Below, piece by piece: positions 1-61,349 of a stretch of 61,349 nt of DNA. Location: positions 1 through 61,349 of the IMG/VR virus record IMGVR_UViG_3300028383_000142. The stretch is one strand, 5' to 3'. Position 1 is the first letter of the stretch. Every line of letters begins with the position of its first letter. Under the pieces are notes generated by a model. It had not been told where the DNA came from, made no database searches, and saw only the letters and a program-made list of their open reading frames with translations. This DNA is from a virus. The position numbers and the translations under genes are program-made.

Positions 1-1635
1 ACCCGTTGGCAGACCCGATGCTGGGGATGAACCGATGCCACCCTCAAGGCTCTTGTCAGAGACGATCAGCGCATAGCGAAGCCCGGTCTGGTAGTCATCT
101 GCTGCGATGATATTGCCCGTGAGCGTGTCAATCAGCCCGGCAAAGTATCCGCCAGCAACAGGTGCGCCCGTGTAGTTCAGCGCCAGCGCTACAGATAACC
201 CGCCATCAATTTCGTTAGGCTCAAAACCATAGTAATCGGCAATCGCCGTCTTCGCGCCGCTCTCCGTAGTGTCGTAAACCACAACTTCCTGATACCTAAG
301 CGCTGACCCGACCAGATACCCGACTTTGCCGGACAGACCGCTGACATTAACGTACAGCGCTTCAAGATTGCTGGTGTACTCGACGGCTGGCTTACCATTA
401 AACTGCACAACCGATCCACTAATAACAATGCGCGGCAGATCGGGCGCTTGATTCTGCACCGCATCATTCCCATTCCCAGACTGATCGTACCAAGTCGTCA
501 CCAATCCATCGCCCGTGCCGCAGAATCCAGCCAGCGTACCGTCGGTAACCTGCTCGGCCGTGAAGTCCTGCTCGGTGTTATCGCTGCTGCGGCGGACTCG
601 GATGACGGGCTGGTTTAGCCGCGTCTTTGTTAAAGAACGAAGACTGTAGGCAGCAGCCGCGCCGGGGTACACATCAAGGAGGAGTGGTGGTAAACTCGGT
701 GCAACTCCCACTAGTCCAGTGTCCCCGACATCCTCACCCCAAACTCGGAGGGATGACATCGTCCCCATGAACTGGTGACCGAGTTCAAACACCCCGGTAG
801 AGTTAAGAGACGGGGCCGATGTGGGGGCTGTATTCTCCCCAGTAAGTACACCGTTCACTGCCCCGGCTACACGAGAGTCTGTGAACACACCACCAATCGA
901 GAAGGACGAACCGTCGACCAAGGCGTTTGTCCCACTGACCGAATCGTCTCCCGAGTGAGTAAAAGTCACGGTCCCACTCGACTGATCAAGGGTCGCGGCG
1001 AATTGGTTTGACTCGTCTTCGTACCAGCGGTAGAACACCGTCTCGTCCGAATTGGTATGATTCATTCTCCCCGACATCTGAATTGTCGCTCCATTGGTGC
1101 TCGACAGGTCGGGGAGTGATTCGGGATACACGGTGAAGTTATCGCGGTACCGAGTGACGGGAGTGGTCGTGGTTTCGATGTACGAGGAGGGTGATTCACC
1201 GAGTTCGAGTTGACTGTTCGTCACCGTACCCGTCACGGTAACGGTCAGTGTCCCGGTCGAATCGGGTGTAAAGATAAGGGACACGCGATTCTCTTCACCA
1301 GTCCCAGTACCTGAAAGCGATCCAGTATACACGCCCGACAGGCTCACGGACCCGTCGCCCGTAAAGTGGAGTGTGTGCGGGGCGATCGTCGAGATCGTGA
1401 TGTCCTGTGTCGCAGGGGAGGCAGATCCGACGATTAGATTGGTCCGATCCTCACCCTCGATCAGGAGACCGGCGTTCACCCACTCGACACCATCGTACAC
1501 ATGATGATTCGTTCGTGGTGTGTCGGGTCCGACGGTCACAATCGATCCGGTCGAGTCGATGTACGTCGCCTCCGACCCACGTGTATGGGCCACGATATCA
1601 GAGAATGCCTTGGTCGGTTTCGATACTGTTGCCAT
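1..1635 (-). CDS. Tail fibre / adhesin with lectin-like and arabinofuranosidase-like domains (3' end cut by window edge)
   Basis: The frame is open from ATG at 1635 to base 1, so 545 residues are visible and the C-terminus lies outside. Residues about 75-180 contain LIEGEDRTNLIVGSASP, a signature of phage fibre domains with a jelly-roll fold, followed by a second concanavalin-like stretch (about 185-320) ending in SLRVWGEDVG. From about residue 330 the pattern AAYSLRSL, VIRVRRSSDNTEQDF, GDGLVTTWYDQSGNGNDA matches the arabinofuranosidase-B-like domain that recurs in phage fibres and head decorations. Such domains bind or trim surface polysaccharide. Function as host or glycan binding is inferred. 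It is the last gene of the adhesin run seen here. A variant late box (GATAAATA) lies upstream near 1675. Confidence 0.7.
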   Translation of the reverse strand, partial: MATVSKPTKAFSDIVAHTRGSEATYIDSTGSIVTVGPDTPRTNHHVYDGVEWVNAGLLIEGEDRTNLIVGSASPATQDITISTIAPHTLHFTGDGSVSLSGVYTGSLSGTGTGEENRVSLIFTPDSTGTLTVTVTGTVTNSQLELGESPSSYIETTTTPVTRYRDNFTVYPESLPDLSSTNGATIQMSGRMNHTNSDETVFYRWYEDESNQFAATLDQSSGTVTFTHSGDDSVSGTNALVDGSSFSIGGVFTDSRVAGAVNGVLTGENTAPTSAPSLNSTGVFELGHQFMGTMSSLRVWGEDVGDTGLVGVAPSLPPLLLDVYPGAAAAYSLRSLTKTRLNQPVIRVRRSSDNTEQDFTAEQVTDGTLAGFCGTGDGLVTTWYDQSGNGNDAVQNQAPDLPRIVISGSVVQFNGKPAVEYTSNLEALYVNVSGLSGKVGYLVGSALRYQEVVVYDTTESGAKTAIADYYGFEPNEIDGGLSVALALNYTGAPVAGGYFAGLIDTLTGNIIAADDYQTGLRYALIVSDKSLEGGIGSSPASGLPTG

Positions 1636-1673
1636 AATCAGATAACTCTGTGTGTCTGTTGCTGTTACTGTGT

Positions 1674-1919
1674 CTATTTATCAGCGAACCAGTCAGTGGC
1701 GAGTGATTCACCATCACCACCTTCCTCGTTCACGACCCGGACAAAGGTGTCGTAGTCTGCATCGATGGGTACCACGGCCTCCTGACAGTCCCACATCGTG
1801 GACAAAGAATCTTCACCATCCATGCCGCTGATTTGCTTTTCCTGATAGTCCCAGTGGACACGGACGACCGGTCCGATCACCTGATACACCGGGAGTTTGT
1901 GTCTTGCGTTTACGAGCAT
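1674..1919 (-). CDS. Small protein of unknown function between fibre genes
   Basis: 81 residues from ATG at 1919. Acidic, with tryptophans and a CQEAVVPIDADYD stretch; no membrane segment or signal peptide. The start overlaps the end of the HNH gene by ten bases, which suggests translational coupling. Small genes directly downstream of or between tail fibre genes can encode fibre assembly chaperones, but I see no family signature, so this is only a positional thought. Confidence 0.55.
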   Translation of the reverse strand: MLVNARHKLPVYQVIGPVVRVHWDYQEKQISGMDGEDSLSTMWDCQEAVVPIDADYDTFVRVVNEEGGDGESLATDWFADK

Positions 1920-2320
1920 TTGATTATTTCCCCTTCTTGATTTTCGGAATTGTGTACGGTCGATTCATATCTCTGTATCGACTTGACGGTTGACTGGTTA
2001 AAAAAAATGATGCGCCTGACATCGTGGGTGAGGTACTTATTCCACAGCTCTCTCGCATTACAAGGGTTGCGATCAATGTGATCTACTTCCATTTCGTAAG
2101 AAATGTCGCCATAATGCCAAGTCCAGATTAAACGACTAAGCCGATAAGTGACGCCACTAATTGCAACTCGCCAATAGCCGTTACTGTTCTGGTTTCCGGC
2201 GACACGCCCTTTAACCGATCTTGGGCCTCTGGTAAATCTGTTTATTAGAGCGCCGTCTTCTCGGTAGTCAAAAAGATGGCGAACCTCTGATTGTGAAAGG
2301 TGATTTTTAAATTTAGGCAC
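1910..2320 (-). CDS. HNH homing-type endonuclease
   Basis: 136 residues starting with GTG at 2320, preceded by a strong AAGGAG ribosome site. The N-terminal half has the usual HNH_3 layout: LFDYREDGALINR, then GYWRVAISG and YRLSRLIWTWHYG, then the metal-site core VDHIDRNPCNAR (His-Asn/Asp core about residues 80-92). After RELWNKYLTHDV the sequence stops looking like the family. An eight-base A-run (minus-strand T-run) sits at about 1999-2006, just after the conserved part, so the C-terminus may be frameshifted or eroded. Free-standing HNH genes of this type are mobile and insert between phage genes, here between two adhesin genes. Lower GC than the flanking fibre genes fits recent arrival. 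Confidence 0.8.
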   Translation of the reverse strand: MPKFKNHLSQSEVRHLFDYREDGALINRFTRGPRSVKGRVAGNQNSNGYWRVAISGVTYRLSRLIWTWHYGDISYEMEVDHIDRNPCNARELWNKYLTHDVRRIIFFNQSTVKSIQRYESTVHNSENQEGEIIKCS

Positions 2321-2366
2321 GGTCTCTCCTTAGTTTTTACCACACATTATTTTACCATCTTTTTCA

Positions 2367-2470
2367 TTAGAAACTCAAGCGCCCACCGACATCACGAGCA
2401 ACACCAGAAGAATCACGCCTCACAACCCATAAGAACGCACCCGCAGCAGCGCCCAGATTAGCACTACCGC
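2367..2470 (-). repeat. Candidate DGR variable repeat (VR) at the 3' end of the lectin gene
   Basis: Covers residues about 341-374. The positions that vary in known targets (here S343, A344, V356, R359, G363, A365, R366) are mostly NNT codons: AGT, GCT, GTT, CGT, GGT, GCT, CGT. That is what adenine-specific mutagenesis of AAT template codons would leave. Invariant anchors (GGRLSF, W355, the SS pair) are kept. The matching template repeat is not in this window, so this stays a candidate. Confidence 0.5.
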
Positions 2471-3491
2471 CAAAATTAGCGACACGGTTGCCTGTGTTTT
2501 GAAAGAAATCATCTGTTAAAAATGTAGAAGATGACCCTCCTACCGAGTCTGGAATAAAAGCACCGCCGATATTTTGGATATCTGTTACAAAACCATCACT
2601 TGATGGCATGGCATCGCCAATCTGCTCGTAATTTGTCGTGGTGTCGTCTGCAAAGGTCGTGTCGTCATTATTTACATAAGGAACTAGATCAATAATGTTA
2701 AACCCGTCAACAAAGTCTCGGCAGTTACCGTAGAAGTTCTCGATACCACGGTAGGACATATAGGCTGTACCGGGCTTGGCACCCGCAGAAGGCTGGCTAC
2801 CATCGGTAGAGGCGTTACCCCAGCTATTAGATGCACCCGCAACAGTGTGCGGCGAGTCGTTCTGGTCAGCACTTGATCCGAGGTACGAGCCGTTAGTGTT
2901 ACCGTCACCCAGATTAGCCTGAGAGTTGAAGTCACCGTACTCGACAATGTATAGCATCTGCACAGCAGAAGTCAGCCAGAAATCCTGCTGTCTCCACCCT
3001 GCGCCACGGTTAGCAGCAAGCGCCCGGAACTCATCACGCTCTAGGCCCACCATCGGGTAGATGCCAGAGACAGATGCCAGCTTATCATTGGCCAGATCGA
3101 CATTGCCGATGTTCTCATCAAGGTTGAGGCCAGCAATGTAGGTTCCAGCAGAGTCATCGTACACACAGGCATCGTAAGCGCCCATGTACCGGTAATCGAC
3201 CTCGATACCGTTCTTGATAAACGCGGGGTGCAGGTCAAATCCCTCTGCCGGGCTGGTCCGCACTTTCCATGACCGGTTATCACCCAAGTACTCGAACCGA
3301 AAGTAGAACTTCGGGATCTGGACCATCACCTGCCCGTCAGTCCCATCGAGGTTCGCTGCACTTCCGTCCTCCTTGAGTGTCGTGTCAGTCGGGTCACAGA
3401 AGTAGTTTACGGTCCCGTCGTCTAGGAGAAGACACCGCCGCATACCTTCCCATGGGCGGTGGAGTGGTACTGTTGCTGTATTAGTTGCCAT
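2367..3491 (-). CDS. C-type-lectin-fold receptor-binding protein resembling a DGR target (Mtd-like)
   Basis: 374 residues. The body has the pattern of phage and prophage lectin-fold variable proteins: VQIPKFYFRFE (about 57-67), GFDLHPAFI (about 85-93), YRYMGAYDA (about 101-109), SGIYPMVGLERDEFRA (about 141-156), then YRGIENFYGNCRDFVDG (about 247-263). The C-terminus ends in GGRLSF and aligns with the variable-repeat layout of diversity-generating retroelement targets (GGxxxx..GAF.W....xxxSSxxx..VGGRLSF). The probable role is tip adhesin with a diversifiable ligand site. The gene starts one base inside the stop of the LRR gene. I see no reverse transcriptase or template repeat in the window, so diversification, if any, is by distant elements or is past. 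Confidence 0.7.
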   Translation of the reverse strand: MATNTATVPLHRPWEGMRRCLLLDDGTVNYFCDPTDTTLKEDGSAANLDGTDGQVMVQIPKFYFRFEYLGDNRSWKVRTSPAEGFDLHPAFIKNGIEVDYRYMGAYDACVYDDSAGTYIAGLNLDENIGNVDLANDKLASVSGIYPMVGLERDEFRALAANRGAGWRQQDFWLTSAVQMLYIVEYGDFNSQANLGDGNTNGSYLGSSADQNDSPHTVAGASNSWGNASTDGSQPSAGAKPGTAYMSYRGIENFYGNCRDFVDGFNIIDLVPYVNNDDTTFADDTTTNYEQIGDAMPSSDGFVTDIQNIGGAFIPDSVGGSSSTFLTDDFFQNTGNRVANFGGSANLGAAAGAFLWVVRRDSSGVARDVGGRLSF

Positions 3492-5275
3492 TACGCGTAG
3501 ATCCTCTGGTCGTATGTGTCGTTAACTGAATCCCATGTCACGATCGAGTATGCCTCGGAGTCTGGGTCAGAATAGAGTGTCTGGGTGTATGTATCGGTCG
3601 CGGAGTTCCAACTGACGAACGAGTAATCACCCGAGTCGTCGTTCGGGTCGGATACCTCGGAGTAGTAGTCCGCGAGCATGTTGATCGTCGTGTCTGCAAG
3701 GTTCTGGCCATTCAGATTGACGGTCCAGTCCCGCATCACCAGTTCTTCGAGTGGTGGACACGACCGGTACGGTGCCGGTGCATTGGTTCCACCGTCGATC
3801 CCGATAATGCCGTCGTTGAGGTCATGACCCCGTGCCGAGAATGCAATCGACACCAGCACATTATCCACCGAGGTCTGATCGAGTGCGTTGTTGTTGAAAA
3901 CGCGGTCGTAGTTTGTGGCTTGTGTCTGCGTGTCGAACACCCCAGCCGGAACCGTTGTGATAGAATTGTTTTGAAACGCAAACGCAAACGCAAACCCCCT
4001 GATGTTAATCGGAGTCGCAAAAAGTCCGGCAGGAACCGACGTCAAATTATTACCTGCAAAACCACCGGGCAGCTCCACCAGATCAGGATTATTGACAAAT
4101 AAATTTTCGGGTATCGACCCGATTTGGTTATCGCCAAAAATACTTCTATTGTCTCTACTAGAATCTGGCTGCGATATATATTTAAGATTTGGGTTGTTTG
4201 CAAAAAGACTTTCTGGTATCGAAGTTATTTGGTTATTATTAAAAACCCTGCCTACTTTTTCTAAAGAAGTGAGCGAAGAAAATATATTTGCAGGTATATT
4301 AGTGATGTTGTTGTTGTGAAATATAGACTCAATTTCAACAATGCCACTTGCATTTGGTATATTATTAAATATGTCTTCCGGTACAGATTCGATAGAATTA
4401 GACTCAAAAGTGCCAGACCCAGTGATGGCCGAACTACCAAGCTCGGGAATTGTTGAAAGATTTGAAAAAAGCCCCGCAGGGATGGATGTGAGGTTGTTGA
4501 AGCTGAATGTCTGGAGAAATATCGTCGCGTTCACATTGTTGTCGAACAACCCCGGAGGGATGGATGTGAGGTTGTTGAAGATGAATGTCGCGCTAAAACT
4601 CGTCACGTTCACATTGTTGTCAAACAGCCCTGCCGGGATGGATGTGAGGGAGTTTTCGCGGAATGTCGCGCTAAAACTCGTCACGTTCACATTGTTGTCA
4701 AACAGCCCTGCCGGGATGGATTTTAGGTTGTTGTCGCGGAATGTCCCGCCAAACGTCGTTACGTTCGGATTGTTGTCGAACAGCCCAGCGGGTATGGATG
4801 TGAGGGAGTTTTCGCGGAATGTCGAGCCAAAACTCGTCACCTGATCGTTTGCAGATAAAAGTGGGACTACTGAGTTGATATCCACCTCTGGACGACCATA
4901 GAACAATTCGGACCAATCGGTCTGGTCGATCTCGATCTTCCGATTCCGATTTCGCTTCAGTTCATCAAGGAAGAACGCGTACTCCGAATCCGTGAGTGTC
5001 CGGTCAAAGAGGATAAACTCCTCGATGTTCCAGAGTGACTGGTACGGGCGATATTCATACACCCCGGCGGGGATCGATACCTCGACGCGGAATGTCCCCT
5101 GTGTGGTCACATGAACCATCGTCCCCTCGACTGGCTCGGACAGGTTGGTCTTGAGCCGCTGTCCCGAACCGTCGAACTCCAGATAATCGACCGTCACACC
5201 ATTCCGGGTAAGCTGCCTCCAGATCGGGCGCTCTCCAGAAACGTCGGAGTACCATTCAAATGTTCTTGCTGCCAT
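3491..5275 (-). CDS. Leucine-rich-repeat tail adhesin
   Basis: 594 residues. Residues 1-100 (ERPIWRQL, VDYLEFDGSGQRL) look like the second half of a LamG/concanavalin-like domain. Residues about 135-480 are a run of LRR units with core LTSIPAGLFDNN, mostly 26 residues long, in the style of bacterial BspA-like repeats. The last 60 residues hold two related copies (YSFVSWNSATDTYTQ and YSIVTWDSVNDTYDQ). LRR arrays bind proteins or glycans, so a host-surface role is likely. The upstream 65-residue frame is in phase and separated by a single TAA, see that entry. Bases about 4100-4400 are more AT-rich than the rest, which suggests repeats of mixed origin. Its end overlaps the lectin gene start by one base. 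Confidence 0.75.
   Translation of the reverse strand: MAARTFEWYSDVSGERPIWRQLTRNGVTVDYLEFDGSGQRLKTNLSEPVEGTMVHVTTQGTFRVEVSIPAGVYEYRPYQSLWNIEEFILFDRTLTDSEYAFFLDELKRNRNRKIEIDQTDWSELFYGRPEVDINSVVPLLSANDQVTSFGSTFRENSLTSIPAGLFDNNPNVTTFGGTFRDNNLKSIPAGLFDNNVNVTSFSATFRENSLTSIPAGLFDNNVNVTSFSATFIFNNLTSIPPGLFDNNVNATIFLQTFSFNNLTSIPAGLFSNLSTIPELGSSAITGSGTFESNSIESVPEDIFNNIPNASGIVEIESIFHNNNITNIPANIFSSLTSLEKVGRVFNNNQITSIPESLFANNPNLKYISQPDSSRDNRSIFGDNQIGSIPENLFVNNPDLVELPGGFAGNNLTSVPAGLFATPINIRGFAFAFAFQNNSITTVPAGVFDTQTQATNYDRVFNNNALDQTSVDNVLVSIAFSARGHDLNDGIIGIDGGTNAPAPYRSCPPLEELVMRDWTVNLNGQNLADTTINMLADYYSEVSDPNDDSGDYSFVSWNSATDTYTQTLYSDPDSEAYSIVTWDSVNDTYDQRIYA
4440..4850 (-). repeat. Near-identical 78-bp tandem repeats encoding LRR units
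   Basis: Tandem units of 78 bp (26 codons) inside the LRR gene. The same 10-mer cgtcacgttc recurs exactly 78 bp apart (4601 and 4679) and several neighbouring units differ at only a few bases. Such repeats can expand or shrink by slippage or recombination and so change adhesin length. Confidence 0.75.
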
Positions 5276-5281
5276 GTCTGT

Positions 5282-5479
5282 TTAGTCCTGAATTTCGTAT
5301 ACTGTTCTGATCAGACCGACCGAGTCACCCGTCGATGATACGGGCGTCGTCCCGCCCGAATCCGTGAACATATTATTGGTCCCATCGACCTGCATTGCCG
5401 TGATAGTCCGCTTTGAGACAGTAGCATCAATGTTTCCAATCACGACCCTGCGTTTTGTGTTTAATGTGACTTGTGCCAT
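5282..5479 (-). CDS. N-terminal half of a LamG-like domain, separated from the LRR adhesin by one in-frame stop
   Basis: 65 residues. It contains NNMFTDSGGTTPVSSTGDSV, the usual opening of a phage LamG-like domain (compare NNMFLDSDGNSKVQTSGDPV in the 1281-residue protein of this window). That domain needs a second half, and the next gene begins with exactly such a half. The TAA at 5284-5282 is in the same frame as the downstream ATG at 5275, three codons apart, so read-through would give one protein of about 662 residues. Either a nonsense mutation split one gene, or the stop is read through, or the two parts associate after translation. Confidence 0.6.
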   Translation of the reverse strand: MAQVTLNTKRRVVIGNIDATVSKRTITAMQVDGTNNMFTDSGGTTPVSSTGDSVGLIRTVYEIQD

Positions 5480-5485
5480 CTGTCG

Positions 5486-6100
5486 TTATACCACTATAAA
5501 ATATACACGGGTTTCTGCTGTCGGTGCAGCGTCGCCAAACAACTCGAATGATCCGTCCGATACAACGACCGAAACCGACTTCATTCCCGAATCATTTGAT
5601 CCAACCGTTGCAACGACGACAGAGTCAGGAGTGACCAACCTGTTTGTCACGACGACCGAGGAATCGCCGGGACCAAAGTTTACTGACCCGGCTGCATACG
5701 AGAGTGCGGCATCCCCGGTGTCACCGCTTGGTTTGTTTTTCTTGATCAGGGATAGTTCATCGACTTCCAGCGTACCGAGAAACAAGGCATCGGACACCGA
5801 GCCAGATTCTTCGAGTACTCGGATAACATCCCCGCCACCCACGACAAGAGAAAGGGCATTATCGCCGATTCGATACATCCCCGTATCTGGGTCATTCTCA
5901 AATGAAAATGCCGGTTCGATGGCGGACCCATCGGATGCAAATCGAATCGGCTCGTGATACCGAATCTGATTTGACGATGTCTTGTAGTACAGTCGGTTGT
6001 CTGTGTAGTTAAGTGCTACCTCACCGTACTGAAGATCTGATGTCTCGGGCACCTTGCCGGATACCGACGACTTTTTGAGGAGAACGCGATTGTTCGCCAT
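5486..6100 (-). CDS. Tail fibre protein, short
   Basis: 204 residues. The N-terminus LLKKSSVSGKVPETSDLQYG followed by EVALNYTDNRLYYK is a widespread phage fibre start (base-attachment type), and SFENDPDTGMYRIG followed by ALSLVVGG at about 87-110 is the 'DPDTGiYrpg' motif of fibre shafts. The rest is beta-rich with no cysteine. It has its own late promoter box 66 bases upstream of the start. Role as fibre subunit or connector is from family likeness. Confidence 0.65.
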   Translation of the reverse strand: MANNRVLLKKSSVSGKVPETSDLQYGEVALNYTDNRLYYKTSSNQIRYHEPIRFASDGSAIEPAFSFENDPDTGMYRIGDNALSLVVGGGDVIRVLEESGSVSDALFLGTLEVDELSLIKKNKPSGDTGDAALSYAAGSVNFGPGDSSVVVTNRLVTPDSVVVATVGSNDSGMKSVSVVVSDGSFELFGDAAPTAETRVYFIVV

Positions 6101-6165
6101 AGATAGACTGTCTCCTTAATAAAGGAATCAGAGGGGTATAATAATACCTGTGCAATAGATAGTAC

Positions 6166-6173
6166 TATTTATA
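6166..6173 (-). promoter_or_regulatory. T4-type late promoter box TATAAATA
   Basis: Exact TATAAATA on the minus strand, 66 bases upstream of the start at 6100 and in the gap after the 639-residue fibre gene. By T4 spacing the start site would be about 6160. Needs gp55, gp33 and the sliding clamp. Confidence 0.75.
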
Positions 6174-6177
6174 CGTT

Positions 6178-8097
6178 TTAGTATGTACCACCGTCGATTT
6201 CAAACCCATCAAGTGCAGAAGTCTCTGCCCCCGATCCCGTGATATTCTGTCCAACAAACACGTCCTTGACGATACCAACACCGCCTTCAACCACAAGTGC
6301 TCCGGTCGAAATGGACGTTGATTCTGCTGTAGATGCGATTGCTGCATTCCCACCCACGACAAAGTCTTTTTCAACGACTCCGCCGCCAGCGACAAGAAAC
6401 GGGGCGGAATCGACCGATCCGTCTCCATTAAAAGTGATATTGTCGGTCGACGTGATCTCAAGGTCAATTGAAGCAACAAGAGATGTGATCGACACATTCT
6501 CATTGAGATTAAACTCAGTACCATCAAGAGATAGGTTTGACCCGGCCGTGAACGTCCCGGCACCCGAAAACTGCACCCACACGATGTCACCACGTGTAGA
6601 AAAGCCATTAGTGTCAGACGTGGCATCGGTCGACCCCAAGACAAAATCAGATGGAGTGGTTGCGACCCATCCGGTATTTAAGTATTGGGAGCCGCCCACG
6701 ACGAATTCAAATGCCCCAAGAACCTCTTCGGTTTCGTTGCAGAATTCACACCGCTGGATTACCCAATTGGTTGTCGAATCGCCCTTTGTGACCAGAACAT
6801 ACGAACCATTCTCGTGCAGGTTGCTCTGGTCCTTGACCAGAATATTATCGCCAACCGATACCTCCACACCATCAATGTTGGGGAAAGCACCGGGGCTTGA
6901 ACTACTGATGGTTCCAGCACCAGAGTCGTATACCCCGACCAGTTCTTGTGTTGTCGCCACGTCGGCTGAGGGAAGTGCTTGAAGCCCCTGTGCGACATTA
7001 TCGACGTACTGTTTGTTCGCCGCGTCTTTACTGTTCGACGGAGCGTTTACATTAACGATCCGCGAATCATCTGCATCCACGACCCCTGATCCATCCGGTG
7101 ATATTACAACATCTCCATCAGTACTGGTCGCCGAAATAGTGTTGCCGTTGATGCGGATGTTATCGACATCAATCTGGTTAAGACCATCGATCGAACTGGT
7201 TGTCGATCCGAGATCAAGGGTAGATGAACCAAGTGTGATTGACTTGGCCGACACCTCGGCATCCCCGGAAACCAAAAAGTTAGTAGAGTCAAAAGAAGCA
7301 ACACCTTTCTGAGTCGCCGAAGCATCTTCGATCGAGACAGTAACGGTTTCGGTCGTGGTTCCGGGATCAGAAACCTCAACGGTAAGTGGGCCAGATCCCG
7401 TAAAGTTTATTGTATTGTCAAGAAGATCGACCTGACCACTCGTTCCATTGTCGCCAGAAATCGACAAGGATGTTGCAACATCTTTTTCACTTGCACTGGT
7501 AATTCGACCGCTAGCATCAATCGCAATCTGTGGGATCTTGGACTCAGAACCATATGTCTGTGGGACGACACCCGTCTCGACAAGATCAATGGTCGTGGTC
7601 CCAGTGGGATCATCGTACGAAACAGAAACGGCACTCGGGGTTCCTTCGATCTGACCACCTGAAATGTCTTCGATGTATTCCTGAATTGATCTGACGGTCG
7701 CACCATCATCGACGTACAGATTCCCAGCTACCGTGCGACCCGCGCCATCTGGTGAAAGGTTAATGTCTCCGTTACTGTCGGTCGATGTGATTGTATTGCC
7801 ATCGAACCCGAGATTATCGACATAAAATTCGTTGATCTTTTTATTCGAGTCAACAAGAACGGCAGAATCGGTGGTCAGTGTACCAAGAGCATGATCGAGT
7901 TTGGAAGTGAAATACTCACCACCGATGACAATGTGGTTTGAAGCATTACCATTGGTTTCGGTACCAAATCCAATGTATAAACGATCTCCCCCCTGAACAG
8001 CCGAACTATCGGCGGCAGAGTATGCAAGTTCACCGGCCCCAAGAGTGGACGGATTACCTGCTACGCCAGACCGTTTTATTCTAATCGTAGAAGCCAT
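6178..8097 (-). CDS. Long tail fibre protein
   Basis: 639 residues. The N-terminus IRIKRSGVAGNPSTLGAGEL is the standard phage fibre opening. Then come repeated shaft motifs, such as NTITSTDSNGDINLSPDGAG (about 100-120) and NTISATSTDGDVVISPDGSG (about 313-332), then DAANKQYVDN (about 347), and a domain with NILVKDQ, NGSYVLV and LNTGWV (about 405-480) common in T4-type fibres. A CxxC pair (CEFC, about residue 440) sits in that domain where relatives usually have none. The C-terminus is again shaft-like and ends in ALDGFEIDGGTY. Start overlaps the stop of the 71-residue gene (8097). Confidence 0.7.
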   Translation of the reverse strand: MASTIRIKRSGVAGNPSTLGAGELAYSAADSSAVQGGDRLYIGFGTETNGNASNHIVIGGEYFTSKLDHALGTLTTDSAVLVDSNKKINEFYVDNLGFDGNTITSTDSNGDINLSPDGAGRTVAGNLYVDDGATVRSIQEYIEDISGGQIEGTPSAVSVSYDDPTGTTTIDLVETGVVPQTYGSESKIPQIAIDASGRITSASEKDVATSLSISGDNGTSGQVDLLDNTINFTGSGPLTVEVSDPGTTTETVTVSIEDASATQKGVASFDSTNFLVSGDAEVSAKSITLGSSTLDLGSTTSSIDGLNQIDVDNIRINGNTISATSTDGDVVISPDGSGVVDADDSRIVNVNAPSNSKDAANKQYVDNVAQGLQALPSADVATTQELVGVYDSGAGTISSSSPGAFPNIDGVEVSVGDNILVKDQSNLHENGSYVLVTKGDSTTNWVIQRCEFCNETEEVLGAFEFVVGGSQYLNTGWVATTPSDFVLGSTDATSDTNGFSTRGDIVWVQFSGAGTFTAGSNLSLDGTEFNLNENVSITSLVASIDLEITSTDNITFNGDGSVDSAPFLVAGGGVVEKDFVVGGNAAIASTAESTSISTGALVVEGGVGIVKDVFVGQNITGSGAETSALDGFEIDGGTY

Positions 8098-8312
8098 TAA
8101 AATTCCCCACCTTCGATATTCTGTTCGTTAAGATTTCGAGTTGCTCGCCACTCTCCTTGGTTTGTATCGTACACGAGAGTCGCACCGTCTGTCAGTTGTG
8201 AAAAGTCAATGTTCTCAAAGTCTTCTAGTTTTCGGATAATCGAAAATGTAGATCGTACTTTGATGTTATCGTTTTTTTGCCTAAGGACAATTTTGTTGTT
8301 CGTTGATGCCAT
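8097..8312 (-). CDS. Small fibre-associated protein
   Basis: 71 residues. The C-terminus DGATLVYDTNQGEWRATRNL ends in IEGGEF, a motif seen at junctions in T4-like marine phage fibres ('gsvLvYd...geW.a...l..q.idGGeF'). The C-terminal motif also resembles the DGFEIDGGTY end of the next gene. Basic N-terminal half. Coupled to the 639-residue fibre by a one-base overlap, so it is probably a fibre connector or a fibre fragment that became its own gene. Confidence 0.55.
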   Translation of the reverse strand: MASTNNKIVLRQKNDNIKVRSTFSIIRKLEDFENIDFSQLTDGATLVYDTNQGEWRATRNLNEQNIEGGEF

Positions 8313-8314
8313 TT

Positions 8315-8653
8315 TTACGCCCTTGTCACACTTGGGACTATCTCGACTTGTCCTTCGATTAGTTTGTACGAGTCGCCGCCACCTTGATCGATAGCGTATA
8401 TATCGTACACATATCTACCCGATCGCATAACAGATGTTACTTCTGAATCGAGTGACACGGCAAAATACCCTGTCGATGGATCTATAACATGGATTTCAAA
8501 ATCGTATGCCGTCTCAGACATATATGTCCTGCGTATCTGTCCCCGCACATCAACACCACTAAAATCGACAGGATCCAGTCGTTCGGACGCAACTTCAAAC
8601 GTCGTATGGAAATCCGAACCTTGGTCGATGTAGATATTTGCGTATGTCGCCAT
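8315..8653 (-). CDS. Conserved T4-like tail-associated protein
   Basis: 112 residues. Layout is a beta-sandwich: YIDQGSDFHTTFEV at the start, VDVRGQIRRTYMS (about 33-45), GRYVYDIYAIDQG (about 79-91) and a closing EGQVEIVPSVTRA. This pattern recurs beside fibre genes in T4-like cyanophages with no known function. It opens the leftward fibre operon, with a late promoter box 26 bases upstream. Confidence 0.6.
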   Translation of the reverse strand: MATYANIYIDQGSDFHTTFEVASERLDPVDFSGVDVRGQIRRTYMSETAYDFEIHVIDPSTGYFAVSLDSEVTSVMRSGRYVYDIYAIDQGGGDSYKLIEGQVEIVPSVTRA

Positions 8654-8678
8654 TATAGATTCTTTCCTGTTTACCTAC

Positions 8679-8686
8679 TATTTATA
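8679..8686 (-). promoter_or_regulatory. T4-type late promoter box (leftward)
   Basis: Exact TATAAATA on the minus strand. Predicted start site about 8673 gives a leader of about 20 bases for the gene at 8653. Divergent from the rightward box 56 bases away. Confidence 0.75.
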
Positions 8687-8741
8687 AATCCAATGGATTC
8701 TGGATTCGTGTCCAAGAATAATGCAGCAATTCAGATCTATT

Positions 8742-8749
8742 TATAAATA
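8742..8749 (+). promoter_or_regulatory. T4-type late promoter box (rightward)
   Basis: Exact TATAAATA on the plus strand, with predicted start about 8755 and gene start at 8785. It serves the only plus-strand gene in the first 42 kb. Confidence 0.75.
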
Positions 8750-8784
8750 GATGCATAAGGTTTATAGCAGGAGTACAAACCCCA

Positions 8785-11154
8785 ATGGCTCGCATTTTTC
8801 GTAAGCGCGGTCTTCGGCGAGATCGCAATTTCTCTGATGTCTCGAACCCTGACACGGCCCTTAACAATCTTCTCGATGGGCTGGTCCAGCAGTCGGGTGA
8901 GCGTTTCGTATCCGCAGACTTGAATGTCATTCGAGGTCTTGCAGGAACGACGATGAGTAACGCTGACTTTCGGAATATCAACAATGCGGCGCTCAAGGGC
9001 CTTGACCCTACACAGCCGTCTGCCGTGTACACGCCACTTGTCACGCTACAGAATAGAATCGACGTGGCCGAATTCACGACCGGCGATCCCCAGTTTTTTG
9101 GGGGGAACAAACTGACGGCTCGGTACTACCTTAATGAGGTAGTGAACAATGAGGCAACAACATACGATACGATCGTAAATCAGGGAGATGCCCAGACGTT
9201 CCTAAATGATGATGGGGATCTAGTCACCTCTGAAACCTTCTGGGAGAACGGGCAGTTTACGTTCTTCTCAGATCTTCACCCGTCTCTTGACGATGGCCTT
9301 GGGTGCATTGAATGGACGGGGTACTTCCGCCCTTCGGTATCCGGGAGATATTTTTTCCGAATAGATTCAACTGGCCTGTACAGCTTTGAGTTTAATGCCC
9401 ACTCTGATGAAGTGATCCCGACTGCCGGATCATTTACGGCCAAAAAGGTTGTCCCCCTCCTTGAATCTGTCTCGGGGACATTCACTGACGGTTCTGATAC
9501 GATCGTCATCTCGAATGAAACCCAGTATGGCGAATCGGTTATCGACCAGATTGCCGAGGGAGATATCGTCTCTGGATCATTTGCTCCACTTGACGATCCG
9601 GAGAACAATCCGGTAACGGTAACGAATGTCAATTACTCGACCCGACAGGTCACGATCTCCGAGACACTCTCATCACCCCCTTCTACTGGGAGTGTCGATA
9701 TCATCTCACAGTTTGGGCAGAACAAGCGGCTGGGGTATACGACCTCTATTCTGGAACGGTATCAGGCATACCCGATCCGGATCAAGTTCCTCTGGATCGA
9801 TGGGTTTGGCGAACAGTACAACCCAACCGATGCTCAAACTAAGCAGTTTAATGTGTTTATCGACTCGCCGCTCGACACACTCTCGGAGTTTAACTACAAG
9901 TTCCTGTACTCCGAGGACTATAATAACCTGCCAGAAATCGGCTCAGAAGGTGCCGGTGATTTTTACAAATTCTTTGTCGAGCGTGTTCCCCCCGGTGGAA
10001 CTCGACTGATCCTGAATAACGATGGATCGATCGGGGCAGATACCGGCTTTTCAGGGTATAGAAACCTGTTGTCACGGGATACTGTCAATCTCCCGTACGA
10101 ACCGCCCCAGACATACTCGGATGCCGTATTCTCCAAGTCCCTTGACTTCTCGGTCGGCGGAATCACTCTCTCAACATCAAACACCGATGGTATTACGGTC
10201 GGGAATCTTCTCCTTGGCGATAATGTCGATCGGGGTACGATCGTCAGTGATGTGATTCAGAATCAGGCCGTATCACTGAACCAGCCGATCAACTCTGGGT
10301 CAAGCCCCCAGACATTCTATTTTGCTGATCATCAGGGACTCAAGGGGTATGTGGGTGGAGTAAGCAGTGATACGACAACATACCCCGATAAGATCCTTGG
10401 GGTAGATAAGACACTCTCTGATCAGTTTAGTGTCGGTGATATCGTTGTTGCGCCCGGAGCAACCAGTACATCCGGCGCATGGGCAAGAATCACTGATATC
10501 TCGGACTCCCAGACCGACCCGAGTAATTTCTTTTGGATCACCCTGTCAAAAAACCTTGACTCTGATATCCCGTCATCACCCCAAGACTTTTTTCTGGTCT
10601 ATTACTCCAGTAGCTTGGAGGATCGGTCACTCGATACATTCTGCTCTGATGCCGTTGCTGCCGAGACTACTGCCTTTGCATCGGCAGGTGCGTCAACCCT
10701 TCAGGTTGATACCACGGCAGCAAGAACATTTATGGGGGGAAGTGGAGTAATCTCGGTTGGCGACTATGTGTACTATGGGGACCGAATTCCCGACTCGACT
10801 ACCATCGTGTCAAAAACCGACACGGAAATCGAGTTGTCGAACCCCATCAATCAGGAGATACCTGCCGAACAGACTCTTGCTTTTTCGTCGGTCGACGAAG
10901 ACAAGGGTGTGTGCTTCAGGCCCCGCGACACCTCACCTCCGTTTATTGCTACCGAAGAAGGGCTTCGGACGACATCAACGTACCCAAACATGGTTGTCGG
11001 ATCAACGAACGGAGAACTCCGGTTTGGGAACCTATACTTGGGGAACTCGGCAGACGTATCTGGGGCAACTGGCTCAGAAGTCTCGGACTACCAAATTCCG
11101 ATCAAGGACATTGATGGAAATGAGTTCAAGATCCTGACCGTCAAGAGTCAGTAA
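8785..11154 (+). CDS. Virion structural protein with PA14-like domain
   Basis: 789 residues, ATG at 8785 with an AGGAG site upstream. Residues about 1-110 (NPDTALNNLLDGL, SADLNVIRGL, YTPLVTLQNRI) resemble the N-termini of two neighbouring structural proteins, so probably a shared baseplate- or tail-anchoring segment. Residues about 150-330 match a PA14 layout (ENGQFTFFSDLHPS, IEWTGYFRPSVSGRYFFRID, then YPIRIKFLWIDGFGE), a carbohydrate-binding beta-barrel. The remainder is repeats with 'GDIV...T.V' turns. It runs against the flanking genes, and its last 14 bases overlap the end of the minus-strand gene at 11141. Role inferred as adhesin. Confidence 0.65.
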   Translation: MARIFRKRGLRRDRNFSDVSNPDTALNNLLDGLVQQSGERFVSADLNVIRGLAGTTMSNADFRNINNAALKGLDPTQPSAVYTPLVTLQNRIDVAEFTTGDPQFFGGNKLTARYYLNEVVNNEATTYDTIVNQGDAQTFLNDDGDLVTSETFWENGQFTFFSDLHPSLDDGLGCIEWTGYFRPSVSGRYFFRIDSTGLYSFEFNAHSDEVIPTAGSFTAKKVVPLLESVSGTFTDGSDTIVISNETQYGESVIDQIAEGDIVSGSFAPLDDPENNPVTVTNVNYSTRQVTISETLSSPPSTGSVDIISQFGQNKRLGYTTSILERYQAYPIRIKFLWIDGFGEQYNPTDAQTKQFNVFIDSPLDTLSEFNYKFLYSEDYNNLPEIGSEGAGDFYKFFVERVPPGGTRLILNNDGSIGADTGFSGYRNLLSRDTVNLPYEPPQTYSDAVFSKSLDFSVGGITLSTSNTDGITVGNLLLGDNVDRGTIVSDVIQNQAVSLNQPINSGSSPQTFYFADHQGLKGYVGGVSSDTTTYPDKILGVDKTLSDQFSVGDIVVAPGATSTSGAWARITDISDSQTDPSNFFWITLSKNLDSDIPSSPQDFFLVYYSSSLEDRSLDTFCSDAVAAETTAFASAGASTLQVDTTAARTFMGGSGVISVGDYVYYGDRIPDSTTIVSKTDTEIELSNPINQEIPAEQTLAFSSVDEDKGVCFRPRDTSPPFIATEEGLRTTSTYPNMVVGSTNGELRFGNLYLGNSADVSGATGSEVSDYQIPIKDIDGNEFKILTVKSQ

Positions 11155-12196
11155 GGAGAACAAAGTATACAACACCGTCGACGGTCACGGGGATCTTGTG
11201 GGTAAAGTCAGTGCCACTGATGCTCGCATAATCTGATACACCCAGACCGTCTACCTCCAAGGACCCCTCGAACCGAAGGTCCCCGATATTGACCTGTGAC
11301 GACGGGGTCTCAAGCGACGATGTACTCGACACCTCTTCCCACGGATTGCCAAGGGTCGAGAATGCCCGAGCCTTCTGAATAGAATCAAGGGGAGAAAATG
11401 GATCGGTGATAAAGATGCCGGGGACAGTCGGGTTGTCTAGATCATTGTCCGAGGTCAGGGCATTTGCCGGGTCACCAATTCGGAGAGCACCGCGCAACCG
11501 GATATTGTCGTCTGTCGAAATTGACCGAGACACTGAATACTTGCGACGGCGTTTGAAATTGGCCTGTGATATGTTCTCTTCGATCCTCAGAAGTTCAGAG
11601 TTAAAATCCCCTGACACACCGTACGAAAAGAAATTCCTTCCACCTAAAGTAGCAACGCCAAGATTATCGGGCGAGTTATTGATCTCAGGTGTTGCAATGT
11701 TCAGGAGATTTGTCTGACTCACCGAATCGTCCCGGATAAACCGAACGATCATCGAATCGATGCCCGACAAGTCGAGGGGATTTACACCCACGTCGGTTGC
11801 CAGTCCAAACGCTCTCTGTGATTCAAACTCACCAAGTCCAAACTCAAAGTCCACGACGATATACTCGACAAACTCAGGAGTTCCGTCTACATTTCGGGCC
11901 ACGACCTCAGACGTGTTTGGATTCACGACCTCGATGTTCACGCGGTCACCGTTCGTAAAGGTAAATGGGACTGTCCGAGGGAACAGGAATCGCCTGTCTG
12001 ACGCACCACCCGACGAATCAATAATCCCACCCCCTTCACCAGAGGGATCAAATGTCAGGGCCGATGTGTTCTCAAGATTGTTGACAAACAGAGATATATC
12101 TTCATCGATCCCCGGACCCGCGAGATTGATAAGGGACTGGTTATCCTGAAGAGGTTCGGCCAAATTGGTTGCGCGTTCAAGACCTCGGTATGCCAT
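11141..12196 (-). CDS. Virion structural protein of unknown function
   Basis: 351 residues, beta-rich, no cysteine and no membrane segment. The N-terminus (MAYRGLERATNLAEPLQDNQ) and the C-terminal part (YASISGTDFTHKIPVTVDGV then YFVLLTDS) resemble proteins sitting next to PA14 and wedge-like proteins in marine T4-like phages. The C-terminal piece is similar in style to THKIKVTLDGEEYEML in the LRR protein upstream and to the IPIKDIDGNEFKILTVKSQ end of the PA14 protein, so these three genes may share a small domain. Converges on the plus-strand gene. Confidence 0.55.
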   Translation of the reverse strand: MAYRGLERATNLAEPLQDNQSLINLAGPGIDEDISLFVNNLENTSALTFDPSGEGGGIIDSSGGASDRRFLFPRTVPFTFTNGDRVNIEVVNPNTSEVVARNVDGTPEFVEYIVVDFEFGLGEFESQRAFGLATDVGVNPLDLSGIDSMIVRFIRDDSVSQTNLLNIATPEINNSPDNLGVATLGGRNFFSYGVSGDFNSELLRIEENISQANFKRRRKYSVSRSISTDDNIRLRGALRIGDPANALTSDNDLDNPTVPGIFITDPFSPLDSIQKARAFSTLGNPWEEVSSTSSLETPSSQVNIGDLRFEGSLEVDGLGVSDYASISGTDFTHKIPVTVDGVVYFVLLTDS

Positions 12197-12202
12197 ACTT
12201 GT

Positions 12203-14719
12203 TTATCCGTCCACACCTATGATAGACCATCCACCCGATCGAAGATTTTCGATGTATGTGCGGATCGTATTCTCGATATTGTTACCACCGTCGAGTGTCG
12301 ACCGTGGGTTGTAGTTTGGTGCGCCACTCTGCCCGCGCAGGTTCACGTACACACGCGTTATCCGCGTACGCTCGTACAGGGTGTGCAGGTCAGTGATAAT
12401 AGAGTTCAGGTCCGTCTCTGTCAGGTCATTGTTCGCAATATCAATCCGCTGGATACTCGTGAGTCCGACAAAAGATCCGACCGTATACCCGTTGAACGAA
12501 CAGTTGTACAGATAAACTCTCCGCAGAGACGAAGACGAATCAGTCAGGTTCGGGATAGATCCGGATAACTGCGAGTTGTTCTGAAGATACAGGTACTGAA
12601 GCGCAGGGAGTGAATTGAACCCAACAAAATTACTCAGTTCATTGTTGCTCAGGTTGATGAGCCGAAGATTCAGACGGTTCGAGTATTCAGGGACACCACC
12701 AGACAGACGATTCCCCGACAGGTCGATCGAACTGATCTGATCGTTGGTCGTAAACTGGGGTACTGGCCCCGAGAAGTTGTTGTTCGGGAGTGAAAACTCA
12801 CGAAGCGACGGGCAACTCGACATATCTGGAAGCGTGATTGTCGGGTCATCTCCACCAGTTCGGCCACCCGATTCCCAGTACAGGGTGCGAAGCGATGACA
12901 TGTTTCGGAACGTGCCATCTTCAAACCCCTTCTCGCTCAACAGGTTGTCACTCCGCACCGAGAACGATGTCAAGGTACTCCGACAGTCATTAAATGTATC
13001 TCGAAACAGGACAAACTCATCCCCATTGGGGTATCCATGCTCACCATTCGGTGGTCGACCACCCGTAAGTCCTGAAGCCGGGGTTGCCGAAAAGGATCGA
13101 AGACCACTATTTCCCTTGAACTTGGGGATAAACCCCGAAACACCCGATCCAGAGATATTGAGTGACGAAAGTGACGGGCACCCGAGCAGCTTGTATGTCC
13201 CTTCCTGTGTATCATTCGTATAGAACGATGCCGATGCCGTGTCTGTTAGTGACAGGGACGACAACTCAGTTTTGTTTTGCAGGTTCGGGAGCCTGAGATT
13301 TGTGTTCGATATATCAACCGTCTGGATTGTATCGGACGCGAGTCCGATGGTCTCGAAGTCCGGGTCCGAAAGGCCACCGTTTCCAGATACGTCAAACCTG
13401 ATCAGGTTTGGCAACTGGAGGACACCATTCGGGGGAATCGAGCGAAAATCATTGCCCTCGACCAGATACTCCTGACACGTGTCTGGTACCGTCGGAAGAT
13501 ACCCGTCTGGATCATTATTATCGGGTCCAAAGTACGCGCCCCCTGAACGGGACAGGTTAAGTACCGTCAGGTTCGGGAGCCTTTCTTCGATAACCGATGT
13601 AAACCCAGACGAATTCATCTCACTTTCAATTGACCCAAAGAACGTACCATGCATCGCCAACTGAGACACCGTCGACGGAATCCGTGATGCCACCGCACTA
13701 CTGAACTTGCGAAGCCCTTCGTCACCAGATAGGTACAGAGGATTTCTTGATATGTCCAACTGGTTGAGCGTTGGGGCAAACGTCGAGATATCTGGCATCT
13801 CCTTGAAGTCATTGAACCGGATATCCAAGACGTTCAGTGACGGTAGTGTTGTCGATGGAAGATCTTCCATTGTCACGTTGGGGAGAGACAGGACAGTCAG
13901 GTTATCGGGTGGGTAATAAATCTCGATATCCCGTTCAGCCGCATTCACTGATCGATAGTTCAACTCTGCGGAAGTCAACTGGCCGATATTCTCAAAGGAC
14001 TGGACATCGATTGGATCGTTGATATTAACAACTCGCCATGATGAGCGGAGGCCATTGATATTCGTGAACTGAATCTGCCCGTCAAACCGGCGAAAATACC
14101 CACGAAATCGGAGTGGGATACCCTTCATGGCGAGCATCTCATACTCTTCCCCATCAAGGGTAACTTTGATCTTGTGGGTCGGGATCTCTGAGTCAAACAG
14201 ACGTTCTTCGGCCCGCACACCAAACCGCAGATTGTCGACCACTAGCTTGCCACCCGAGATCACCTTGACCTCGGCACCATAGAAAATAGGATCGGTATCG
14301 GCAGGTGGATTGGTGACCGTCGACCATGACGATATCCGTGAGGTGGAAATATCGAGGATATCAATCCCATCATTTGTTTCGTTGACATCACGGTACCGGA
14401 TAGCCGATCCACCAACTCCACCATTCACATTCAGGTTTCCCCGAAGAGTAATGTCTGTACCCGGTGATTCTTCAAGAAGTCCATCGTACTGTGAGGTATC
14501 GGCCCTGAGTCGATCGATCGTCTCGTAGATATTGCCCTGAAGACGTGAGATGGCCTGCAAGTCAAAGCGGGTTGCCCCGTCAACCGACGCAGACCCACGT
14601 ATGATATCAAGATCCTGTGGATTCAGGTTGATATTCAAAAGCGCCTGTGTCTGATCAATCACGTCCGAGAGATTTGAGTCTACTCTCAGACCATAAAATA
14701 CCGGTACCTCAAAAGCCAT
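12203..14719 (-). CDS. Large virion protein with leucine-rich repeats
   Basis: 838 residues. Residues 1-100 (FYGLRVDSNLSDVIDQTQAL, LNPQDLDIIRG) share the anchor style of the plus-strand PA14 protein. Residues about 180-230 hold THKIKVTLDGEEYEML. From about 260 to 800 the protein is LRRs of irregular length: LPSLNVLDIRFNDF, LPNLTVLNLSRSG, LPNLIRFDVSGNG, ISSIDLSGNRL, LRLINLSNNEL, LQYLYLQNNSQ, more plant- or SDS22-like than the repeats in the 594-residue protein. LRRs are uncommon in phage virions, and two different arrays in one phage stand out. Probably a protein- or glycan-binding adhesin. Confidence 0.7.
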   Translation of the reverse strand: MAFEVPVFYGLRVDSNLSDVIDQTQALLNINLNPQDLDIIRGSASVDGATRFDLQAISRLQGNIYETIDRLRADTSQYDGLLEESPGTDITLRGNLNVNGGVGGSAIRYRDVNETNDGIDILDISTSRISSWSTVTNPPADTDPIFYGAEVKVISGGKLVVDNLRFGVRAEERLFDSEIPTHKIKVTLDGEEYEMLAMKGIPLRFRGYFRRFDGQIQFTNINGLRSSWRVVNINDPIDVQSFENIGQLTSAELNYRSVNAAERDIEIYYPPDNLTVLSLPNVTMEDLPSTTLPSLNVLDIRFNDFKEMPDISTFAPTLNQLDISRNPLYLSGDEGLRKFSSAVASRIPSTVSQLAMHGTFFGSIESEMNSSGFTSVIEERLPNLTVLNLSRSGGAYFGPDNNDPDGYLPTVPDTCQEYLVEGNDFRSIPPNGVLQLPNLIRFDVSGNGGLSDPDFETIGLASDTIQTVDISNTNLRLPNLQNKTELSSLSLTDTASASFYTNDTQEGTYKLLGCPSLSSLNISGSGVSGFIPKFKGNSGLRSFSATPASGLTGGRPPNGEHGYPNGDEFVLFRDTFNDCRSTLTSFSVRSDNLLSEKGFEDGTFRNMSSLRTLYWESGGRTGGDDPTITLPDMSSCPSLREFSLPNNNFSGPVPQFTTNDQISSIDLSGNRLSGGVPEYSNRLNLRLINLSNNELSNFVGFNSLPALQYLYLQNNSQLSGSIPNLTDSSSSLRRVYLYNCSFNGYTVGSFVGLTSIQRIDIANNDLTETDLNSIITDLHTLYERTRITRVYVNLRGQSGAPNYNPRSTLDGGNNIENTIRTYIENLRSGGWSIIGVDG

Positions 14720-17700
14720 TACTGCTCCACTGTATTCAGGGTAATCTGAACTTCGCCGCTCGCTGCATCGATTGGCTCGGCGACAAAGAACGTGGCCTCT
14801 GTATTTAGGAGATCCGGGATAATAGCCTCGCGGTCAAAGTTATACACGCCAGTCAGATCAAACGAAATAGTTTCACTCTTCCCGACATAGAAAGAGTCCT
14901 TGAATTGGAGTGGCCGAAGTCTCTGGGCACACTGAGTATCGATCTGTGCGGCGTCTAACTGATTTTTACCGACAAAACTGGTCGGTGCCAGATCCGGAAC
15001 TGCCCGACCACCCGACGTATCGGTACTCATGCCACCCGACGTAACCCAGCTTGGTGTGAGCGTTGTAGATGTGTCGCCGATCTGTTCTTTCAGGGAAATT
15101 GAGTTGATCGCCGAGTTATCCCGCATCTTGACAAAGGCATACAGGGGGTATGGGTTAAACTGGAACACCTTCGTCACATCAACACCCCGAGCCGTAAAAC
15201 GGATCGGAGTAAATTCGATGTCCTCGGAATCTCCTGCCGAATAACCGGCTGGGAACCCTGAGATACTTGCATACCCTGCCTCGGTACCCGGTTCGGTTTC
15301 GTACCGAGTCTCTTCAGACGTAAGAGTGACTCCAGTACCCACTCCATCGATCCCAATTTCACCGCCCTGTATGCTTCCTTGTGGGAAGAACGTCCCCGGA
15401 TCAAGCTCCAGATAAACGAATCCGTCGACCTGACCAGTCTCGGGATTCACGTCCCGGAAAGTACCCCGGCGGACAAGCGGCTCCTGAACAAACACCCGTG
15501 CGACAGAGCAATCACCTGTCTTGTCGGTAGAGTCTTCGGTCGGTGGCCGTGGGATTCGATCGTCAATTTCAAAAATCGAATTCCCAGAATAATTAGTCTC
15601 CCCGGTATCGCGCCCCAGACGGTCACGTGACGTAGTTGACTGGGTGTACTCACCAAACAGTGCATCGTCCTCTGTGATATCTTCCCGCGTCTCGCCGCCG
15701 GGGAACTCAAATCTCAAGACACCGTTATCATCAAACGGCCTCTTGTCCGTAACACCAACCATAAACTCGGCAAATGCCGCATCGTCTCGTGGTTGGGGGT
15801 TCAGAAACTGGATATCGATCTGTGATCCGTACAGTGGTCTAACCGAACCGGCAATCGCGTCAGAGAACCGAGAAATTCTCATCTGATCAGGATACGCACC
15901 CCCACCGGTATCGGCCACATAATCAAACAGATTCCTCAGTGACCCATCTCCCAGAACCACGATGCCACCCGAGTCAAACCCCGATGATGGATTCGTGTCA
16001 ATCGAAGTTGAGGTGATAGTATCCTTGGTATACCCGCGCTGAACAATACGCTTGAGGTTGGCGTTCCTGTACCCGATGATCGTTTCGCCAGATGTAATGG
16101 CACTGTCTTCATCAACTTCCAGATACGTGGAGTATATGCCATCGACGATGATCTTGGAGTCGTTGTCCTGTAGCTGGAACAACTCATTCTGTGGATCAGT
16201 CGGGTTCGTGATATTCGGATTGATCTCGATCGACGAAAGTGTATCGTCAAGGAAACGGAAATTGGCAAGCCGTCCAGATTCAGATGATTTGAGGCCCAGA
16301 TTGTAGTTGTGGCCAAACCCCGGACATGCTCGGCATTTGCCAACGCGAACCTGTGCTGCTTCGGACGAAGTGACGTTCACGGTCCTTGGGAGAATTGTTT
16401 TCTTGTTGGGTTTCGAGTACCCACTCTGATTGATGATATCGCTCTTGGGGTACACGCCCATCAGGGATGTGAGTGACCCAGAACTGATCGAACGAATATC
16501 CGAGAGATACGAATTCGGTGTCAGGGTGCCTTCATCACCACCATCGATATAGCAGGATGCACCGTACTTGTACACAAACTGTGGTGACCGAATCCGCGAA
16601 GTGTCATTGATACTCAGGGCATACCGGAATCTGAAGTTTGGATCTTCGAGGCATGGCTGACCCAGTTTATTCTCGATGACCAAGGTGTGGACATGAACCC
16701 ACCGAGCCTCACCATTCTTGACCGGGACATACACATAAAACTTCGCACCAATGGCACCGTACCATGAGAACTCGATCTTGTACATCGTCACTTCATCAGG
16801 GACAAGAAGATACCCGGACGGACCGTTACCATTGAGTGGATCAATATTCCAGTTGTCTCGACTGATCTCGATGGTATAGTACTCATGGGCCTCGCCGGTG
16901 TCGGGGTCGGTATCATACGGGTCCCCAGACGGTTTGAGTTCCTGCCCAAAGGTAGGATCGAGACCCTGATCTTCGAGCACCTGTGTTTCAAGGGGGATCG
17001 TCGAGCGTCGAACAATCGATACGGTCGAACCACGAAGCTGAAACACATACTGATCAGTCGGGTTGGTAATACCCCACTCGATGATATTGGCGTTTGACCC
17101 CGAATCAGAGGATGCCTTGACGCCAAAGGTAAAACCCGAAATTCGTCCCGGCTGATACCGGTATGTTTCCTTGGACTGAAGGTACGCAAACTCAGACTGA
17201 CTGGCCGAGTAACCCGGACGGGTCGACGAAAAGAGAGGTGTTGATCCAGTGATTTCATTGATCTCGGCAGGGTCGATCTGGTTGAACACCGATGAAGGAT
17301 CGGAAAGGATACCATCATTGATGTCGACCCATGTACGAGTCCACCTGTCAATTAACCCAAACCCCTCAGACTCACTGATCCCACCAAGGAATGTAGTGTC
17401 ATTATTACTATCGAGGGTCACCTTCTCTGGATCAAGAAACCGATCCTTGAAGTCGGGACCATACTTCGTGACATTTTCCGACGAACCAAAGTAATCGTAC
17501 AGGATATTCCCAAGGCGAATAAAGTTACTGTACTCATTGTACAGATCCTCATTATAAAGACCCTGATTTGCATATCGTGGCCCAAAGGGGTACGAGTACG
17601 GGACAGGAAACGCACCCAGTTCGAGTGCCTGCTGATCGATCTGCTCGCGGAACCTAGCACCAAAATGAGGGCCATAGAGTTCTGATTCCCGAGAATCCCA

Positions 17701-18564
17701 TAGGCCAAAGCTTGCCCCACCTCCCTCACTGAATACTTCCCAGTTGTCTTCATCAAGCCCAAGGGTCGAGACATCGGCAAACAGAGAGAGTTGCTGTTCG
17801 GCCCTTGGCACCCCGAGAAGTGAAGTCGATGTCTCGGTTGTCGATGGAAATCGCTCAGAGATACGAACTGATGGCGCACCCGGAGTGGTTACCGACGGAA
17901 GGGCAACGGATGTGGCATTTGCCTTGTTGGCTACCTCAGAGACGGCAACCTCGGTGTCGGTAATAAGTTCAAACCCAACATCGTCGACAAGCTGCTGTCC
18001 CGACACGATGTCAAACAAAGGGAGTTCGTCGGTTATCGTCGGGACAGGATGCTTGGAGAATGAAAACTTCTTGCCATTGACTGCATTCTGAAACTTATCA
18101 AAGGTGAGCCACTCAAGATACCCAAGGGGAGATGCAAGGGGTTTCGAGAGTTTGACGATCGTGTATCGACCATCAATCTCGGTGCCAAGCACCTTGGTAG
18201 AATCTTCAATACCACCATTCGACGCAGAAAATACTTTCTGCCCGGCCTTGATGGCATGTGACGTATCAACAACACCCGATGCAAAGTCTGCTACCTTAGA
18301 TGTATCTGTCTGGACAAGGCCAACCGGATCACCAGAGGTCTGTACCTTACTGTTCCCATCAGAGTCAAGGAACATGTTATTGATGTCGACGATCATGGCC
18401 GACACTTCCTGAGTCAGGGGAAGCGACAGCCCGGTAATATCAGATGTCGAGGCATCGTTTTCATAAACGGCCTCAAGCGGGTTGAGGGGCGTGTACCGAG
18501 GAATGTAAATCTCGGTAGCCCCTGCCTCCGCTTCGACATAATTCAGGGTATTGATGTACGCCAT
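14719..18564 (-). CDS. Very large virion structural protein, paralogue of the next gene
   Basis: 1281 residues. Residues 55-80 carry the LamG-opening motif NNMFLDSDGNSKVQTSGDPV. The centre shares several blocks with the adjacent 1000-residue protein: SLLGVPRAEQQLSLFADVST, YRYQPGRISGFTFGVK, KIEFSWYGAIGAKFYVYVPV with NGEARWV, KYGASCYIDGGDEGT. One Cys pair (CRAC, about residue 755) precedes a beta-rich C-terminus. Related proteins are found as large tail or fibre-like virion proteins in T4-like cyanophages. The order of shared blocks indicates an old tandem duplication followed by divergence. Exact place in the virion is unknown. Confidence 0.65.
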   Translation of the reverse strand: MAYINTLNYVEAEAGATEIYIPRYTPLNPLEAVYENDASTSDITGLSLPLTQEVSAMIVDINNMFLDSDGNSKVQTSGDPVGLVQTDTSKVADFASGVVDTSHAIKAGQKVFSASNGGIEDSTKVLGTEIDGRYTIVKLSKPLASPLGYLEWLTFDKFQNAVNGKKFSFSKHPVPTITDELPLFDIVSGQQLVDDVGFELITDTEVAVSEVANKANATSVALPSVTTPGAPSVRISERFPSTTETSTSLLGVPRAEQQLSLFADVSTLGLDEDNWEVFSEGGGASFGLWDSRESELYGPHFGARFREQIDQQALELGAFPVPYSYPFGPRYANQGLYNEDLYNEYSNFIRLGNILYDYFGSSENVTKYGPDFKDRFLDPEKVTLDSNNDTTFLGGISESEGFGLIDRWTRTWVDINDGILSDPSSVFNQIDPAEINEITGSTPLFSSTRPGYSASQSEFAYLQSKETYRYQPGRISGFTFGVKASSDSGSNANIIEWGITNPTDQYVFQLRGSTVSIVRRSTIPLETQVLEDQGLDPTFGQELKPSGDPYDTDPDTGEAHEYYTIEISRDNWNIDPLNGNGPSGYLLVPDEVTMYKIEFSWYGAIGAKFYVYVPVKNGEARWVHVHTLVIENKLGQPCLEDPNFRFRYALSINDTSRIRSPQFVYKYGASCYIDGGDEGTLTPNSYLSDIRSISSGSLTSLMGVYPKSDIINQSGYSKPNKKTILPRTVNVTSSEAAQVRVGKCRACPGFGHNYNLGLKSSESGRLANFRFLDDTLSSIEINPNITNPTDPQNELFQLQDNDSKIIVDGIYSTYLEVDEDSAITSGETIIGYRNANLKRIVQRGYTKDTITSTSIDTNPSSGFDSGGIVVLGDGSLRNLFDYVADTGGGAYPDQMRISRFSDAIAGSVRPLYGSQIDIQFLNPQPRDDAAFAEFMVGVTDKRPFDDNGVLRFEFPGGETREDITEDDALFGEYTQSTTSRDRLGRDTGETNYSGNSIFEIDDRIPRPPTEDSTDKTGDCSVARVFVQEPLVRRGTFRDVNPETGQVDGFVYLELDPGTFFPQGSIQGGEIGIDGVGTGVTLTSEETRYETEPGTEAGYASISGFPAGYSAGDSEDIEFTPIRFTARGVDVTKVFQFNPYPLYAFVKMRDNSAINSISLKEQIGDTSTTLTPSWVTSGGMSTDTSGGRAVPDLAPTSFVGKNQLDAAQIDTQCAQRLRPLQFKDSFYVGKSETISFDLTGVYNFDREAIIPDLLNTEATFFVAEPIDAASGEVQITLNTVEQ

Positions 18565-18582
18565 ACTAGCCTGCTATTGTTA

Positions 18583-21500
18583 TTACTGCTCTTCCCATGT
18601 CAGACTCGACAGGATAGACGACTGAAGAACTTCAATGCCGTCAGGATCGCCTACCGAGTCCAGACCATAGTATCTATCAACCGAAGAAGACGTAACAAAC
18701 AGCGTATCGGCCCGATTGGTCAGGGGGTACGACAAATAATCCTTGTTATAGTCAAAGTACGGGAGTAGATCAAACTGTTGACCACCCGATCCGACAAAAA
18801 AAGTCGTGATCTGCGTCCCCGTACCCGGAATTGGTGTACGAAGTTCGGGGCGGATAAGTATCGAAGAAAGCCTCTCGATCTCAAACGTCGAAGTGGCCGA
18901 ACTGGAGTCGATAACCGTCCCATCCGAGGTAAAGTTCTGTGCCGGGAGGAAAGAAAAGTCTGCCTCCAGTGTCACTGCCCCATTAAATGGATCCTGTGAT
19001 GTAAACGTGTAAATACCACTGTCAGTGTATGTCAAGAATCCGAATACAGGGAACAGTGTCGTTGCCGGGTCTTCGGTAAAGTACCCACGGAACCATCCGT
19101 AGATCCGATCCCCAGAACTCAGACCTGTCGGCTCGGTCGTCACAGACAGTGGCGTCGGAGTACCTGCGTCATTCAGGGACGTGTCACTCGACAGGGTAAG
19201 AGGATCAAAGTATCCACTTGTATCCTTGGACCAGTTATCAATAGCATACGACTGGAAAGTCGGGTTCTTGAGCAACTGGAGTGATGATGTGCCCTGACCG
19301 GTAACGCCAGTCGAAAGACGTGTTGGATACACCTGCACCCGATTCCGAACATCGAAGCCTTGTGAGCTAGTGATTTCGGTTTTGGTCTGGACACCAAAAT
19401 TGATGGTCGGGCGATCAACAATCACGTCGATCTGTTCTGCCGTACCGGTGATAGACGACAGCGGCTTGTTCAGGTAGATGCGGTTATTTTCAGCGTCCAC
19501 CCATGCAACCCGAACACCCGAGTCAACAGGATCGCCTGTAATGACTGTCCCTTGGATATAGAAGTCCGAAACATCCGGGTTATTCGCGTATACGCCAGTA
19601 GAATCGACGATCAGGTACGGATCTTGTGCCTGTGAATTCGACGCATTAACCAGTAGACGGTACTTGGAACCGTACACGTCAGTAGCTGTATCGGTCGAGT
19701 GTGAGTGAAGACGCACGGTACCACGGTCACCACCATCGATATAGTATGATGCACCGTACTTGGAGATATACTCAGAGAACGAACCAGACCCCGGCACACT
19801 GTTTGGTGTGCGCTCGGAGTTAAGGTACCCGTATTTCTGTTCTGACCCACCACCATACACGGTGTATGTGATCGGTAGAGTCGCATTACCAAGTGACGCG
19901 ACCTTCAACTGGTTTGATGCCCTGAGATGATGGATACGAACCCATCGGGCCTCACCATTTGACACCGGAACATACGCAAGGAACAGAGCACCCACGGCAC
20001 CGTACCATGAGAACTCGATCTTTTTCATCATGACCTTGGTGAAGTCGATGTTCCAGATCGAGTCGCGAATCAAGTTGGCATTCGGATCAGCCTCTGATTT
20101 GACATTCTGCCCCGGATACTTGACCGTGTTTTGACCTGCCGATGTGCGGACGACATCCGAGTACAGGACTTCTCGACTGGTCGAACCGTCGATAAAGTCG
20201 CCCGAGAAACGTGAGCGGGGGACACGGAACTCATACACCTTGTAGTACTCGGGATCGACATTCCATTCGATCCAGTTGGCCCACCCCGAAACATCGTGAG
20301 TTGCACCACCCAGATCTGCAGCCCGGACACCAGAATTGACGGCATCAATGTCATCCTTGATATCACTCGGATAGAAAGATGGCTGCTGGGTCGAGATTGC
20401 ACCGATCGGAATGGTCAGGTCAGTAAAAGACAACTCGCCGGTCGAGGGGTCGCGCTGCTGGAGGAATGTCCTCGACAGCGGGAACATAACATCTTCGGCA
20501 CCTGTCGTATTTGCAGTGTCCGGGAAAACAAACGGAACCGGCGTCTTGATATAGTGATTGTCACCGGAAGTGATTGTCGATGCAATCGAGATAACAGCAT
20601 CGTCATCGATCTCCGAAAGCGTCACATCAGTGCCCGAAATCGATAGTATCTTATAGATTCTTGTGTTCGTCAGTCCGATCGAGTCGGCAGTACCATCGGC
20701 CTCATAGATGACATGCTGCCCGACATTAAGATCTGCCACCGAGTCAAGCGTAATTGTATTACCTGTTGTATCAACCGACTGGAACGTATAGTACGTTTCC
20801 TCCTTGAGCATCGTCGGATCATACATTGCTGCATGGGACATGATCAGGCCGTCCCGAAGAATAACCAGATCTCCCGGCGTCTCACTTGACGGGTCGCCAG
20901 TCAGTCCATAATCATCCTGCTGACCCGATGTCGAAAACTCGATCGGATTCTCTCGAACCAAAGACTGGGTACGGCGAACAACACAAAACTGGTCGCCCTC
21001 ACCGTTACCACGTGTCTCCCAGTAGTACCCATCAAAGTTGTCGTAGATTCCGTACTTTCGGATAGCCGGATTCCGCACATACTGAACGGTAGCCGAATCA
21101 GGCGTCAGGGAAGACTTGACACCAAATGTCGCAGAAGACACTCGCCCCGGCTGATACCGAAAAAACCTCTTTGAGGTAAGAACCGCAGTCTTGTCGGCTG
21201 GAGCCTCGATCAGGGCACCCGACTCTTCAGGCACATGAGTAAGTCCATGGTCCTGCTGTCCGTTAAATCCCGTGTATGCCGGAGAGTCCTGTGGGGCAAA
21301 CCCTTCTTTTTGTTCTGGGGTTGCCGACCACTCAGTAGGGTTCACGTCATATGTGTTTACGTCGGCAAAGATGCCAAGTGCAACCTCCGAGCGAGGAACA
21401 CCGAGAAGCGACAGTGCCACCTCCGATGCGATTTTGTTCTGCTCCTCGACTGGAATGGCTGGCTGGTCAGACGCAACGACGACGGGGAGCGATTTATCTG

Positions 21501-21585
21501 CCGTCTGTTGCCCCGGAGGAACCGGTGCTGTACGCCCGACAACGACAACTGACGAGTTGTTGTTTACATTTGTGAGACTCGACAT
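18583..21585 (-). CDS. Large virion structural protein, paralogue of the 1281-residue protein
   Basis: 1000 residues. Shared blocks in the same order as its neighbour: SLLGVPRSEVALGIFADVNT (about 58-77), FRYQPGRVSSATFGVK (about 140-155), KIEFSWYGAVGALFLAYVPV with NGEARWVRIHHL (about 535-567), KYGASYYIDGGDRGTV (about 615-630). The first 40 residues (LTNVNNNSSVVVVGRTAPVP) are a separate leader typical of this family. Beta-rich throughout. It starts 1 base inside the stop of the beta-helix protein gene, so the whole stretch from 24,680 leftward is translationally coupled. Confidence 0.65.
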   Translation of the reverse strand: MSSLTNVNNNSSVVVVGRTAPVPPGQQTADKSLPVVVASDQPAIPVEEQNKIASEVALSLLGVPRSEVALGIFADVNTYDVNPTEWSATPEQKEGFAPQDSPAYTGFNGQQDHGLTHVPEESGALIEAPADKTAVLTSKRFFRYQPGRVSSATFGVKSSLTPDSATVQYVRNPAIRKYGIYDNFDGYYWETRGNGEGDQFCVVRRTQSLVRENPIEFSTSGQQDDYGLTGDPSSETPGDLVILRDGLIMSHAAMYDPTMLKEETYYTFQSVDTTGNTITLDSVADLNVGQHVIYEADGTADSIGLTNTRIYKILSISGTDVTLSEIDDDAVISIASTITSGDNHYIKTPVPFVFPDTANTTGAEDVMFPLSRTFLQQRDPSTGELSFTDLTIPIGAISTQQPSFYPSDIKDDIDAVNSGVRAADLGGATHDVSGWANWIEWNVDPEYYKVYEFRVPRSRFSGDFIDGSTSREVLYSDVVRTSAGQNTVKYPGQNVKSEADPNANLIRDSIWNIDFTKVMMKKIEFSWYGAVGALFLAYVPVSNGEARWVRIHHLRASNQLKVASLGNATLPITYTVYGGGSEQKYGYLNSERTPNSVPGSGSFSEYISKYGASYYIDGGDRGTVRLHSHSTDTATDVYGSKYRLLVNASNSQAQDPYLIVDSTGVYANNPDVSDFYIQGTVITGDPVDSGVRVAWVDAENNRIYLNKPLSSITGTAEQIDVIVDRPTINFGVQTKTEITSSQGFDVRNRVQVYPTRLSTGVTGQGTSSLQLLKNPTFQSYAIDNWSKDTSGYFDPLTLSSDTSLNDAGTPTPLSVTTEPTGLSSGDRIYGWFRGYFTEDPATTLFPVFGFLTYTDSGIYTFTSQDPFNGAVTLEADFSFLPAQNFTSDGTVIDSSSATSTFEIERLSSILIRPELRTPIPGTGTQITTFFVGSGGQQFDLLPYFDYNKDYLSYPLTNRADTLFVTSSSVDRYYGLDSVGDPDGIEVLQSSILSSLTWEEQ

Positions 21586-24500
21586 TACGTGATTCTTCCC
21601 TTGGCTATAACAAATGTGTTACGGATTCCGATATACGGTTTTTCACCGACCTGTCCTGAAGTGTCAAACACCGTGGTGCCTGACAGGGTGACCGATGAAA
21701 GGATCTTGGCCTTCAAAAAGGCCGTGGTCCCGGTTTCGTTCTTTTCAGTGACCTCAAGTTCGACCGTGTTAATATCAGGCGATACACCAACGATATTAAA
21801 TGCTTTGATTGAGTCACCGATCGCAAATATATTTAGGTCATCAGTATCCCCAAGCTGAAACTCGGCATACTGATCGGTTCCATCTTCAGTGAATTCGATC
21901 TGATCGACATACAGGCGAGGATCGGTTTCCCCTGTATATGCGTACTCGGTGCCCTTGATCCGGTACACCAGACCGATCATCTCCTCTCCTTCGACAGGAT
22001 TGGTCGCAAGCCACTGGGATTTGAGGTTCGAGTATGACGGGAGGGCATCGGCGTTCCTTGAAATAATCCGCCACTGGACATACCCGTTCTCGCGCCCGTC
22101 TGCGCCCGTGTCTCCATTCACCCCGACTTCGATGATCGGGTCACCTGCGTCATTGTCAGTAAAGTCAAAATCCGACCCTCCCTGTGACAGAGTCTCGACG
22201 TTGTCCAACTTCGTGAGCATGAGGATATCATTTGACAATTCGATCGACGTACCGGGCTGACCCGCCAGATCAGTTGATCCGAGATACGCCGGTTCATCTC
22301 CTCGCATGTACAGTACCGAAGGAGAGATATAGTCAATACCCGGATCAAGGTCGATATTCACAGAGTCATAATCCGAGTCAAGTTTATCGACCGATGGAAT
22401 AAACTCATCATCCGGACCCATGATCAGGTTTGGCGATGAAAGGAGATTGCCCGACCCATAGATCAGGAGACCTGACCCACAGTTGCGAATCGTATTCGAG
22501 ACCACTGTACCGATTCGAGTAACCGACACATCGATTGGGGACGACCAGTTTTCAAATGTGGTATCCGATACGGTCGTAAATCGTGATGACGGTGCGTACA
22601 GCGGAGAGAGTGTCGGGTCTTCGGCATACTGAAGACCACCGTCTCGGATCTGACAGGAAAAGACCCTTAGCCGATCTGAATTGATTGCATAGATTCCCGA
22701 ACCGACCGTATCCACTACCTCGATGTTCTGGTATGTGATATCTGTGCCGTTCGCCATCGACACGGCAAAGTTGGATTCCTCTTCTGACCAGAAAACCTGA
22801 TTGGTCATGTTACCATCGACAGTCAGATCCTCGAAGGTGATACGCGAGGGATTTGATTCCTGTGGCCCAATAACTACGCCCCGTAGGTTCGGGTTAATGG
22901 CATCGCCAAAGTACTCAAAGTTCCATGGGATCTGTTTGATAACTGCTCGCTTCGAGTTACCAAAAACAGCAAAGTCAGAGGGGATTTCGAGGCGCGACGT
23001 ATAGTACACTCCATTTGGCAGTACGATATTTCGGAGAGCAAGATCTCGGTTATCGTTAATTGCCTGCTGAAGCCCTTCGGTGTTATCATGGACAATTTCG
23101 ACAAAGTCATCGTCATGCCAGTTCTGTGAGTTCAACCGGACAACACGCTTGTCGTACACTCGATCAATCTGGACAGTTACCCATCCCTTGGCATTTACTT
23201 CACCAGAGTCAATCTGAGAGTTGGTCGGCGGATTAAGGGGGAAGTACACCACTCCCATATCCGAAGTGTATGCCCCACTGGTCGCACTCTTTCCTGACCA
23301 CTCGGTCGCCAGATATGTGCCCTGATCGGCATACAGGATACCCGAGTTAATCACACCAAGTTCGTTCGGACCAAGGACACCAATCAACTGAGCCTGTGAT
23401 GGATCAGGTGATTCGCCGACAGGGGCAACCTGCCGGTACACCAAAATACCATACTCGGTAGAGGACCGGGCAAGCGATAAGGAGTTGAACCGGTCGGCAT
23501 CAAACTGATCCGGCGAATTGTTTGTGATCTTGGTTGTCGGCCCAGATGCCGGGGCAATCTTTCCGTTATCAAATCGAAACTGTGCTGCCCAGTAGTAGTA
23601 ATCGTTTGTCGTTGCCGTAGGAGAAGTGTCGATAACACCGTTCTGAGTGGATGTGAGCGAGGGTGTCGGAGACGGCTCATCGATATTGTCGGATGGGTTT
23701 GTCGCCTGCATCCCAAAGACCTTGAGGTTCTGTCCCACCCGCATTGTATCGGTATTGATGACCTCGGTAACCGTACCCCGGATTGACTCTGACGGTTCAC
23801 CATTAACAATCTGACGGATTTCCTCTGATCCAGAGAACTCGGCGTCGTTATCGTTCATCGTAACATACATGTTCTGGCCGTCGATCTTATGGATCGTGCC
23901 ACGGAACTCGGTATCAACACCCTCGATAACTTCGCCGACGCCAAATTCACCGAACACATTGATCAGTCGAAGGATCGTAGTGAACTTGAGAATTGTTTTG
24001 CCTGAGTTGATAATGACTGTATCGCCATTCGCGATATCCTGATCCAAGGGATTTGACAGTGTGAGGGTCAGGCCATCAATGGCGGTAATGGTTGTACCGG
24101 CTGGAATCTGGCCACCTGTCCCAGAAATCTCGTCACCCACATAGATGTCAAACACCGAATCAACAATGATTTCGGTTGATCCGGCAAGAACAGTGTCGTT
24201 CAGTGTCGGGGTCGGTGAATCGGTAGACACTGCCTCCAGAACGTCACCGATGTTCGATACACCGTACCGCTCTTGGAGAGACTGGTCGACAACACGACCG
24301 TTTAGGAAAATGTTCTCGGTCGTGATGTTGCCACCACCGAGATTCATGTCCAGTGATCCCTGATCCCCTACATTGATGTTCCCCTCAAGGATAACATCGT
24401 TGGTATTATTCTTTCCGGCAGTGAGAACCAGATCGCCATTCTGGTTGTACAGACGAACCCCATCGTCAGCCGAAGTGGGGTATATGCCCGGAACCTGAAG

Positions 24501-24680
24501 TGGCCCGGTCATTTCGAGCGAGCCATCTCGCTCCATCTTGTCCTTGTTCAGGTTCGCGATATTGGTATCGATTTCGATATTCGTGAGCGGAAGGCCCTTG
24601 AATGTCTCGCCAGTCAGCTTGTCCTGCCGAACATTACTCTCGAAATCGAACTGTATTTGTCTGTACTTGATACTACTCAT
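21585..24680 (-). CDS. Tailspike-like virion protein with right-handed beta-helix
   Basis: 1031 residues. The N-terminal 120 residues hold fibre-anchor motifs (IKYRQIQFDFESNVRQDKLT, GVRLYNQNGDLVLTAGK). Residues about 520-770 have the ladder pattern of a pectate-lyase-like parallel beta-helix: VLPNGVYYTSRLEIPSDFAV, RITFEDLTVDGNMTN, DITYQNIEVVDTVGSGIYA, RLRVFSCQIRDGG, TVVSNTIRNCGSGLLIYGSG. Tailspikes with this fold usually bind or cleave capsule or O-antigen. Candidate acidic residues are present but I cannot place an active site. C-terminal about 250 residues are beta-rich trimerisation-like. Overlaps the next gene by one base. Confidence 0.7.
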   Translation of the reverse strand: MSSIKYRQIQFDFESNVRQDKLTGETFKGLPLTNIEIDTNIANLNKDKMERDGSLEMTGPLQVPGIYPTSADDGVRLYNQNGDLVLTAGKNNTNDVILEGNINVGDQGSLDMNLGGGNITTENIFLNGRVVDQSLQERYGVSNIGDVLEAVSTDSPTPTLNDTVLAGSTEIIVDSVFDIYVGDEISGTGGQIPAGTTITAIDGLTLTLSNPLDQDIANGDTVIINSGKTILKFTTILRLINVFGEFGVGEVIEGVDTEFRGTIHKIDGQNMYVTMNDNDAEFSGSEEIRQIVNGEPSESIRGTVTEVINTDTMRVGQNLKVFGMQATNPSDNIDEPSPTPSLTSTQNGVIDTSPTATTNDYYYWAAQFRFDNGKIAPASGPTTKITNNSPDQFDADRFNSLSLARSSTEYGILVYRQVAPVGESPDPSQAQLIGVLGPNELGVINSGILYADQGTYLATEWSGKSATSGAYTSDMGVVYFPLNPPTNSQIDSGEVNAKGWVTVQIDRVYDKRVVRLNSQNWHDDDFVEIVHDNTEGLQQAINDNRDLALRNIVLPNGVYYTSRLEIPSDFAVFGNSKRAVIKQIPWNFEYFGDAINPNLRGVVIGPQESNPSRITFEDLTVDGNMTNQVFWSEEESNFAVSMANGTDITYQNIEVVDTVGSGIYAINSDRLRVFSCQIRDGGLQYAEDPTLSPLYAPSSRFTTVSDTTFENWSSPIDVSVTRIGTVVSNTIRNCGSGLLIYGSGNLLSSPNLIMGPDDEFIPSVDKLDSDYDSVNIDLDPGIDYISPSVLYMRGDEPAYLGSTDLAGQPGTSIELSNDILMLTKLDNVETLSQGGSDFDFTDNDAGDPIIEVGVNGDTGADGRENGYVQWRIISRNADALPSYSNLKSQWLATNPVEGEEMIGLVYRIKGTEYAYTGETDPRLYVDQIEFTEDGTDQYAEFQLGDTDDLNIFAIGDSIKAFNIVGVSPDINTVELEVTEKNETGTTAFLKAKILSSVTLSGTTVFDTSGQVGEKPYIGIRNTFVIAKGRIT

Positions 24681-24683
24681 TGG

Positions 24684-25139
24684 TTATCCGATTTGTATTT
24701 TCCAGTTAATTACCAGATAATCCGTCGGTGCCTTGTAAAAAGGATTGATCAGGATTGTTCGACAGATCAAGGTTCGTTTTGACCCGTACAGGCCGATTTC
24801 AGATATCTGCTGATCTGATGCCACATTTTCTTCAAATGTGGCGATATACGAAGCAAAGTTGAGTTCCGTCATTTCAAATCGAACCGGCTCATCGGCAGAT
24901 TCGTCTTCCATCAACAGGTCATCAAGACTCGCCTGAGTAAGACCTGTACCAATTGCAATTGATGCAACGGTTTCACGGTCACCCCTGTCGGCCAACAGAT
25001 TCCCGGCAAAGACTTCTTTACCAGCCGTCGTAATAAGGTTCGGAACCTCTTCGTAGTGAATCAGTTCACCGTCCTGATTGTACAACTTGACTTCCGGATA
25101 ACCCCGAAGCTTCAAATTTTCAACAACAGTATCGGTCAT
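24684..25139 (-). CDS. Conserved tail-associated protein
   Basis: 151 residues. Pattern of a widespread small tail protein: VKLYNQDGELIHYEEVPNLI, TTAGKEVFAGNLLAD, VASIAIGTGLTQASLDDLLM, SEIGLYG, then a hydrophobic end DYLVINWKIQIG. In many myoviruses a protein with the 'AiGtg....d..L..E' motif lies beside fibre or baseplate genes. Function unknown, but a structural role is likely. It starts one base inside the stop of the 73-residue gene. Confidence 0.6.
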   Translation of the reverse strand: MTDTVVENLKLRGYPEVKLYNQDGELIHYEEVPNLITTAGKEVFAGNLLADRGDRETVASIAIGTGLTQASLDDLLMEDESADEPVRFEMTELNFASYIATFEENVASDQQISEIGLYGSKRTLICRTILINPFYKAPTDYLVINWKIQIG

Positions 25140-25360
25140 TATGTATCCAGTTTATCGATAATTGAACGAAGCATCCCCTTTACCTCCGAGAGTTCAGATT
25201 CCACCCGGTCAAGCCGAGCGTTGTTCTTCCGAACCTGCTCCCGCTTCATTATGTATTTATGGTAATCGTCGTCAGAGACATTCACGACAACACCGGTGTC
25301 GGGGTTTTTTCTCAGATTCGGCTGGTCTTTGACCCGATGAAAGTTGCCTACTGCACTCAT
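25139..25360 (-). CDS. Small coiled-coil protein
   Basis: 73 residues. The last 40 (REQVRKNNARLDRVESELSE then VKGMLRSIIDKL) form a clear heptad coiled coil; the N-terminal part is polar (NPDTGVVVNVSDDDYHKY). Small trimeric coiled coils near fibre genes often act as collars or connectors. The position between the DUF4815 giant and the fibre block is conserved in marine T4-like phages as far as I recall. Confidence 0.55.
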   Translation of the reverse strand: MSAVGNFHRVKDQPNLRKNPDTGVVVNVSDDDYHKYIMKREQVRKNNARLDRVESELSEVKGMLRSIIDKLDT

Positions 25361-25393
25361 TGCTCTGCACTCTTCTTGTGTATGTTACTACTA

Positions 25394-28300
25394 CTACGCA
25401 TTCGCCACGATAACCAGATCTTTTGCAAGCGGTACGTTCGACGAACTATCCGACCGCATGACAAGTTTTACCGATGCGATATCAAAGGTCGGGATACCGT
25501 TTACCCGGATCTCCCGGTCCGTAAACCCTTCAGAGGCATTTGGTCCGACAGTACCGGCAGAAACCCATGGGATATTAGAGTATGTAGTATCGTCGGCAGA
25601 CAGCTTGGTCTTGTAGTACACATCAATTGCCGCCCCACTTGGGATAAATGCCGCAAACCGGATGTTCAGGGCCGTTGAATTGGATGCAGCCTCCGACAGA
25701 TCAACCCGCTGGGTCATGTATTTTGCTGCCGTGGTACCCGCATCAGGAGATATCTCGGCGATATAGTTATTGTAGTATGCAATAGCCACGCCACCACTCG
25801 ACGCCCCCGCCGGATTCTCGGTCACACTAAACTCTCGATCAAGTGTAACGACCGATCCATCTTCGGCGATCCGAACGATCGTGTACTGGCCGTCGTTGGA
25901 ATTGTTATCGGCATTAGACACTTCGATGATCTGACCGATCTGAAGATCCCTGAACGACGACTGGATCGACGTGTTGGTAGTCCGGATCTCGGTACCATCA
26001 AGGATAATGTTGACAGTGTCGTCATACAGTATCCCAACTCGATCAAACACCGTGCCATCGACCTGCTGCTCTTCACTCTCGGTTGGACGGTATGTCGAAC
26101 TAAAGAGAGTCGGATTCGACACCCGGTTATGGAACGTCGTAAGAGAGAGCCTTGACGTATCGAGTGCCGGGGACAGGTTTTCCCTCGAAGTGTAAAGATC
26201 GACATCCAACTCGGCAGACTTGACCTGTGCCCCTGATATCACGACCTCATTCTGGTCCGATGCAATCAGTCGAGGTGAATTAAACAGGTTGTTATCATTT
26301 TCAACAACCTCGACACCCGTCAGGTCCTTGACATATGGTGACTCGCCGCCAAAGACAGTCTGCCCCGAAACAGTCTTCATGACAAAATCTGTTCGGGTCT
26401 GGGGGAAGTTCTGAACAGGGACGATTGGCTGAACACCATCGTACTGAACATTTCGAGTTGCATGAATTCCCCGGCCACCTGCACGGGTCGATTCGGTTGC
26501 AGCAACGTCGACCTTAAAGACATATGAATCATGGGTCACATGAACAATATCATGCGCTCCATTCAGGTAGTCGGCATCAATGCCACCGTATGTCCCCGGA
26601 TCAAATCCTTCAAGGGTGACGGTCGATCCTTCCTGTGTAAAGCCATGGTTTTGGTGAAGAATACGAACATACCGAGAACCACTTCGAGTAAACAGCGGAT
26701 CTCTTGAAAGCTCGACCTTCGAGAGCCTCTGGTTATGAAAAGTGGCCGTACCACTCGGGGCAATGGATTCGTCGTTAATCGAAACACCAGAGTCCGTGCT
26801 TACTACGTTCTGGAAAGATGCCCGGTTGATTCGGAACTTGATATCCCGGTTCTGATCTGCCGTCCATGTAGATGAGTTCTGTGACTTGAAGAACGAACCC
26901 AGATACGGCTGCTCAAACACACGGGTCTGGACACCTTCCTCGGAGTAAGAGTCGACAGCACCAAGATCCGACACCCACATGTAATAGTTGTTCGAGTCGG
27001 TGTTCAGGACAAAGCAGTACTCAAAGCCCTCCTGAAGGAAGATCGGGGACTCGAACTGGAATCTGACAGGACGATCCGGAGCAAGGCCGACATCAACTTC
27101 AGAACTTTCGTTGTCGGACAGATCGACTGTCCGGTCTGACAACCCGTAGTTCTGGCCAAATACCTCGCGCTGCTGATCCCTAAGCTGGTATGGCGTAAGT
27201 GTTACCTCGCCAAATGGGAGGACGTTCTGACCCGGATACCCGTTCACCACATCACGAACCTGAAGGGTGATTGGCACTTCCGGATCTGCCGCCGCAAAGA
27301 ACATATCAATCGAAGTGATAAACACGCCCGTCGGCTCTTCGACATAGAATGTCTGGGCAACAGGGTCAAACCATGTCACGCGGGTCGTGCGCGAGCGCGT
27401 GCGCGTATCATCGACCCGAGTCTGAACAATACGGCCATTTCGGATAGAGTTGATCGTATCCTGAACGCGCCGGAGTGTCCCCTCGGCCTCATACGGCTCG
27501 CGAGCACGGGTGGTTGCGTTAAACTCATCGTTGTCCGAGTTGTCGAGCAATTTGAATTCGCGCTCACCTGTACGGAACCGAACCTGATCGTTGTTCGGGA
27601 TCTCAAACACACCGGCAGCATCGCCACCAAAGTTAGTGATCAGGGGGTCGCCTGAACTACTCGGGTTCCAGTTATTGACTGTCCCCTTGGAACCAGAGAT
27701 CGTACCTGTGATCTCATCACCCGGCTCAAAGTTACCACGGGGATTGGCCACAAGGACCGAACGCTGAACACCACCCGGCTGCACTTCCTGAAGGAGAACC
27801 ACTGCCGTGCAGGGCGATGCCTCTGGCGTCGAGAATGCCCGACCGTTTCGCTTCGACACATACACGACATCACCCTTGTTGAGATGCTCCTCGGTATCTC
27901 CACCGATCTGGCGGGCAATCTCATCGGCACTGGCACCGGCATTGGTCTCAAAGTCAAAGATCTCAGAATCCTGACCCTCGACGGCGGGACCATACTCAAG
28001 TCTTGCGCCCGGTGTCACGTACTGGGAGACATCAACCCCGTCAAAGTACGGGTATATCCGCGTACCAAGCTTGAGGCCACGGGCCAGAAATGCAACCTTT
28101 CGTGACCGGATAAACGGTATTGCAGAAGTCGAGATAACCCGATCTTCCTCTACCACCTCTCTTGAGAACGTGGCCCTCACACTGGTGCGAACACCTGTCC
28201 GACGCTCCCGAGTCGTGCGAATAGTACTACGCCGACGGCCTCTTCTCTCTGTCCGAACACCGGTCCACTGGGTCTGCCACCCATTCCATACAGTGCCAAG

Positions 28301-31300
28301 GATACCTGCACTTGCTGCATTGTCCCGAACGGCATTAAAGTTGCCCTCGACATCATTGATGATCGGCGGAACTTCCTCGGTATCAAACCACTGATCTGAG
28401 AAGGGGTTGAGTGATGCAGATCCGATGAATGTAAACACGGCGTACGGGTTCACATTTTCGACTGTCGTGGCAAACGGCTGTTCGATAAACGTACGGTTTT
28501 CGTACGGGAGAGTCAGCATATCGCCCGTGATCTGGTACCCAGAAGAAAGCCGATCGGACTGAGACGACGATGCCTCGATCAGATTGACGTTTTCCGAGTA
28601 GACAGTCGGACGGAGTTCCTGATTCTCCATGTCGATTGCTGCGCGGTAATCATTGGCCGTCGTGTCGCCAGTTGAGTGACCGGCAAAGTTGTCGACAACA
28701 AATCCATTCTTGAACCGATTGAACCGAGGATCTTCTTCGTCAGGGATCTCAAGAGAAGCTGCCTGCTGTTCAAGAAGGTTCAGGGACGTGTAGAATTCAA
28801 GGCGATCAATACGACGCTCAAGATCCCCGATATCACGCATCGTGTACCGACGATTGTCGATCTTATTGATATTAACATCGTCGGGGGAGAAGGTGTATGG
28901 CGGCACTTCAAGTTCGACGATATCCATCGTATCGGAGACCGATTCCGGGATACTTGGCTCGGTTGCCGGTGTTCCCTTTACGTCAAGGACATCGCCCTTC
29001 GAGTCGACAGCAATCTTGTCGAATCGACCTTTATAGTACTGGTACGTTGCCGTAAGTTCTTCGCCCGGTTTGGGTGGCAGTGATACCGAACCACCGGTAC
29101 CGACAAAGGTACTTCCACTGTTGTCGATGACAGGGCGGAAGTCAAGAACATTTGCCAGTGGGAGAACCCCATTTTCGGTTTCGTACACTGGGACTTCGGA
29201 TTCCCGGACAGGGTACGAATCGATCGAGAAGTAATCACCCTCATTACCATGAGAAAAGTACTCAAAGTCAATCCGAATGTACCCTGTCGGTGCCGCATAC
29301 TCCGGGCGACGGACAATGGCACCAAGGTCATAAAACGTGTCTCGCTGGCCGTTATCCAGTTCAAACCAGTCAGTAATATCGACTTCGCCAGCGGGATCGT
29401 ACTCATCACCCGAAGCCGATGCAGCCATCGAGATACGCACGATCCTAAACACGTCGGCACGAGAAAGAGAAATACGCCGATTCTGAAGTGCCTCGGCATC
29501 GATGATGTCAATCCGATCAGACTCAAGACTCTTGCTCTTGGGGCCAGAACGCTGGGGATCTTCCTTGATGACCGGGGCAAGAATCGTGTATGCCCCATTG
29601 GGAAGTCCGTTGATCTCGATTACATCAGTTGTAACCTCGCCGAGGGAAGCCGATACACCGTCCACAGGGATAATTGGATTGTCCTGCGAGGTTGTGTTCG
29701 GCTGTGTTACATGAATTTCCTGTGGTTCAACAGATGTTGAGAATCGAGTACCGATACCCGATCCACCTGCATCGGTAGCCGATGTCCGTGAAACCTGAAG
29801 AACACCGTTAGTCGAGGTGACGTTCTCAAACTTCTGAACGACCGTATACTCGACTTCGGGGAGGCCATCATCGCCCGTGACCGTGCGAATAGCCTCATAG
29901 AACATCGGGTAGATCGTAAGCTGCGTCTGCGGAGAATTGACCTGTGTTGTTACCAAACGGTACGCATCACCGTCAAAGTCAACAGCAGGCGCTGCATTTA
30001 GTGTCATCTGTGAGTCCGAATCGACAGACGCAATCCGGTGGAAGGTGCCAGATACCTCGATATAATTACCGGGTTCAAACTCCTGAGTAAAGCGTGTTCC
30101 AGACCCGATGACCGTTGCAGTTCCAGAGGTAGAAACAGACCCCTGCGAATCGACAGTCGTCACATTCACGACATCGGCATAGAAGTCCGAGTTGCGGATC
30201 TGTTTAACACAATTGGAAAAACAACTGTCCGGATTGATCTGGACATTGAACAGATACAGTCGGTACTCATCACCAAAACGCTCGAACCCACGAATTCTTG
30301 CCGACCCGATCACCTCGGAAAGTGAATCATCGTTATGAATCGAATCGACAAGTTCGACCTCTACCAGATTCTGAATATCCGGCGTACCATTCACATTCTG
30401 GATACGGACATAATTGCCAAGCGGTCCGCCAAGCGAATCGTTTCGGACAGTCTCGGATGTTCGGGCCTTCTGGATATCGACAGGAGTGGTCGAAATTTTC
30501 TCGACCTCATACCCCTTGATGTACCCTTTACCCGGCTCGACCAGAACTGACAGTTGACCCTCCTGTGTCAGGGCCTCCTGTTCGGTCTGGTCCAGATCAG
30601 CAGTCGTACCGCCATTGAACTGGGGATTTGGCTCGTACGACCACACGACATTCGATGCAAGCCCACCGTCTGGGAGATTTTCGACTGATGTGCCGATAAC
30701 ATCGCTCGGGGCATTTGGACCCGAGGTACCAGAGGTCTTGGCGACATAGTAGTTACCATTATCAGAGACAATATCTCCCTGAAGGTAAAACCGACCCTGC
30801 TGCCAGACAGACCGATTATTGGAACGCTTCTCCTTGACTTCGACCTTAAACGGGCGGACCGAGTAGTTCCCCGACTCATTGAACGTGCGACGAGCCAGTG
30901 TCTTTTCGAGTTCCGAGTAGTCCGCAACAACTGTATGCTCCTGCTCGACACCACCCTCGAACTGCATTACCTCGATATAGTTATCATCGCGGATCGGAGT
31001 CTTGACGGTCTCGCCGGTATCCGGGTCGGTCGTGAACTCAAGGTACTTGACCTCCAGTTGGGTATCGACCTTGTACCGATGAGCACCGGGAGCACCAAAG
31101 TTGTATGTCCCGTTGGCATTATCGTTGAGTGTCGGATCTTCCTCGGGCGTGACAATGTCCTCAAAGACACGGAAGCCGACCGATGCAGGTGTCTGGGTCG
31201 AGTATGCGTCGATGATCTTGGTTTCAGAGTCGACGACAACAAACTGATCGCGAATAAAGTACACACCGCGCTGAAGTTCGGCAACCGACCCAATACCCGT

Positions 31301-31870
31301 CGGGTTCTCTGATGCGGGGAGGACACGGAACCGATACTCGGTGTAATTGGAGTCATCGATAACATCGGTCGTGACGACACACAGTTCCGAGGCATCAAAG
31401 GACCCCTTGGTCGTGTTCTCGGCAGAGGAAGTGTACTCGACAATAAATCCTTCGGGGATGTTGTTATCAGGATCTGGACTCTGGTGAGCATGAATCAGTG
31501 CCTCTACACCAGCAGTTCCAGTGGGATCACCCTGAACACCACGGCCAACGGCAGTCTTGTCGATTACCCCATCGATTTCTGCCGACGTGGCAGTCGAAGT
31601 CCCCGTTTCTACGCCACCAGCAATGACGACCTTTTCGACGCCATCGATCTTGATGTACCGACGACGAAGCGCCTCCATCCGACCGGGAATGACGACCGAT
31701 CCCTCCTTGAACATATGGCGTCCATGCTTGGAGATCTGGTCTTGCAGAATTGCCTGTGCCTGATTCAGTTCACGAGTCTGAACTGCGTACCCCGGACGAA
31801 AAAGAACTCGAAGGAACTTCTTGGCCTCATCAAAGTCGTCAAAGTACGGTGCCGTGTTAAAGTCTACCAT
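25394..31870 (-). CDS. Giant DUF4815 baseplate/tail structural protein
   Basis: 2158 residues, the largest gene here. The N-terminus FNTAPYFDDFDEAKKFLRVL, RPGYAVQTRELNQAQAILQD and QISKHGRHMFKEGSVVIPG is the DUF4815 signature of very large T4-like cyanophage virion proteins. The middle (about 1070-1100) has a helical region DIGDLERRIDRLEFYTSLNL. Around 1225-1260 a basic, Arg/Thr-rich linker contains a dozen arginines. The C-terminal third has jelly-roll-like stretches (VDSYSEEGVQTRVF, ESPIFLQEGFEYCFVLNTD). It takes the place of T4 gp9/gp10/gp11 next to gp8 and probably links wedge to fibres; that role is inferred. A late promoter lies 87 bases upstream, inside the end of gp8. Confidence 0.75.
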   Translation of the reverse strand: MVDFNTAPYFDDFDEAKKFLRVLFRPGYAVQTRELNQAQAILQDQISKHGRHMFKEGSVVIPGRMEALRRRYIKIDGVEKVVIAGGVETGTSTATSAEIDGVIDKTAVGRGVQGDPTGTAGVEALIHAHQSPDPDNNIPEGFIVEYTSSAENTTKGSFDASELCVVTTDVIDDSNYTEYRFRVLPASENPTGIGSVAELQRGVYFIRDQFVVVDSETKIIDAYSTQTPASVGFRVFEDIVTPEEDPTLNDNANGTYNFGAPGAHRYKVDTQLEVKYLEFTTDPDTGETVKTPIRDDNYIEVMQFEGGVEQEHTVVADYSELEKTLARRTFNESGNYSVRPFKVEVKEKRSNNRSVWQQGRFYLQGDIVSDNGNYYVAKTSGTSGPNAPSDVIGTSVENLPDGGLASNVVWSYEPNPQFNGGTTADLDQTEQEALTQEGQLSVLVEPGKGYIKGYEVEKISTTPVDIQKARTSETVRNDSLGGPLGNYVRIQNVNGTPDIQNLVEVELVDSIHNDDSLSEVIGSARIRGFERFGDEYRLYLFNVQINPDSCFSNCVKQIRNSDFYADVVNVTTVDSQGSVSTSGTATVIGSGTRFTQEFEPGNYIEVSGTFHRIASVDSDSQMTLNAAPAVDFDGDAYRLVTTQVNSPQTQLTIYPMFYEAIRTVTGDDGLPEVEYTVVQKFENVTSTNGVLQVSRTSATDAGGSGIGTRFSTSVEPQEIHVTQPNTTSQDNPIIPVDGVSASLGEVTTDVIEINGLPNGAYTILAPVIKEDPQRSGPKSKSLESDRIDIIDAEALQNRRISLSRADVFRIVRISMAASASGDEYDPAGEVDITDWFELDNGQRDTFYDLGAIVRRPEYAAPTGYIRIDFEYFSHGNEGDYFSIDSYPVRESEVPVYETENGVLPLANVLDFRPVIDNSGSTFVGTGGSVSLPPKPGEELTATYQYYKGRFDKIAVDSKGDVLDVKGTPATEPSIPESVSDTMDIVELEVPPYTFSPDDVNINKIDNRRYTMRDIGDLERRIDRLEFYTSLNLLEQQAASLEIPDEEDPRFNRFKNGFVVDNFAGHSTGDTTANDYRAAIDMENQELRPTVYSENVNLIEASSSQSDRLSSGYQITGDMLTLPYENRTFIEQPFATTVENVNPYAVFTFIGSASLNPFSDQWFDTEEVPPIINDVEGNFNAVRDNAASAGILGTVWNGWQTQWTGVRTERRGRRRSTIRTTRERRTGVRTSVRATFSREVVEEDRVISTSAIPFIRSRKVAFLARGLKLGTRIYPYFDGVDVSQYVTPGARLEYGPAVEGQDSEIFDFETNAGASADEIARQIGGDTEEHLNKGDVVYVSKRNGRAFSTPEASPCTAVVLLQEVQPGGVQRSVLVANPRGNFEPGDEITGTISGSKGTVNNWNPSSSGDPLITNFGGDAAGVFEIPNNDQVRFRTGEREFKLLDNSDNDEFNATTRAREPYEAEGTLRRVQDTINSIRNGRIVQTRVDDTRTRSRTTRVTWFDPVAQTFYVEEPTGVFITSIDMFFAAADPEVPITLQVRDVVNGYPGQNVLPFGEVTLTPYQLRDQQREVFGQNYGLSDRTVDLSDNESSEVDVGLAPDRPVRFQFESPIFLQEGFEYCFVLNTDSNNYYMWVSDLGAVDSYSEEGVQTRVFEQPYLGSFFKSQNSSTWTADQNRDIKFRINRASFQNVVSTDSGVSINDESIAPSGTATFHNQRLSKVELSRDPLFTRSGSRYVRILHQNHGFTQEGSTVTLEGFDPGTYGGIDADYLNGAHDIVHVTHDSYVFKVDVAATESTRAGGRGIHATRNVQYDGVQPIVPVQNFPQTRTDFVMKTVSGQTVFGGESPYVKDLTGVEVVENDNNLFNSPRLIASDQNEVVISGAQVKSAELDVDLYTSRENLSPALDTSRLSLTTFHNRVSNPTLFSSTYRPTESEEQQVDGTVFDRVGILYDDTVNIILDGTEIRTTNTSIQSSFRDLQIGQIIEVSNADNNSNDGQYTIVRIAEDGSVVTLDREFSVTENPAGASSGGVAIAYYNNYIAEISPDAGTTAAKYMTQRVDLSEAASNSTALNIRFAAFIPSGAAIDVYYKTKLSADDTTYSNIPWVSAGTVGPNASEGFTDREIRVNGIPTFDIASVKLVMRSDSSSNVPLAKDLVIVANA

Positions 31871-31891
31871 TGATATCCTCTTGAGAAACTT

Positions 31892-33460
31892 TTAGTACTC
31901 CATCACCAGAGTAATTGACTCGATTTGGTCGCTCGACCGATCAATCGGTTCTCGGTTATTTATAAACAAAACCTGACCAGAATATGGCTCAACTTCTGGG
32001 GAAATAATTTCAGTGATCGTTGCCAGTTCACCGGAGTTCGACCCGCGAATTGTCTCTCCGATCTCGAAGTCGATTGAGTTGGAAATCTCATCATCTCGAA
32101 CAACCCGGAGCGTGTTGTCATTCAGAAGATCGATCTGAAGACCCCGAGCGCCAGAGGTCTGACCGATAATCGCTTCGTCTTCTGAAAATGATACGTTCGA
32201 AGTATCTAGTGTAAGCCGATATTTTGCGTCGAGTGTGCCGATATTCGTCGGCTCATCGGTATTTGACCCAAAGGCCAGTGGCCGGTATAACAGACCGATA
32301 CGGCGAAAATCATTACCAACCGTAAAATCACCTTCACCTTCCTCGTATGCAAACCGAAGATTTAGGAGCGCATACCGGCAAAGAAGTTCGTTTTCTGGAT
32401 TGGCACCATGTCCACCACGCGGAGAGATAATGGGTTTTACCTCTGCGGGACTGGTTGATGATCCGACAACCGTAGCCGTTGCTTTTCTGAATCCCTTGCC
32501 AGATTTGCCGATATCGACATATGTATTTACTACCGCACCCGATGCATCGGTCTCGGCAAGGCCCTTGCACGATGACTGGACGATCTGGCACTCCCCTTCA
32601 AAATAACCTGACCCACCAATCACAACAGTCACGTCCTGAATCTGGCCGTCTGCGTTAGTGTTCGCAGTGCCATATGCAGTTTGGTTTGCCCCTGTCGTTG
32701 TATTGACCTGCCGAAATGCAACAGGGATGTTTGAGTCGGGGGCATACGGATAGTCAGACCCCGGATTCATACCTGCCGATGTTGCATCGACAATCGAACC
32801 ATTTGCATCAACTGTGATCGACGCCCTTGCAGATGCATTCTCATCGCCATCGCCATCGATATATACCGGGATAGTAGAGTCGGGCGCGTACCCTGTACCC
32901 GGCGTGACAACATACATGTTCTCGATCGAACCATCGATTGCATTATTCACAACTGTTTCGTCGGTTGTCACGGGGAGATAACCGGGTGCAAAAAACTTGC
33001 GGTACAGTGAATCAGACAGTGTAAACATGTACTTCCACTTGTACCCATCAGACTTTTCAGTGATATCGGTGATCGTGTGTGTCGGCTTTACAGTTGAAGC
33101 CCCTCCGTTGTTATTGGAGATGCACTTATACACCTTGTTTTCATCTGTAAAAACAAAGTATTCCTTGTTCGACAGGTCGGTATCATGGCGATATTCGTCA
33201 TACACCACCCCGGATGTCCAATCAACACGGCGGAAACCAAGGTTGGTATCCCGAAAATCAATACGCTTCATGGCCGTCATGTCATGCCATGCACGATATG
33301 CCTCCTCGATACTGTTCTCGGGTACTGGAGGATTCTGATCATCGGACCATGGGTAGGTTCGGCCATAGAAAATATAAAAACTAGAGAAGTCCGCTCGGAT
33401 TGATTCAACCAGATCCGATGCATTTCTCACCGAGATGTTATTAGTAAGTGTCGATGGCAT
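31892..33460 (-). CDS. gp8: Baseplate wedge protein gp8
   Basis: 522 residues against 334 in T4. Signature stretches: FSSFYIFYGRTYPWSDDQNP with PVPENSIEEAYRAWHDM (about 26-62), RVDWTSGVVYDEYRHD (about 77-92), KVYKCISNNNG (about 108-118), DGYKWKYMFTLSDSLYRKFF (about 137-156) and YLPVTTDE. These are the hallmarks of the gp8 family in marine T4-like phages, whose longer C-terminus adds repeated beta motifs (GTGYAPDSTIPVY, GGSGYFEGECQ). gp8 is a dimeric wedge subunit that helps expand the baseplate on contraction. Start 9 bases after the upstream stop. Confidence 0.85.
   Translation of the reverse strand: MPSTLTNNISVRNASDLVESIRADFSSFYIFYGRTYPWSDDQNPPVPENSIEEAYRAWHDMTAMKRIDFRDTNLGFRRVDWTSGVVYDEYRHDTDLSNKEYFVFTDENKVYKCISNNNGGASTVKPTHTITDITEKSDGYKWKYMFTLSDSLYRKFFAPGYLPVTTDETVVNNAIDGSIENMYVVTPGTGYAPDSTIPVYIDGDGDENASARASITVDANGSIVDATSAGMNPGSDYPYAPDSNIPVAFRQVNTTTGANQTAYGTANTNADGQIQDVTVVIGGSGYFEGECQIVQSSCKGLAETDASGAVVNTYVDIGKSGKGFRKATATVVGSSTSPAEVKPIISPRGGHGANPENELLCRYALLNLRFAYEEGEGDFTVGNDFRRIGLLYRPLAFGSNTDEPTNIGTLDAKYRLTLDTSNVSFSEDEAIIGQTSGARGLQIDLLNDNTLRVVRDDEISNSIDFEIGETIRGSNSGELATITEIISPEVEPYSGQVLFINNREPIDRSSDQIESITLVMEY
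31957..31964 (-). promoter_or_regulatory. T4-type late promoter box inside the 3' end of gp8
   Basis: Exact TATAAATA on the minus strand, 87 bases upstream of the DUF4815 gene start; predicted start about 31951. Confidence 0.65.
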
Positions 33461-33469
33461 TTTGCTTAT

Positions 33470-34978
33470 CTAATCCTGTATAACAGAGACTTCGCGGACG
33501 AATTCCTGATCTCGATCTTCGGTCGCAACGACGATATTGTAGTATTCCGACCCAAGATAATCAGAGGCAAAGTATTCGGACGTGTCCTGAGTGTACGGCT
33601 CAGACAACCGGTTAAAGTATTCGATACCTGCATACGCCTCGGCAAAGTGTACGTCCGAAGGTTCGGCATAATCCTGTGCAAAGCCAAGGGGACGCGATTC
33701 GATCCTTGGCTTTTCAGTTAGAATATATTTAGGCGGTTCGGTGATCGCCGTGAATATCGTTGAATCGTCGATCGAGTTATCAAGGACATCAGACAGGCGG
33801 ATGTTCCCAAATACTGCGATACCACCCGGATGAACTGTTCGCTTCAGTGCATCGATCCATATCCTTGACGGGTAGTTGGTCGTCACCTCGTACGAAAACT
33901 TCTGATAGAACTCCGAGTCTTGCAAGACGATCGATTCGTCAAGCTGACCCCTCACTCCCTCATACTCACCATCAGTGGTTACGATGCCCGAGTATTGAAT
34001 CTCAAAGTCGGCACCACTACCCGATTCTGTGTCGATCTCAAAAGCAACTTCGGACGGTCCGACCTGAACATCATCGGCATATCGATAGATCAGGAAGTCG
34101 CGGAGATAGTACACCTCCGTTTCATTGGCCTGTTTGACATGGGTAGGTGTGTTACCGGCACCGTAGTTTGAAAACCGGACATTGCTGATCGTACCGTTTT
34201 CATCAACTGCCGATACATAGGCCGTAAAGGTAAAGCCCTCAAGTCCCTTGGCGCGAATGCGATCACCAAGTTCGTACCCCGATCCACCAGACAAAATCGT
34301 AAGATCAGATGCCGAACGGTACACCTCACCGATGACCGAGCCGTCGGTCGTGCGTACCCGCGAGCGCGGGACAAACTCACCGATGACCGAGTTGCTTGTC
34401 AGGTTAAGTTCATAAATCTCACCATCGGCATACAGTCGCCGTTCAATACGATCAACCTTACCTTCGGCAAGCGATTCGATCTGCTGGATTGTCTGACCAA
34501 CCAGATCATTTGGATCACCCTGAATGACCGAGATCCGAAGCCGATCATCGACGACCCACCGGCCATCTGACGGGATAAGAACCTGATTCCATGGATAGTA
34601 AATCGAGACCGGATCATCAAGAAACAGGGTAAAGAACGTACGAATGGCATCCTCTGAACCCTTTGCTTTCCATAGGTCAGAGATACGGTCATAGAAGACC
34701 TTGGGGTCGGCCTGATACTTGCGCGGGACATACAACCCGATCTCTTTTTCGAGTTGGTGAAGAAACTGGGTATCCTGATCCCGAACATCTCTCTGGTTCG
34801 GTAGGGTGTTCTGATAGTACCCCGACCCATGCTCATGCTCCAGATAATTGAGAAACTCACGAACAAACTCGACAAACTGGGGATACTCAGACCGAATATG
34901 CCCCGGTACAAATTTGTCGACCAGCGCCTCGACATGAGGCGACAGTTCGTTTCTGGAATTAGAACTACTTCTACGCAT
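33470..34978 (-). CDS. Baseplate wedge-associated protein in the gp7 position
   Basis: 502 residues if started at ATG 34978 (MRRSSSNSRNELSPHVEALV), which gives an 8-base overlap with gp6; a longer frame would intrude 77 bases into gp6 and is less likely. Helical N-terminal region (about 30-130: FVPGHIRSEYPQFVEFVREF, RKYQADPKVFYDRISDLWKA, IRTFFTLFLDDPVSIYYPWN). The middle has repeated beta motifs (GGSGYELGDRIRAKG). It lies between gp6 and gp8 where T4 carries gp7, but is half the size, so I call it a wedge protein by position only. Confidence 0.65.
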   Translation of the reverse strand: MRRSSSNSRNELSPHVEALVDKFVPGHIRSEYPQFVEFVREFLNYLEHEHGSGYYQNTLPNQRDVRDQDTQFLHQLEKEIGLYVPRKYQADPKVFYDRISDLWKAKGSEDAIRTFFTLFLDDPVSIYYPWNQVLIPSDGRWVVDDRLRISVIQGDPNDLVGQTIQQIESLAEGKVDRIERRLYADGEIYELNLTSNSVIGEFVPRSRVRTTDGSVIGEVYRSASDLTILSGGSGYELGDRIRAKGLEGFTFTAYVSAVDENGTISNVRFSNYGAGNTPTHVKQANETEVYYLRDFLIYRYADDVQVGPSEVAFEIDTESGSGADFEIQYSGIVTTDGEYEGVRGQLDESIVLQDSEFYQKFSYEVTTNYPSRIWIDALKRTVHPGGIAVFGNIRLSDVLDNSIDDSTIFTAITEPPKYILTEKPRIESRPLGFAQDYAEPSDVHFAEAYAGIEYFNRLSEPYTQDTSEYFASDYLGSEYYNIVVATEDRDQEFVREVSVIQD

Positions 34979-36788
34979 ACCGTGGTGTTGTCTGGTAGTT
35001 GGAACCCGAGAAGTTTTGACCCGCGACGATCGTATCGACCTGACCATTAACGGTCACAGAATCAAGATCGATTGCAAGGATATTGTTCCTGACCGGAGCG
35101 ATATCATACGAGTTGGGGATCGCCTCGATCTCTATGTAGTTACCCCGGAATGACTGGACAGTAAAGTTATCGAGGATAATCTTTGACCCAGAAATACGTC
35201 CGACATTCGATGCAACGATTCGCGGTGAGTCGGGCTGGCCCCTCACAACCTGAATGATCCGATCGCCATCCGAGTTCAGGACATCACGGAATCGACATGC
35301 CTCCTGACCATCAAAGGTAAAGAGAGTAGATGATGTGATGACACCCTCGGTCCGTGTTGTTTTGTACAGGTCGGTCGAGAAGTCGATCTCATACCTGAGC
35401 GGGCGAGTTGTATCAGGGATAAAACGCTTCTTGACAAACGTGCGAATGTTTGAGTTAAGAATCGCATCTGACGCCGAGTCAACAGCCGAGAGGAGTGCCG
35501 AGTGACGAAACACGGTATTGAACTGGTCAAGATTATTGACATTGTACTGTGTGATCGTATCACGCACCCGCGACAGTAGAATTGCCTCGGTCTCAGAAGT
35601 CTCGGTTGGATCATACTTAAAGAACACGTCCAGAGAAATATATGTGAACACCGGATCAATGATCTCGGGCTGGACCGTGACAACCGACCTTGGCTTGAGA
35701 ATATCATCGAGGATACGCTGTTTGTCCTCATCAGACAAAACGTCGGTCGTCTTGGGATTGATCGACACAAACACCTTTCCGTACACAGGCGGGTCATTGT
35801 CCTCCCCGCCCCATGCCTTAATCGAATTCACATTCGGGAAATTCTCTCGAATGATCGCCTCAAAATCCTTGGGAGTGACGGCCCGGTTCTGTGATGCATA
35901 CGACAGTGGGGCATTGTACTTGATTTGATCAACACTCTCCTTTTCAGATCCACCCCGCGCTGCCTCGCGAGTCGTGATGCTATACGATGAGATACCATTG
36001 ATCGCTTCGTCAGACGAAAAGATCGATGCACCGTTTCCAGCCGCTTTCTGGGTAACCAGATACTCGATCTCGATCAGATTCCCGTTCGAGAGTGATGTCC
36101 CGATGACCCCATCACCAAACGTGATCTCATACAGGCCCTCGGGGTTTTCAGAGACAAAAAAGACGTTTGACTGAGGTGTGATTGTCGTGATGTCTTTCCC
36201 TTCGTTGAACACCTCAAAAGCCTCGGATGTTCGGGTATCGTACACACGAACAATGACCGTATCGATATCGGCATTAGGCGATGGGATCAGGTACTTCTCT
36301 GCCGAGTCCGCGTCATACACATACTGGGCTGTCTGGTATGTTCCCTGAAGGATCTTGATGCTCGTAAACTCGGTGGTATCGGTCCGATACTCGGTGTCAG
36401 TGACAAACGGGTACGTGACATTCCCGATCTTGGCCTTGAATCGAAACCCCCGAGGGATAATCAGAGAGGTAGTCGCCGAAGGAACCGACACATCGACATA
36501 CGCAACAGGTGCCGATGCAGACCGTGGCGTATACCCGAGCATACGGGCATGACCGACGACCGAACCGCGAAACTGGGCCGTTTCGAGGAATGTCTCATTA
36601 AGGCCAAGGTTCGCGTTTACGGCATTGTAGTGGGTGACATATGCAAGGAGGTTGATCATCGACGAAAGGGCCGAACCCTCAAAGTCATAGTCCTGAAGGG
36701 AGTCCTGCCCCCGCATGTACTCTTTGAGGTTCTGCTGAATCGACTCAAAGTCAATATCCGAGACGTTCAACCGGTTTGTTTCGTTCAT
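34971..36788 (-). CDS. gp6: Baseplate wedge protein gp6
   Basis: 605 residues (T4: 660). The N-terminus IDFESIQQNLKEYMRGQDSL followed by DYDFEGSALSSMINLLAYVT and YNAVNANLGLNETFLETAQF is diagnostic for gp6/baseplate-J of T4-like phages, and AVTPKDFEAIIRENFPNVNS (about 316) marks the second conserved block. gp6 dimers form the continuous inner ring that ties the wedges together. It starts one base inside the stop of gp25, so the two are coupled. Confidence 0.9.
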   Translation of the reverse strand: MNETNRLNVSDIDFESIQQNLKEYMRGQDSLQDYDFEGSALSSMINLLAYVTHYNAVNANLGLNETFLETAQFRGSVVGHARMLGYTPRSASAPVAYVDVSVPSATTSLIIPRGFRFKAKIGNVTYPFVTDTEYRTDTTEFTSIKILQGTYQTAQYVYDADSAEKYLIPSPNADIDTVIVRVYDTRTSEAFEVFNEGKDITTITPQSNVFFVSENPEGLYEITFGDGVIGTSLSNGNLIEIEYLVTQKAAGNGASIFSSDEAINGISSYSITTREAARGGSEKESVDQIKYNAPLSYASQNRAVTPKDFEAIIRENFPNVNSIKAWGGEDNDPPVYGKVFVSINPKTTDVLSDEDKQRILDDILKPRSVVTVQPEIIDPVFTYISLDVFFKYDPTETSETEAILLSRVRDTITQYNVNNLDQFNTVFRHSALLSAVDSASDAILNSNIRTFVKKRFIPDTTRPLRYEIDFSTDLYKTTRTEGVITSSTLFTFDGQEACRFRDVLNSDGDRIIQVVRGQPDSPRIVASNVGRISGSKIILDNFTVQSFRGNYIEIEAIPNSYDIAPVRNNILAIDLDSVTVNGQVDTIVAGQNFSGSNYQTTPRYA

Positions 36789-37207
36789 TATCGGAGTCTC
36801 TCTATCGTAACATTCACCGAGGTGGCAACCACTTCGGGTGACTGAATCTCTACCTCAACCGTGATATCTACTTTGTTTCGGTCGGGCTGACCATCGACCG
36901 TCACGCCAAGCACCTCGACCCGTGGCTCGTAGTTTCGGAGCGAGGTGCGAATCTGTTCGTCAAGTATTGCCTCGATGATCGGGTCAAAGTTCTCGAACAA
37001 CTGGGATCGAATGTCACATCCAAAAAGCGGATCGAATGGACGTTCTCCCGGCGATGTGAGAAGGATATTCAGGACAGCTTGCTTGACTGCCTCGGTATCT
37101 CGCTTAATCCCAACACCACCCGTAACAGGATTGGCCCGAAACGAAAAGTCAAAGTCCGAGTATGCCTGTTCCCGCGCAACAATTGTTTGATCGATCGTAG
37201 AAGCCAT
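36788..37207 (-). CDS. gp25: Baseplate wedge protein gp25
   Basis: 139 residues (T4: 132). The conserved block TSPGERPFDPLFGCDIRSQL (about 51-70) contains the GExxxxPxfG motif of the gp25/VgrG-associated sheath-initiator family, followed by FENFDPIIEAILDEQIRTSL. gp25 sits at the wedge core and nucleates sheath assembly. A TATAAATA box ends only five bases before the ATG, see the promoter entry. Confidence 0.9.
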   Translation of the reverse strand: MASTIDQTIVAREQAYSDFDFSFRANPVTGGVGIKRDTEAVKQAVLNILLTSPGERPFDPLFGCDIRSQLFENFDPIIEAILDEQIRTSLRNYEPRVEVLGVTVDGQPDRNKVDITVEVEIQSPEVVATSVNVTIERLR

Positions 37208-37212
37208 ACAGT

Positions 37213-37220
37213 TATTTATA
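37213..37220 (-). promoter_or_regulatory. T4-type late promoter box abutting the gp25 start codon
   Basis: Exact TATAAATA on the minus strand. With the T4 layout (box at -13 to -6) transcription would begin at 37207, the A of the gp25 ATG, so this promoter would make a leaderless mRNA. It could also be fortuitous since gp25 is also inside a longer operon. Confidence 0.55.
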
Positions 37221-37221
37221 C

Positions 37222-37521
37222 TTACCCACCGGCAAACACATTACCCGATCCCGCTGCGACAGCAGAACCACATGCGACAGGATCACCAATTCTTCCCAGT
37301 TGCAGACCGTTTGCAAAAACCGTTCCGGATCCAGCAGCAAGGCTTGATCCATGTGGAGATGACGGAGACGAAGAACCGTGTGCGGACCATCCATCACTTT
37401 GTCGATGGACGGCAATACCGTTCGCAAATACATCAGGACTACCGCCTGACGAAGGACGAGGGCCAAAAGAACCATGGCCCGTGCACGCATCACCAAGTCG
37501 AGTAACTGGAGGCATGTACAA
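37222..37521 (-). CDS. gp5.4: PAAR spike-tip protein (gp5.4-like)
   Basis: 99 residues (T4 gp5.4: 97). Glycine/serine-rich PAAR layout: PPVTRLGDACTGHG, SPDVFANGIAVHRQSDGW, GSGTVFANGLQLGRIGDPVA, CGSAVAAGSGNVFAGG. Conserved Cys and His residues probably hold a metal at the point of the central spike, which caps the gp5 beta-helix. Start could also be the second Met (37515). Lies between gp5 region and gp25, as expected. Confidence 0.85.
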   Translation of the reverse strand: MYMPPVTRLGDACTGHGSFGPRPSSGGSPDVFANGIAVHRQSDGWSAHGSSSPSSPHGSSLAAGSGTVFANGLQLGRIGDPVACGSAVAAGSGNVFAGG

Positions 37522-37527
37522 TATCTC

Positions 37528-38100
37528 CTATACGTTTGAAAGAGGAGGAAAGTTACCGATTGATTTTTGATACTCAAGGTATTCTTCGGCTGATACAGGT
37601 TCACCATTAACGATAAATGTATTACCATATTCGGCAGAATAGTCACGAATAAATTGATCGCGATCAGAGGAGTAGTTATTAATCACAAGAATCGAACAAT
37701 CCTGATCCGCATAATATACGGGTTCGGAAACAACAAAGGCTCGAATCGTAAATTCGGCAAGATACTGGCCCGCTTGAGCCGACCCGTATGTTCCATAATT
37801 TGAACCATCTCTCGCAATCGTGAACCCAGATGGCTTTTGAAACTCATCAACCCATGTATCAAGATCAATTACAGTTCCAGAAATAAAACCGGTTTGAGCA
37901 TTGATTGATAGATCATTGGGTAGTTGACCTTCAATTATCTCATAATTAATCTCACCGCCACTCTGTGAGTCAACTGCATTGACCTGATATTCAAAATCAA
38001 ATAATTCACGAGGATTTGCTGATGTAGGTGTCCCAGTGAATTCGTTGGTCAACTGTCCACCGGCAGTTGTAAATTCGACTAAATGGGGTACTGTACTCAT
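37528..38100 (-). CDS. Putative Ig/cadherin-like (He_PIG type) structural protein
   Basis: 190 residues. The motif GQLPNDLSINAQTGFISGTV (about 58-77) is the core of He_PIG/cadherin-like Ig domains. A second half has ADQDCSILVINNYSSDRDQF and a polar helical tail ending NFPPLSNV. Base composition is more AT-rich than its neighbours. It lies between gp5 and the PAAR gene, so association with the hub or spike is possible; no T4 counterpart. Confidence 0.6.
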   Translation of the reverse strand: MSTVPHLVEFTTAGGQLTNEFTGTPTSANPRELFDFEYQVNAVDSQSGGEINYEIIEGQLPNDLSINAQTGFISGTVIDLDTWVDEFQKPSGFTIARDGSNYGTYGSAQAGQYLAEFTIRAFVVSEPVYYADQDCSILVINNYSSDRDQFIRDYSAEYGNTFIVNGEPVSAEEYLEYQKSIGNFPPLSNV

Positions 38101-38297
38101 TATGATGTCGCCGCTTTCTGTGCTGCTCCCGGCTCGGGCTGACCAGAATACTTTCCACCGTCGGTAGTGGCTTTCTCGATTGTCTTACTCTCGAACCGAG
38201 GCTTGGTTGTGTACCCTGTATCGGCAACCACGACCTCAAAGTCGCTGCCCGGAGCCGAAGACGGAAGTGATGTTGGTACGATCGACGCGCTTGCCAT
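38100..38297 (-). CDS. Small protein of unknown function, next to the gp5 spike gene
   Basis: 65 residues, rich in Ala, Ser, Thr and Pro with a short beta stretch (SDFEVVVADTGYTTKPRF); no cysteines, probably largely unfolded at both ends. Its stop overlaps the start of the He_PIG gene by one base and its start lies two bases from the gp5 stop, so it is expressed in the hub operon. No family recognised. Confidence 0.5.
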   Translation of the reverse strand: MASASIVPTSLPSSAPGSDFEVVVADTGYTTKPRFESKTIEKATTDGGKYSGQPEPGAAQKAATS

Positions 38298-38298
38298 A

Positions 38299-39396
38299 TC
38301 AGTTCATAAAGATGTTGGAGGCTTTCTCGGTAAGGTTACCGCCAGCCGTATCGTTGATATTACCCGAGACATTAGTGCTTTCGTCGCCACCGATCGTTCG
38401 ATTCGAGTTTGCTGCCACGTCTCGGATGTAGTTTGAGTCCACGATGATCGTCTGATTCCCACCACAATGAAGAGAGTTTTCGCCCGTGATGGCAATCGAC
38501 TGATTGGTATTGACTTCCAGTGCGTCTGAACCGTCGACCTTACTCTCTCGGTTCCCTCGCACATACTCATGCTTGTTTCCATCGACCTCAAGGATATAGT
38601 CGCCCTGTACAAGCTGGCGCATGTTTCCCTCGACCGTCACATTCAGATCCCCTTGGATATACATGTTCTGGTCCTTGAGGGTCAGGGTATAATGATCCCC
38701 GACTACCTTGATTGTCGTGGTTCCATCATCAAGGATCTCGCGGTACGTTCCCGACTGGTGCATCTGCGTGATTCGTGTATTATCGGAAGTCGAGTCGTAT
38801 TCCTCGATCATCCCACCTTCATATTCACGAACAGCATTGTACGGGTAATTGGATTCCTGCTCTCCCCGAAGATCCGGTTCGTCCCATGTCACGCGCTCGT
38901 ACTCTTCGCCCCCGCCGCCCGGAACAACTGCCGGTACCTCAAACTTCTTGGCACGGGGGATCTCGGTGATTCGCTCCTTGACCCGGTTATCGTATGTCGG
39001 GTGTTCGAGCCATAGGTCTTCATTCGATACCAGTGACAGTTCCGAGTCTTTCCCCGTCCAGCGAGGATACACGGAGAACGGATCAGAGAACCCTTTGGTA
39101 TAGTCGGGTTCTTCTTCGTTGATACCGGGGATCGACCCGATGACCAGTGGGTCCTGCATGTTCTCATCAACATACATGACCAGTACCCATGTCCCCTCGA
39201 CTAACTGAGAGTGTGTCCCACCGGCTGTTGAATCATTCGGCGGCTGCACGACAAACGACCACGGAAGTGTCTCGATCGGAAGGTCGACCTTTCGCTCATG
39301 TGTATGCGCCCCAAACACGCGTACGCGCACGCGACCCATTCGCTTTGGGTCATTCCGATCTTCGACTACCCCGAGGAAAAACTGGTTATTGATCAT
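38299..39396 (-). CDS. gp5: Central spike protein gp5, without lysozyme domain
   Basis: 365 residues against 575 in T4. Residues 1-110 are the OB-fold: FFLGVVEDRNDPKRMGRVRV, LPWSFVVQPPN, LVEGTWVLVMYVDENMQDPL, VIGSIPG. Residues about 215-365 are the C-terminal triple beta-helix, with periodic MYIQGDLNVTVEGNMRQLVQ, GDYILEVDGNKHEYVRG, VTIGG/NVSGNIND-type turns. Between them lie only about 100 residues with no lysozyme-like catalytic pattern, so the spike punctures but probably does not digest wall. This matches marine relatives. Overlaps gp27 by four bases. Confidence 0.85.
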   Translation of the reverse strand: MINNQFFLGVVEDRNDPKRMGRVRVRVFGAHTHERKVDLPIETLPWSFVVQPPNDSTAGGTHSQLVEGTWVLVMYVDENMQDPLVIGSIPGINEEEPDYTKGFSDPFSVYPRWTGKDSELSLVSNEDLWLEHPTYDNRVKERITEIPRAKKFEVPAVVPGGGGEEYERVTWDEPDLRGEQESNYPYNAVREYEGGMIEEYDSTSDNTRITQMHQSGTYREILDDGTTTIKVVGDHYTLTLKDQNMYIQGDLNVTVEGNMRQLVQGDYILEVDGNKHEYVRGNRESKVDGSDALEVNTNQSIAITGENSLHCGGNQTIIVDSNYIRDVAANSNRTIGGDESTNVSGNINDTAGGNLTEKASNIFMN

Positions 39397-40685
39397 AGTT
39401 CTGCTTCATCTCCAACGCCGTCGCGGATCAGTTCAACCGACATGGTGTACTCATAATTCTTGATGTAATGGCGGATCGCCGCGATGATGTATTTACCCGA
39501 GTTGAACTTATCAAGATCATCTTCATTCTGCCCCAGCTTGGGCATAAACCGCGAGAGTTCGTAGTTCACGGTCTTTCCAACCCCAAACGGCTGGTTTGAT
39601 TCGATCGTATATGCTACCGAGTCCATATACAGCTTGACCGTACTCATTGAGTGACGCCGAGAGTACGAGTTCAGGAGAGAAAGATCATAGTCATCGATCG
39701 TATTCAGGTTCGGGAAGTCATCGTTATATGCATACTGGTTTCGATGAAGAAACAGATTCCGGGTCGAGAACTGTTCGTTTGGTGCCGACCCGTTCACCAC
39801 ATACTGGGGAGATACCCAGTCTTTGGCAAGTGACGGGGCGAGTGATTTGTAGTCAAAGTCCAGTTTCTGGTACTCATGACTCGACGGATCGGTGATCGTG
39901 ACAGTTGACCCGAGTGTCCCCTTGTTCAGATTCCCGTACATGTCATATGCCCGTGAGATGGATTCGTCGAACACCATCCCCCGATCTTCGACCGCCATCT
40001 TCGATGCCTGTGCCCCCTTGTCGGTATTGGTCGGCTTCCGAGCCGATATCGTCATGATCGGTTCCTGTGAGTACATTCGGGCAAGCGAGTCGACCTTAAT
40101 CTCATTGGGGTAGAATGAGTCATACACAAACAGTGGGGTTTCGTCCTCGGCAAGGTTTGCTCCCCTGACCATGTCGACGGCCTGCAACGGCTTCATGTAC
40201 GGGAACACGACATTGTGCGATGTCTTGCCCGCCACCTCGGATGTGACCGATGCACCAAGTTGTTCGGTAAAGATGTCAGAAATAATCTCATCGGCCTTCC
40301 CTTTGTATGCCTTGGAGAAGAGAGAGACGGCATTCCGTGTCTGGACGACCGATGCAAGGGACAACTCATATGTCCCGACACCGTCAAGGGATCGGGCCAC
40401 GTCCTTTACCTTCGTGATATAGAACACCCGAGTAGTCTGAGTATCATCTCGCTCCCACGATACAGTGGCCCGCTCCTGTCCGATAAAAGGGAAGTCGGTG
40501 AGCATCATCGAGTTGTCGACGACGATCATCTGACCGTACACATACGGATAGTAGATCGATTCGTACAATGACAGTTCGGTGATGTTCCCCGAGATATCAT
40601 AGAACTCCGAGTCATGGGCCACGATACCCACTTCGAGTGCTCGGATTCCTTGGGGGGCTACATTCAGGAGTTTTTCTTCAGACAT
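39393..40685 (-). CDS. gp27: Baseplate hub protein gp27-like
   Basis: 430 residues (T4: 391). N-terminal beta-barrel features: YDISGNITELSLYESIYYPY followed by VYGQMIVVDNSMMLTDFPFI; VFYITKVKDVAR; a late block YTIESNQPFGVGKTVNYELS and IAAIRHYIKNYEYTMSVELI. Layout and neighbour (gp5 overlapping by ATGA) match the hub trimer that holds the spike and adapts sixfold tube to threefold spike. Confidence 0.8.
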   Translation of the reverse strand: MSEEKLLNVAPQGIRALEVGIVAHDSEFYDISGNITELSLYESIYYPYVYGQMIVVDNSMMLTDFPFIGQERATVSWERDDTQTTRVFYITKVKDVARSLDGVGTYELSLASVVQTRNAVSLFSKAYKGKADEIISDIFTEQLGASVTSEVAGKTSHNVVFPYMKPLQAVDMVRGANLAEDETPLFVYDSFYPNEIKVDSLARMYSQEPIMTISARKPTNTDKGAQASKMAVEDRGMVFDESISRAYDMYGNLNKGTLGSTVTITDPSSHEYQKLDFDYKSLAPSLAKDWVSPQYVVNGSAPNEQFSTRNLFLHRNQYAYNDDFPNLNTIDDYDLSLLNSYSRRHSMSTVKLYMDSVAYTIESNQPFGVGKTVNYELSRFMPKLGQNEDDLDKFNSGKYIIAAIRHYIKNYEYTMSVELIRDGVGDEAEL

Positions 40686-40690
40686 TACTA

Positions 40691-41443
40691 TTATGATCTC
40701 TGTTCTTCAGACAGACGAATTTCATCCCCAAACCGCTTGACGATATCGTAGATAAACTCAGGACGAATAACCTTGATCTGGCTCTTCTGCTCATTCAGAT
40801 CCGATTCGACATTCTGGATCGACACCTCGGTTGCCGAGGCGGCAGTAGAGGTAACCCGATTCCCGTCCGAGTCGAGGAAATGATCCGGTGCCATGTACGT
40901 CGGGATCTTGATGTTGACAGAGACTTGATCACCAGAGTCTGCGCCGACCAGTACACCGGAATCAGGAGGTGTGGAGAAAAGATCAGAGACTGACGTGGAG
41001 GTGACCGGAAGTACATGGACAAAGTTTCGGGTCGGGTACTTGCCAATGATCTGGACAACCTGATCCGAGTCATACACCCCCAACTCATCGAGCGTAAACT
41101 TCCCGACCAGTGAATCGGACTCCGAGACAATCAGTGCCGACCCCGGATACTTCTTCTGGAGGTATGCCTGTAACATCTGCGTGTCTCGCGGCATGTCGCC
41201 CCACACATTGATGATTCGTGAGTTGATCAGGGGGATGGTCCAGTAGTAGTCAACTGTCCCGTACAGGGTGTGTGAGATCGTGTCGAGCCGTTCGTCCGGT
41301 CGGACATTGTAGTAGGTATAGAACGATATATCATCGGCGATACGCGAGAAGATCGCCGTGTATGTCGACAGGTTCGTGACCTGCTTTTTCACGCGGTCAG
41401 AGAACAGGTAATCGCGCTTGTCGAATTGCGTGAAGTATGTCAT
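40691..41443 (-). CDS. gp53: Baseplate wedge protein gp53
   Basis: 250 residues with start at ATG 41443 (MTYFTQFDKRDYLFSD); an in-frame GTG at 41476 would add 11 residues and overlap gp48 and is judged less likely. The block ERLDTISHTLYGTVDYYWTI PLINS corresponds to the LysM-like domain of gp53, with the conserved YYW. T4 gp53 is 196 residues; the extra length is at the C-terminus (charged, STAASATEVSIQNVESDL). gp53 clamps wedges around the hub. Confidence 0.85.
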   Translation of the reverse strand: MTYFTQFDKRDYLFSDRVKKQVTNLSTYTAIFSRIADDISFYTYYNVRPDERLDTISHTLYGTVDYYWTIPLINSRIINVWGDMPRDTQMLQAYLQKKYPGSALIVSESDSLVGKFTLDELGVYDSDQVVQIIGKYPTRNFVHVLPVTSTSVSDLFSTPPDSGVLVGADSGDQVSVNIKIPTYMAPDHFLDSDGNRVTSTAASATEVSIQNVESDLNEQKSQIKVIRPEFIYDIVKRFGDEIRLSEEQRS

Positions 41444-41450
41444 ATCAGTA

Positions 41451-42200
41451 TCAGTATCCTGCCTCGACCAGTTCACGGGAAATCGGTCGCAGTTCAGTGA
41501 ACGTCAGGTCAAGCGTCGTCTCGACCGGCGCATTGTTCACCTGAAAAAACGACGATGAATTGGGGTTATAGGTTACATTGATCGATGTACACGCCACTTC
41601 GGGCATCCGGATGATTGATTCGTTTACCTGTTTATACTGAATCGTAAACGTGTCGGGGAACACAAAGTCCAGACCACCCGAGTGCTGGCGCGGGTACGCT
41701 GCCGTACGAAAGAACTTGATGATATCGGGAAGTGCGTACGCTTCATTAAACGACTGGGGAATGAACTGAAACGAAAAGGAGAACTCTCGAATCCCCGGTG
41801 ACTTGAACAGCATAAACTCACGAGGGTTGGTGACCAGACCCCGTGACCGATCGTACAGAGCACGACCCCCTTCACCACCAAGAAGGTTGGTGAGCGATCG
41901 CCCCGCCTTACCAAGACCAGTCTGAGCAACCTGCAACACATCATCGGGCGTCACGTCAGATGTACGAGACATGTTGTTGATCACACCACCGACCAGACCA
42001 CCTTCGTACGTATCATAGTTGAGTGAGTCATTGATCGAGTGATTGGTCGGAAAGTACAGGGCGACTGAATCACCGAGTTTCTGCTGGGCAATTGCCGCAG
42101 TCGAACGCACTCGACTCTTGTACTGTGGCCGCTGTGTCGTAAACAGGAGCCATGGTGTCTCGAATGCATCGATGTCAGCGGGATATCTGTACTGTGCCAT
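41451..42200 (-). CDS. gp48: Baseplate tail-tube cap gp48-like
   Basis: 249 residues. The C-terminal half is the tube-cap fold signature: FKSPGIREFSFSFQFIPQSF, ALPDIIKFFRTAAYPRQHSG, VACTSINVTYNPNSSSFFQV, LTFTELRPISRELVEAGY. gp48 and gp54 in T4 initiate tube assembly on the hub; the family match fits gp48 best. First gene of the leftward baseplate operon, with a late promoter at 42245. Confidence 0.8.
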   Translation of the reverse strand: MAQYRYPADIDAFETPWLLFTTQRPQYKSRVRSTAAIAQQKLGDSVALYFPTNHSINDSLNYDTYEGGLVGGVINNMSRTSDVTPDDVLQVAQTGLGKAGRSLTNLLGGEGGRALYDRSRGLVTNPREFMLFKSPGIREFSFSFQFIPQSFNEAYALPDIIKFFRTAAYPRQHSGGLDFVFPDTFTIQYKQVNESIIRMPEVACTSINVTYNPNSSSFFQVNNAPVETTLDLTFTELRPISRELVEAGY

Positions 42201-42208
42201 GTCTGCTC

Positions 42209-42216
42209 TATAAATA
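42209..42216 (+). promoter_or_regulatory. T4-type late promoter box (rightward, for gp4)
   Basis: Exact TATAAATA on the plus strand; predicted start about 42222, gp4 starts at 42252. It lies inside the leader of the leftward transcript. Confidence 0.75.
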
Positions 42217-42244
42217 GTAGGGTTACTGGTCGTTATACTAACCT

Positions 42245-42252
42245 TATTTATA
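42245..42252 (-). promoter_or_regulatory. T4-type late promoter box (leftward, for gp48 operon)
   Basis: Exact TATAAATA on the minus strand, overlapping the first base of gp4; predicted start about 42239. Together with the rightward box the two 5' leaders would overlap by about 18 bases. Confidence 0.75.
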
Positions 42253-42704
42253 TGCCAACATACAAAGGAAAATACAAAGTCAAGAACCGAGATAAGTATG
42301 TCGGGGATGTTGACAATGTTGTGTACCGATCACTGTGGGAGCGGAATGCTTTTCGATGGCTGGAGTCCAACTCAAATATCAAGGCTTGGGCTGCTGAAGA
42401 GGTAGTGGTGCCTTACCTGTGTGAGACAGATGGAAAAATACATCGGTACTTCCTAGACCTTTGGTTCAAGACCTCGGATGGTGAGACATACATCATCGAG
42501 ATCAAGCCCAAAAAAGAGACCGTACCACCCAAGAAACCCAAGCGGGGGGGCCGACAGCGACATCTGTCCGAGTCACTCACATACGTGAAGAATCAATCTA
42601 AGTGGAAAGCTGCACACCAGTTTGCTCAATCAAAAGGATGGCACTTCCAGATATGGACCGAGGACACTCTTCGTGAACTGGGGATCAAGATTCTCAAAGG
42701 GTGA
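42252..42704 (+). CDS. gp4: Head completion protein gp4
   Basis: 150 residues, the same length as T4 gp4. Motifs: YKGKYKVKNRDKYVGDVDNV, VYRSLWERNAFRWLE, YFLDLWFKTSDGETYIIEIK PK, KWKAAHQFAQSKGWHFQIWT EDTL. The E...D...EIK arrangement is that of a PD-(D/E)XK nuclease fold, in keeping with gp4/gp50 acting on packaged DNA ends before tail joining. First gene of the plus-strand block. Confidence 0.9.
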   Translation: MPTYKGKYKVKNRDKYVGDVDNVVYRSLWERNAFRWLESNSNIKAWAAEEVVVPYLCETDGKIHRYFLDLWFKTSDGETYIIEIKPKKETVPPKKPKRGGRQRHLSESLTYVKNQSKWKAAHQFAQSKGWHFQIWTEDTLRELGIKILKG

Positions 42705-42770
42705 GCCACTGGGCACTCGACTAAATACACCTGTATGGAATTATTTATCGGATGATCCATCAATGCGATG

Positions 42771-42789
42771 AGGGGGTATTCACCCCCCT
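42771..42789. other. G/C-rich hairpin between gp4 and the next gene
   Basis: AGGGGG, six-base loop tattca, CCCCCCT: a near-perfect short stem with no T-run on either strand. Could pause transcription or protect an mRNA end. On the minus strand it lies just downstream of the consensus sigma70 promoter at 42804-42832. Confidence 0.5.
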
Positions 42790-42803
42790 GAGCGGCTGAA
42801 TAC

Positions 42804-42832
42804 ATTATACACGACAAAACAGAGTTTGTCAA
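42804..42832 (-). promoter_or_regulatory. Perfect consensus sigma70 promoter, antisense to gp4
   Basis: On the minus strand: TTGACA (42832-42827), 17-base spacer, TATAAT (42809-42804). This is the textbook optimum for host sigma70-type RNA polymerase. Transcription would start near 42797 and run leftward, antisense to gp4, and could reach the gp48 operon. No convincing minus-strand gene lies before gp48, so the product may be a small or antisense RNA. Confidence 0.75.
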
Positions 42833-42851
42833 GTAGGAATTTAAGAGATCT

Positions 42852-43448
42852 ATGGCAGAACAAGAATCATCACTGTTTACGCAGCTACAGGCAGCGGCTT
42901 TTCGCGAGGGTCTGAGGCCGCACAGTAAGAAGGCGCGTAACTGGTTTCGCAAGAAGGCTCAGGATCTTGGTCGGATCAACAAACTGGATCTGATTGCCGA
43001 CAAACGTCTTACACAACTTGATCGTCCGGCCCCCGGACAGATGTTCCTGTTTACATACGATCCTAAGACCAAAAAGCAGCTCCCGTACTATGACACATTT
43101 CCACTCATCCTGATGGTCGACTATACCGACACGGGATTCTATGGCCTGAACCTCCATTATCTGCCTCCGGCACCGAGGGCCAAACTCTTTGATGCGCTCC
43201 TCCAGACGGCAAACAACAAACGGTTCGATGACTCGACCAAACTGAAAATCAACTACCAGATCCTCAAGTCGACCGAGAAGTACAAGGCATTTCGCCCATG
43301 CTTTAAGCAGTACCTGTCCGGGAAGGTCAAGTCCAAGATCGTGCGGGTTGATGCCCCTGAGTGGCCAATTGCCATGTTCCTCCCGACCGAGTCGTTCAAG
43401 AAGGCGTCGACCGAACAGGTGTGGCGCGAGTCAAGGAAAATGCTATGA
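42852..43448 (+). CDS. Conserved T4-like protein, possibly DNA end protector gp2
   Basis: 198 residues. Basic N-terminus (SKKARNWFRKKAQDLGRINK), then PAPGQMFLFTYDPKTKKQLP with YYDTFPLILMV and FYGLNLHYLPPAPRAKLFDA LL, then IPKS-like basic C-terminus. T4 has gene 2 (end protector) directly beside gene 4, and the gp4 neighbour here is basic and conserved in T4-like phages, so gp2 is the best guess; I cannot show the homology. Its stop overlaps the next ATG (ATGA). Confidence 0.55.
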   Translation: MAEQESSLFTQLQAAAFREGLRPHSKKARNWFRKKAQDLGRINKLDLIADKRLTQLDRPAPGQMFLFTYDPKTKKQLPYYDTFPLILMVDYTDTGFYGLNLHYLPPAPRAKLFDALLQTANNKRFDDSTKLKINYQILKSTEKYKAFRPCFKQYLSGKVKSKIVRVDAPEWPIAMFLPTESFKKASTEQVWRESRKML

Positions 43449-43969
43449 CCGCTAAGATCGACGACTTCAAGGCAGCATTCGAGACAGGGTTTGCCCGACC
43501 TAATCGGTACAAGGTCATCATGCCAAGAAACCCGGCAGGGGTTGGTGATTCATACCGCCTGAACATTATGTGCGACTCGGTCACGATGCCGGGACGCCAG
43601 ATCTTTACTCAGGATATATCCAAGACCCTCAAGACCAACAAAGTAGCGTATACGTTTGACTCACGGGACGTGGCCATATCGTTTTTTCTGGATAATGACT
43701 GGTACCCATGGGAGTACATAAATAGTTGGCACAGTAGCATAATCCCGAACGTCGAGGGTTCTCGGAATTTTGCCGTCGGGTTCAAAGACGACTATACCGG
43801 GCAGATTGAAATTGAGCATCTCGATCAGGAGAACAAGATAACTAATGCGATTGTCCTGAAAGAGGCATTCCCGACTACATTATCAGCGATTGATCTGGGG
43901 AATGGAGAGTCAGGCGAAGTGGTGCGAATTGAAGCGACATTTACATACGATAACTGGGAGATACGATAA
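43445..43969 (+). CDS. Tail-tube-fold protein (gp19/gp54-like)
   Basis: 174 residues from ATG 43445; the frame is open further upstream but that part lies inside the previous gene. FARPNRYKVIMP, CDSVTMPGRQIFTQDI, ISFFLDNDWYPWEYINSW, NFAVGFKDDYTGQIEIEHLD, FPTTLSAIDLGNG and a final TFTYDNWEI are the pattern of tube-type proteins in T4-like phages. Because it lies right before the chaperone and tape-measure genes, it could be a tube initiator (gp54-like) or a tube paralogue. gp54 in T4 is longer (320). Confidence 0.7.
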   Translation: MTAKIDDFKAAFETGFARPNRYKVIMPRNPAGVGDSYRLNIMCDSVTMPGRQIFTQDISKTLKTNKVAYTFDSRDVAISFFLDNDWYPWEYINSWHSSIIPNVEGSRNFAVGFKDDYTGQIEIEHLDQENKITNAIVLKEAFPTTLSAIDLGNGESGEVVRIEATFTYDNWEIR

Positions 43970-43971
43970 TC

Positions 43972-44691
43972 ATGGCCCTACCAAAAATTGAAACACCGAA
44001 GTACGAACTTACGATTCCTTCGACATCCGAGAAGGTGACGTACCGCCCGTATCTTGTCAAGGAAGAGAAGGTACTGATGATGGCGATGGAGTCAGATGAC
44101 AATCAGCAGATGGCTCGGGCACTCAAGGAAGTGGTCGTTGCGTGTGTCGACTTCCCTCCGAATGGATCGGGTGTCGATGATCTGGCGATGTTTGACTTGG
44201 AGTATATCTTCTCGCAGCTACGCGCCAAGTCGGTCGGCGAGACTACCGAGGTGGGCATGACCTGCGAGTCATGCGAAAAGAAAAACGATGTCGAGATCAA
44301 TCTTGAGAACGTGTATGTCACGTCAGAAGATGTCAAGAGTCAGAACATTCAGATCACCGATACGATCGGCGTGACGATGAGATATCCGTCGGTCGACGCC
44401 GTGTTGAAGACACAGGGTAACGGTGATTCAAAGCAGCTTGATCAGGTGTTCTCCCTGATCATTTCGTGCATCGATTCAATTTATGCGGGCGACGAAGTGT
44501 ACGATGCCCGCCAGCAGGAACAATCCGAACTGAATGAGTTTGTCGAGTCCCTGAACTCTGAACAGTTCTCTCGCATTCAGGGGTTCATCGAGAAGATGCC
44601 ACAGGCATCACTTGACATATCGTTCAAGTGTGTATCGTGTGGTCACGACAATCAGTACACACTACGTGGTCTTGCCAATTTTTTCGGGTAG
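43972..44691 (+). CDS. gp26: gp26, baseplate hub assembly / tail-assembly chaperone, zero-frame product
   Basis: 239 residues (T4: 208). Features: VTYRPYLVKEEKVLMMAMES, two zinc-like knuckles (CESCEKK about 101-107 and CVSCGHDNQY at 224-233), a helical C-terminal part EFVESLNSEQFSRIQGFIEK, end LRGLANFFG. T4 gp26 was placed genetically in hub assembly. The gene sits between a tube-fold gene and the tape measure, where other tailed phages have the tail-assembly chaperone. It ends on a slippery UUUUUUC, so a longer fused product is predicted. Confidence 0.8.
   Translation: MALPKIETPKYELTIPSTSEKVTYRPYLVKEEKVLMMAMESDDNQQMARALKEVVVACVDFPPNGSGVDDLAMFDLEYIFSQLRAKSVGETTEVGMTCESCEKKNDVEINLENVYVTSEDVKSQNIQITDTIGVTMRYPSVDAVLKTQGNGDSKQLDQVFSLIISCIDSIYAGDEVYDARQQEQSELNEFVESLNSEQFSRIQGFIEKMPQASLDISFKCVSCGHDNQYTLRGLANFFG
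44679..44685 (+). promoter_or_regulatory. Programmed -1 ribosomal frameshift site U UUU UUC
   Basis: Zero frame reads AAT TTT TTC GGG TAG. The heptamer T TTT TTC fits the X XXY YYZ rule for -1 slippage two codons before the gp26 stop. Slippage leads into a 63-codon open frame that has no start signal of its own. A short GGG/CCC stem (44686-44694) follows but is weak. Confidence 0.65.
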
Positions 44692-44876
44692 CCCTTTCCC
44701 ATGATACGTTGGTCAACCATTATAAGGTCAACTTCACGATGATGCAGCATCACAATTACTCTCTCACAGAACTGGAAGAGATGATGCCATGGGAAAGGGA
44801 GGTATACATTTCCTTGCTGGCCGAGCATATCCGCAAGGAAAACGAACAGGTTCGATCCCAGAAAAGTAGGATGTAA
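44685..44876 (+). CDS. -1 frameshift extension of gp26 (gp51-like), reached from the slippery site
   Basis: 63 codons in the -1 frame: starts RVALSHDTLVNHYKVNF, then MMQHHNYSLTELEEMMPWER EVYISLLAEH and a charged tail. The 'SLTElEeMmPwEReiY' helix recurs in T4-like phages downstream of gp26. No ribosome site precedes the in-frame ATGs near 44739, so expression by frameshift (238 + 63 = 301 residues) fits best. It ends TAATG, overlapping the tape measure start by one base. If translated alone it would be a small hub-assembly protein comparable to gp51. Confidence 0.6.
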   Translation, partial: RVALSHDTLVNHYKVNFTMMQHHNYSLTELEEMMPWEREVYISLLAEHIRKENEQVRSQKSRM

Positions 44877-47800
44877 TGAACGAAGAGAATCTTCAAGAAG
44901 TCGTCGAGACACTCAAAAAGCAGAACACACCTGCCGATCCGCGCATAAAAATTGCACGGGAGAATAAGCAGATTCAGGAAGAGTCTCTCGAAAACCAGAT
45001 CAGTCAGATCGATATCCTTCAGGGAATCAGCAATCAGTTGTCGATGATTCATGACATTATGACAGACCGATTTGGTGATATGGTCGGCTCCTTGGAGAGA
45101 AATCGTCTACAGGAACTGGAGAACAAGCAAGAAGAGCGTCGGAGAAACGAAAAACTGACCAAGGCGCTTACGGGTATCAACCAGTCGCTCGATGAAGGTG
45201 AGGGTAACTACTTTAAGGATCTGGCCGAAAAGGTCGGCGATCTCCTGAGTCCTGTGCTTGACATTCTCAGAACTGTTGTTGCCATTCCGGCCTTCACTGC
45301 AATTGCAATCACGAACTTTGGAATTGGTTTTAATGCAGGTATGGCTCGGCTGGTCACGTTTGGAAGTACACTTGCCGAACGGATCAATGCACTCGCGACT
45401 CGGATTCGGACGCTTTTCTCATTTATCTCGCGCCAGTTCCTGATCCTGTTCCCACAGGTCGAAGTGTACTTTGATTCGATTCGATTCTTCCTGACAGACC
45501 AGATTCGATCGATCCGTATGTTCATGTCCCGGACATTTGGAGGGATCGGTAAATCGGTCTCAGACATGGGCCGGACAGTACGAGCGGTGGTCACGAACGT
45601 CTTCTCTACCGTGACCCGAGTATTCCAGTCCATCCGAACAACCGTATCGACGATCTTCCAAACCTTTCGGAGACTGCTGACCCCGGTCACAGCACTTGTC
45701 CGATCAACCGGGAGTGTCATTGGCGGGTTCTTTTCCCGGCTCCGGGAGTTGTACCTTCGGTTCGGCCAGATCATCGGTGTGTTTGACGAAGCAGGACGCC
45801 TTGTCGGTCTGGTCGGCAAAATAGCAAATACAATTGCATCTGCCGCAAGGACACTCGGGAAGTTTGTGCCGTTCCTGAATGTGATCATCGGTGCCTTCTT
45901 TGCCGTGACAGGATTCCTCAAAGGGTTTGAAGGTGACAAGAGTCTGATCGGTCGTCTTCAAGGCGCTCTTAATTCCCTGTGGGAGGGGTTCTTTGGGTCG
46001 ATCATCAACCTGATCGGATCGGCAGTCAACTCTGTCCTCTCCTTTTTTGGGTTGGATGTTCTGGGGGACACGATCCAGAACATTGCCTCGACTCTCACTA
46101 CATCGATTAGTGACTCGCTTGTCGGGGCCATCGACCTTGTCGCCGGTATCTTTACGCTCGATATCTCGCGGATCGCCGAAGGGCTGATGTCTTTGGGGAG
46201 AGGTATCTTGTCTCTCTTGATGACGCCCATTGATCTGATCTGGGGATTGATCAAACAGGTCATGTCATTCTTTGGCGTGAATATCGACATGTCGGTATTT
46301 GATCTGATCAAGGCCGGGGTGAATGCCCTCCTTGCCCCATTTAAGTTGATCGGCAACGCAGTGATGGGTGTTGTCGGAACGGTAATGAGTCTCCTTGACC
46401 CAATCTTCTCGGTCATTGGGTCGCTGGTCGATGCAGTCAGCCGAGCCGGTCAATGGGTCAACGAAAAGGTCGACAAGTATCTTGGGTGGATACCGGGTAT
46501 TGGATCGTCGAGAGATGAACGACAGGCCGAAGAGGCCGAAGCACTTCGGAACGAACGACAGGCATCTGACTATCTTCGCCAGATCCAGAATGCCGGTGCC
46601 GTTGGTCGTGATCAGCAGGGCGCACTCCTGACGGGGACATCAACCCGAAACGGTGTACTCGACGTTCCTGCATCAGAGCAACTGATTCGTGAGCGTGGTG
46701 GAACAGTCCTGTCTCAGGAGGCTCGTGAGCAGGAAGAGCAGTATGCTCAGGAAGTGGTGCGCGAGCGGCGTCGGCGAATCGAAGAACTTCGCGCACAGGA
46801 AGCCGAACGGGTCAAATTCTCGGATGTTGTCTCGACGTTCTCATCAACGGTCGACTCGATCGTCAAGGCACCGGTCAACTTCTTTAACAATGCCAAGGAC
46901 TGGGTGTCCGATAACATCAACTTCTCTGAGACGATCAGGAATTTTTCTCTCGCGAATGTTATCACGGCAATGTCGATGGCACCGGTTACACTGATCCAGA
47001 ACGCCAAAGACTGGGTGATCTCGAAGTTGGGGTTTGATCCCGAACAAATGCCTACTGTAGCAGACATTGTAGGTAACCTGATCTCCACTCCTGTCCAGAC
47101 AATCAAGGACGTGACTGGTTGGGTGATCTCGAAGTTTGGATTCTCTGAGGAGGACGGATCGGCACTTCCACTCTCAGGGTTAATATCCAATCTGATCGCA
47201 GCCCCGTACGATATGGTACTTTCTGCCGGTTCATGGATCCTGTCTAAACTTGGATTTGATTCGGCATCAGAATTCCTTGATGGTCTGTCGGTCAAAAGTC
47301 TTGTCTCTTCGATCGTCGACTCGGTATGGGGTCTGTTCATCACAGCAAAAGACACGATCATGGATCTGTTCTCGGGAGTGTCAATCACCGGTACGATTGG
47401 TGCAGTGGTTGATATCGGAAAACAATTTATGAAGTCTATGCTCCGGATGATCCTCCCCGATCCGGGATCGGATTACGGGGTTTTTGATCCTCGGAGGTAC
47501 ATCAGCGCGGCCATCCCCGACAAAATCTATGAGTTTGCTGGATTGGACCCCAAGACCGGTGAAGTAATACCGTCTCAGCGGGTCGGAGAGGTCGCTGACG
47601 CGGCGAATATCAATATCCAGAGGGGTACCCCGTCTACGGCATCAAGTGCGCTTCAGAGAGAGGCTGCGGAGCGAGCAGAGACCGAAGCTGCTGTTCGGTC
47701 TACTAACATGGGCGCTGCTGGCACTGCGGGTGCAGGCGGATCTGGATCGACAGTCAACTCTACGCAGATCCAGCAGACCAACAACAATATGACGAAAGTG

Positions 47801-47884
47801 ACACCTCGACCCCCGGCGTTCGAGGAACCTGATAATGCGGCTGATACCCAGATGGCAAAGGGTCGGTTTTCGTACGGACCATAA
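44876..47884 (+). CDS. gp29: Tape measure protein (gp29-like)
   Basis: 1002 residues (T4 gp29: 590, so a longer tail is implied if length scales). N-terminal 110 residues are coiled coil (ARENKQIQEESLENQISQID, RNRLQELENKQEERRRNEKL). Residues about 120-520 alternate long hydrophobic and amphipathic helices (LRTVVAIPAFTAIAITNFGI, KFVPFLNVIIGAFFAVTGFL, LLMTPIDLIWGLIKQVMSFF), as in tape measures. Residues about 650-830 contain repeated units around FFNNAKDWVSDNI, LIQNAKDWVISKLG, TIKDVTGWVISKFG, LSAGSWILSKLG. Tail is low-complexity (AGTAGAGGSGS). Start overlaps the preceding stop. Confidence 0.8.
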   Translation: MNEENLQEVVETLKKQNTPADPRIKIARENKQIQEESLENQISQIDILQGISNQLSMIHDIMTDRFGDMVGSLERNRLQELENKQEERRRNEKLTKALTGINQSLDEGEGNYFKDLAEKVGDLLSPVLDILRTVVAIPAFTAIAITNFGIGFNAGMARLVTFGSTLAERINALATRIRTLFSFISRQFLILFPQVEVYFDSIRFFLTDQIRSIRMFMSRTFGGIGKSVSDMGRTVRAVVTNVFSTVTRVFQSIRTTVSTIFQTFRRLLTPVTALVRSTGSVIGGFFSRLRELYLRFGQIIGVFDEAGRLVGLVGKIANTIASAARTLGKFVPFLNVIIGAFFAVTGFLKGFEGDKSLIGRLQGALNSLWEGFFGSIINLIGSAVNSVLSFFGLDVLGDTIQNIASTLTTSISDSLVGAIDLVAGIFTLDISRIAEGLMSLGRGILSLLMTPIDLIWGLIKQVMSFFGVNIDMSVFDLIKAGVNALLAPFKLIGNAVMGVVGTVMSLLDPIFSVIGSLVDAVSRAGQWVNEKVDKYLGWIPGIGSSRDERQAEEAEALRNERQASDYLRQIQNAGAVGRDQQGALLTGTSTRNGVLDVPASEQLIRERGGTVLSQEAREQEEQYAQEVVRERRRRIEELRAQEAERVKFSDVVSTFSSTVDSIVKAPVNFFNNAKDWVSDNINFSETIRNFSLANVITAMSMAPVTLIQNAKDWVISKLGFDPEQMPTVADIVGNLISTPVQTIKDVTGWVISKFGFSEEDGSALPLSGLISNLIAAPYDMVLSAGSWILSKLGFDSASEFLDGLSVKSLVSSIVDSVWGLFITAKDTIMDLFSGVSITGTIGAVVDIGKQFMKSMLRMILPDPGSDYGVFDPRRYISAAIPDKIYEFAGLDPKTGEVIPSQRVGEVADAANINIQRGTPSTASSALQREAAERAETEAAVRSTNMGAAGTAGAGGSGSTVNSTQIQQTNNNMTKVTPRPPAFEEPDNAADTQMAKGRFSYGP

Positions 47885-47891
47885 AATAAAA

Positions 47892-47914
47892 GGCCCCACC
47901 ATTGCAGTGGGGCC
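47892..47914. terminator. Bidirectional rho-independent terminator
   Basis: Perfect 8-bp stem GGCCCCAC / GTGGGGCC with a seven-base loop, A-rich on the left and T-rich (aatctttctt) on the right. It lies between convergent genes (tape measure and gp32) and can serve both. Confidence 0.85.
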
Positions 47915-47968
47915 AATCTTTCTTCTTATCAGTTATTATTGTTGTTATTGCGCGGCGGGAATATCAGA

Positions 47969-48916
47969 TTACTCCTGAGACGCAAGGCGGGCAAAGTAAC
48001 TGAGGGTATCGTCCTCACTGTCATTATCATCATCACTGCCCTTGGCTGGATCAGCCGCCTCTTCCTGATCGGTGAACATGCCACCCGACTCCTTACCCGG
48101 CGAAGGGGCCGCAGCCTCCCGCATCGGTGCCGGTTCCATCGGCTCGTTCATCTCACCTGAATCAGACGGCTCGGGGTTCCCCGAATCCAGCCCAAGGACC
48201 AGATCAAGACGCTGCTTCAACTGCTCGTATGACTTGTACTGCTTAGGATCAACAAACTCATACAGCGGGTAGATCTTGCCCGCCACCTCTTCGAGTTCAT
48301 CGTCATCGCCACCAAGGAGCGGAGACGGGAGTTTGAACTCCGACTTGTCGTAGTTGCGGTACCCCTCGACATTACGGATCTTGAGTTTGAAGTCTGCGCC
48401 CTCGAACACATCGAACGGATTGACCGGCTCCTCGTCCTGAAACTCTGGCTTCATCATATCCATGATCTTGTCGAAGATCTTCTTGCCGTACTGGTACAGG
48501 AAAACCTTCCCCTCGTTCTCGGGATTCGCCGGGTCAGAAACCACATAGATGTTCGAGACATAGTGGAGGCGACGCTTCCGCTGCCGTACAAGCTGCTTAT
48601 CCTCATCAAGCCCCGAGTTCCATAGCTTGGAGTTCATTTCTCCAAGCGGGTCCTGCTGACCAATCGAGGTAAGGGACTTCTCGATGTACCACTTACCTGT
48701 CGGCCCCTTGAATCCATGATCCCAGTAACGAACCCACGGAACATCCTCGCCCTCGACAGGCGGGAGGAACCGAATCACGGCGTACCCGTTACCCGACTTA
48801 TCAACCGTCGGCTTCCAGAACCGATCGTCCTTATACGACTTTTTCTCACCCGAGTTGCCATTCAGTTCCTCGGCTTTCTGCGCCAAATTGTCGATCGACA
48901 TTTTCTTAAACGCCAT
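47969..48916 (-). CDS. gp32: Single-stranded DNA-binding protein gp32, without zinc site
   Basis: 315 residues from ATG 48916, chosen for its AGGAGATATACAT leader; an upstream in-frame start would lack this. OB-fold stretches: DRFWKPTVDKSGNGYAVIRF LPP, PWVRYWDHGFKGPTGKWYIE KSLT, RKRRLHYVSNIYVVSDPANP ENEGKVFLYQYGKKIFDKI, FDVFEGADFKLKIRNVEGYR NYDKSEF. The cysteines of the T4 zinc site are absent, as in marine relatives. C-terminal 60 residues are strongly acidic (SDDDNDSEDD), the region that recruits gp59 and others. gp32 coats ssDNA in replication and recombination and represses its own mRNA in T4. Confidence 0.92.
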   Translation of the reverse strand: MAFKKMSIDNLAQKAEELNGNSGEKKSYKDDRFWKPTVDKSGNGYAVIRFLPPVEGEDVPWVRYWDHGFKGPTGKWYIEKSLTSIGQQDPLGEMNSKLWNSGLDEDKQLVRQRKRRLHYVSNIYVVSDPANPENEGKVFLYQYGKKIFDKIMDMMKPEFQDEEPVNPFDVFEGADFKLKIRNVEGYRNYDKSEFKLPSPLLGGDDDELEEVAGKIYPLYEFVDPKQYKSYEQLKQRLDLVLGLDSGNPEPSDSGEMNEPMEPAPMREAAAPSPGKESGGMFTDQEEAADPAKGSDDDNDSEDDTLSYFARLASQE

Positions 48917-48985
48917 ATGTATATCTCCTGTGTATATCAGCGTATGTGTATCTGTATTGTCCAAAACTGTCATCATCTAACGTCG

Positions 48986-48993
48986 TATTTATA
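48986..48993 (-). promoter_or_regulatory. Late promoter box upstream of gp32
   Basis: Exact TATAAATA on the minus strand, predicted start about 48980, giving a gp32 leader of about 64 bases, long enough for translational control. Confidence 0.75.
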
Positions 48994-49010
48994 GTGTCAT
49001 CAACACCTCC

Positions 49011-49613
49011 TTATTCCGAATACACCGCAAGTATTTTATCACGGATTTTGCCCTTGTCAAACTTTACGAATGGCGAGTACTTGTGGATCTTACGGGACAC
49101 CTTGTCCCACATAATCGGGTCACTTACTTGCTGATCAGCATCCCTCATAAACCCCGTCATCTTGTTCAGGATCACGACACTTTCGAGCATCACAGATCCA
49201 GACAGATACTCTGACACGACTAGCGGGTACGGTGACTTTGATGTATCGATCGCAAACAGGGAATCGAACTCATCAGATTTACTTACAAGTTCAGATACAT
49301 CGTTCCCAAACAAATATGTCAGGGACTCGTGTCGCTTCTTGAACTCAGAGTACGCTCTGTCGGCATCGTTTCCGAGCATGTCACCGATCCACTCCCGATC
49401 ATCCACAAACTGAGAGACCAAGAATCCAATTAACTCGGAGGTATGATCGAACTTTCTCCCTGCCTTGGCAAAGTGGTACCGATCCCGTCGCCGAAAGAAT
49501 GAGTTCTGGGTCACCGATGTCTTGAAGTTGTACTTGATACAGTCATACTCACCCGACCCAAAGTGCAGTTTCAGGGCCATGTAATAACGAAACACATCGT
49601 ACGGTTCAATCAT
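49011..49613 (-). CDS. gp59: Helicase loader gp59
   Basis: 200 residues (T4: 217). MIEPYDVFRYYMALKLHFGS, YDCIKYNFKTSVTQNSFFRR RDRYHFAK and FDHTSELIGFLVSQF match the gp59 N-terminal domain; the C-terminal helical half ends IMWDKVSRKIHKYSPFVKFD. gp59 loads the gp41 helicase onto gp32-coated forks. Start ATG overlaps the gp33 stop (ATGA). Lies directly upstream of gp32 as in relatives. Confidence 0.9.
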   Translation of the reverse strand: MIEPYDVFRYYMALKLHFGSGEYDCIKYNFKTSVTQNSFFRRRDRYHFAKAGRKFDHTSELIGFLVSQFVDDREWIGDMLGNDADRAYSEFKKRHESLTYLFGNDVSELVSKSDEFDSLFAIDTSKSPYPLVVSEYLSGSVMLESVVILNKMTGFMRDADQQVSDPIMWDKVSRKIHKYSPFVKFDKGKIRDKILAVYSE

Positions 49614-49882
49614 AGCGGTAGTTGGGTATCCCCCTTGAGCATTCGTGCTTCGATCGCCTCGGCCTCGATCTTGTCCCGGATGACCGGGGATATCATGTTA
49701 CCGATGTCTGCCGGATCAATCACCCGCTCATCACAGATATTGATCACGGCGTCAGTGTAACTCATCCCGAGTTCTCGCACATTCTGTTCGACCAAGGTAG
49801 TCATCTTCTTCTTGGTCAGGGTGATTTCTTCGATCTGCTGTTCGACCGATACTTCGTCAATGTTCCCATCAGTGTCTACCAT
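49610..49882 (-). CDS. gp33: Late transcription coactivator gp33
   Basis: 90 residues from ATG 49882, preceded by AAGGA; an in-frame ATG at 49906 would lie inside the upstream gene. KKKMTTLVEQNVRELGMSYT followed by DAVINICDERVIDPADIGNM ISPVIRDKIEAEA is the gp33 core that binds the RNA polymerase beta flap. It joins gp55 and the gp45 clamp to activate the TATAAATA promoters listed here. T4: 112 residues. Confidence 0.9.
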   Translation of the reverse strand: MVDTDGNIDEVSVEQQIEEITLTKKKMTTLVEQNVRELGMSYTDAVINICDERVIDPADIGNMISPVIRDKIEAEAIEARMLKGDTQLPL

Positions 49883-49896
49883 AATTGTGTTTGTCC

Positions 49897-50379
49897 TTAT
49901 TCCCATCGATAAAAAATATGATCGTCGATCTGATTAACCCGATCGAGGGTCGACGCCCATTCGGGATTCACCGAATCGGCATGATAGTGTGTCGCTCCCT
50001 CGGTAAAGTCGTACCCCAGATCATGCAGATAGTACGCATGAGCGGCCTTACGCTTGGCAGTCGCCCATGATGTTTCTTCGGTTGGCTCGTCAGACAGCCC
50101 ATTACAGTACCATGAGAATTGACAACGACCGATACGGACAGGTTCATCGAGTGGGTCAGATAATGCTCCCTGTCGCACGACCGAACAGATCGTGTCCGGA
50201 AACCTTGAGTCCTCGACCCGGTTGAGCACTACCTGCGCGACGGCCACCATACCGGCAGAGGACTGGTCCCGCGACTCAAAGTAGATGTTCTGGGCCAGAC
50301 ACTCATGCTCACTCGACGGTACGGACGATAGCATAAATGTCAGGACCAGTTGGTACAGTTCGGGGTTCAGTAATTTCAT
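49897..50379 (-). CDS. Cell-wall hydrolase of the SleB / Hydrolase_2 family
   Basis: 160 residues. ECLAQNIYFESRDQSSAGMV AVAQVVLNRVEDSRFPDTIC opens the domain with the catalytic Glu of the SleB fold (E in YFESR), followed by RCQFSWYCNG, GATHYHADSVNPEWAS and DDHIFYRWE, all diagnostic. Lytic transglycosylase-like activity on peptidoglycan is expected. The first 20 residues (LYQLVLTFMLSSVPSS) are hydrophobic and may act as a short signal or anchor. Placed between gp33 and an unknown gene, with ATGA overlap at 50376. Likely endolysin or release factor; the M15 peptidase at 59872 is the other candidate. Confidence 0.85.
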   Translation of the reverse strand: MKLLNPELYQLVLTFMLSSVPSSEHECLAQNIYFESRDQSSAGMVAVAQVVLNRVEDSRFPDTICSVVRQGALSDPLDEPVRIGRCQFSWYCNGLSDEPTEETSWATAKRKAAHAYYLHDLGYDFTEGATHYHADSVNPEWASTLDRVNQIDDHIFYRWE

Positions 50380-51533
50380 TTATCCAAGACCCTTAGCAAA
50401 ATCGTATCGGAGTTGATTCGACCAGATATGTCGGTCGATGTCTTGGTAGACAGTTTACTCCACTCCTTACCAATTTGTCTAGGGGTCTTGGACAGTACAG
50501 TTGACAGGAACTCTTCCGGTTTTCTCAGCTTGACCGACCGAGAAGAGGTGGGATCATGGTTCTGGATCGTCGTCCCTTTGATCTGGAACCCTGATTTCGA
50601 GAGGGTCACATACTCTGACAGCACCCGTGTCTTGACGTTAAAGGCGTACAAGCGGATCGATCCGGGGACCTGTGTCGGGTCAATCGAAACAACCTTGTGA
50701 GTGTTGTCTTCCTTCAGGTACTTCAGATCCTTGATCTGCTTATCTGCCGATACGGACTTCCGCTTCCGTGGTTTGCGCGTTGCCTTGGCTGCTGACCGCA
50801 GTTTGTCCAGATCCCCGAGCATCTTCTCGTATACCCCGATCCGCCTCGCCAGTTCCTTTTTGGAGAGATGTGAGTACGCCTCTACTGCATCCTTGCAACG
50901 GGAATCGCGGGCATCGATCAACTCTGTAAGTCTCACGTTGATATACCCTTCGACCTGTGACGCCGCCGCCTGACCTTTTACGTCATGGACCTTAAACAAC
51001 TGGTACATGTCCCGGTCACTGTCGCCACCACGAATCCACTCGTCCTCCATTTCGTCCAAGTCAGTCAGGACAGTCGAGTTGACCTTCTGGGCAAGTAGTT
51101 CGAGGGGCGACATTTTCCTCGGTTCATTATTCGCTCCACCCTCGCGGGTAGACCCGCCGCCTCGTGCCTTGATAATCTGGTTTCCCGACTCGATCAGTTC
51201 GCAGTACTTCTCTCTCAGGTACTCGGGATAATGGGCATACCGGGGATCATCGATCTGTAGACCTTTCGAGAGCCAGTATGCAGCCGCTGCCCTCCCGTTG
51301 AACATCGAGAAGTTGTACTCGGGGTTGGCCAAAATGGCCCGCGCATCATCTTTTGAGAAGTTGTTCCGAATCCACTCTTTCAGGATCTTCGAGACCGTGT
51401 CGGGGTCGATCTCATCGTTAAAGAACCAGTGACACTGCTCGAAACCCTTGTCGAGTGGCGCGGCATTCAACCCAACCTTTGCTCGCTTGCTGATCGTCGT
51501 CGTCTTGCTCTTGGCTTTGGTTTTGGTCGCCAT
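50376..51533 (-). CDS. Conserved T4-like phage protein of unknown function
   Basis: 385 residues, basic. Lys/Thr-rich start (TKTKAKSKTTTISKRAKVG), a middle with ISKILKEWIRNNFSKDDARA, a helical region RRIGVYEKMLGDLDKLRSAA KATRKPRKRK, and a conserved C-terminal block YLKEDNTHKVVSIDPTQVPG SIRLYAFNVKTRVLSEYV and KLRKPEEFLSTVLSKTPRQI. I recognise the last part as conserved in T4-like cyanophages without known function. The Lys/Arg cluster suggests nucleic acid binding. Confidence 0.65.
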   Translation of the reverse strand: MATKTKAKSKTTTISKRAKVGLNAAPLDKGFEQCHWFFNDEIDPDTVSKILKEWIRNNFSKDDARAILANPEYNFSMFNGRAAAAYWLSKGLQIDDPRYAHYPEYLREKYCELIESGNQIIKARGGGSTREGGANNEPRKMSPLELLAQKVNSTVLTDLDEMEDEWIRGGDSDRDMYQLFKVHDVKGQAAASQVEGYINVRLTELIDARDSRCKDAVEAYSHLSKKELARRIGVYEKMLGDLDKLRSAAKATRKPRKRKSVSADKQIKDLKYLKEDNTHKVVSIDPTQVPGSIRLYAFNVKTRVLSEYVTLSKSGFQIKGTTIQNHDPTSSRSVKLRKPEEFLSTVLSKTPRQIGKEWSKLSTKTSTDISGRINSDTILLRVLDK

Positions 51534-51560
51534 AATAAGTCAAACCTCCATATGCACAAA

Positions 51561-51581
51561 GGCCGGAGGATCTCCCCGGCC
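51561..51581. other. GC-rich hairpin between two minus-strand genes
   Basis: GGCCGG ... CCGGCC inverted repeat of six bases around nine bases. On the minus strand it is followed by TTTGTG, a weak T-tract, so it may be an attenuator or weak terminator after the 432-residue gene. Confidence 0.4.
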
Positions 51582-51616
51582 AGTGTACTTATACAATCGC
51601 GATATTTAGCAGGTAT

Positions 51617-52915
51617 TCAGATATTGTCTTCCTCACGGAACTCGGCGTCGATTCGCTTGGCAAGGGCGGCATGACCCCACTTTCCGTTACGGGTCGACGG
51701 CCCCTCGATCTCCTCGAAGGCGAACGCACGCCCGCGTATGCGCGAGAGGAACTCACCGGCAGCACGACCGTACCGACCCGACCCGACAACCTCTTTCTGG
51801 CGGTATGGCGGAAAGCCATCTTCGCGTTTTGAGGTACCGAGGAGGTACGCACTTTTTCCGCCAGCAGGGACGATGAGCACCGAATCCTGATCGGTCTTGA
51901 CGCCCATCTTAAACAGATCCTTCTCTAGTTCGCCACCGTCGGGTCCATCAACCTTATGGTTGCACACAAAGAATGACGGCTCGACCACTTCCTTGACATG
52001 ACGTTTTGGCTCGCCGCCATACTTGTCGGCCATTCGGGAGGCCATGTCCTGATCTGCAAACACCGATGCAATGTTTACCTTGTCAGTCCAGACGGGGTCA
52101 GACCCCGACTCCTGAAAAGACAGGTACAGGGTCTTACCTCGTTCATCTTTCGCGACGATGAACTTCTTGGTATTGGCGTTCTCGATGTAGTTACCTTCTA
52201 CCGCCGTGACAGAGTAACCCTTCCCGAGGAGGTACTGTTTGATCAGTCTATTCGCGGCGTTATTCTCGGATCGTGTTCGCTCGTCTCGATACCCAGAGAT
52301 AGCACCACATGTATGGGCCTGTACCTTGCGCCAGATACGCGAGAGAGACGATTCGTCAAGTACCTCAAGGTCTGGCTGGGCCTCGATCGTCGATTCAAAC
52401 AGTGTTCTGGCCCCACCGGTGTTCGTACCCTCTTCGAGTCCGTACCTCTGAATCTCACCGACTTCAAGGAGCTTGAGCCGGTCAGATCGCATCTCAAGGA
52501 TCCTGATTTCGGTCCCCCTCCCCATGATGCCCTCTTCGAGGAACGCATTGACCCAACTCTCGATCGTCTCTTTGGTTTTACGGTCAAGCGAATTGACGGT
52601 CACTGACCAGTACGTCGCCCTCTGAGAGTACTTACGCACGCGAATCCATCCACGAGTCAGTGCCATTGAAATCAATTCTTCTCGTGCGTCACCTTCCATG
52701 CCAACAGGCTCGCCATGCTTGCCGTAAATGCTCTGGATGACACTGTCAGACAAACCAAACTTAGACGGGTTGTCGATAATATCCTTTACATGAACAGACG
52801 ATGTACCGACCAACTCACCTTTTGGTGAAAGCCAGAACCCTGCTTTGTGGCCAAAACGACGCCCGGCGATATTGCCGGTAAACTTTTCTCCTAAGTATGT
52901 CTTAAAAGACTTCAT
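51617..52915 (-). CDS. Probable internal virion protein with capsid-targeting-like N-terminus
   Basis: 432 residues. It starts MKSFKTYLGEK, close to the capsid-targeting sequence of T4 internal proteins (MKTYQEFIAE-type) and ends in a gp21-like cleavage motif (LxE). Next come GFWLSPKGELVGTSSVHVKD IIDNPSKFG and ALTRGWIRVRKYSQRATYWS V, a domain recurring in large phages. The middle holds two cysteines (TCGAISGYRDERT). The C-terminal part is basic and glycine-rich (GSGRYGRAAGEFLSRIRGRA). If cut by the prohead protease it would be packed in the head and injected with DNA. Confidence 0.6.
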   Translation of the reverse strand: MKSFKTYLGEKFTGNIAGRRFGHKAGFWLSPKGELVGTSSVHVKDIIDNPSKFGLSDSVIQSIYGKHGEPVGMEGDAREELISMALTRGWIRVRKYSQRATYWSVTVNSLDRKTKETIESWVNAFLEEGIMGRGTEIRILEMRSDRLKLLEVGEIQRYGLEEGTNTGGARTLFESTIEAQPDLEVLDESSLSRIWRKVQAHTCGAISGYRDERTRSENNAANRLIKQYLLGKGYSVTAVEGNYIENANTKKFIVAKDERGKTLYLSFQESGSDPVWTDKVNIASVFADQDMASRMADKYGGEPKRHVKEVVEPSFFVCNHKVDGPDGGELEKDLFKMGVKTDQDSVLIVPAGGKSAYLLGTSKREDGFPPYRQKEVVGSGRYGRAAGEFLSRIRGRAFAFEEIEGPSTRNGKWGHAALAKRIDAEFREEDNI

Positions 52916-52919
52916 TTAC

Positions 52920-53219
52920 CTACTTGTCCTTTTTGCTCTGCTCTCTGAACAGTACGAGTGGTTCGTTGTGCTTCTCGAATTCTTTACGAATCCTGTCAAA
53001 ATTCCATCGCGTGGATGTTACCAACTCTTCGAGGTACTCGTCAAACCGGTTGAAGCTTTCGTTGCTCATGATCGGCAGCTCGGTTTCGTCGGGGTAGTGG
53101 TCATACCCACCGTAGATATCGATCCGACCACCGATCCATCCCGATCCATTTTCCTCGATCCAGTCGCCGTTGATCGGTCCCATCACATTGGGGGAGTATG
53201 TAAAGTCGGTATCTTTCAT
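52920..53219 (-). CDS. Small acidic protein of unknown function
   Basis: 99 residues. Aromatic, glycine-rich N-terminal half (MGPINGDWIEENGSGWIGG, IYGGYDHYP), helical C-terminal half (FNRFDEYLEELVTSTRWNFD). Five bases from the next gene, so co-expressed with the two putative internal proteins. It could be an immunity or partner protein of either, but nothing in it shows that. Confidence 0.5.
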   Translation of the reverse strand: MKDTDFTYSPNVMGPINGDWIEENGSGWIGGRIDIYGGYDHYPDETELPIMSNESFNRFDEYLEELVTSTRWNFDRIRKEFEKHNEPLVLFREQSKKDK

Positions 53220-53224
53220 TGCTA

Positions 53225-54739
53225 TTAGCCCATACCGTAATCCAGTTCCAATTCCTTCTCAACATAACCTACGATCTGTGAAGATACACTCGAATCTATC
53301 AAAGACGTTACAACTTTTTGAGCGACTTTACCACGCGAAAGGGTAAGGGTGCGGTCTCCGACATTTTGTTCCACCGAGTCGGCAGTGCGCTCAACCAAAT
53401 TTCTGGCGACATCAAGTGTATCCACGACATCAAACTCACCCTTCTTAACAAGGTCTCCAAAGTATCTTATGATGTTGCCATAGTTTTTCGCGTTGATATC
53501 GACGACAGAAAGAACGCGTGCCATAATGTCGGGGCTTCGGTAACTGAGTTCTCCCGCAAACTCTTTGGCGACATTCGCGCCGATACTAGATACTTCAGAG
53601 AATTTGGATGCAAAATCAGAAATCGCTTGGTCTGACACCATCTCTGATTTTAAGTCACTAATGACAGTCAGTATATCCATGTGCTGGGGATACTGGTTCG
53701 CCATCTTGGCCACAAATTCTGGCCGGATATCCGATACCATATCTGCATTTTCATAGTAAATACCATCCAGACTACCTTTCTGGAAGTGGAGTTCGACGAT
53801 CTTCTCCTGTACCGGGACAGGGAACTCCCCATACTCTTTCGCGACTTGATCTGTCAGAGGGACAAATGCATCGACATTGTCCTCGACATACTTGACGTAT
53901 TCCTCATCCGACATCTGGGCAAGCATCCTCTTGCGCTCACCGTCAGACTCGGCCTTCCCAACATCGGCAGGGGAGTACTTGTTGTAGTACCGATTCAGGT
54001 CCTTGATGGGCTTCTTGGAAAAGAATACTGCCTGTACCGGTTCGGACGTATGGATAATTCCATCCCCGTACATGTCAACACAACCATCGACACCCATCTC
54101 TCGAAACAGCTTGTTCCATGACACGGGCTTTTTCTTGGCCTTCCATTTGTCATCGACACTGTACCCCAGCGTATAGAAAAGATCGGGATCCATCAGCATC
54201 TCAGAAATCCGCATCGATGCCCACCAGAACCGTCCACCGGGATTGTTGATCTTAGATATGTTGGACGCAGCATCAAACACTTCCTCTTCAAGAAAGTCGG
54301 CGAGTTCTTTCCACTCAGACCCACCTGATTTGATTCCCGCATATTTGGCAAACACATCGACCATCGACCGGTACAGGTCCATGAGTTGCCGATCGTCCAT
54401 CGTCGACAGGTTGATGATATTCCCTTTGACCGAGAAGACATTGGCGTACGGTTGCCCACCTGCAAACGGGAGGTCGCGCATTGCCGAGTAGTCGCCCGTC
54501 TTTTGGAGAATATACCATGAGGGGTATGCATAGATGCCGATAGGGGTATTGTACCTTGAGCCGGGGTTAATGCCCAGTTTGTCTACAGCCGTGAATGAGA
54601 CAAAGGAGTTCGCGATATCTGTACCGGGGATTGCACCGGCGTCCTCATAGTGCTGGGAGATGTGCCAGTTGATCGGCACCTTGGGGTTGAGGTGTGGGTT
54701 CCTCCGAGCCTCTTTGAGAAATGATTTGAACGAAAGCAT
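53225..54739 (-). CDS. Probable internal virion protein with ADP-ribosyltransferase-like features
   Basis: 504 residues. Starts MLSFKSFLKEAR, again a capsid-targeting-like peptide with an LxE cleavage motif. Residues about 24-240 have the order WHIS, then GIYAYPSWY and FSVKGNIINLS, then LFREMGVDGCVDMYGDGIIH TSEPVQAVFF. An early His, a GIYxYP, and a late acidic-Gln stretch with GxDG resemble ADP-ribosyltransferase folds in phage polyvalent proteins and T4 Alt. The second half is helical. T4 Alt is itself an injected ADP-ribosyltransferase. Served by a late promoter 40 bases upstream. The enzymatic reading is inference. Confidence 0.55.
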   Translation of the reverse strand: MLSFKSFLKEARRNPHLNPKVPINWHISQHYEDAGAIPGTDIANSFVSFTAVDKLGINPGSRYNTPIGIYAYPSWYILQKTGDYSAMRDLPFAGGQPYANVFSVKGNIINLSTMDDRQLMDLYRSMVDVFAKYAGIKSGGSEWKELADFLEEEVFDAASNISKINNPGGRFWWASMRISEMLMDPDLFYTLGYSVDDKWKAKKKPVSWNKLFREMGVDGCVDMYGDGIIHTSEPVQAVFFSKKPIKDLNRYYNKYSPADVGKAESDGERKRMLAQMSDEEYVKYVEDNVDAFVPLTDQVAKEYGEFPVPVQEKIVELHFQKGSLDGIYYENADMVSDIRPEFVAKMANQYPQHMDILTVISDLKSEMVSDQAISDFASKFSEVSSIGANVAKEFAGELSYRSPDIMARVLSVVDINAKNYGNIIRYFGDLVKKGEFDVVDTLDVARNLVERTADSVEQNVGDRTLTLSRGKVAQKVVTSLIDSSVSSQIVGYVEKELELDYGMG

Positions 54740-54778
54740 AGGATCCCTGTCGATCGAGTAAAGTGGTATATATGACCC

Positions 54779-54786
54779 TATTTATA
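54779..54786 (-). promoter_or_regulatory. Late promoter box overlapping the upstream stop
   Basis: Exact TATAAATA on the minus strand, overlapping the TAA of the gene at 54782; predicted start about 54773, 34-base leader to the gene at 54739. Suggests late, virion-directed expression. Confidence 0.75.
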
Positions 54787-55729
54787 CATTTTCAAACTGG
54801 CCGGTCACATCCTCGATATACTGGTTCATCACCTCGATACCCGAGTCGATAAAGAGATCACATGCACAGTTTGCACAGTTCTTCCCCCGAATCAGATATT
54901 CTAGCACACGATGCTTGTACAGGTCGTTTTCGTCGTCTTTGCACTCGGATGGGTAGAGTGGCGAAGTGTCTACTCCCCACCGTTCGAGCATGGACACTGA
55001 GTTGTCGATAAACGATCGGGCATCATAGTGGTCCAGCCCATTGTGGTACAGGAAAGCAACATACATCTCAGGAGACGCAAGGGCCAGAGAGTAATGGATA
55101 CTGTACACGGTGCCCAGCTTGTGGGCGATATCAGCAGACTGAAACAGGTCGGCAAGGTCTGTAACCCGACCGTCAAAACTTACATCTGAAATGCTATTCT
55201 TGTCCCATAGGAAATTCCAGTCAGAACTGATCATATACTCTAGCAGGTCGGTCAGGGCTTCTGGAGATCCGGTGTACCCGACATACCCTCGCCGCCCACA
55301 CAGATAATCAAGAACATAGTACGACTGCTGATTCTGCCGATCAAACTCAACAACATCAATTACATCGACCGATGACCGTTCAAAGGTCATGGAGTTAATG
55401 ACCAGTGGTCCTTCCTTGATAGAGCAGGACCCAATAAAATCGGGGAAGAACGGCTGGTACCGCTCCTGAAACACCCCCCACTTCCCCTCAAAGGCACTCT
55501 TACACACACTGTACGGGCCGTATATGATCCCTGTTTCTTCAAGGAGAGTGTACGTGTCGGGATCGTATGAGTTGACCAGATGGCGCGAGTACTCAACACC
55601 TGCGCCCTTGTAATAGTGCTTTTGACCCCGCGAAACACGTCCACCGCTGTATTCAAGGGTATCTGGAACAATGAATTCGTCGATCTGGCTACCGGTCGAA
55701 TCGTACACGGGGACTGGGGTAGTAGACAT
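54782..55729 (-). CDS. Protein of unknown function
   Basis: 315 residues from ATG 55729 (MSTTPVPVYDSTG); an upstream TTG is unlikely. The first 100 residues look beta-rich (KHYYKGAGVEYSRHLVNSYD), the remainder helical, with a cysteine cluster near the end (CANCACDL, about residue 288). The cluster could hold a metal. No capsid-targeting start. No family recognised. Confidence 0.55.
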   Translation of the reverse strand: MSTTPVPVYDSTGSQIDEFIVPDTLEYSGGRVSRGQKHYYKGAGVEYSRHLVNSYDPDTYTLLEETGIIYGPYSVCKSAFEGKWGVFQERYQPFFPDFIGSCSIKEGPLVINSMTFERSSVDVIDVVEFDRQNQQSYYVLDYLCGRRGYVGYTGSPEALTDLLEYMISSDWNFLWDKNSISDVSFDGRVTDLADLFQSADIAHKLGTVYSIHYSLALASPEMYVAFLYHNGLDHYDARSFIDNSVSMLERWGVDTSPLYPSECKDDENDLYKHRVLEYLIRGKNCANCACDLFIDSGIEVMNQYIEDVTGQFENV

Positions 55730-55739
55730 GATGCTCAAT

Positions 55740-55871
55740 CACTCCGATTGTCATAGCGATAATAAAATAAAGTGACCGACTCCGAAGGCGTCCCCTCGGC
55801 GATATCCGTTCATTCGGATCACGATTTGCGCTTGGCTGTGCAGAGGCGTGCCGGTTTGTTATTGATTAAAT
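55740..55871. other. Non-coding spacer with small hairpins before the tRNA cluster
   Basis: No supported gene. It contains ATCCG TTCATT CGGAT (perfect five-base stem near 55806-55821) and a looser CCGA/TCGG pair just left of it. It may be processing or termination signal for the tRNA transcript. Confidence 0.4.
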
Positions 55872-55963
55872 TGGCGGAGAGGGAGGGATTCGAACCCCCG
55901 GAGCGTTTTACCGCTCGCCTGTTTTCAAGACAGGTGTAATCAGCCAGACTCTACCACCTCTCC
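55872..55963 (-). tRNA. tRNA-Ser (anticodon UGA)
   Basis: 92 bases on the minus strand including encoded CCA. Acceptor GGAGAGG pairs with CCTCTCC, discriminator G; anticodon stem CCTGT / ACAGG around loop CTTGAAA gives TGA; long variable arm (GCGAGCGG...) typical of class II serine tRNA; T-loop GGTTCGAATCC. Confidence 0.93.
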
Positions 55964-55970
55964 AGATTCT

Positions 55971-56084
55971 TTACTGACAAAGGTCCTCGTACTTGGTCGT
56001 GTACTTACGATGTGCCGACTTGTCGTCGCGATCTTCTTTTGTCTTCTTGGTCGGCGTAAAAGCCTCTTTAATTTTCTGTATCAT
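55971..56084 (-). CDS. Tiny basic protein between tRNA genes
   Basis: 37 codons from ATG 56084 to TAA at 55971. Sequence starts MIQKIKEAFTPTKKTKEDRD and ends KYTTKYEDLCQ: highly charged and basic. A GTGAGAT ribosome-like site is upstream. It fills the gap between tRNA-Ser and tRNA-Trp. Length and composition are plausible but no relative is recognised. Confidence 0.4.
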   Translation of the reverse strand: MIQKIKEAFTPTKKTKEDRDDKSAHRKYTTKYEDLCQ

Positions 56085-56107
56085 AATCAATCTCACTTGC
56101 TAGTCAT

Positions 56108-56181
56108 TGGCTCCGGTGGACGGAATCGAACCGCCAGTAAGGGTTTTGGAGACCCCTGTGTTACCATTACACCACACCGGA
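56108..56181 (-). tRNA. tRNA-Trp (anticodon CCA)
   Basis: 74 bases with encoded CCA. Acceptor TCCGGTG / CACCGGA, discriminator G, anticodon loop CTCCAAA (CCA), T-loop GGTTCGATTCC. The 5-bp anticodon stem has one G-U pair. Confidence 0.93.
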
Positions 56182-56188
56182 AATTGTT

Positions 56189-56264
56189 TGGCTGCCCGAG
56201 CAGGATTCGAACCTACGACCAAGCGGGTAACAACCGCACGCTCTACCAACTGAGCCATCGGGCA
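56189..56264 (-). tRNA. tRNA-Asn (anticodon GUU)
   Basis: 76 bases with encoded CCA. Acceptor TGCCCGA / TCGGGCA, D-arm GCTCAGTTGGTAGAGC, anticodon loop TTGTTAC (GTT), T-loop GGTTCGAATCC, discriminator G. Starts 11 bases after the stop of the gene at 56275, so likely co-transcribed. Confidence 0.93.
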
Positions 56265-56274
56265 ATGGCAATAA

Positions 56275-56772
56275 TTACACGACACCGAGTTCTGAGGCCA
56301 CGAAGTCCATGAGGACCCGAATATAGCGAACCTTCTGGCCCCGACGCTCAAAGCGAATCTCGTCCGTGTCGCCTTCCGAAGACCCTTCAGTCAGTGGGTA
56401 AAGCATCTTGCGGAGCAGAGACACTTTGACGAACGGCATCATCCCACCAGCCATGGTCGATTCAGTGAGGTACCGGCCAATGAACTCGCCCTCCTTGAGA
56501 GGAATAGAAGAGACCAGTCGACGGTCCTCGTCCGACAGACTCGCGATAACCATGTCACTGCTACCAGATTCTGTGATAGCAACGATATCGCCCGAGGAGT
56601 ACCCCTGCTCAGACGAAAGGTATGACATTGCCTGTCGCGGAACAGACCACATTGCCATTGATTCATCAAATGCCACACCATCTGGGAATGATTCCTGAGC
56701 AATCTGCTCATTCAACGGTGAATGCATCGACTTGTATGCTTCGGCGATCGACTTGATGGACTCATGAGACAT
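56275..56772 (-). CDS. Protein of unknown function upstream of the tRNAs
   Basis: 165 residues from ATG 56772, chosen for the AGGAG site ten bases upstream; a longer frame would run into the promoter region. N-terminal amphipathic helix SIKSIAEAYKSMHSPLNEQI, a compact middle with AMSYLSSEQGYSSGDIVAIT, and a C-terminal ASELGVV end. No family recognised. Driven by a sigma70-like promoter and a late box. Confidence 0.6.
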   Translation of the reverse strand: MSHESIKSIAEAYKSMHSPLNEQIAQESFPDGVAFDESMAMWSVPRQAMSYLSSEQGYSSGDIVAITESGSSDMVIASLSDEDRRLVSSIPLKEGEFIGRYLTESTMAGGMMPFVKVSLLRKMLYPLTEGSSEGDTDEIRFERRGQKVRYIRVLMDFVASELGVV

Positions 56773-56813
56773 CGGTTTGGACTCCTGTTTAGCGTTATCT
56801 CGATTACGTGTAT

Positions 56814-56842
56814 AGTATACTACTGATACTCTATTTATACAA
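56814..56842 (-). promoter_or_regulatory. Overlapping sigma70-like and late promoter
   Basis: Minus strand: TTGTAT (56842-56837), 17-base spacer, TATACT (56819-56814). Inside the -35/spacer part lies an exact late box TATAAATA (56839-56832). The two would give different start sites, so the gene at 56772 and the tRNAs could be made both early and late. A 10-bp palindrome TAGTATACTA overlaps the -10 and might be an operator. Confidence 0.7.
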
Positions 56843-57128
56843 CCGGGGTCTTCTTGTACTCGGTCGAGAAGAAGTCCGTCACAGAATCCACCCGGAATGA
56901 ACGCCACTCGCCCTTCTCGGTATCAAACACCTTGACGATATCGGTGTTGACCGGCTTGTCGTCAGGGCTGTCGGCATTACCATCAGTCTTGGGGCGCTTG
57001 TCCTCGGGGATGCGGTCAAAGTCCAGTGTCCCGAGCATGACCCGCTGATCACCATTCTTCTTGGTGAATGTAATCTGACACACACCGTTCCGAAGCGCCT
57101 CGACCATTTCATCTCGCGTAATCATCAT
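56835..57128 (-). CDS. Sm-like SH3-barrel protein (DUF2693 / WYL_2 family)
   Basis: 97 residues from ATG 57128 with an AGGAG site. ITRDEMVEALRNGVCQITFT KKNGDQRVMLGTLDFDRIP, then VKVFDTEKGEWRSFRVDSVT DF is the signature of the small phage family PF10902. The fold resembles Sm/WYL beta-barrels and is thought to bind nucleic acid or partner proteins. Opened by its own sigma70 promoter, suggesting early expression. Confidence 0.75.
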   Translation of the reverse strand: MMITRDEMVEALRNGVCQITFTKKNGDQRVMLGTLDFDRIPEDKRPKTDGNADSPDDKPVNTDIVKVFDTEKGEWRSFRVDSVTDFFSTEYKKTPVV

Positions 57129-57162
57129 GTATCTCCTGTCTTTTTTCTCAACCAACACATAT

Positions 57163-57191
57163 AGTATAAGAGATACGGTCTATTTTGTCAA
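57163..57191 (-). promoter_or_regulatory. Strong sigma70-type promoter (early)
   Basis: Minus strand TTGACA (57191-57186), 17-base spacer, TATACT (57168-57163). The -35 overlaps the stop region of the gene at 57188. Drives the WYL_2 gene at 57128. Confidence 0.8.
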
Positions 57192-57391
57192 CCCTCGCGC
57201 TCTTTCCCAACGGTTTCGATGTACCGATCAGTCAAGCCGATGTCTTTGGCATACTGGCGGACCTGCCGATCCGTGTAGTGGGCAAGTCCGATGTGTTCGG
57301 GTGGGTACTGGTCCAGTGACTCTCCCGTACAAAACTTCCGGGCGATCTGACGGATCATTTCATACCGGGTAACGCGATCGAGTGTTGCCAT
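57188..57391 (-). CDS. Small helical protein of unknown function (67 residues)
   Basis: 67 residues from ATG 57391, overlapping the upstream stop as ATGA. Helical with a possible helix-turn-helix-like region (YTDRQVRQYAKDIGLTDRYI). A role in regulation is possible but unproven. Confidence 0.5.
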   Translation of the reverse strand: MATLDRVTRYEMIRQIARKFCTGESLDQYPPEHIGLAHYTDRQVRQYAKDIGLTDRYIETVGKEREG

Positions 57392-57660
57392 CACTGCGTC
57401 CTCCCTCGAATCTCATCAAGGAGTTCGTCGTGCAGATTCCATAGTTCCTCGGTCTTGAGGGTCTTGTACCAGTCTCTCCGAATCTGGTCGGGGGACTGTG
57501 GCACACTCATCGCTTCGCGCAGCATACTCTGATACCGCTTATACGCCGCATCGATCATCTCGGGTGTAAAGCCCGCACTCTCTTGTGGAATAAACGGCTC
57601 GACCTTATTGAGTCCCATCTTAGATGCATTCATCCAGTCTTTCCAATCGGGGTAGAACAT
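57391..57660 (-). CDS. Small helical protein of unknown function (89 residues)
   Basis: 89 residues. Polar and helical (MIDAAYKRYQSMLREAMSV, WYKTLKTEELWNLHDELLDE). Stop overlaps the next start (ATGA), so it is coupled to the 67-residue protein. No family recognised. Confidence 0.55.
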   Translation of the reverse strand: MFYPDWKDWMNASKMGLNKVEPFIPQESAGFTPEMIDAAYKRYQSMLREAMSVPQSPDQIRRDWYKTLKTEELWNLHDELLDEIRGRTQ

Positions 57661-57676
57661 AACAATATCACTCCTT

Positions 57677-57958
57677 TTACTGGTCTTGTCGCATCAGGTT
57701 CATGATCTCGACCTGTGCATCAATACAGTCTGATTCATCGACCACCGAGTTGTCAAGATCCGCCAGCTTGATCAGCAGGATCATCAGCATCAGGTCATGA
57801 TGCATGTCCCGGTCGATTGCATCCCGTAGTTCGATAATCTCGTCGAATGTCTCGCACAGCCATAACTGCTGGCACAACCACTGTTGCTGATCGGTCAGAT
57901 GATCAATCTGGATGATTGAGTTGAAAACTCGTAGACTCCGATCATTCTCTTCGGGCAT
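57677..57958 (-). CDS. Small acidic helical protein of unknown function
   Basis: 93 residues, acidic, rich in Leu, Gln and Asp (QQQWLCQQLWLCETFDEIIE, HHDLMLMILLIKLADLDNSV). Helical throughout, possibly a dimer. ATG 57958 lies 14 bases after the previous gene. No family recognised. Confidence 0.5.
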   Translation of the reverse strand: MPEENDRSLRVFNSIIQIDHLTDQQQWLCQQLWLCETFDEIIELRDAIDRDMHHDLMLMILLIKLADLDNSVVDESDCIDAQVEIMNLMRQDQ

Positions 57959-57972
57959 AACCGCCTCTACTC

Positions 57973-58212
57973 CTATTGGTTGAGGATTCGCTGGGCCAGA
58001 GTCACCGCCTCATCAAGATGATATGAATCCGACACCAGAATAGCGCCCTGCCTCAGAAACCAGCGCACATTCTCAGGATCGCTTGTCTGGCGTGTGCGAG
58101 GAATGGCAGGACCCATCTGGGACAATAGGTATGTGTACCGGACATGGTCCCGGTCCGTTGCACTCTTATTGGGGTCAGAACCTCGCGGATCTTTTACAAC
58201 CGTCATCATCAT
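57973..58212 (-). CDS. Small protein of unknown function overlapping the next upstream gene
   Basis: 79 residues from ATG 58212 (MMMTVVKDPRGSD), preceded by AGGTGG. The first 13 codons lie in the end of the gene at 58175. Features RDHVRYTYLLSQMGPAIP and ILVSDSYHLDEAVTLAQRIL N. No family recognised. Confidence 0.5.
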   Translation of the reverse strand: MMMTVVKDPRGSDPNKSATDRDHVRYTYLLSQMGPAIPRTRQTSDPENVRWFLRQGAILVSDSYHLDEAVTLAQRILNQ

Positions 58213-58825
58213 GGTGAACCACCTGTACATTGCTTTGCTGTGTATGTGACGTGGATACTAACATCCCACTCACTGTATGTATATGAAAGAGGGTACCCGG
58301 ATTGTCAGAAAAGATTACGTTCCAGTATTTGCGCCAGCATCGGGTGATCTGGGGTCGCACCCTCTGTTCTCTCAGATCCGCCCGTGCAATCGAGTCGGTC
58401 GTCGAAGCCATATTATCTGTCCAGAATGAATCGATACCCCACAGATGCACCGAGTCGCCGTGGCTGTGATATGCATCAAGGGCGTACAGTAGTCCGTGCT
58501 GTCCCGAGTTCATTGCCAAGTCCTTCGAGACTGATGGGTACCGGGTCAGATCCATCACACACTCGACAGGGTATTCTAGTAGATCTCGCCAGTGCGGGTC
58601 TCGCCGGTCACCATACTCGGCGGCTCGATCGGACAGTAGAACCGGGGCCGGGGGAATATGTCCTTTTAGCAGACACTTCATTGCCCTTACATCGATGAGG
58701 GACACGAAGTTCGGGCGGTACGCTCGGTCCGAGAAGTTACACCCAACAAACATATCGGTGTCTGGGTGATCATTCCGCTCAAACAACCTGATCGACGGTC
58801 CGTTACCCAAGATGTGGATGGCCAT
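58175..58825 (-). CDS. Rossmann-like protein, possibly glycan-modifying (DUF115-like)
   Basis: 216 residues. The opening IHILGNGPSIRLFE is a glycine-rich loop as in DUF115/MptE-like and some sialyltransferase-type proteins; MNSGQHGLLYALDAYHSHGD then SVHLWGIDSFW is the second conserved block. Such proteins act on sugars or nucleotides, but I cannot assign a reaction. It starts 18 bases after the tmRNA terminator T-run, with GGAGG before ATG, so it needs its own promoter or read-through. Confidence 0.5.
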   Translation of the reverse strand: MAIHILGNGPSIRLFERNDHPDTDMFVGCNFSDRAYRPNFVSLIDVRAMKCLLKGHIPPAPVLLSDRAAEYGDRRDPHWRDLLEYPVECVMDLTRYPSVSKDLAMNSGQHGLLYALDAYHSHGDSVHLWGIDSFWTDNMASTTDSIARADLREQRVRPQITRCWRKYWNVIFSDNPGTLFHIHTVSGMLVSTSHTQQSNVQVVHHDDDGCKRSARF

Positions 58826-58843
58826 TCTACAAATCCTCCAGAC

Positions 58844-58885
58844 AAAAAAATACCCGGTTCTTTGGGTAATAAGGAAGAACCGGGT
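58844..58885 (-). terminator. Rho-independent terminator of the tmRNA gene
   Basis: Minus strand: perfect 11-bp stem (58885-58875 with 58862-58852) around a 12-base loop, followed one base later by seven Ts (58850-58844). It ends the tmRNA transcript. Confidence 0.88.
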
Positions 58886-59090
58886 CGAAAAACCCCATCA
58901 GGCTCACGCGGCCTGAGTGTATACCTCATCGTTGGCAGGTATTAACGTTTGCAGATTTACGGTCTGGCTTACCGATTCTCCACGATGATTCGTCTGCCTC
59001 GTCGAAACCATGACGCTCCCATTGAAGTGGTGGAAGCGGCGGGAGTCGAACCCGCGTCCGAAACATCTCGCCATCGCTTCATCGAATTCT
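58886..59090 (-). ncRNA. ssrA: tmRNA (ssrA), circularly permuted two-piece type
   Basis: On the minus strand the acceptor piece comes first: GATGTTTCGGAC, T-arm GCGGG TTCGACT CCCGC, acceptor CGCTTCC, A, CCA ending at 59028. A seven-base spacer (59027-59021) follows, then the coding piece with GGGAGCG (59020-59014), which pairs fully with CGCTTCC (one G-U), and the classic TGGTTTCGACG. The tag frame (58936-58904) reads ANDEVYTQAA then TGA. CGATGA (59084-59079) can pair with TCATCG in the coding piece as helix 2. tmRNA with SmpB frees stalled ribosomes and tags the nascent chain. Ends are approximate; the terminator sits directly downstream. Permuted tmRNA is known from alphaproteobacteria and some cyanobacteria. 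Confidence 0.9.
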
Positions 59091-59222
59091 ATTTGTTTAT
59101 AAACACTCTAACGAACAATGGACCGACTCGATAGCTCTTATACGGATTACCGATGTTGAATCTGTACTCTCCCCACTGAAGTGGTGTACCCTTGCTCCAA
59201 CTTACCCAGCGCCAGTCCCAGT
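59091..59222 (-). other. Non-coding leader region upstream of tmRNA, with a second joint-like hairpin
   Basis: No gene seen. On the minus strand it has CACCACTTCAGTGGGGAG followed by AGATTCAAC, which resembles the CACCACTTCAATGGGAG ... GGTTTCGAC joint of the tmRNA. It also forms a CCAC/GTGG hairpin. A TTATAAACA near 59088-59096 could be a weak promoter. Possibly a degenerate partial copy. Confidence 0.35.
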
Positions 59223-59435
59223 TCATTCTTTGTCTTCAAGTTTTAATGAAGTAACTTTGTTCCCATATACACATATTTTCCAAAGTTGACCAATTTGAGC
59301 AAACTCGATCATTTGATGGCTATCAGATCCTTCATCCACCACAGAATTAATGCTAACTTGGTATTTTTCCAATAGGGTAGCCAATTCTGCTTGAAACTTT
59401 CGTGCTTGCCTTTCTCTTACTTCATTCATGCTCAT
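59223..59435 (-). CDS. Small AT-rich gene of unknown function (70 residues)
   Basis: 70 residues (MSMNEVRERQARKFQAELAT start, then EFAQIGQLWKICVYGNKVTS). Helical first half, beta second half. Clearly more AT-rich than neighbours and with different codon choice, so probably a recent arrival together with the next gene. No family recognised. Confidence 0.5.
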   Translation of the reverse strand: MSMNEVRERQARKFQAELATLLEKYQVSINSVVDEGSDSHQMIEFAQIGQLWKICVYGNKVTSLKLEDKE

Positions 59436-59436
59436 T

Positions 59437-59640
59437 TCATTCTACAACTCCTTTCGCTTCACTAGCTCTTTTCCATTCATCCATAGCCCAAAATTCAATC
59501 TTGTGATCAGCCAAAGAACCATGAGAATGGCCAAACCCAAGATACCGGTATCCTGCGGTACTAAAGTATTTTTTATCGATAACCTGTAGAACCTCTTGGG
59601 GATCGTTTTCTGAATTGAGTACCATTACCATTGTGCTCAT
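59437..59640 (-). CDS. Small AT-rich gene of unknown function (67 residues)
   Basis: 67 residues (VLNSENDPQEVLQVIDKKYF, GYRYLGFGHSHGSLADHKIE). One base separates its stop from the next start. Shares the AT-rich composition of the 70-residue gene. GGAGATAATA precedes its ATG. No family recognised. Confidence 0.5.
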   Translation of the reverse strand: MSTMVMVLNSENDPQEVLQVIDKKYFSTAGYRYLGFGHSHGSLADHKIEFWAMDEWKRASEAKGVVE

Positions 59641-59642
59641 TA

Positions 59643-59771
59643 TTATCTCCTTTCATTCCACTTCATCAACTCAAGGAGTGTCCGAGTACAAGCCATGCAT
59701 TGCTCTTTCGACGCACGGGTTCCCAAGGTTACGGCCTTTGAGAAATAATCGGCCCCCGACCTCGCCGCCGG
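59643..59771 (-). pseudogene. Possible remnant of a small gene with CxxC motif
   Basis: A 42-codon frame between two stops reads ...ADYFSKAVTLGTRASKEQ then CMACTRTLLELMKWNERR, which looks protein-like and ends at TAA 59643. There is no ATG or GTG before residue 26 (an internal TTG is at codon 16). Upstream in the same frame, past a TAA (59774-59772), is MNPRYIIGPWL starting with GTG. Possibly one gene broken by a stop; may also be chance. Confidence 0.3.
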
Positions 59772-59871
59772 TTATAGCCACGGCCCGATGATGTACCGTG
59801 GGTTCACCGAATCGACCGAATGTCTCTACGCCGCTCGACCACTCCTTCAGTTGACGCTTTATTTATCAGCT

Positions 59872-60348
59872 TCAGTAATTCAGACCGTACGAGTACTCGG
59901 TTGTTCCGTTTACTCGTGTGGCAGTCAGCTTCTCACATCGGTTGTTTCCACTCGCGACATAAGACACATGTACCCATCCGGAGTTCGGATCCTCTGGATC
60001 AAAGTATTCGAGAATCAACTGATCAAACGTCAGGTTGTCCCCGATCCATTGAGCAACTTCCCCGGTCGGCACACCCGGAACCTCAAGGTCGACTGCCTGA
60101 CCGGTCCGATGCTGGGATCTCGGTGAACCGCCGATCGCAGAGTTGAGTGCTTCGGACCGATAACCCGACGTAATGATCGTCGGTCCAAAGTGATCGCGCA
60201 CCGGTTGTGCCACGTTCTGAAACAGGACGATCGCATTGTTCAGATGCTGGTCAGTCGGAGTATTGTCGATACCACGACGTGCGGCGGTCTGACTTTTTAG
60301 ATACTCACGGAGAGTAAAGTTTTCTGATAGTCTTGAGTTCAGGTCCAT
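59872..60348 (-). CDS. M15-family peptidase (D-alanyl-D-alanine carboxypeptidase type endolysin)
   Basis: 158 residues from ATG 60348; a GTG six bases earlier is the alternative. TIITSGYRSEALNSAIGGSP, then SQHRTGQAVDLEV gives the His and Asp zinc ligands (SxHxxGxAxD), and GWVHVSYV the third ligand His. This is the peptidase M15_3/VanY fold that cleaves peptidoglycan stem peptides. No signal peptide. Starts eight bases after the stop of the 86-residue gene. Candidate lysis enzyme, or an entry enzyme if packaged. Confidence 0.88.
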   Translation of the reverse strand: MDLNSRLSENFTLREYLKSQTAARRGIDNTPTDQHLNNAIVLFQNVAQPVRDHFGPTIITSGYRSEALNSAIGGSPRSQHRTGQAVDLEVPGVPTGEVAQWIGDNLTFDQLILEYFDPEDPNSGWVHVSYVASGNNRCEKLTATRVNGTTEYSYGLNY

Positions 60349-60354
60349 GGTCAC

Positions 60355-60615
60355 TCACCCCTCTCCTTTGTATATCTTGTACAAATGATCCTCGAACTGC
60401 TCGACTTTCTCGACACGATTCGGCCAATAGATGTACTCCTTTGAGGGATTGGCCTTTAGCTGATTCAGCAGTGGAGTAATCGCATTGTACAACTTGTTCA
60501 CGCGTTCCTCAAGAGAAGTAGCTTCCTCTACCTGAGTCGAGAGTTGCTGCACCGCTTCGAGTTCGTCCTCGTTGACGGCAGTAAAACCAAAGTCGAATAG
60601 ATTGTCATCAGACAT
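60355..60615 (-). CDS. Conserved T4-like phage small protein
   Basis: 86 residues. LFDFGFTAVNEDELEAVQQL, EERVNKLYNAITPLLNQLKA, YIYWPNRVEKVEQFEDHLYK form an acidic helical protein conserved in T4-like marine phages (from memory). Unknown function. Its 3' end carries a GGAGAGGGG ribosome site for the M15 gene. Confidence 0.6.
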   Translation of the reverse strand: MSDDNLFDFGFTAVNEDELEAVQQLSTQVEEATSLEERVNKLYNAITPLLNQLKANPSKEYIYWPNRVEKVEQFEDHLYKIYKGEG

Positions 60616-60617
60616 AA

Positions 60618-60806
60618 TTAGTCTCTTAACTCATTGGGTTTGTTCACCGTAACCGTGAAGGGTACCTTACTCAGTCCCCGAGCACGTCGAACCGCACGAT
60701 CCACACGATCATTTTCCCGATCCGGATCCCGAATGTATCGGTTCATACGATCGACATCGGCTCCAGTGACTTTCACGACGCCGAATGCGTCTGACTGTAC
60801 AGCCAT
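60618..60806 (-). CDS. Small basic protein of unknown function
   Basis: 62 residues. AFGVVKVTGADVDRMNRYIR DPDRENDRVDRAVRRARG is a compact charged helical motif resembling a protein common to T4-like marine phages next to the 86-residue protein. Unknown function. Confidence 0.55.
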   Translation of the reverse strand: MAVQSDAFGVVKVTGADVDRMNRYIRDPDRENDRVDRAVRRARGLSKVPFTVTVNKPNELRD

Positions 60807-60807
60807 G

Positions 60808-61029
60808 TCAGTATACCTTACAGAACGGTCGAATCGTCACGACGTACTGCTCGCCGTCGAGTGTACCCTCGAACTGTCGTGATGCGTCCGGGGAGACTCG
60901 ACCCTCACTGGATTCGGTCAGGATACCGCACACCTCGACGCGTGTATGATCGCCCATCTCGTATGAGGAACACGTCGCCTGACCGGTCGAACACGTGATG
61001 ACTGCTGTAAGAAAAAGTTCTGCTAACAT
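60808..61029 (-). CDS. Small probably secreted protein with cysteines
   Basis: 73 residues from ATG 61029 (MLAELFLTAVITCSTGQATC). The hydrophobic start fits a short signal peptide with cleavage near GQA, leaving a domain with about four cysteines (ATCSSYEM, VEVCGIL, RPFCKVY) that could form disulfides in the periplasm. Starts with TAATG overlap on the upstream tail gene. No family recognised. Confidence 0.5.
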   Translation of the reverse strand: MLAELFLTAVITCSTGQATCSSYEMGDHTRVEVCGILTESSEGRVSPDASRQFEGTLDGEQYVVTIRPFCKVY

Positions 61030-61349
61030 TATCGAATCTCCACCCATGACAGCGAAGCAAAGGCATTCTTGGACGCAGATACACATGCTATCGCAATTGT
61101 AAATGTCTGCCCTTCGGTACCCAAGTTATTTCGCCCAAGCTGAAGAAGAGCCTCGTCGGGAAATACCACTGCCCGATTGTTTCCGGCAGGGAGGAATCCC
61201 GTCTGAAGCGCCTCGCCACCCGTGAAGGTCGTGGCCTCGTAGTCGTACTCACAGAAGCTGCGAGGAGATACGTCCTGCCAGTTCGCACCCGTGAGAGTGG
61301 TGTTCCTCAGTACCTTGTAGTAGATCGCCGTGTTGTCGAGTGTCGCTGC
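61029..61349 (-). CDS. C-terminal end of a tail/structural protein (5' end outside window)
   Basis: 107 codons (106 residues and the stop) are visible on the minus strand, open to the window edge, ending TAA at 61031-61029. SFCEYDYEATTFTGGEALQT GFLP, FPDEALLQLGRNN, QTFTIAIACVSASKNAFASL SWVEIR: this is a C-terminal pattern seen in phage tail or fibre proteins. A longer protein is expected to the right. Confidence 0.6.
   Translation of the reverse strand, partial: AATLDNTAIYYKVLRNTTLTGANWQDVSPRSFCEYDYEATTFTGGEALQTGFLPAGNNRAVVFPDEALLQLGRNNLGTEGQTFTIAIACVSASKNAFASLSWVEIR

Follow-up and report, generated by a model that had tools for sequence, protein, structure and literature searches.

The window, a 61,349-nt stretch of DNA corresponding to a 61-kb IMG/VR virus record with T4-like genes, carries a complete circularly permuted tmRNA gene on its minus strand at approximately 58844-59088, as detected by both ARAGORN and Rfam. 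ARAGORN called a permuted tmRNA at 58813-59120 (minus strand) with the tag ANDEVYTQAA. The Rfam covariance model RF04321 (tmRNA_permuted) matched at full length at 58904-59088 (minus strand), scoring 107.4 bits where the gathering cut-off is 47, with an E value of 5e-20. No permuted tmRNA was called by ARAGORN in 300 randomised whole windows (first-order Markov). Consistent with membership of RF04321, the acceptor piece is encoded 5' of the coding piece with a 7-nt spacer between them (ARAGORN class "Permuted"), the acceptor stem has the G3-U70 pair and CCA for alanylation, and the tag frame begins with the alanine resume codon GCC and ends in Ala-Ala, the third residue from the end being glutamine. 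The first-pass annotation had described a phage-encoded permuted tmRNA that has this tag, a 7-base spacer and a 7-base acceptor stem, and all of these are borne out by ARAGORN and RF04321.

All parts of the gene lie on the minus strand. The acceptor (tRNA-like 3') piece at 59028-59088, delimited by the RF04321 alignment and the ARAGORN 3' tRNA domain, contains the 5' side of the inter-piece helix, the T-arm GGACGCGGGUUCGACUCCCGCC, the acceptor strand CGCUUCC, and an encoded ACCA. It is followed by the spacer CUUCAAU (59021-59027, from the sequence and the ARAGORN domain boundaries), which is predicted to be removed on maturation. The coding piece at 58852-59020 (RF04321 and RF01850 alignments) starts with GGGAGCG, the 5' strand of the acceptor stem including G3 of G3-U70, and continues through a D-like domain, the 3' side of the inter-piece helix, the resume site, the tag frame, the stop-codon hairpin, and a last hairpin. 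The resume site matches the consensus, with A at -4 (ARAGORN). The tag frame GCC AAC GAU GAG GUA UAC ACU CAG GCC GCG UGA at 58904-58936 (ARAGORN) encodes ANDEVYTQAA, and its end lies in the stop-codon hairpin UCAGGC-CGCGUGA-GCCUGA (58898-58916), where the deviant Gln codon, CAG, is paired to a CUG lying downstream. The last hairpin, ACCCGGUUCUU-CCUUAUUACCCA-AAGAACCGGGU at 58852-58885, is supported by the RF01850 alignment, by its fold, and by 17 relatives sharing the loop motif. A U7 tract, with which it probably makes an intrinsic terminator, lies directly 3' of it at 58844-58850. A 45-aa ORF (59089-59226, minus strand) is context and not part of the gene; the last base of its stop codon lies one base ahead of the covariance model match.

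The T4-like genes in the window include gp32, gp59, gp6 and other baseplate proteins, tape measure, and endolysin. The gp6 protein has its best relatives in the phages Melnitz, Mosig, and HTVC008M (36-38% identity), and gp32 is approximately 50% identical to cyanophage gp32. Relatives of gp59 were found at ten loci with only 29-42% identity; within the stretches examined by ARAGORN, one of the ten (L132) has a tmRNA. A search with the downstream 216-aa protein gave no close relatives of the phage in IMG/VR, and no sigma-70-like promoter was found directly before the tmRNA. Between the endolysin gene and the small ORFs preceding the tmRNA lies a strongly structured non-coding stretch (59660-59855, minus strand), which folds at -82.5 kcal/mol where shuffled sequences give -64.5 (z -4.7, 0 of 200) and has a long closing stem GUCAACU.GAAGGAGUG/CACUCCUU.GAGUUGAU. 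Rfam gave no match to it, and similar DNA was found neither in the phage collection nor, with an 18-mer, in IMG/VR; it possibly represents an unknown phage structured RNA. Elsewhere in the window, the T4-like tail gene region encodes a TnsA-like endonuclease N-terminal domain (42252-42704, plus strand; PF08722, 66 bits), and a 432-aa protein (51617-52915, minus strand) marginally matches PF23780, an S-adenosylmethionine lyase family, over 46 residues (28.8 bits, cut-off 28).

Conservation of the acceptor stem was assessed in permuted tmRNAs collected by pattern from IMG/VR, phage records, and bacterial genomes and parsed with ARAGORN. The stem of the window gene, GGGAGCG/CGCUUCC, is paired at 7 of 7 positions and has G3-U70. 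Among 81 non-identical permuted tmRNAs with an encoded ACCA (for IMG/VR, among the matches listed), 80 have a fully paired stem with compensatory changes, in 18 distinct combinations, compared with 8.6% when the arms of different genes are mixed; G3-U70 is kept in all 81. At acceptor positions 4-7, an average of 3.99 pairs form when both arms come from one gene, compared with 2.47 when they come from different genes. The acceptor stem is thus under real constraint, and the pairing noted in the window persists in its relatives.

The location 58886-59090 initially given for the gene is right, whereas its extent is too short, omitting the terminal hairpin (58885-58852) and the U-tract (58850-58844), both of which belong to the gene. 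The hairpin had been taken for a dedicated terminator. It does end in U7, but it is the conserved last tmRNA domain, and the RF01850 alignment runs through it. Beyond this domain the RF01850 consensus has a further, separate hairpin, which the window gene lacks. In a sample of 109 non-identical permuted tmRNA genes (for IMG/VR, among the matches listed), 18, counting the window gene, have the motif CCUURUNAYC within 110 nt of the tag. In 17 of the 18, GGGG occurs upstream of the motif and could pair with the loop CC(C) in a pseudoknot; in the window gene, a pseudoknot of this kind likely forms between the loop CCCA and the UGGGG that immediately follows the stop-codon hairpin. The arms of the last hairpin match better within genes (6.2) than between genes (3.9). 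A U-tract directly follows the last hairpin in the window gene and likewise, by reading, at locus L068. Because the last hairpin runs straight into the U-tract, CCUUAUUACCCA and its stem probably double as a tmRNA domain and a transcription terminator, and the window gene suggests that a terminal tmRNA hairpin is able to act in this way.

We compared the window gene with three lineage models. The highest score was obtained with RF01850 (beta_tmRNA), 80.5 bits over the full length (cut-off 84, a shortfall of 3.5 bits), followed by RF01851 (cyano_tmRNA) with 55.7 bits (below the cut-off of 70) and RF01849 (alpha_tmRNA) with 30.8 bits over 71 nt only (below the cut-off of 50). The controls were sorted by lineage: the Accumulibacter and Dechloromonas genomes scored 237 and 231 bits with the beta model, Melnitz (106.7 bits), HTVC008M (83.8), and Mosig (67.6) each scored best with alpha, and the contig of locus L048 scored best with cyano (112 bits). 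Given this order of models and these controls, the window tmRNA is probably of the betaproteobacterial type, with a score below the RF01850 cut-off. Rhodocyclaceae/Accumulibacter and other Betaproteobacteria account for most of the 30 bacterial loci at which the T-arm/acceptor pattern of the gene was found, the remainder being three Stenotrophomonas and two titled Pseudomonadota only; none of the 30 is titled as an alphaproteobacterium. The alphaproteobacterial-like source proposed in the first-pass annotation is at odds with these results. Although the closest isolates by baseplate gp6 (Melnitz, Mosig, and HTVC008M) have alpha-type permuted tmRNAs, the alpha model covers only part of the gene whereas beta covers the whole, and the short spacer and 10-aa ANDE tag are Rhodocyclaceae-like. 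The lineage models and their calibration by controls contradict an alphaproteobacterial origin, and we regard an alpha-type gene as extremely improbable. The core of the window gene shares at most 63% identity with any other tmRNA fetched, and the resolution of a tmRNA tree on approximately 175 nt is too poor to name the nearest host.

With the tmRNA-borne alanine, the full tag would be AANDEVYTQAA, equal in length to E. coli AANDENYALAA and identical at 8 of 11 positions, with AAND and the Tyr at -5 kept. The QAA ending is the sole case among 69 distinct viral tags fetched, of which 36 end in LAA (for IMG/VR, among the matches listed). Approximately half of these 69 tags have other endings, including ALV, TLV, ATV, VAV, ATA, AAA, and KVA, many of them on cyanobacterial-type tmRNAs; this describes the viral set alone. 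A host with an identical tag was sought and rejected, the exact ANDEVYTQAA matching no record in genome_contigs or IMG/VR besides the window's own. The pairing of CAG with CUG in the stop-codon hairpin argues that QAA is probably not a sequencing or assembly error, and the ending looks real. In six genes the hairpin occurs at an identical register and its five pairs are all perfect, although the codon concerned differs (CAG, AUC, CUA, GCC). Across 81 distinct sequences, these 6 perfect cases compare with approximately 1.6 expected (2% of cross pairs), which is weakly above chance; the hairpin is conserved mainly within the compact 10-aa group, as support and not proof. RNA structure may thus also shape the CAG codon.

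The unusual ending raises the question of whether tagged proteins meet a different fate, for example being spared from host ClpXP during infection. Its uniqueness among the viral tags, the matching CUG, and the restriction of the exact tag to a single record would fit such a change. However, in E. coli the last two alanines matter most for ClpXP and the residue before them modestly, and changing the Leu third from the end reportedly raises KM only modestly (PMC7652416). Since the main determinant, Ala-Ala-COO-, is kept in the QAA tag, a modest effect on proteolysis is expected. AAND and Tyr -5 are also retained, and the hairpin could account for the codon without selection on the peptide. By analogy with E. 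coli, weakened recognition by ClpX is plausible, with an effect that is probably modest. We therefore consider an altered fate of tagged proteins unlikely, and equally doubtful the broader proposal of a phage rescue RNA with a weaker degradation signal, its hairpin adjusted to QAA, that partly uncouples trans-translation from ClpXP. The tag nevertheless offers one clear natural variant for testing the extent to which phages tune their tags.

Taken together, the element is very probably a complete phage ssrA of the permuted betaproteobacterial type in a divergent T4-like phage, working through host SmpB and alanyl-tRNA synthetase (AlaRS). Alternatively, the gene could be a passenger, left over from a host ssrA that was acquired through imprecise excision or recombination and is now decaying; integration at tmRNA genes is common, and ssrA fragments occur in prophages (PMC9004378). 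Both pieces, all core elements, and the terminator are intact, however. The gene is also compact and distant from every bacterial ssrA fetched, which suggests that it has been kept over a long divergence. The genome is also T4-like, and no integrase-like protein was found among the window proteins scanned. A passenger is accordingly very unlikely, and the gene most likely functions as a phage ssrA with the host proteins. SmpB was not found within the window, and the tmRNA therefore probably relies on that of the host. However, the contig probably represents only a fragment of the phage genome, and SmpB could thus lie elsewhere in the phage.

What the analysis shows directly is the sequence of the gene with its structure signals, conservation, and type; the transcription, processing, charging, tagging, and benefit proposed here are predictions. 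The tmRNA is probably transcribed behind the 45-aa ORF, as part of a precursor co-transcribed behind the small upstream ORFs, with the U7 that follows the last hairpin as its end. RNase P and the 3' enzymes of the host's tRNA-processing machinery would excise the 7-nt spacer; the inter-piece helix and the acceptor stem would then keep the two pieces together. The molecule would be charged via G3-U70 by host AlaRS, and host SmpB would deliver it to stalled ribosomes, which would switch to the tag frame, add A+ANDEVYTQAA, and then release. The benefit would likely be sustained ribosome rescue when infection raises the load of truncated mRNA or host ssrA falls short.

Permuted tmRNAs were already known in dozens of phages. 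In 2022, a survey covering 18,146 genomes of phages reported tmRNA in 402, representing 133 unique structures; 53 of these, from isolates, were two-piece, of which 50 came from marine or aquatic phages, and roles for phage tmRNA were proposed (PMC9004378). Another study catalogued 79 bacteriophage tmRNA sequences and introduced RF04321 (PMC11915505). After our IMG/VR pattern scan, at least 99 tmRNAs, the majority of the permuted kind, were called across at least 120 loci among the matches listed. The suggestion that such genes are rare in phages is thus not upheld. Alcaligenes phage vB_Af_QDWS595 and Bordetella phage vB_BbrM_PHB04 resemble the window in having phage-borne permuted tmRNAs with 10-aa non-LAA tags (YAAAA, IRAAA), but they belong to other phage families and have spacers of 72-74 nt. 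In the records of vB_Af_QDWS595 (OK149171.2, tag ANDNVYAAAA), PHB04 (MF663786.1, tag ANDDYIRAAA), and Xanthomonas phage XacN1 (AP018399.1, tag ANANTFDYALAA, two copies), the places of the permuted tmRNAs are unannotated.

Among bacterial genes, those of beta_tmRNA (RF01850; Accumulibacter, Dechloromonas) share with the window gene the permuted order, a short spacer (3-7 nt), 10-aa ANDE tag, and stop-codon hairpin, and several have the last-hairpin loop CCUURUUAYC in common with it. They are approximately 60% identical to it, have a separate terminator hairpin after the last hairpin, whereas in the window the conserved hairpin itself ends in U7, and their tags end in ALAA instead of TQAA. Rhodocyclaceae-type genes match it in architecture: their spacers measure 3-5 nt and most carry the 10-aa tag ANDERFALAA, close to the 7 nt and ANDEVYTQAA seen in the window; the cores of these genes and the window gene compare at 176 nt against 178. 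Among phages, Methylophilales phage Melnitz and Pelagibacter phages Mosig and HTVC008M are T4-like and aquatic, have permuted tmRNAs, and encode gp6 proteins related to that of the window. A glutamine riboswitch has been reported in Melnitz and Mosig (PMC9004378), whereas no riboswitch was matched by Rfam in the window. Their tmRNAs are of the alpha type with spacers of 44-142 nt, in contrast to the beta type and 7-nt spacer here. The window thus adds a probable beta-type permuted tmRNA to a T4-like group whose nearest isolates have the alpha type, which points to separate acquisitions or to ssrA exchange among related phages.
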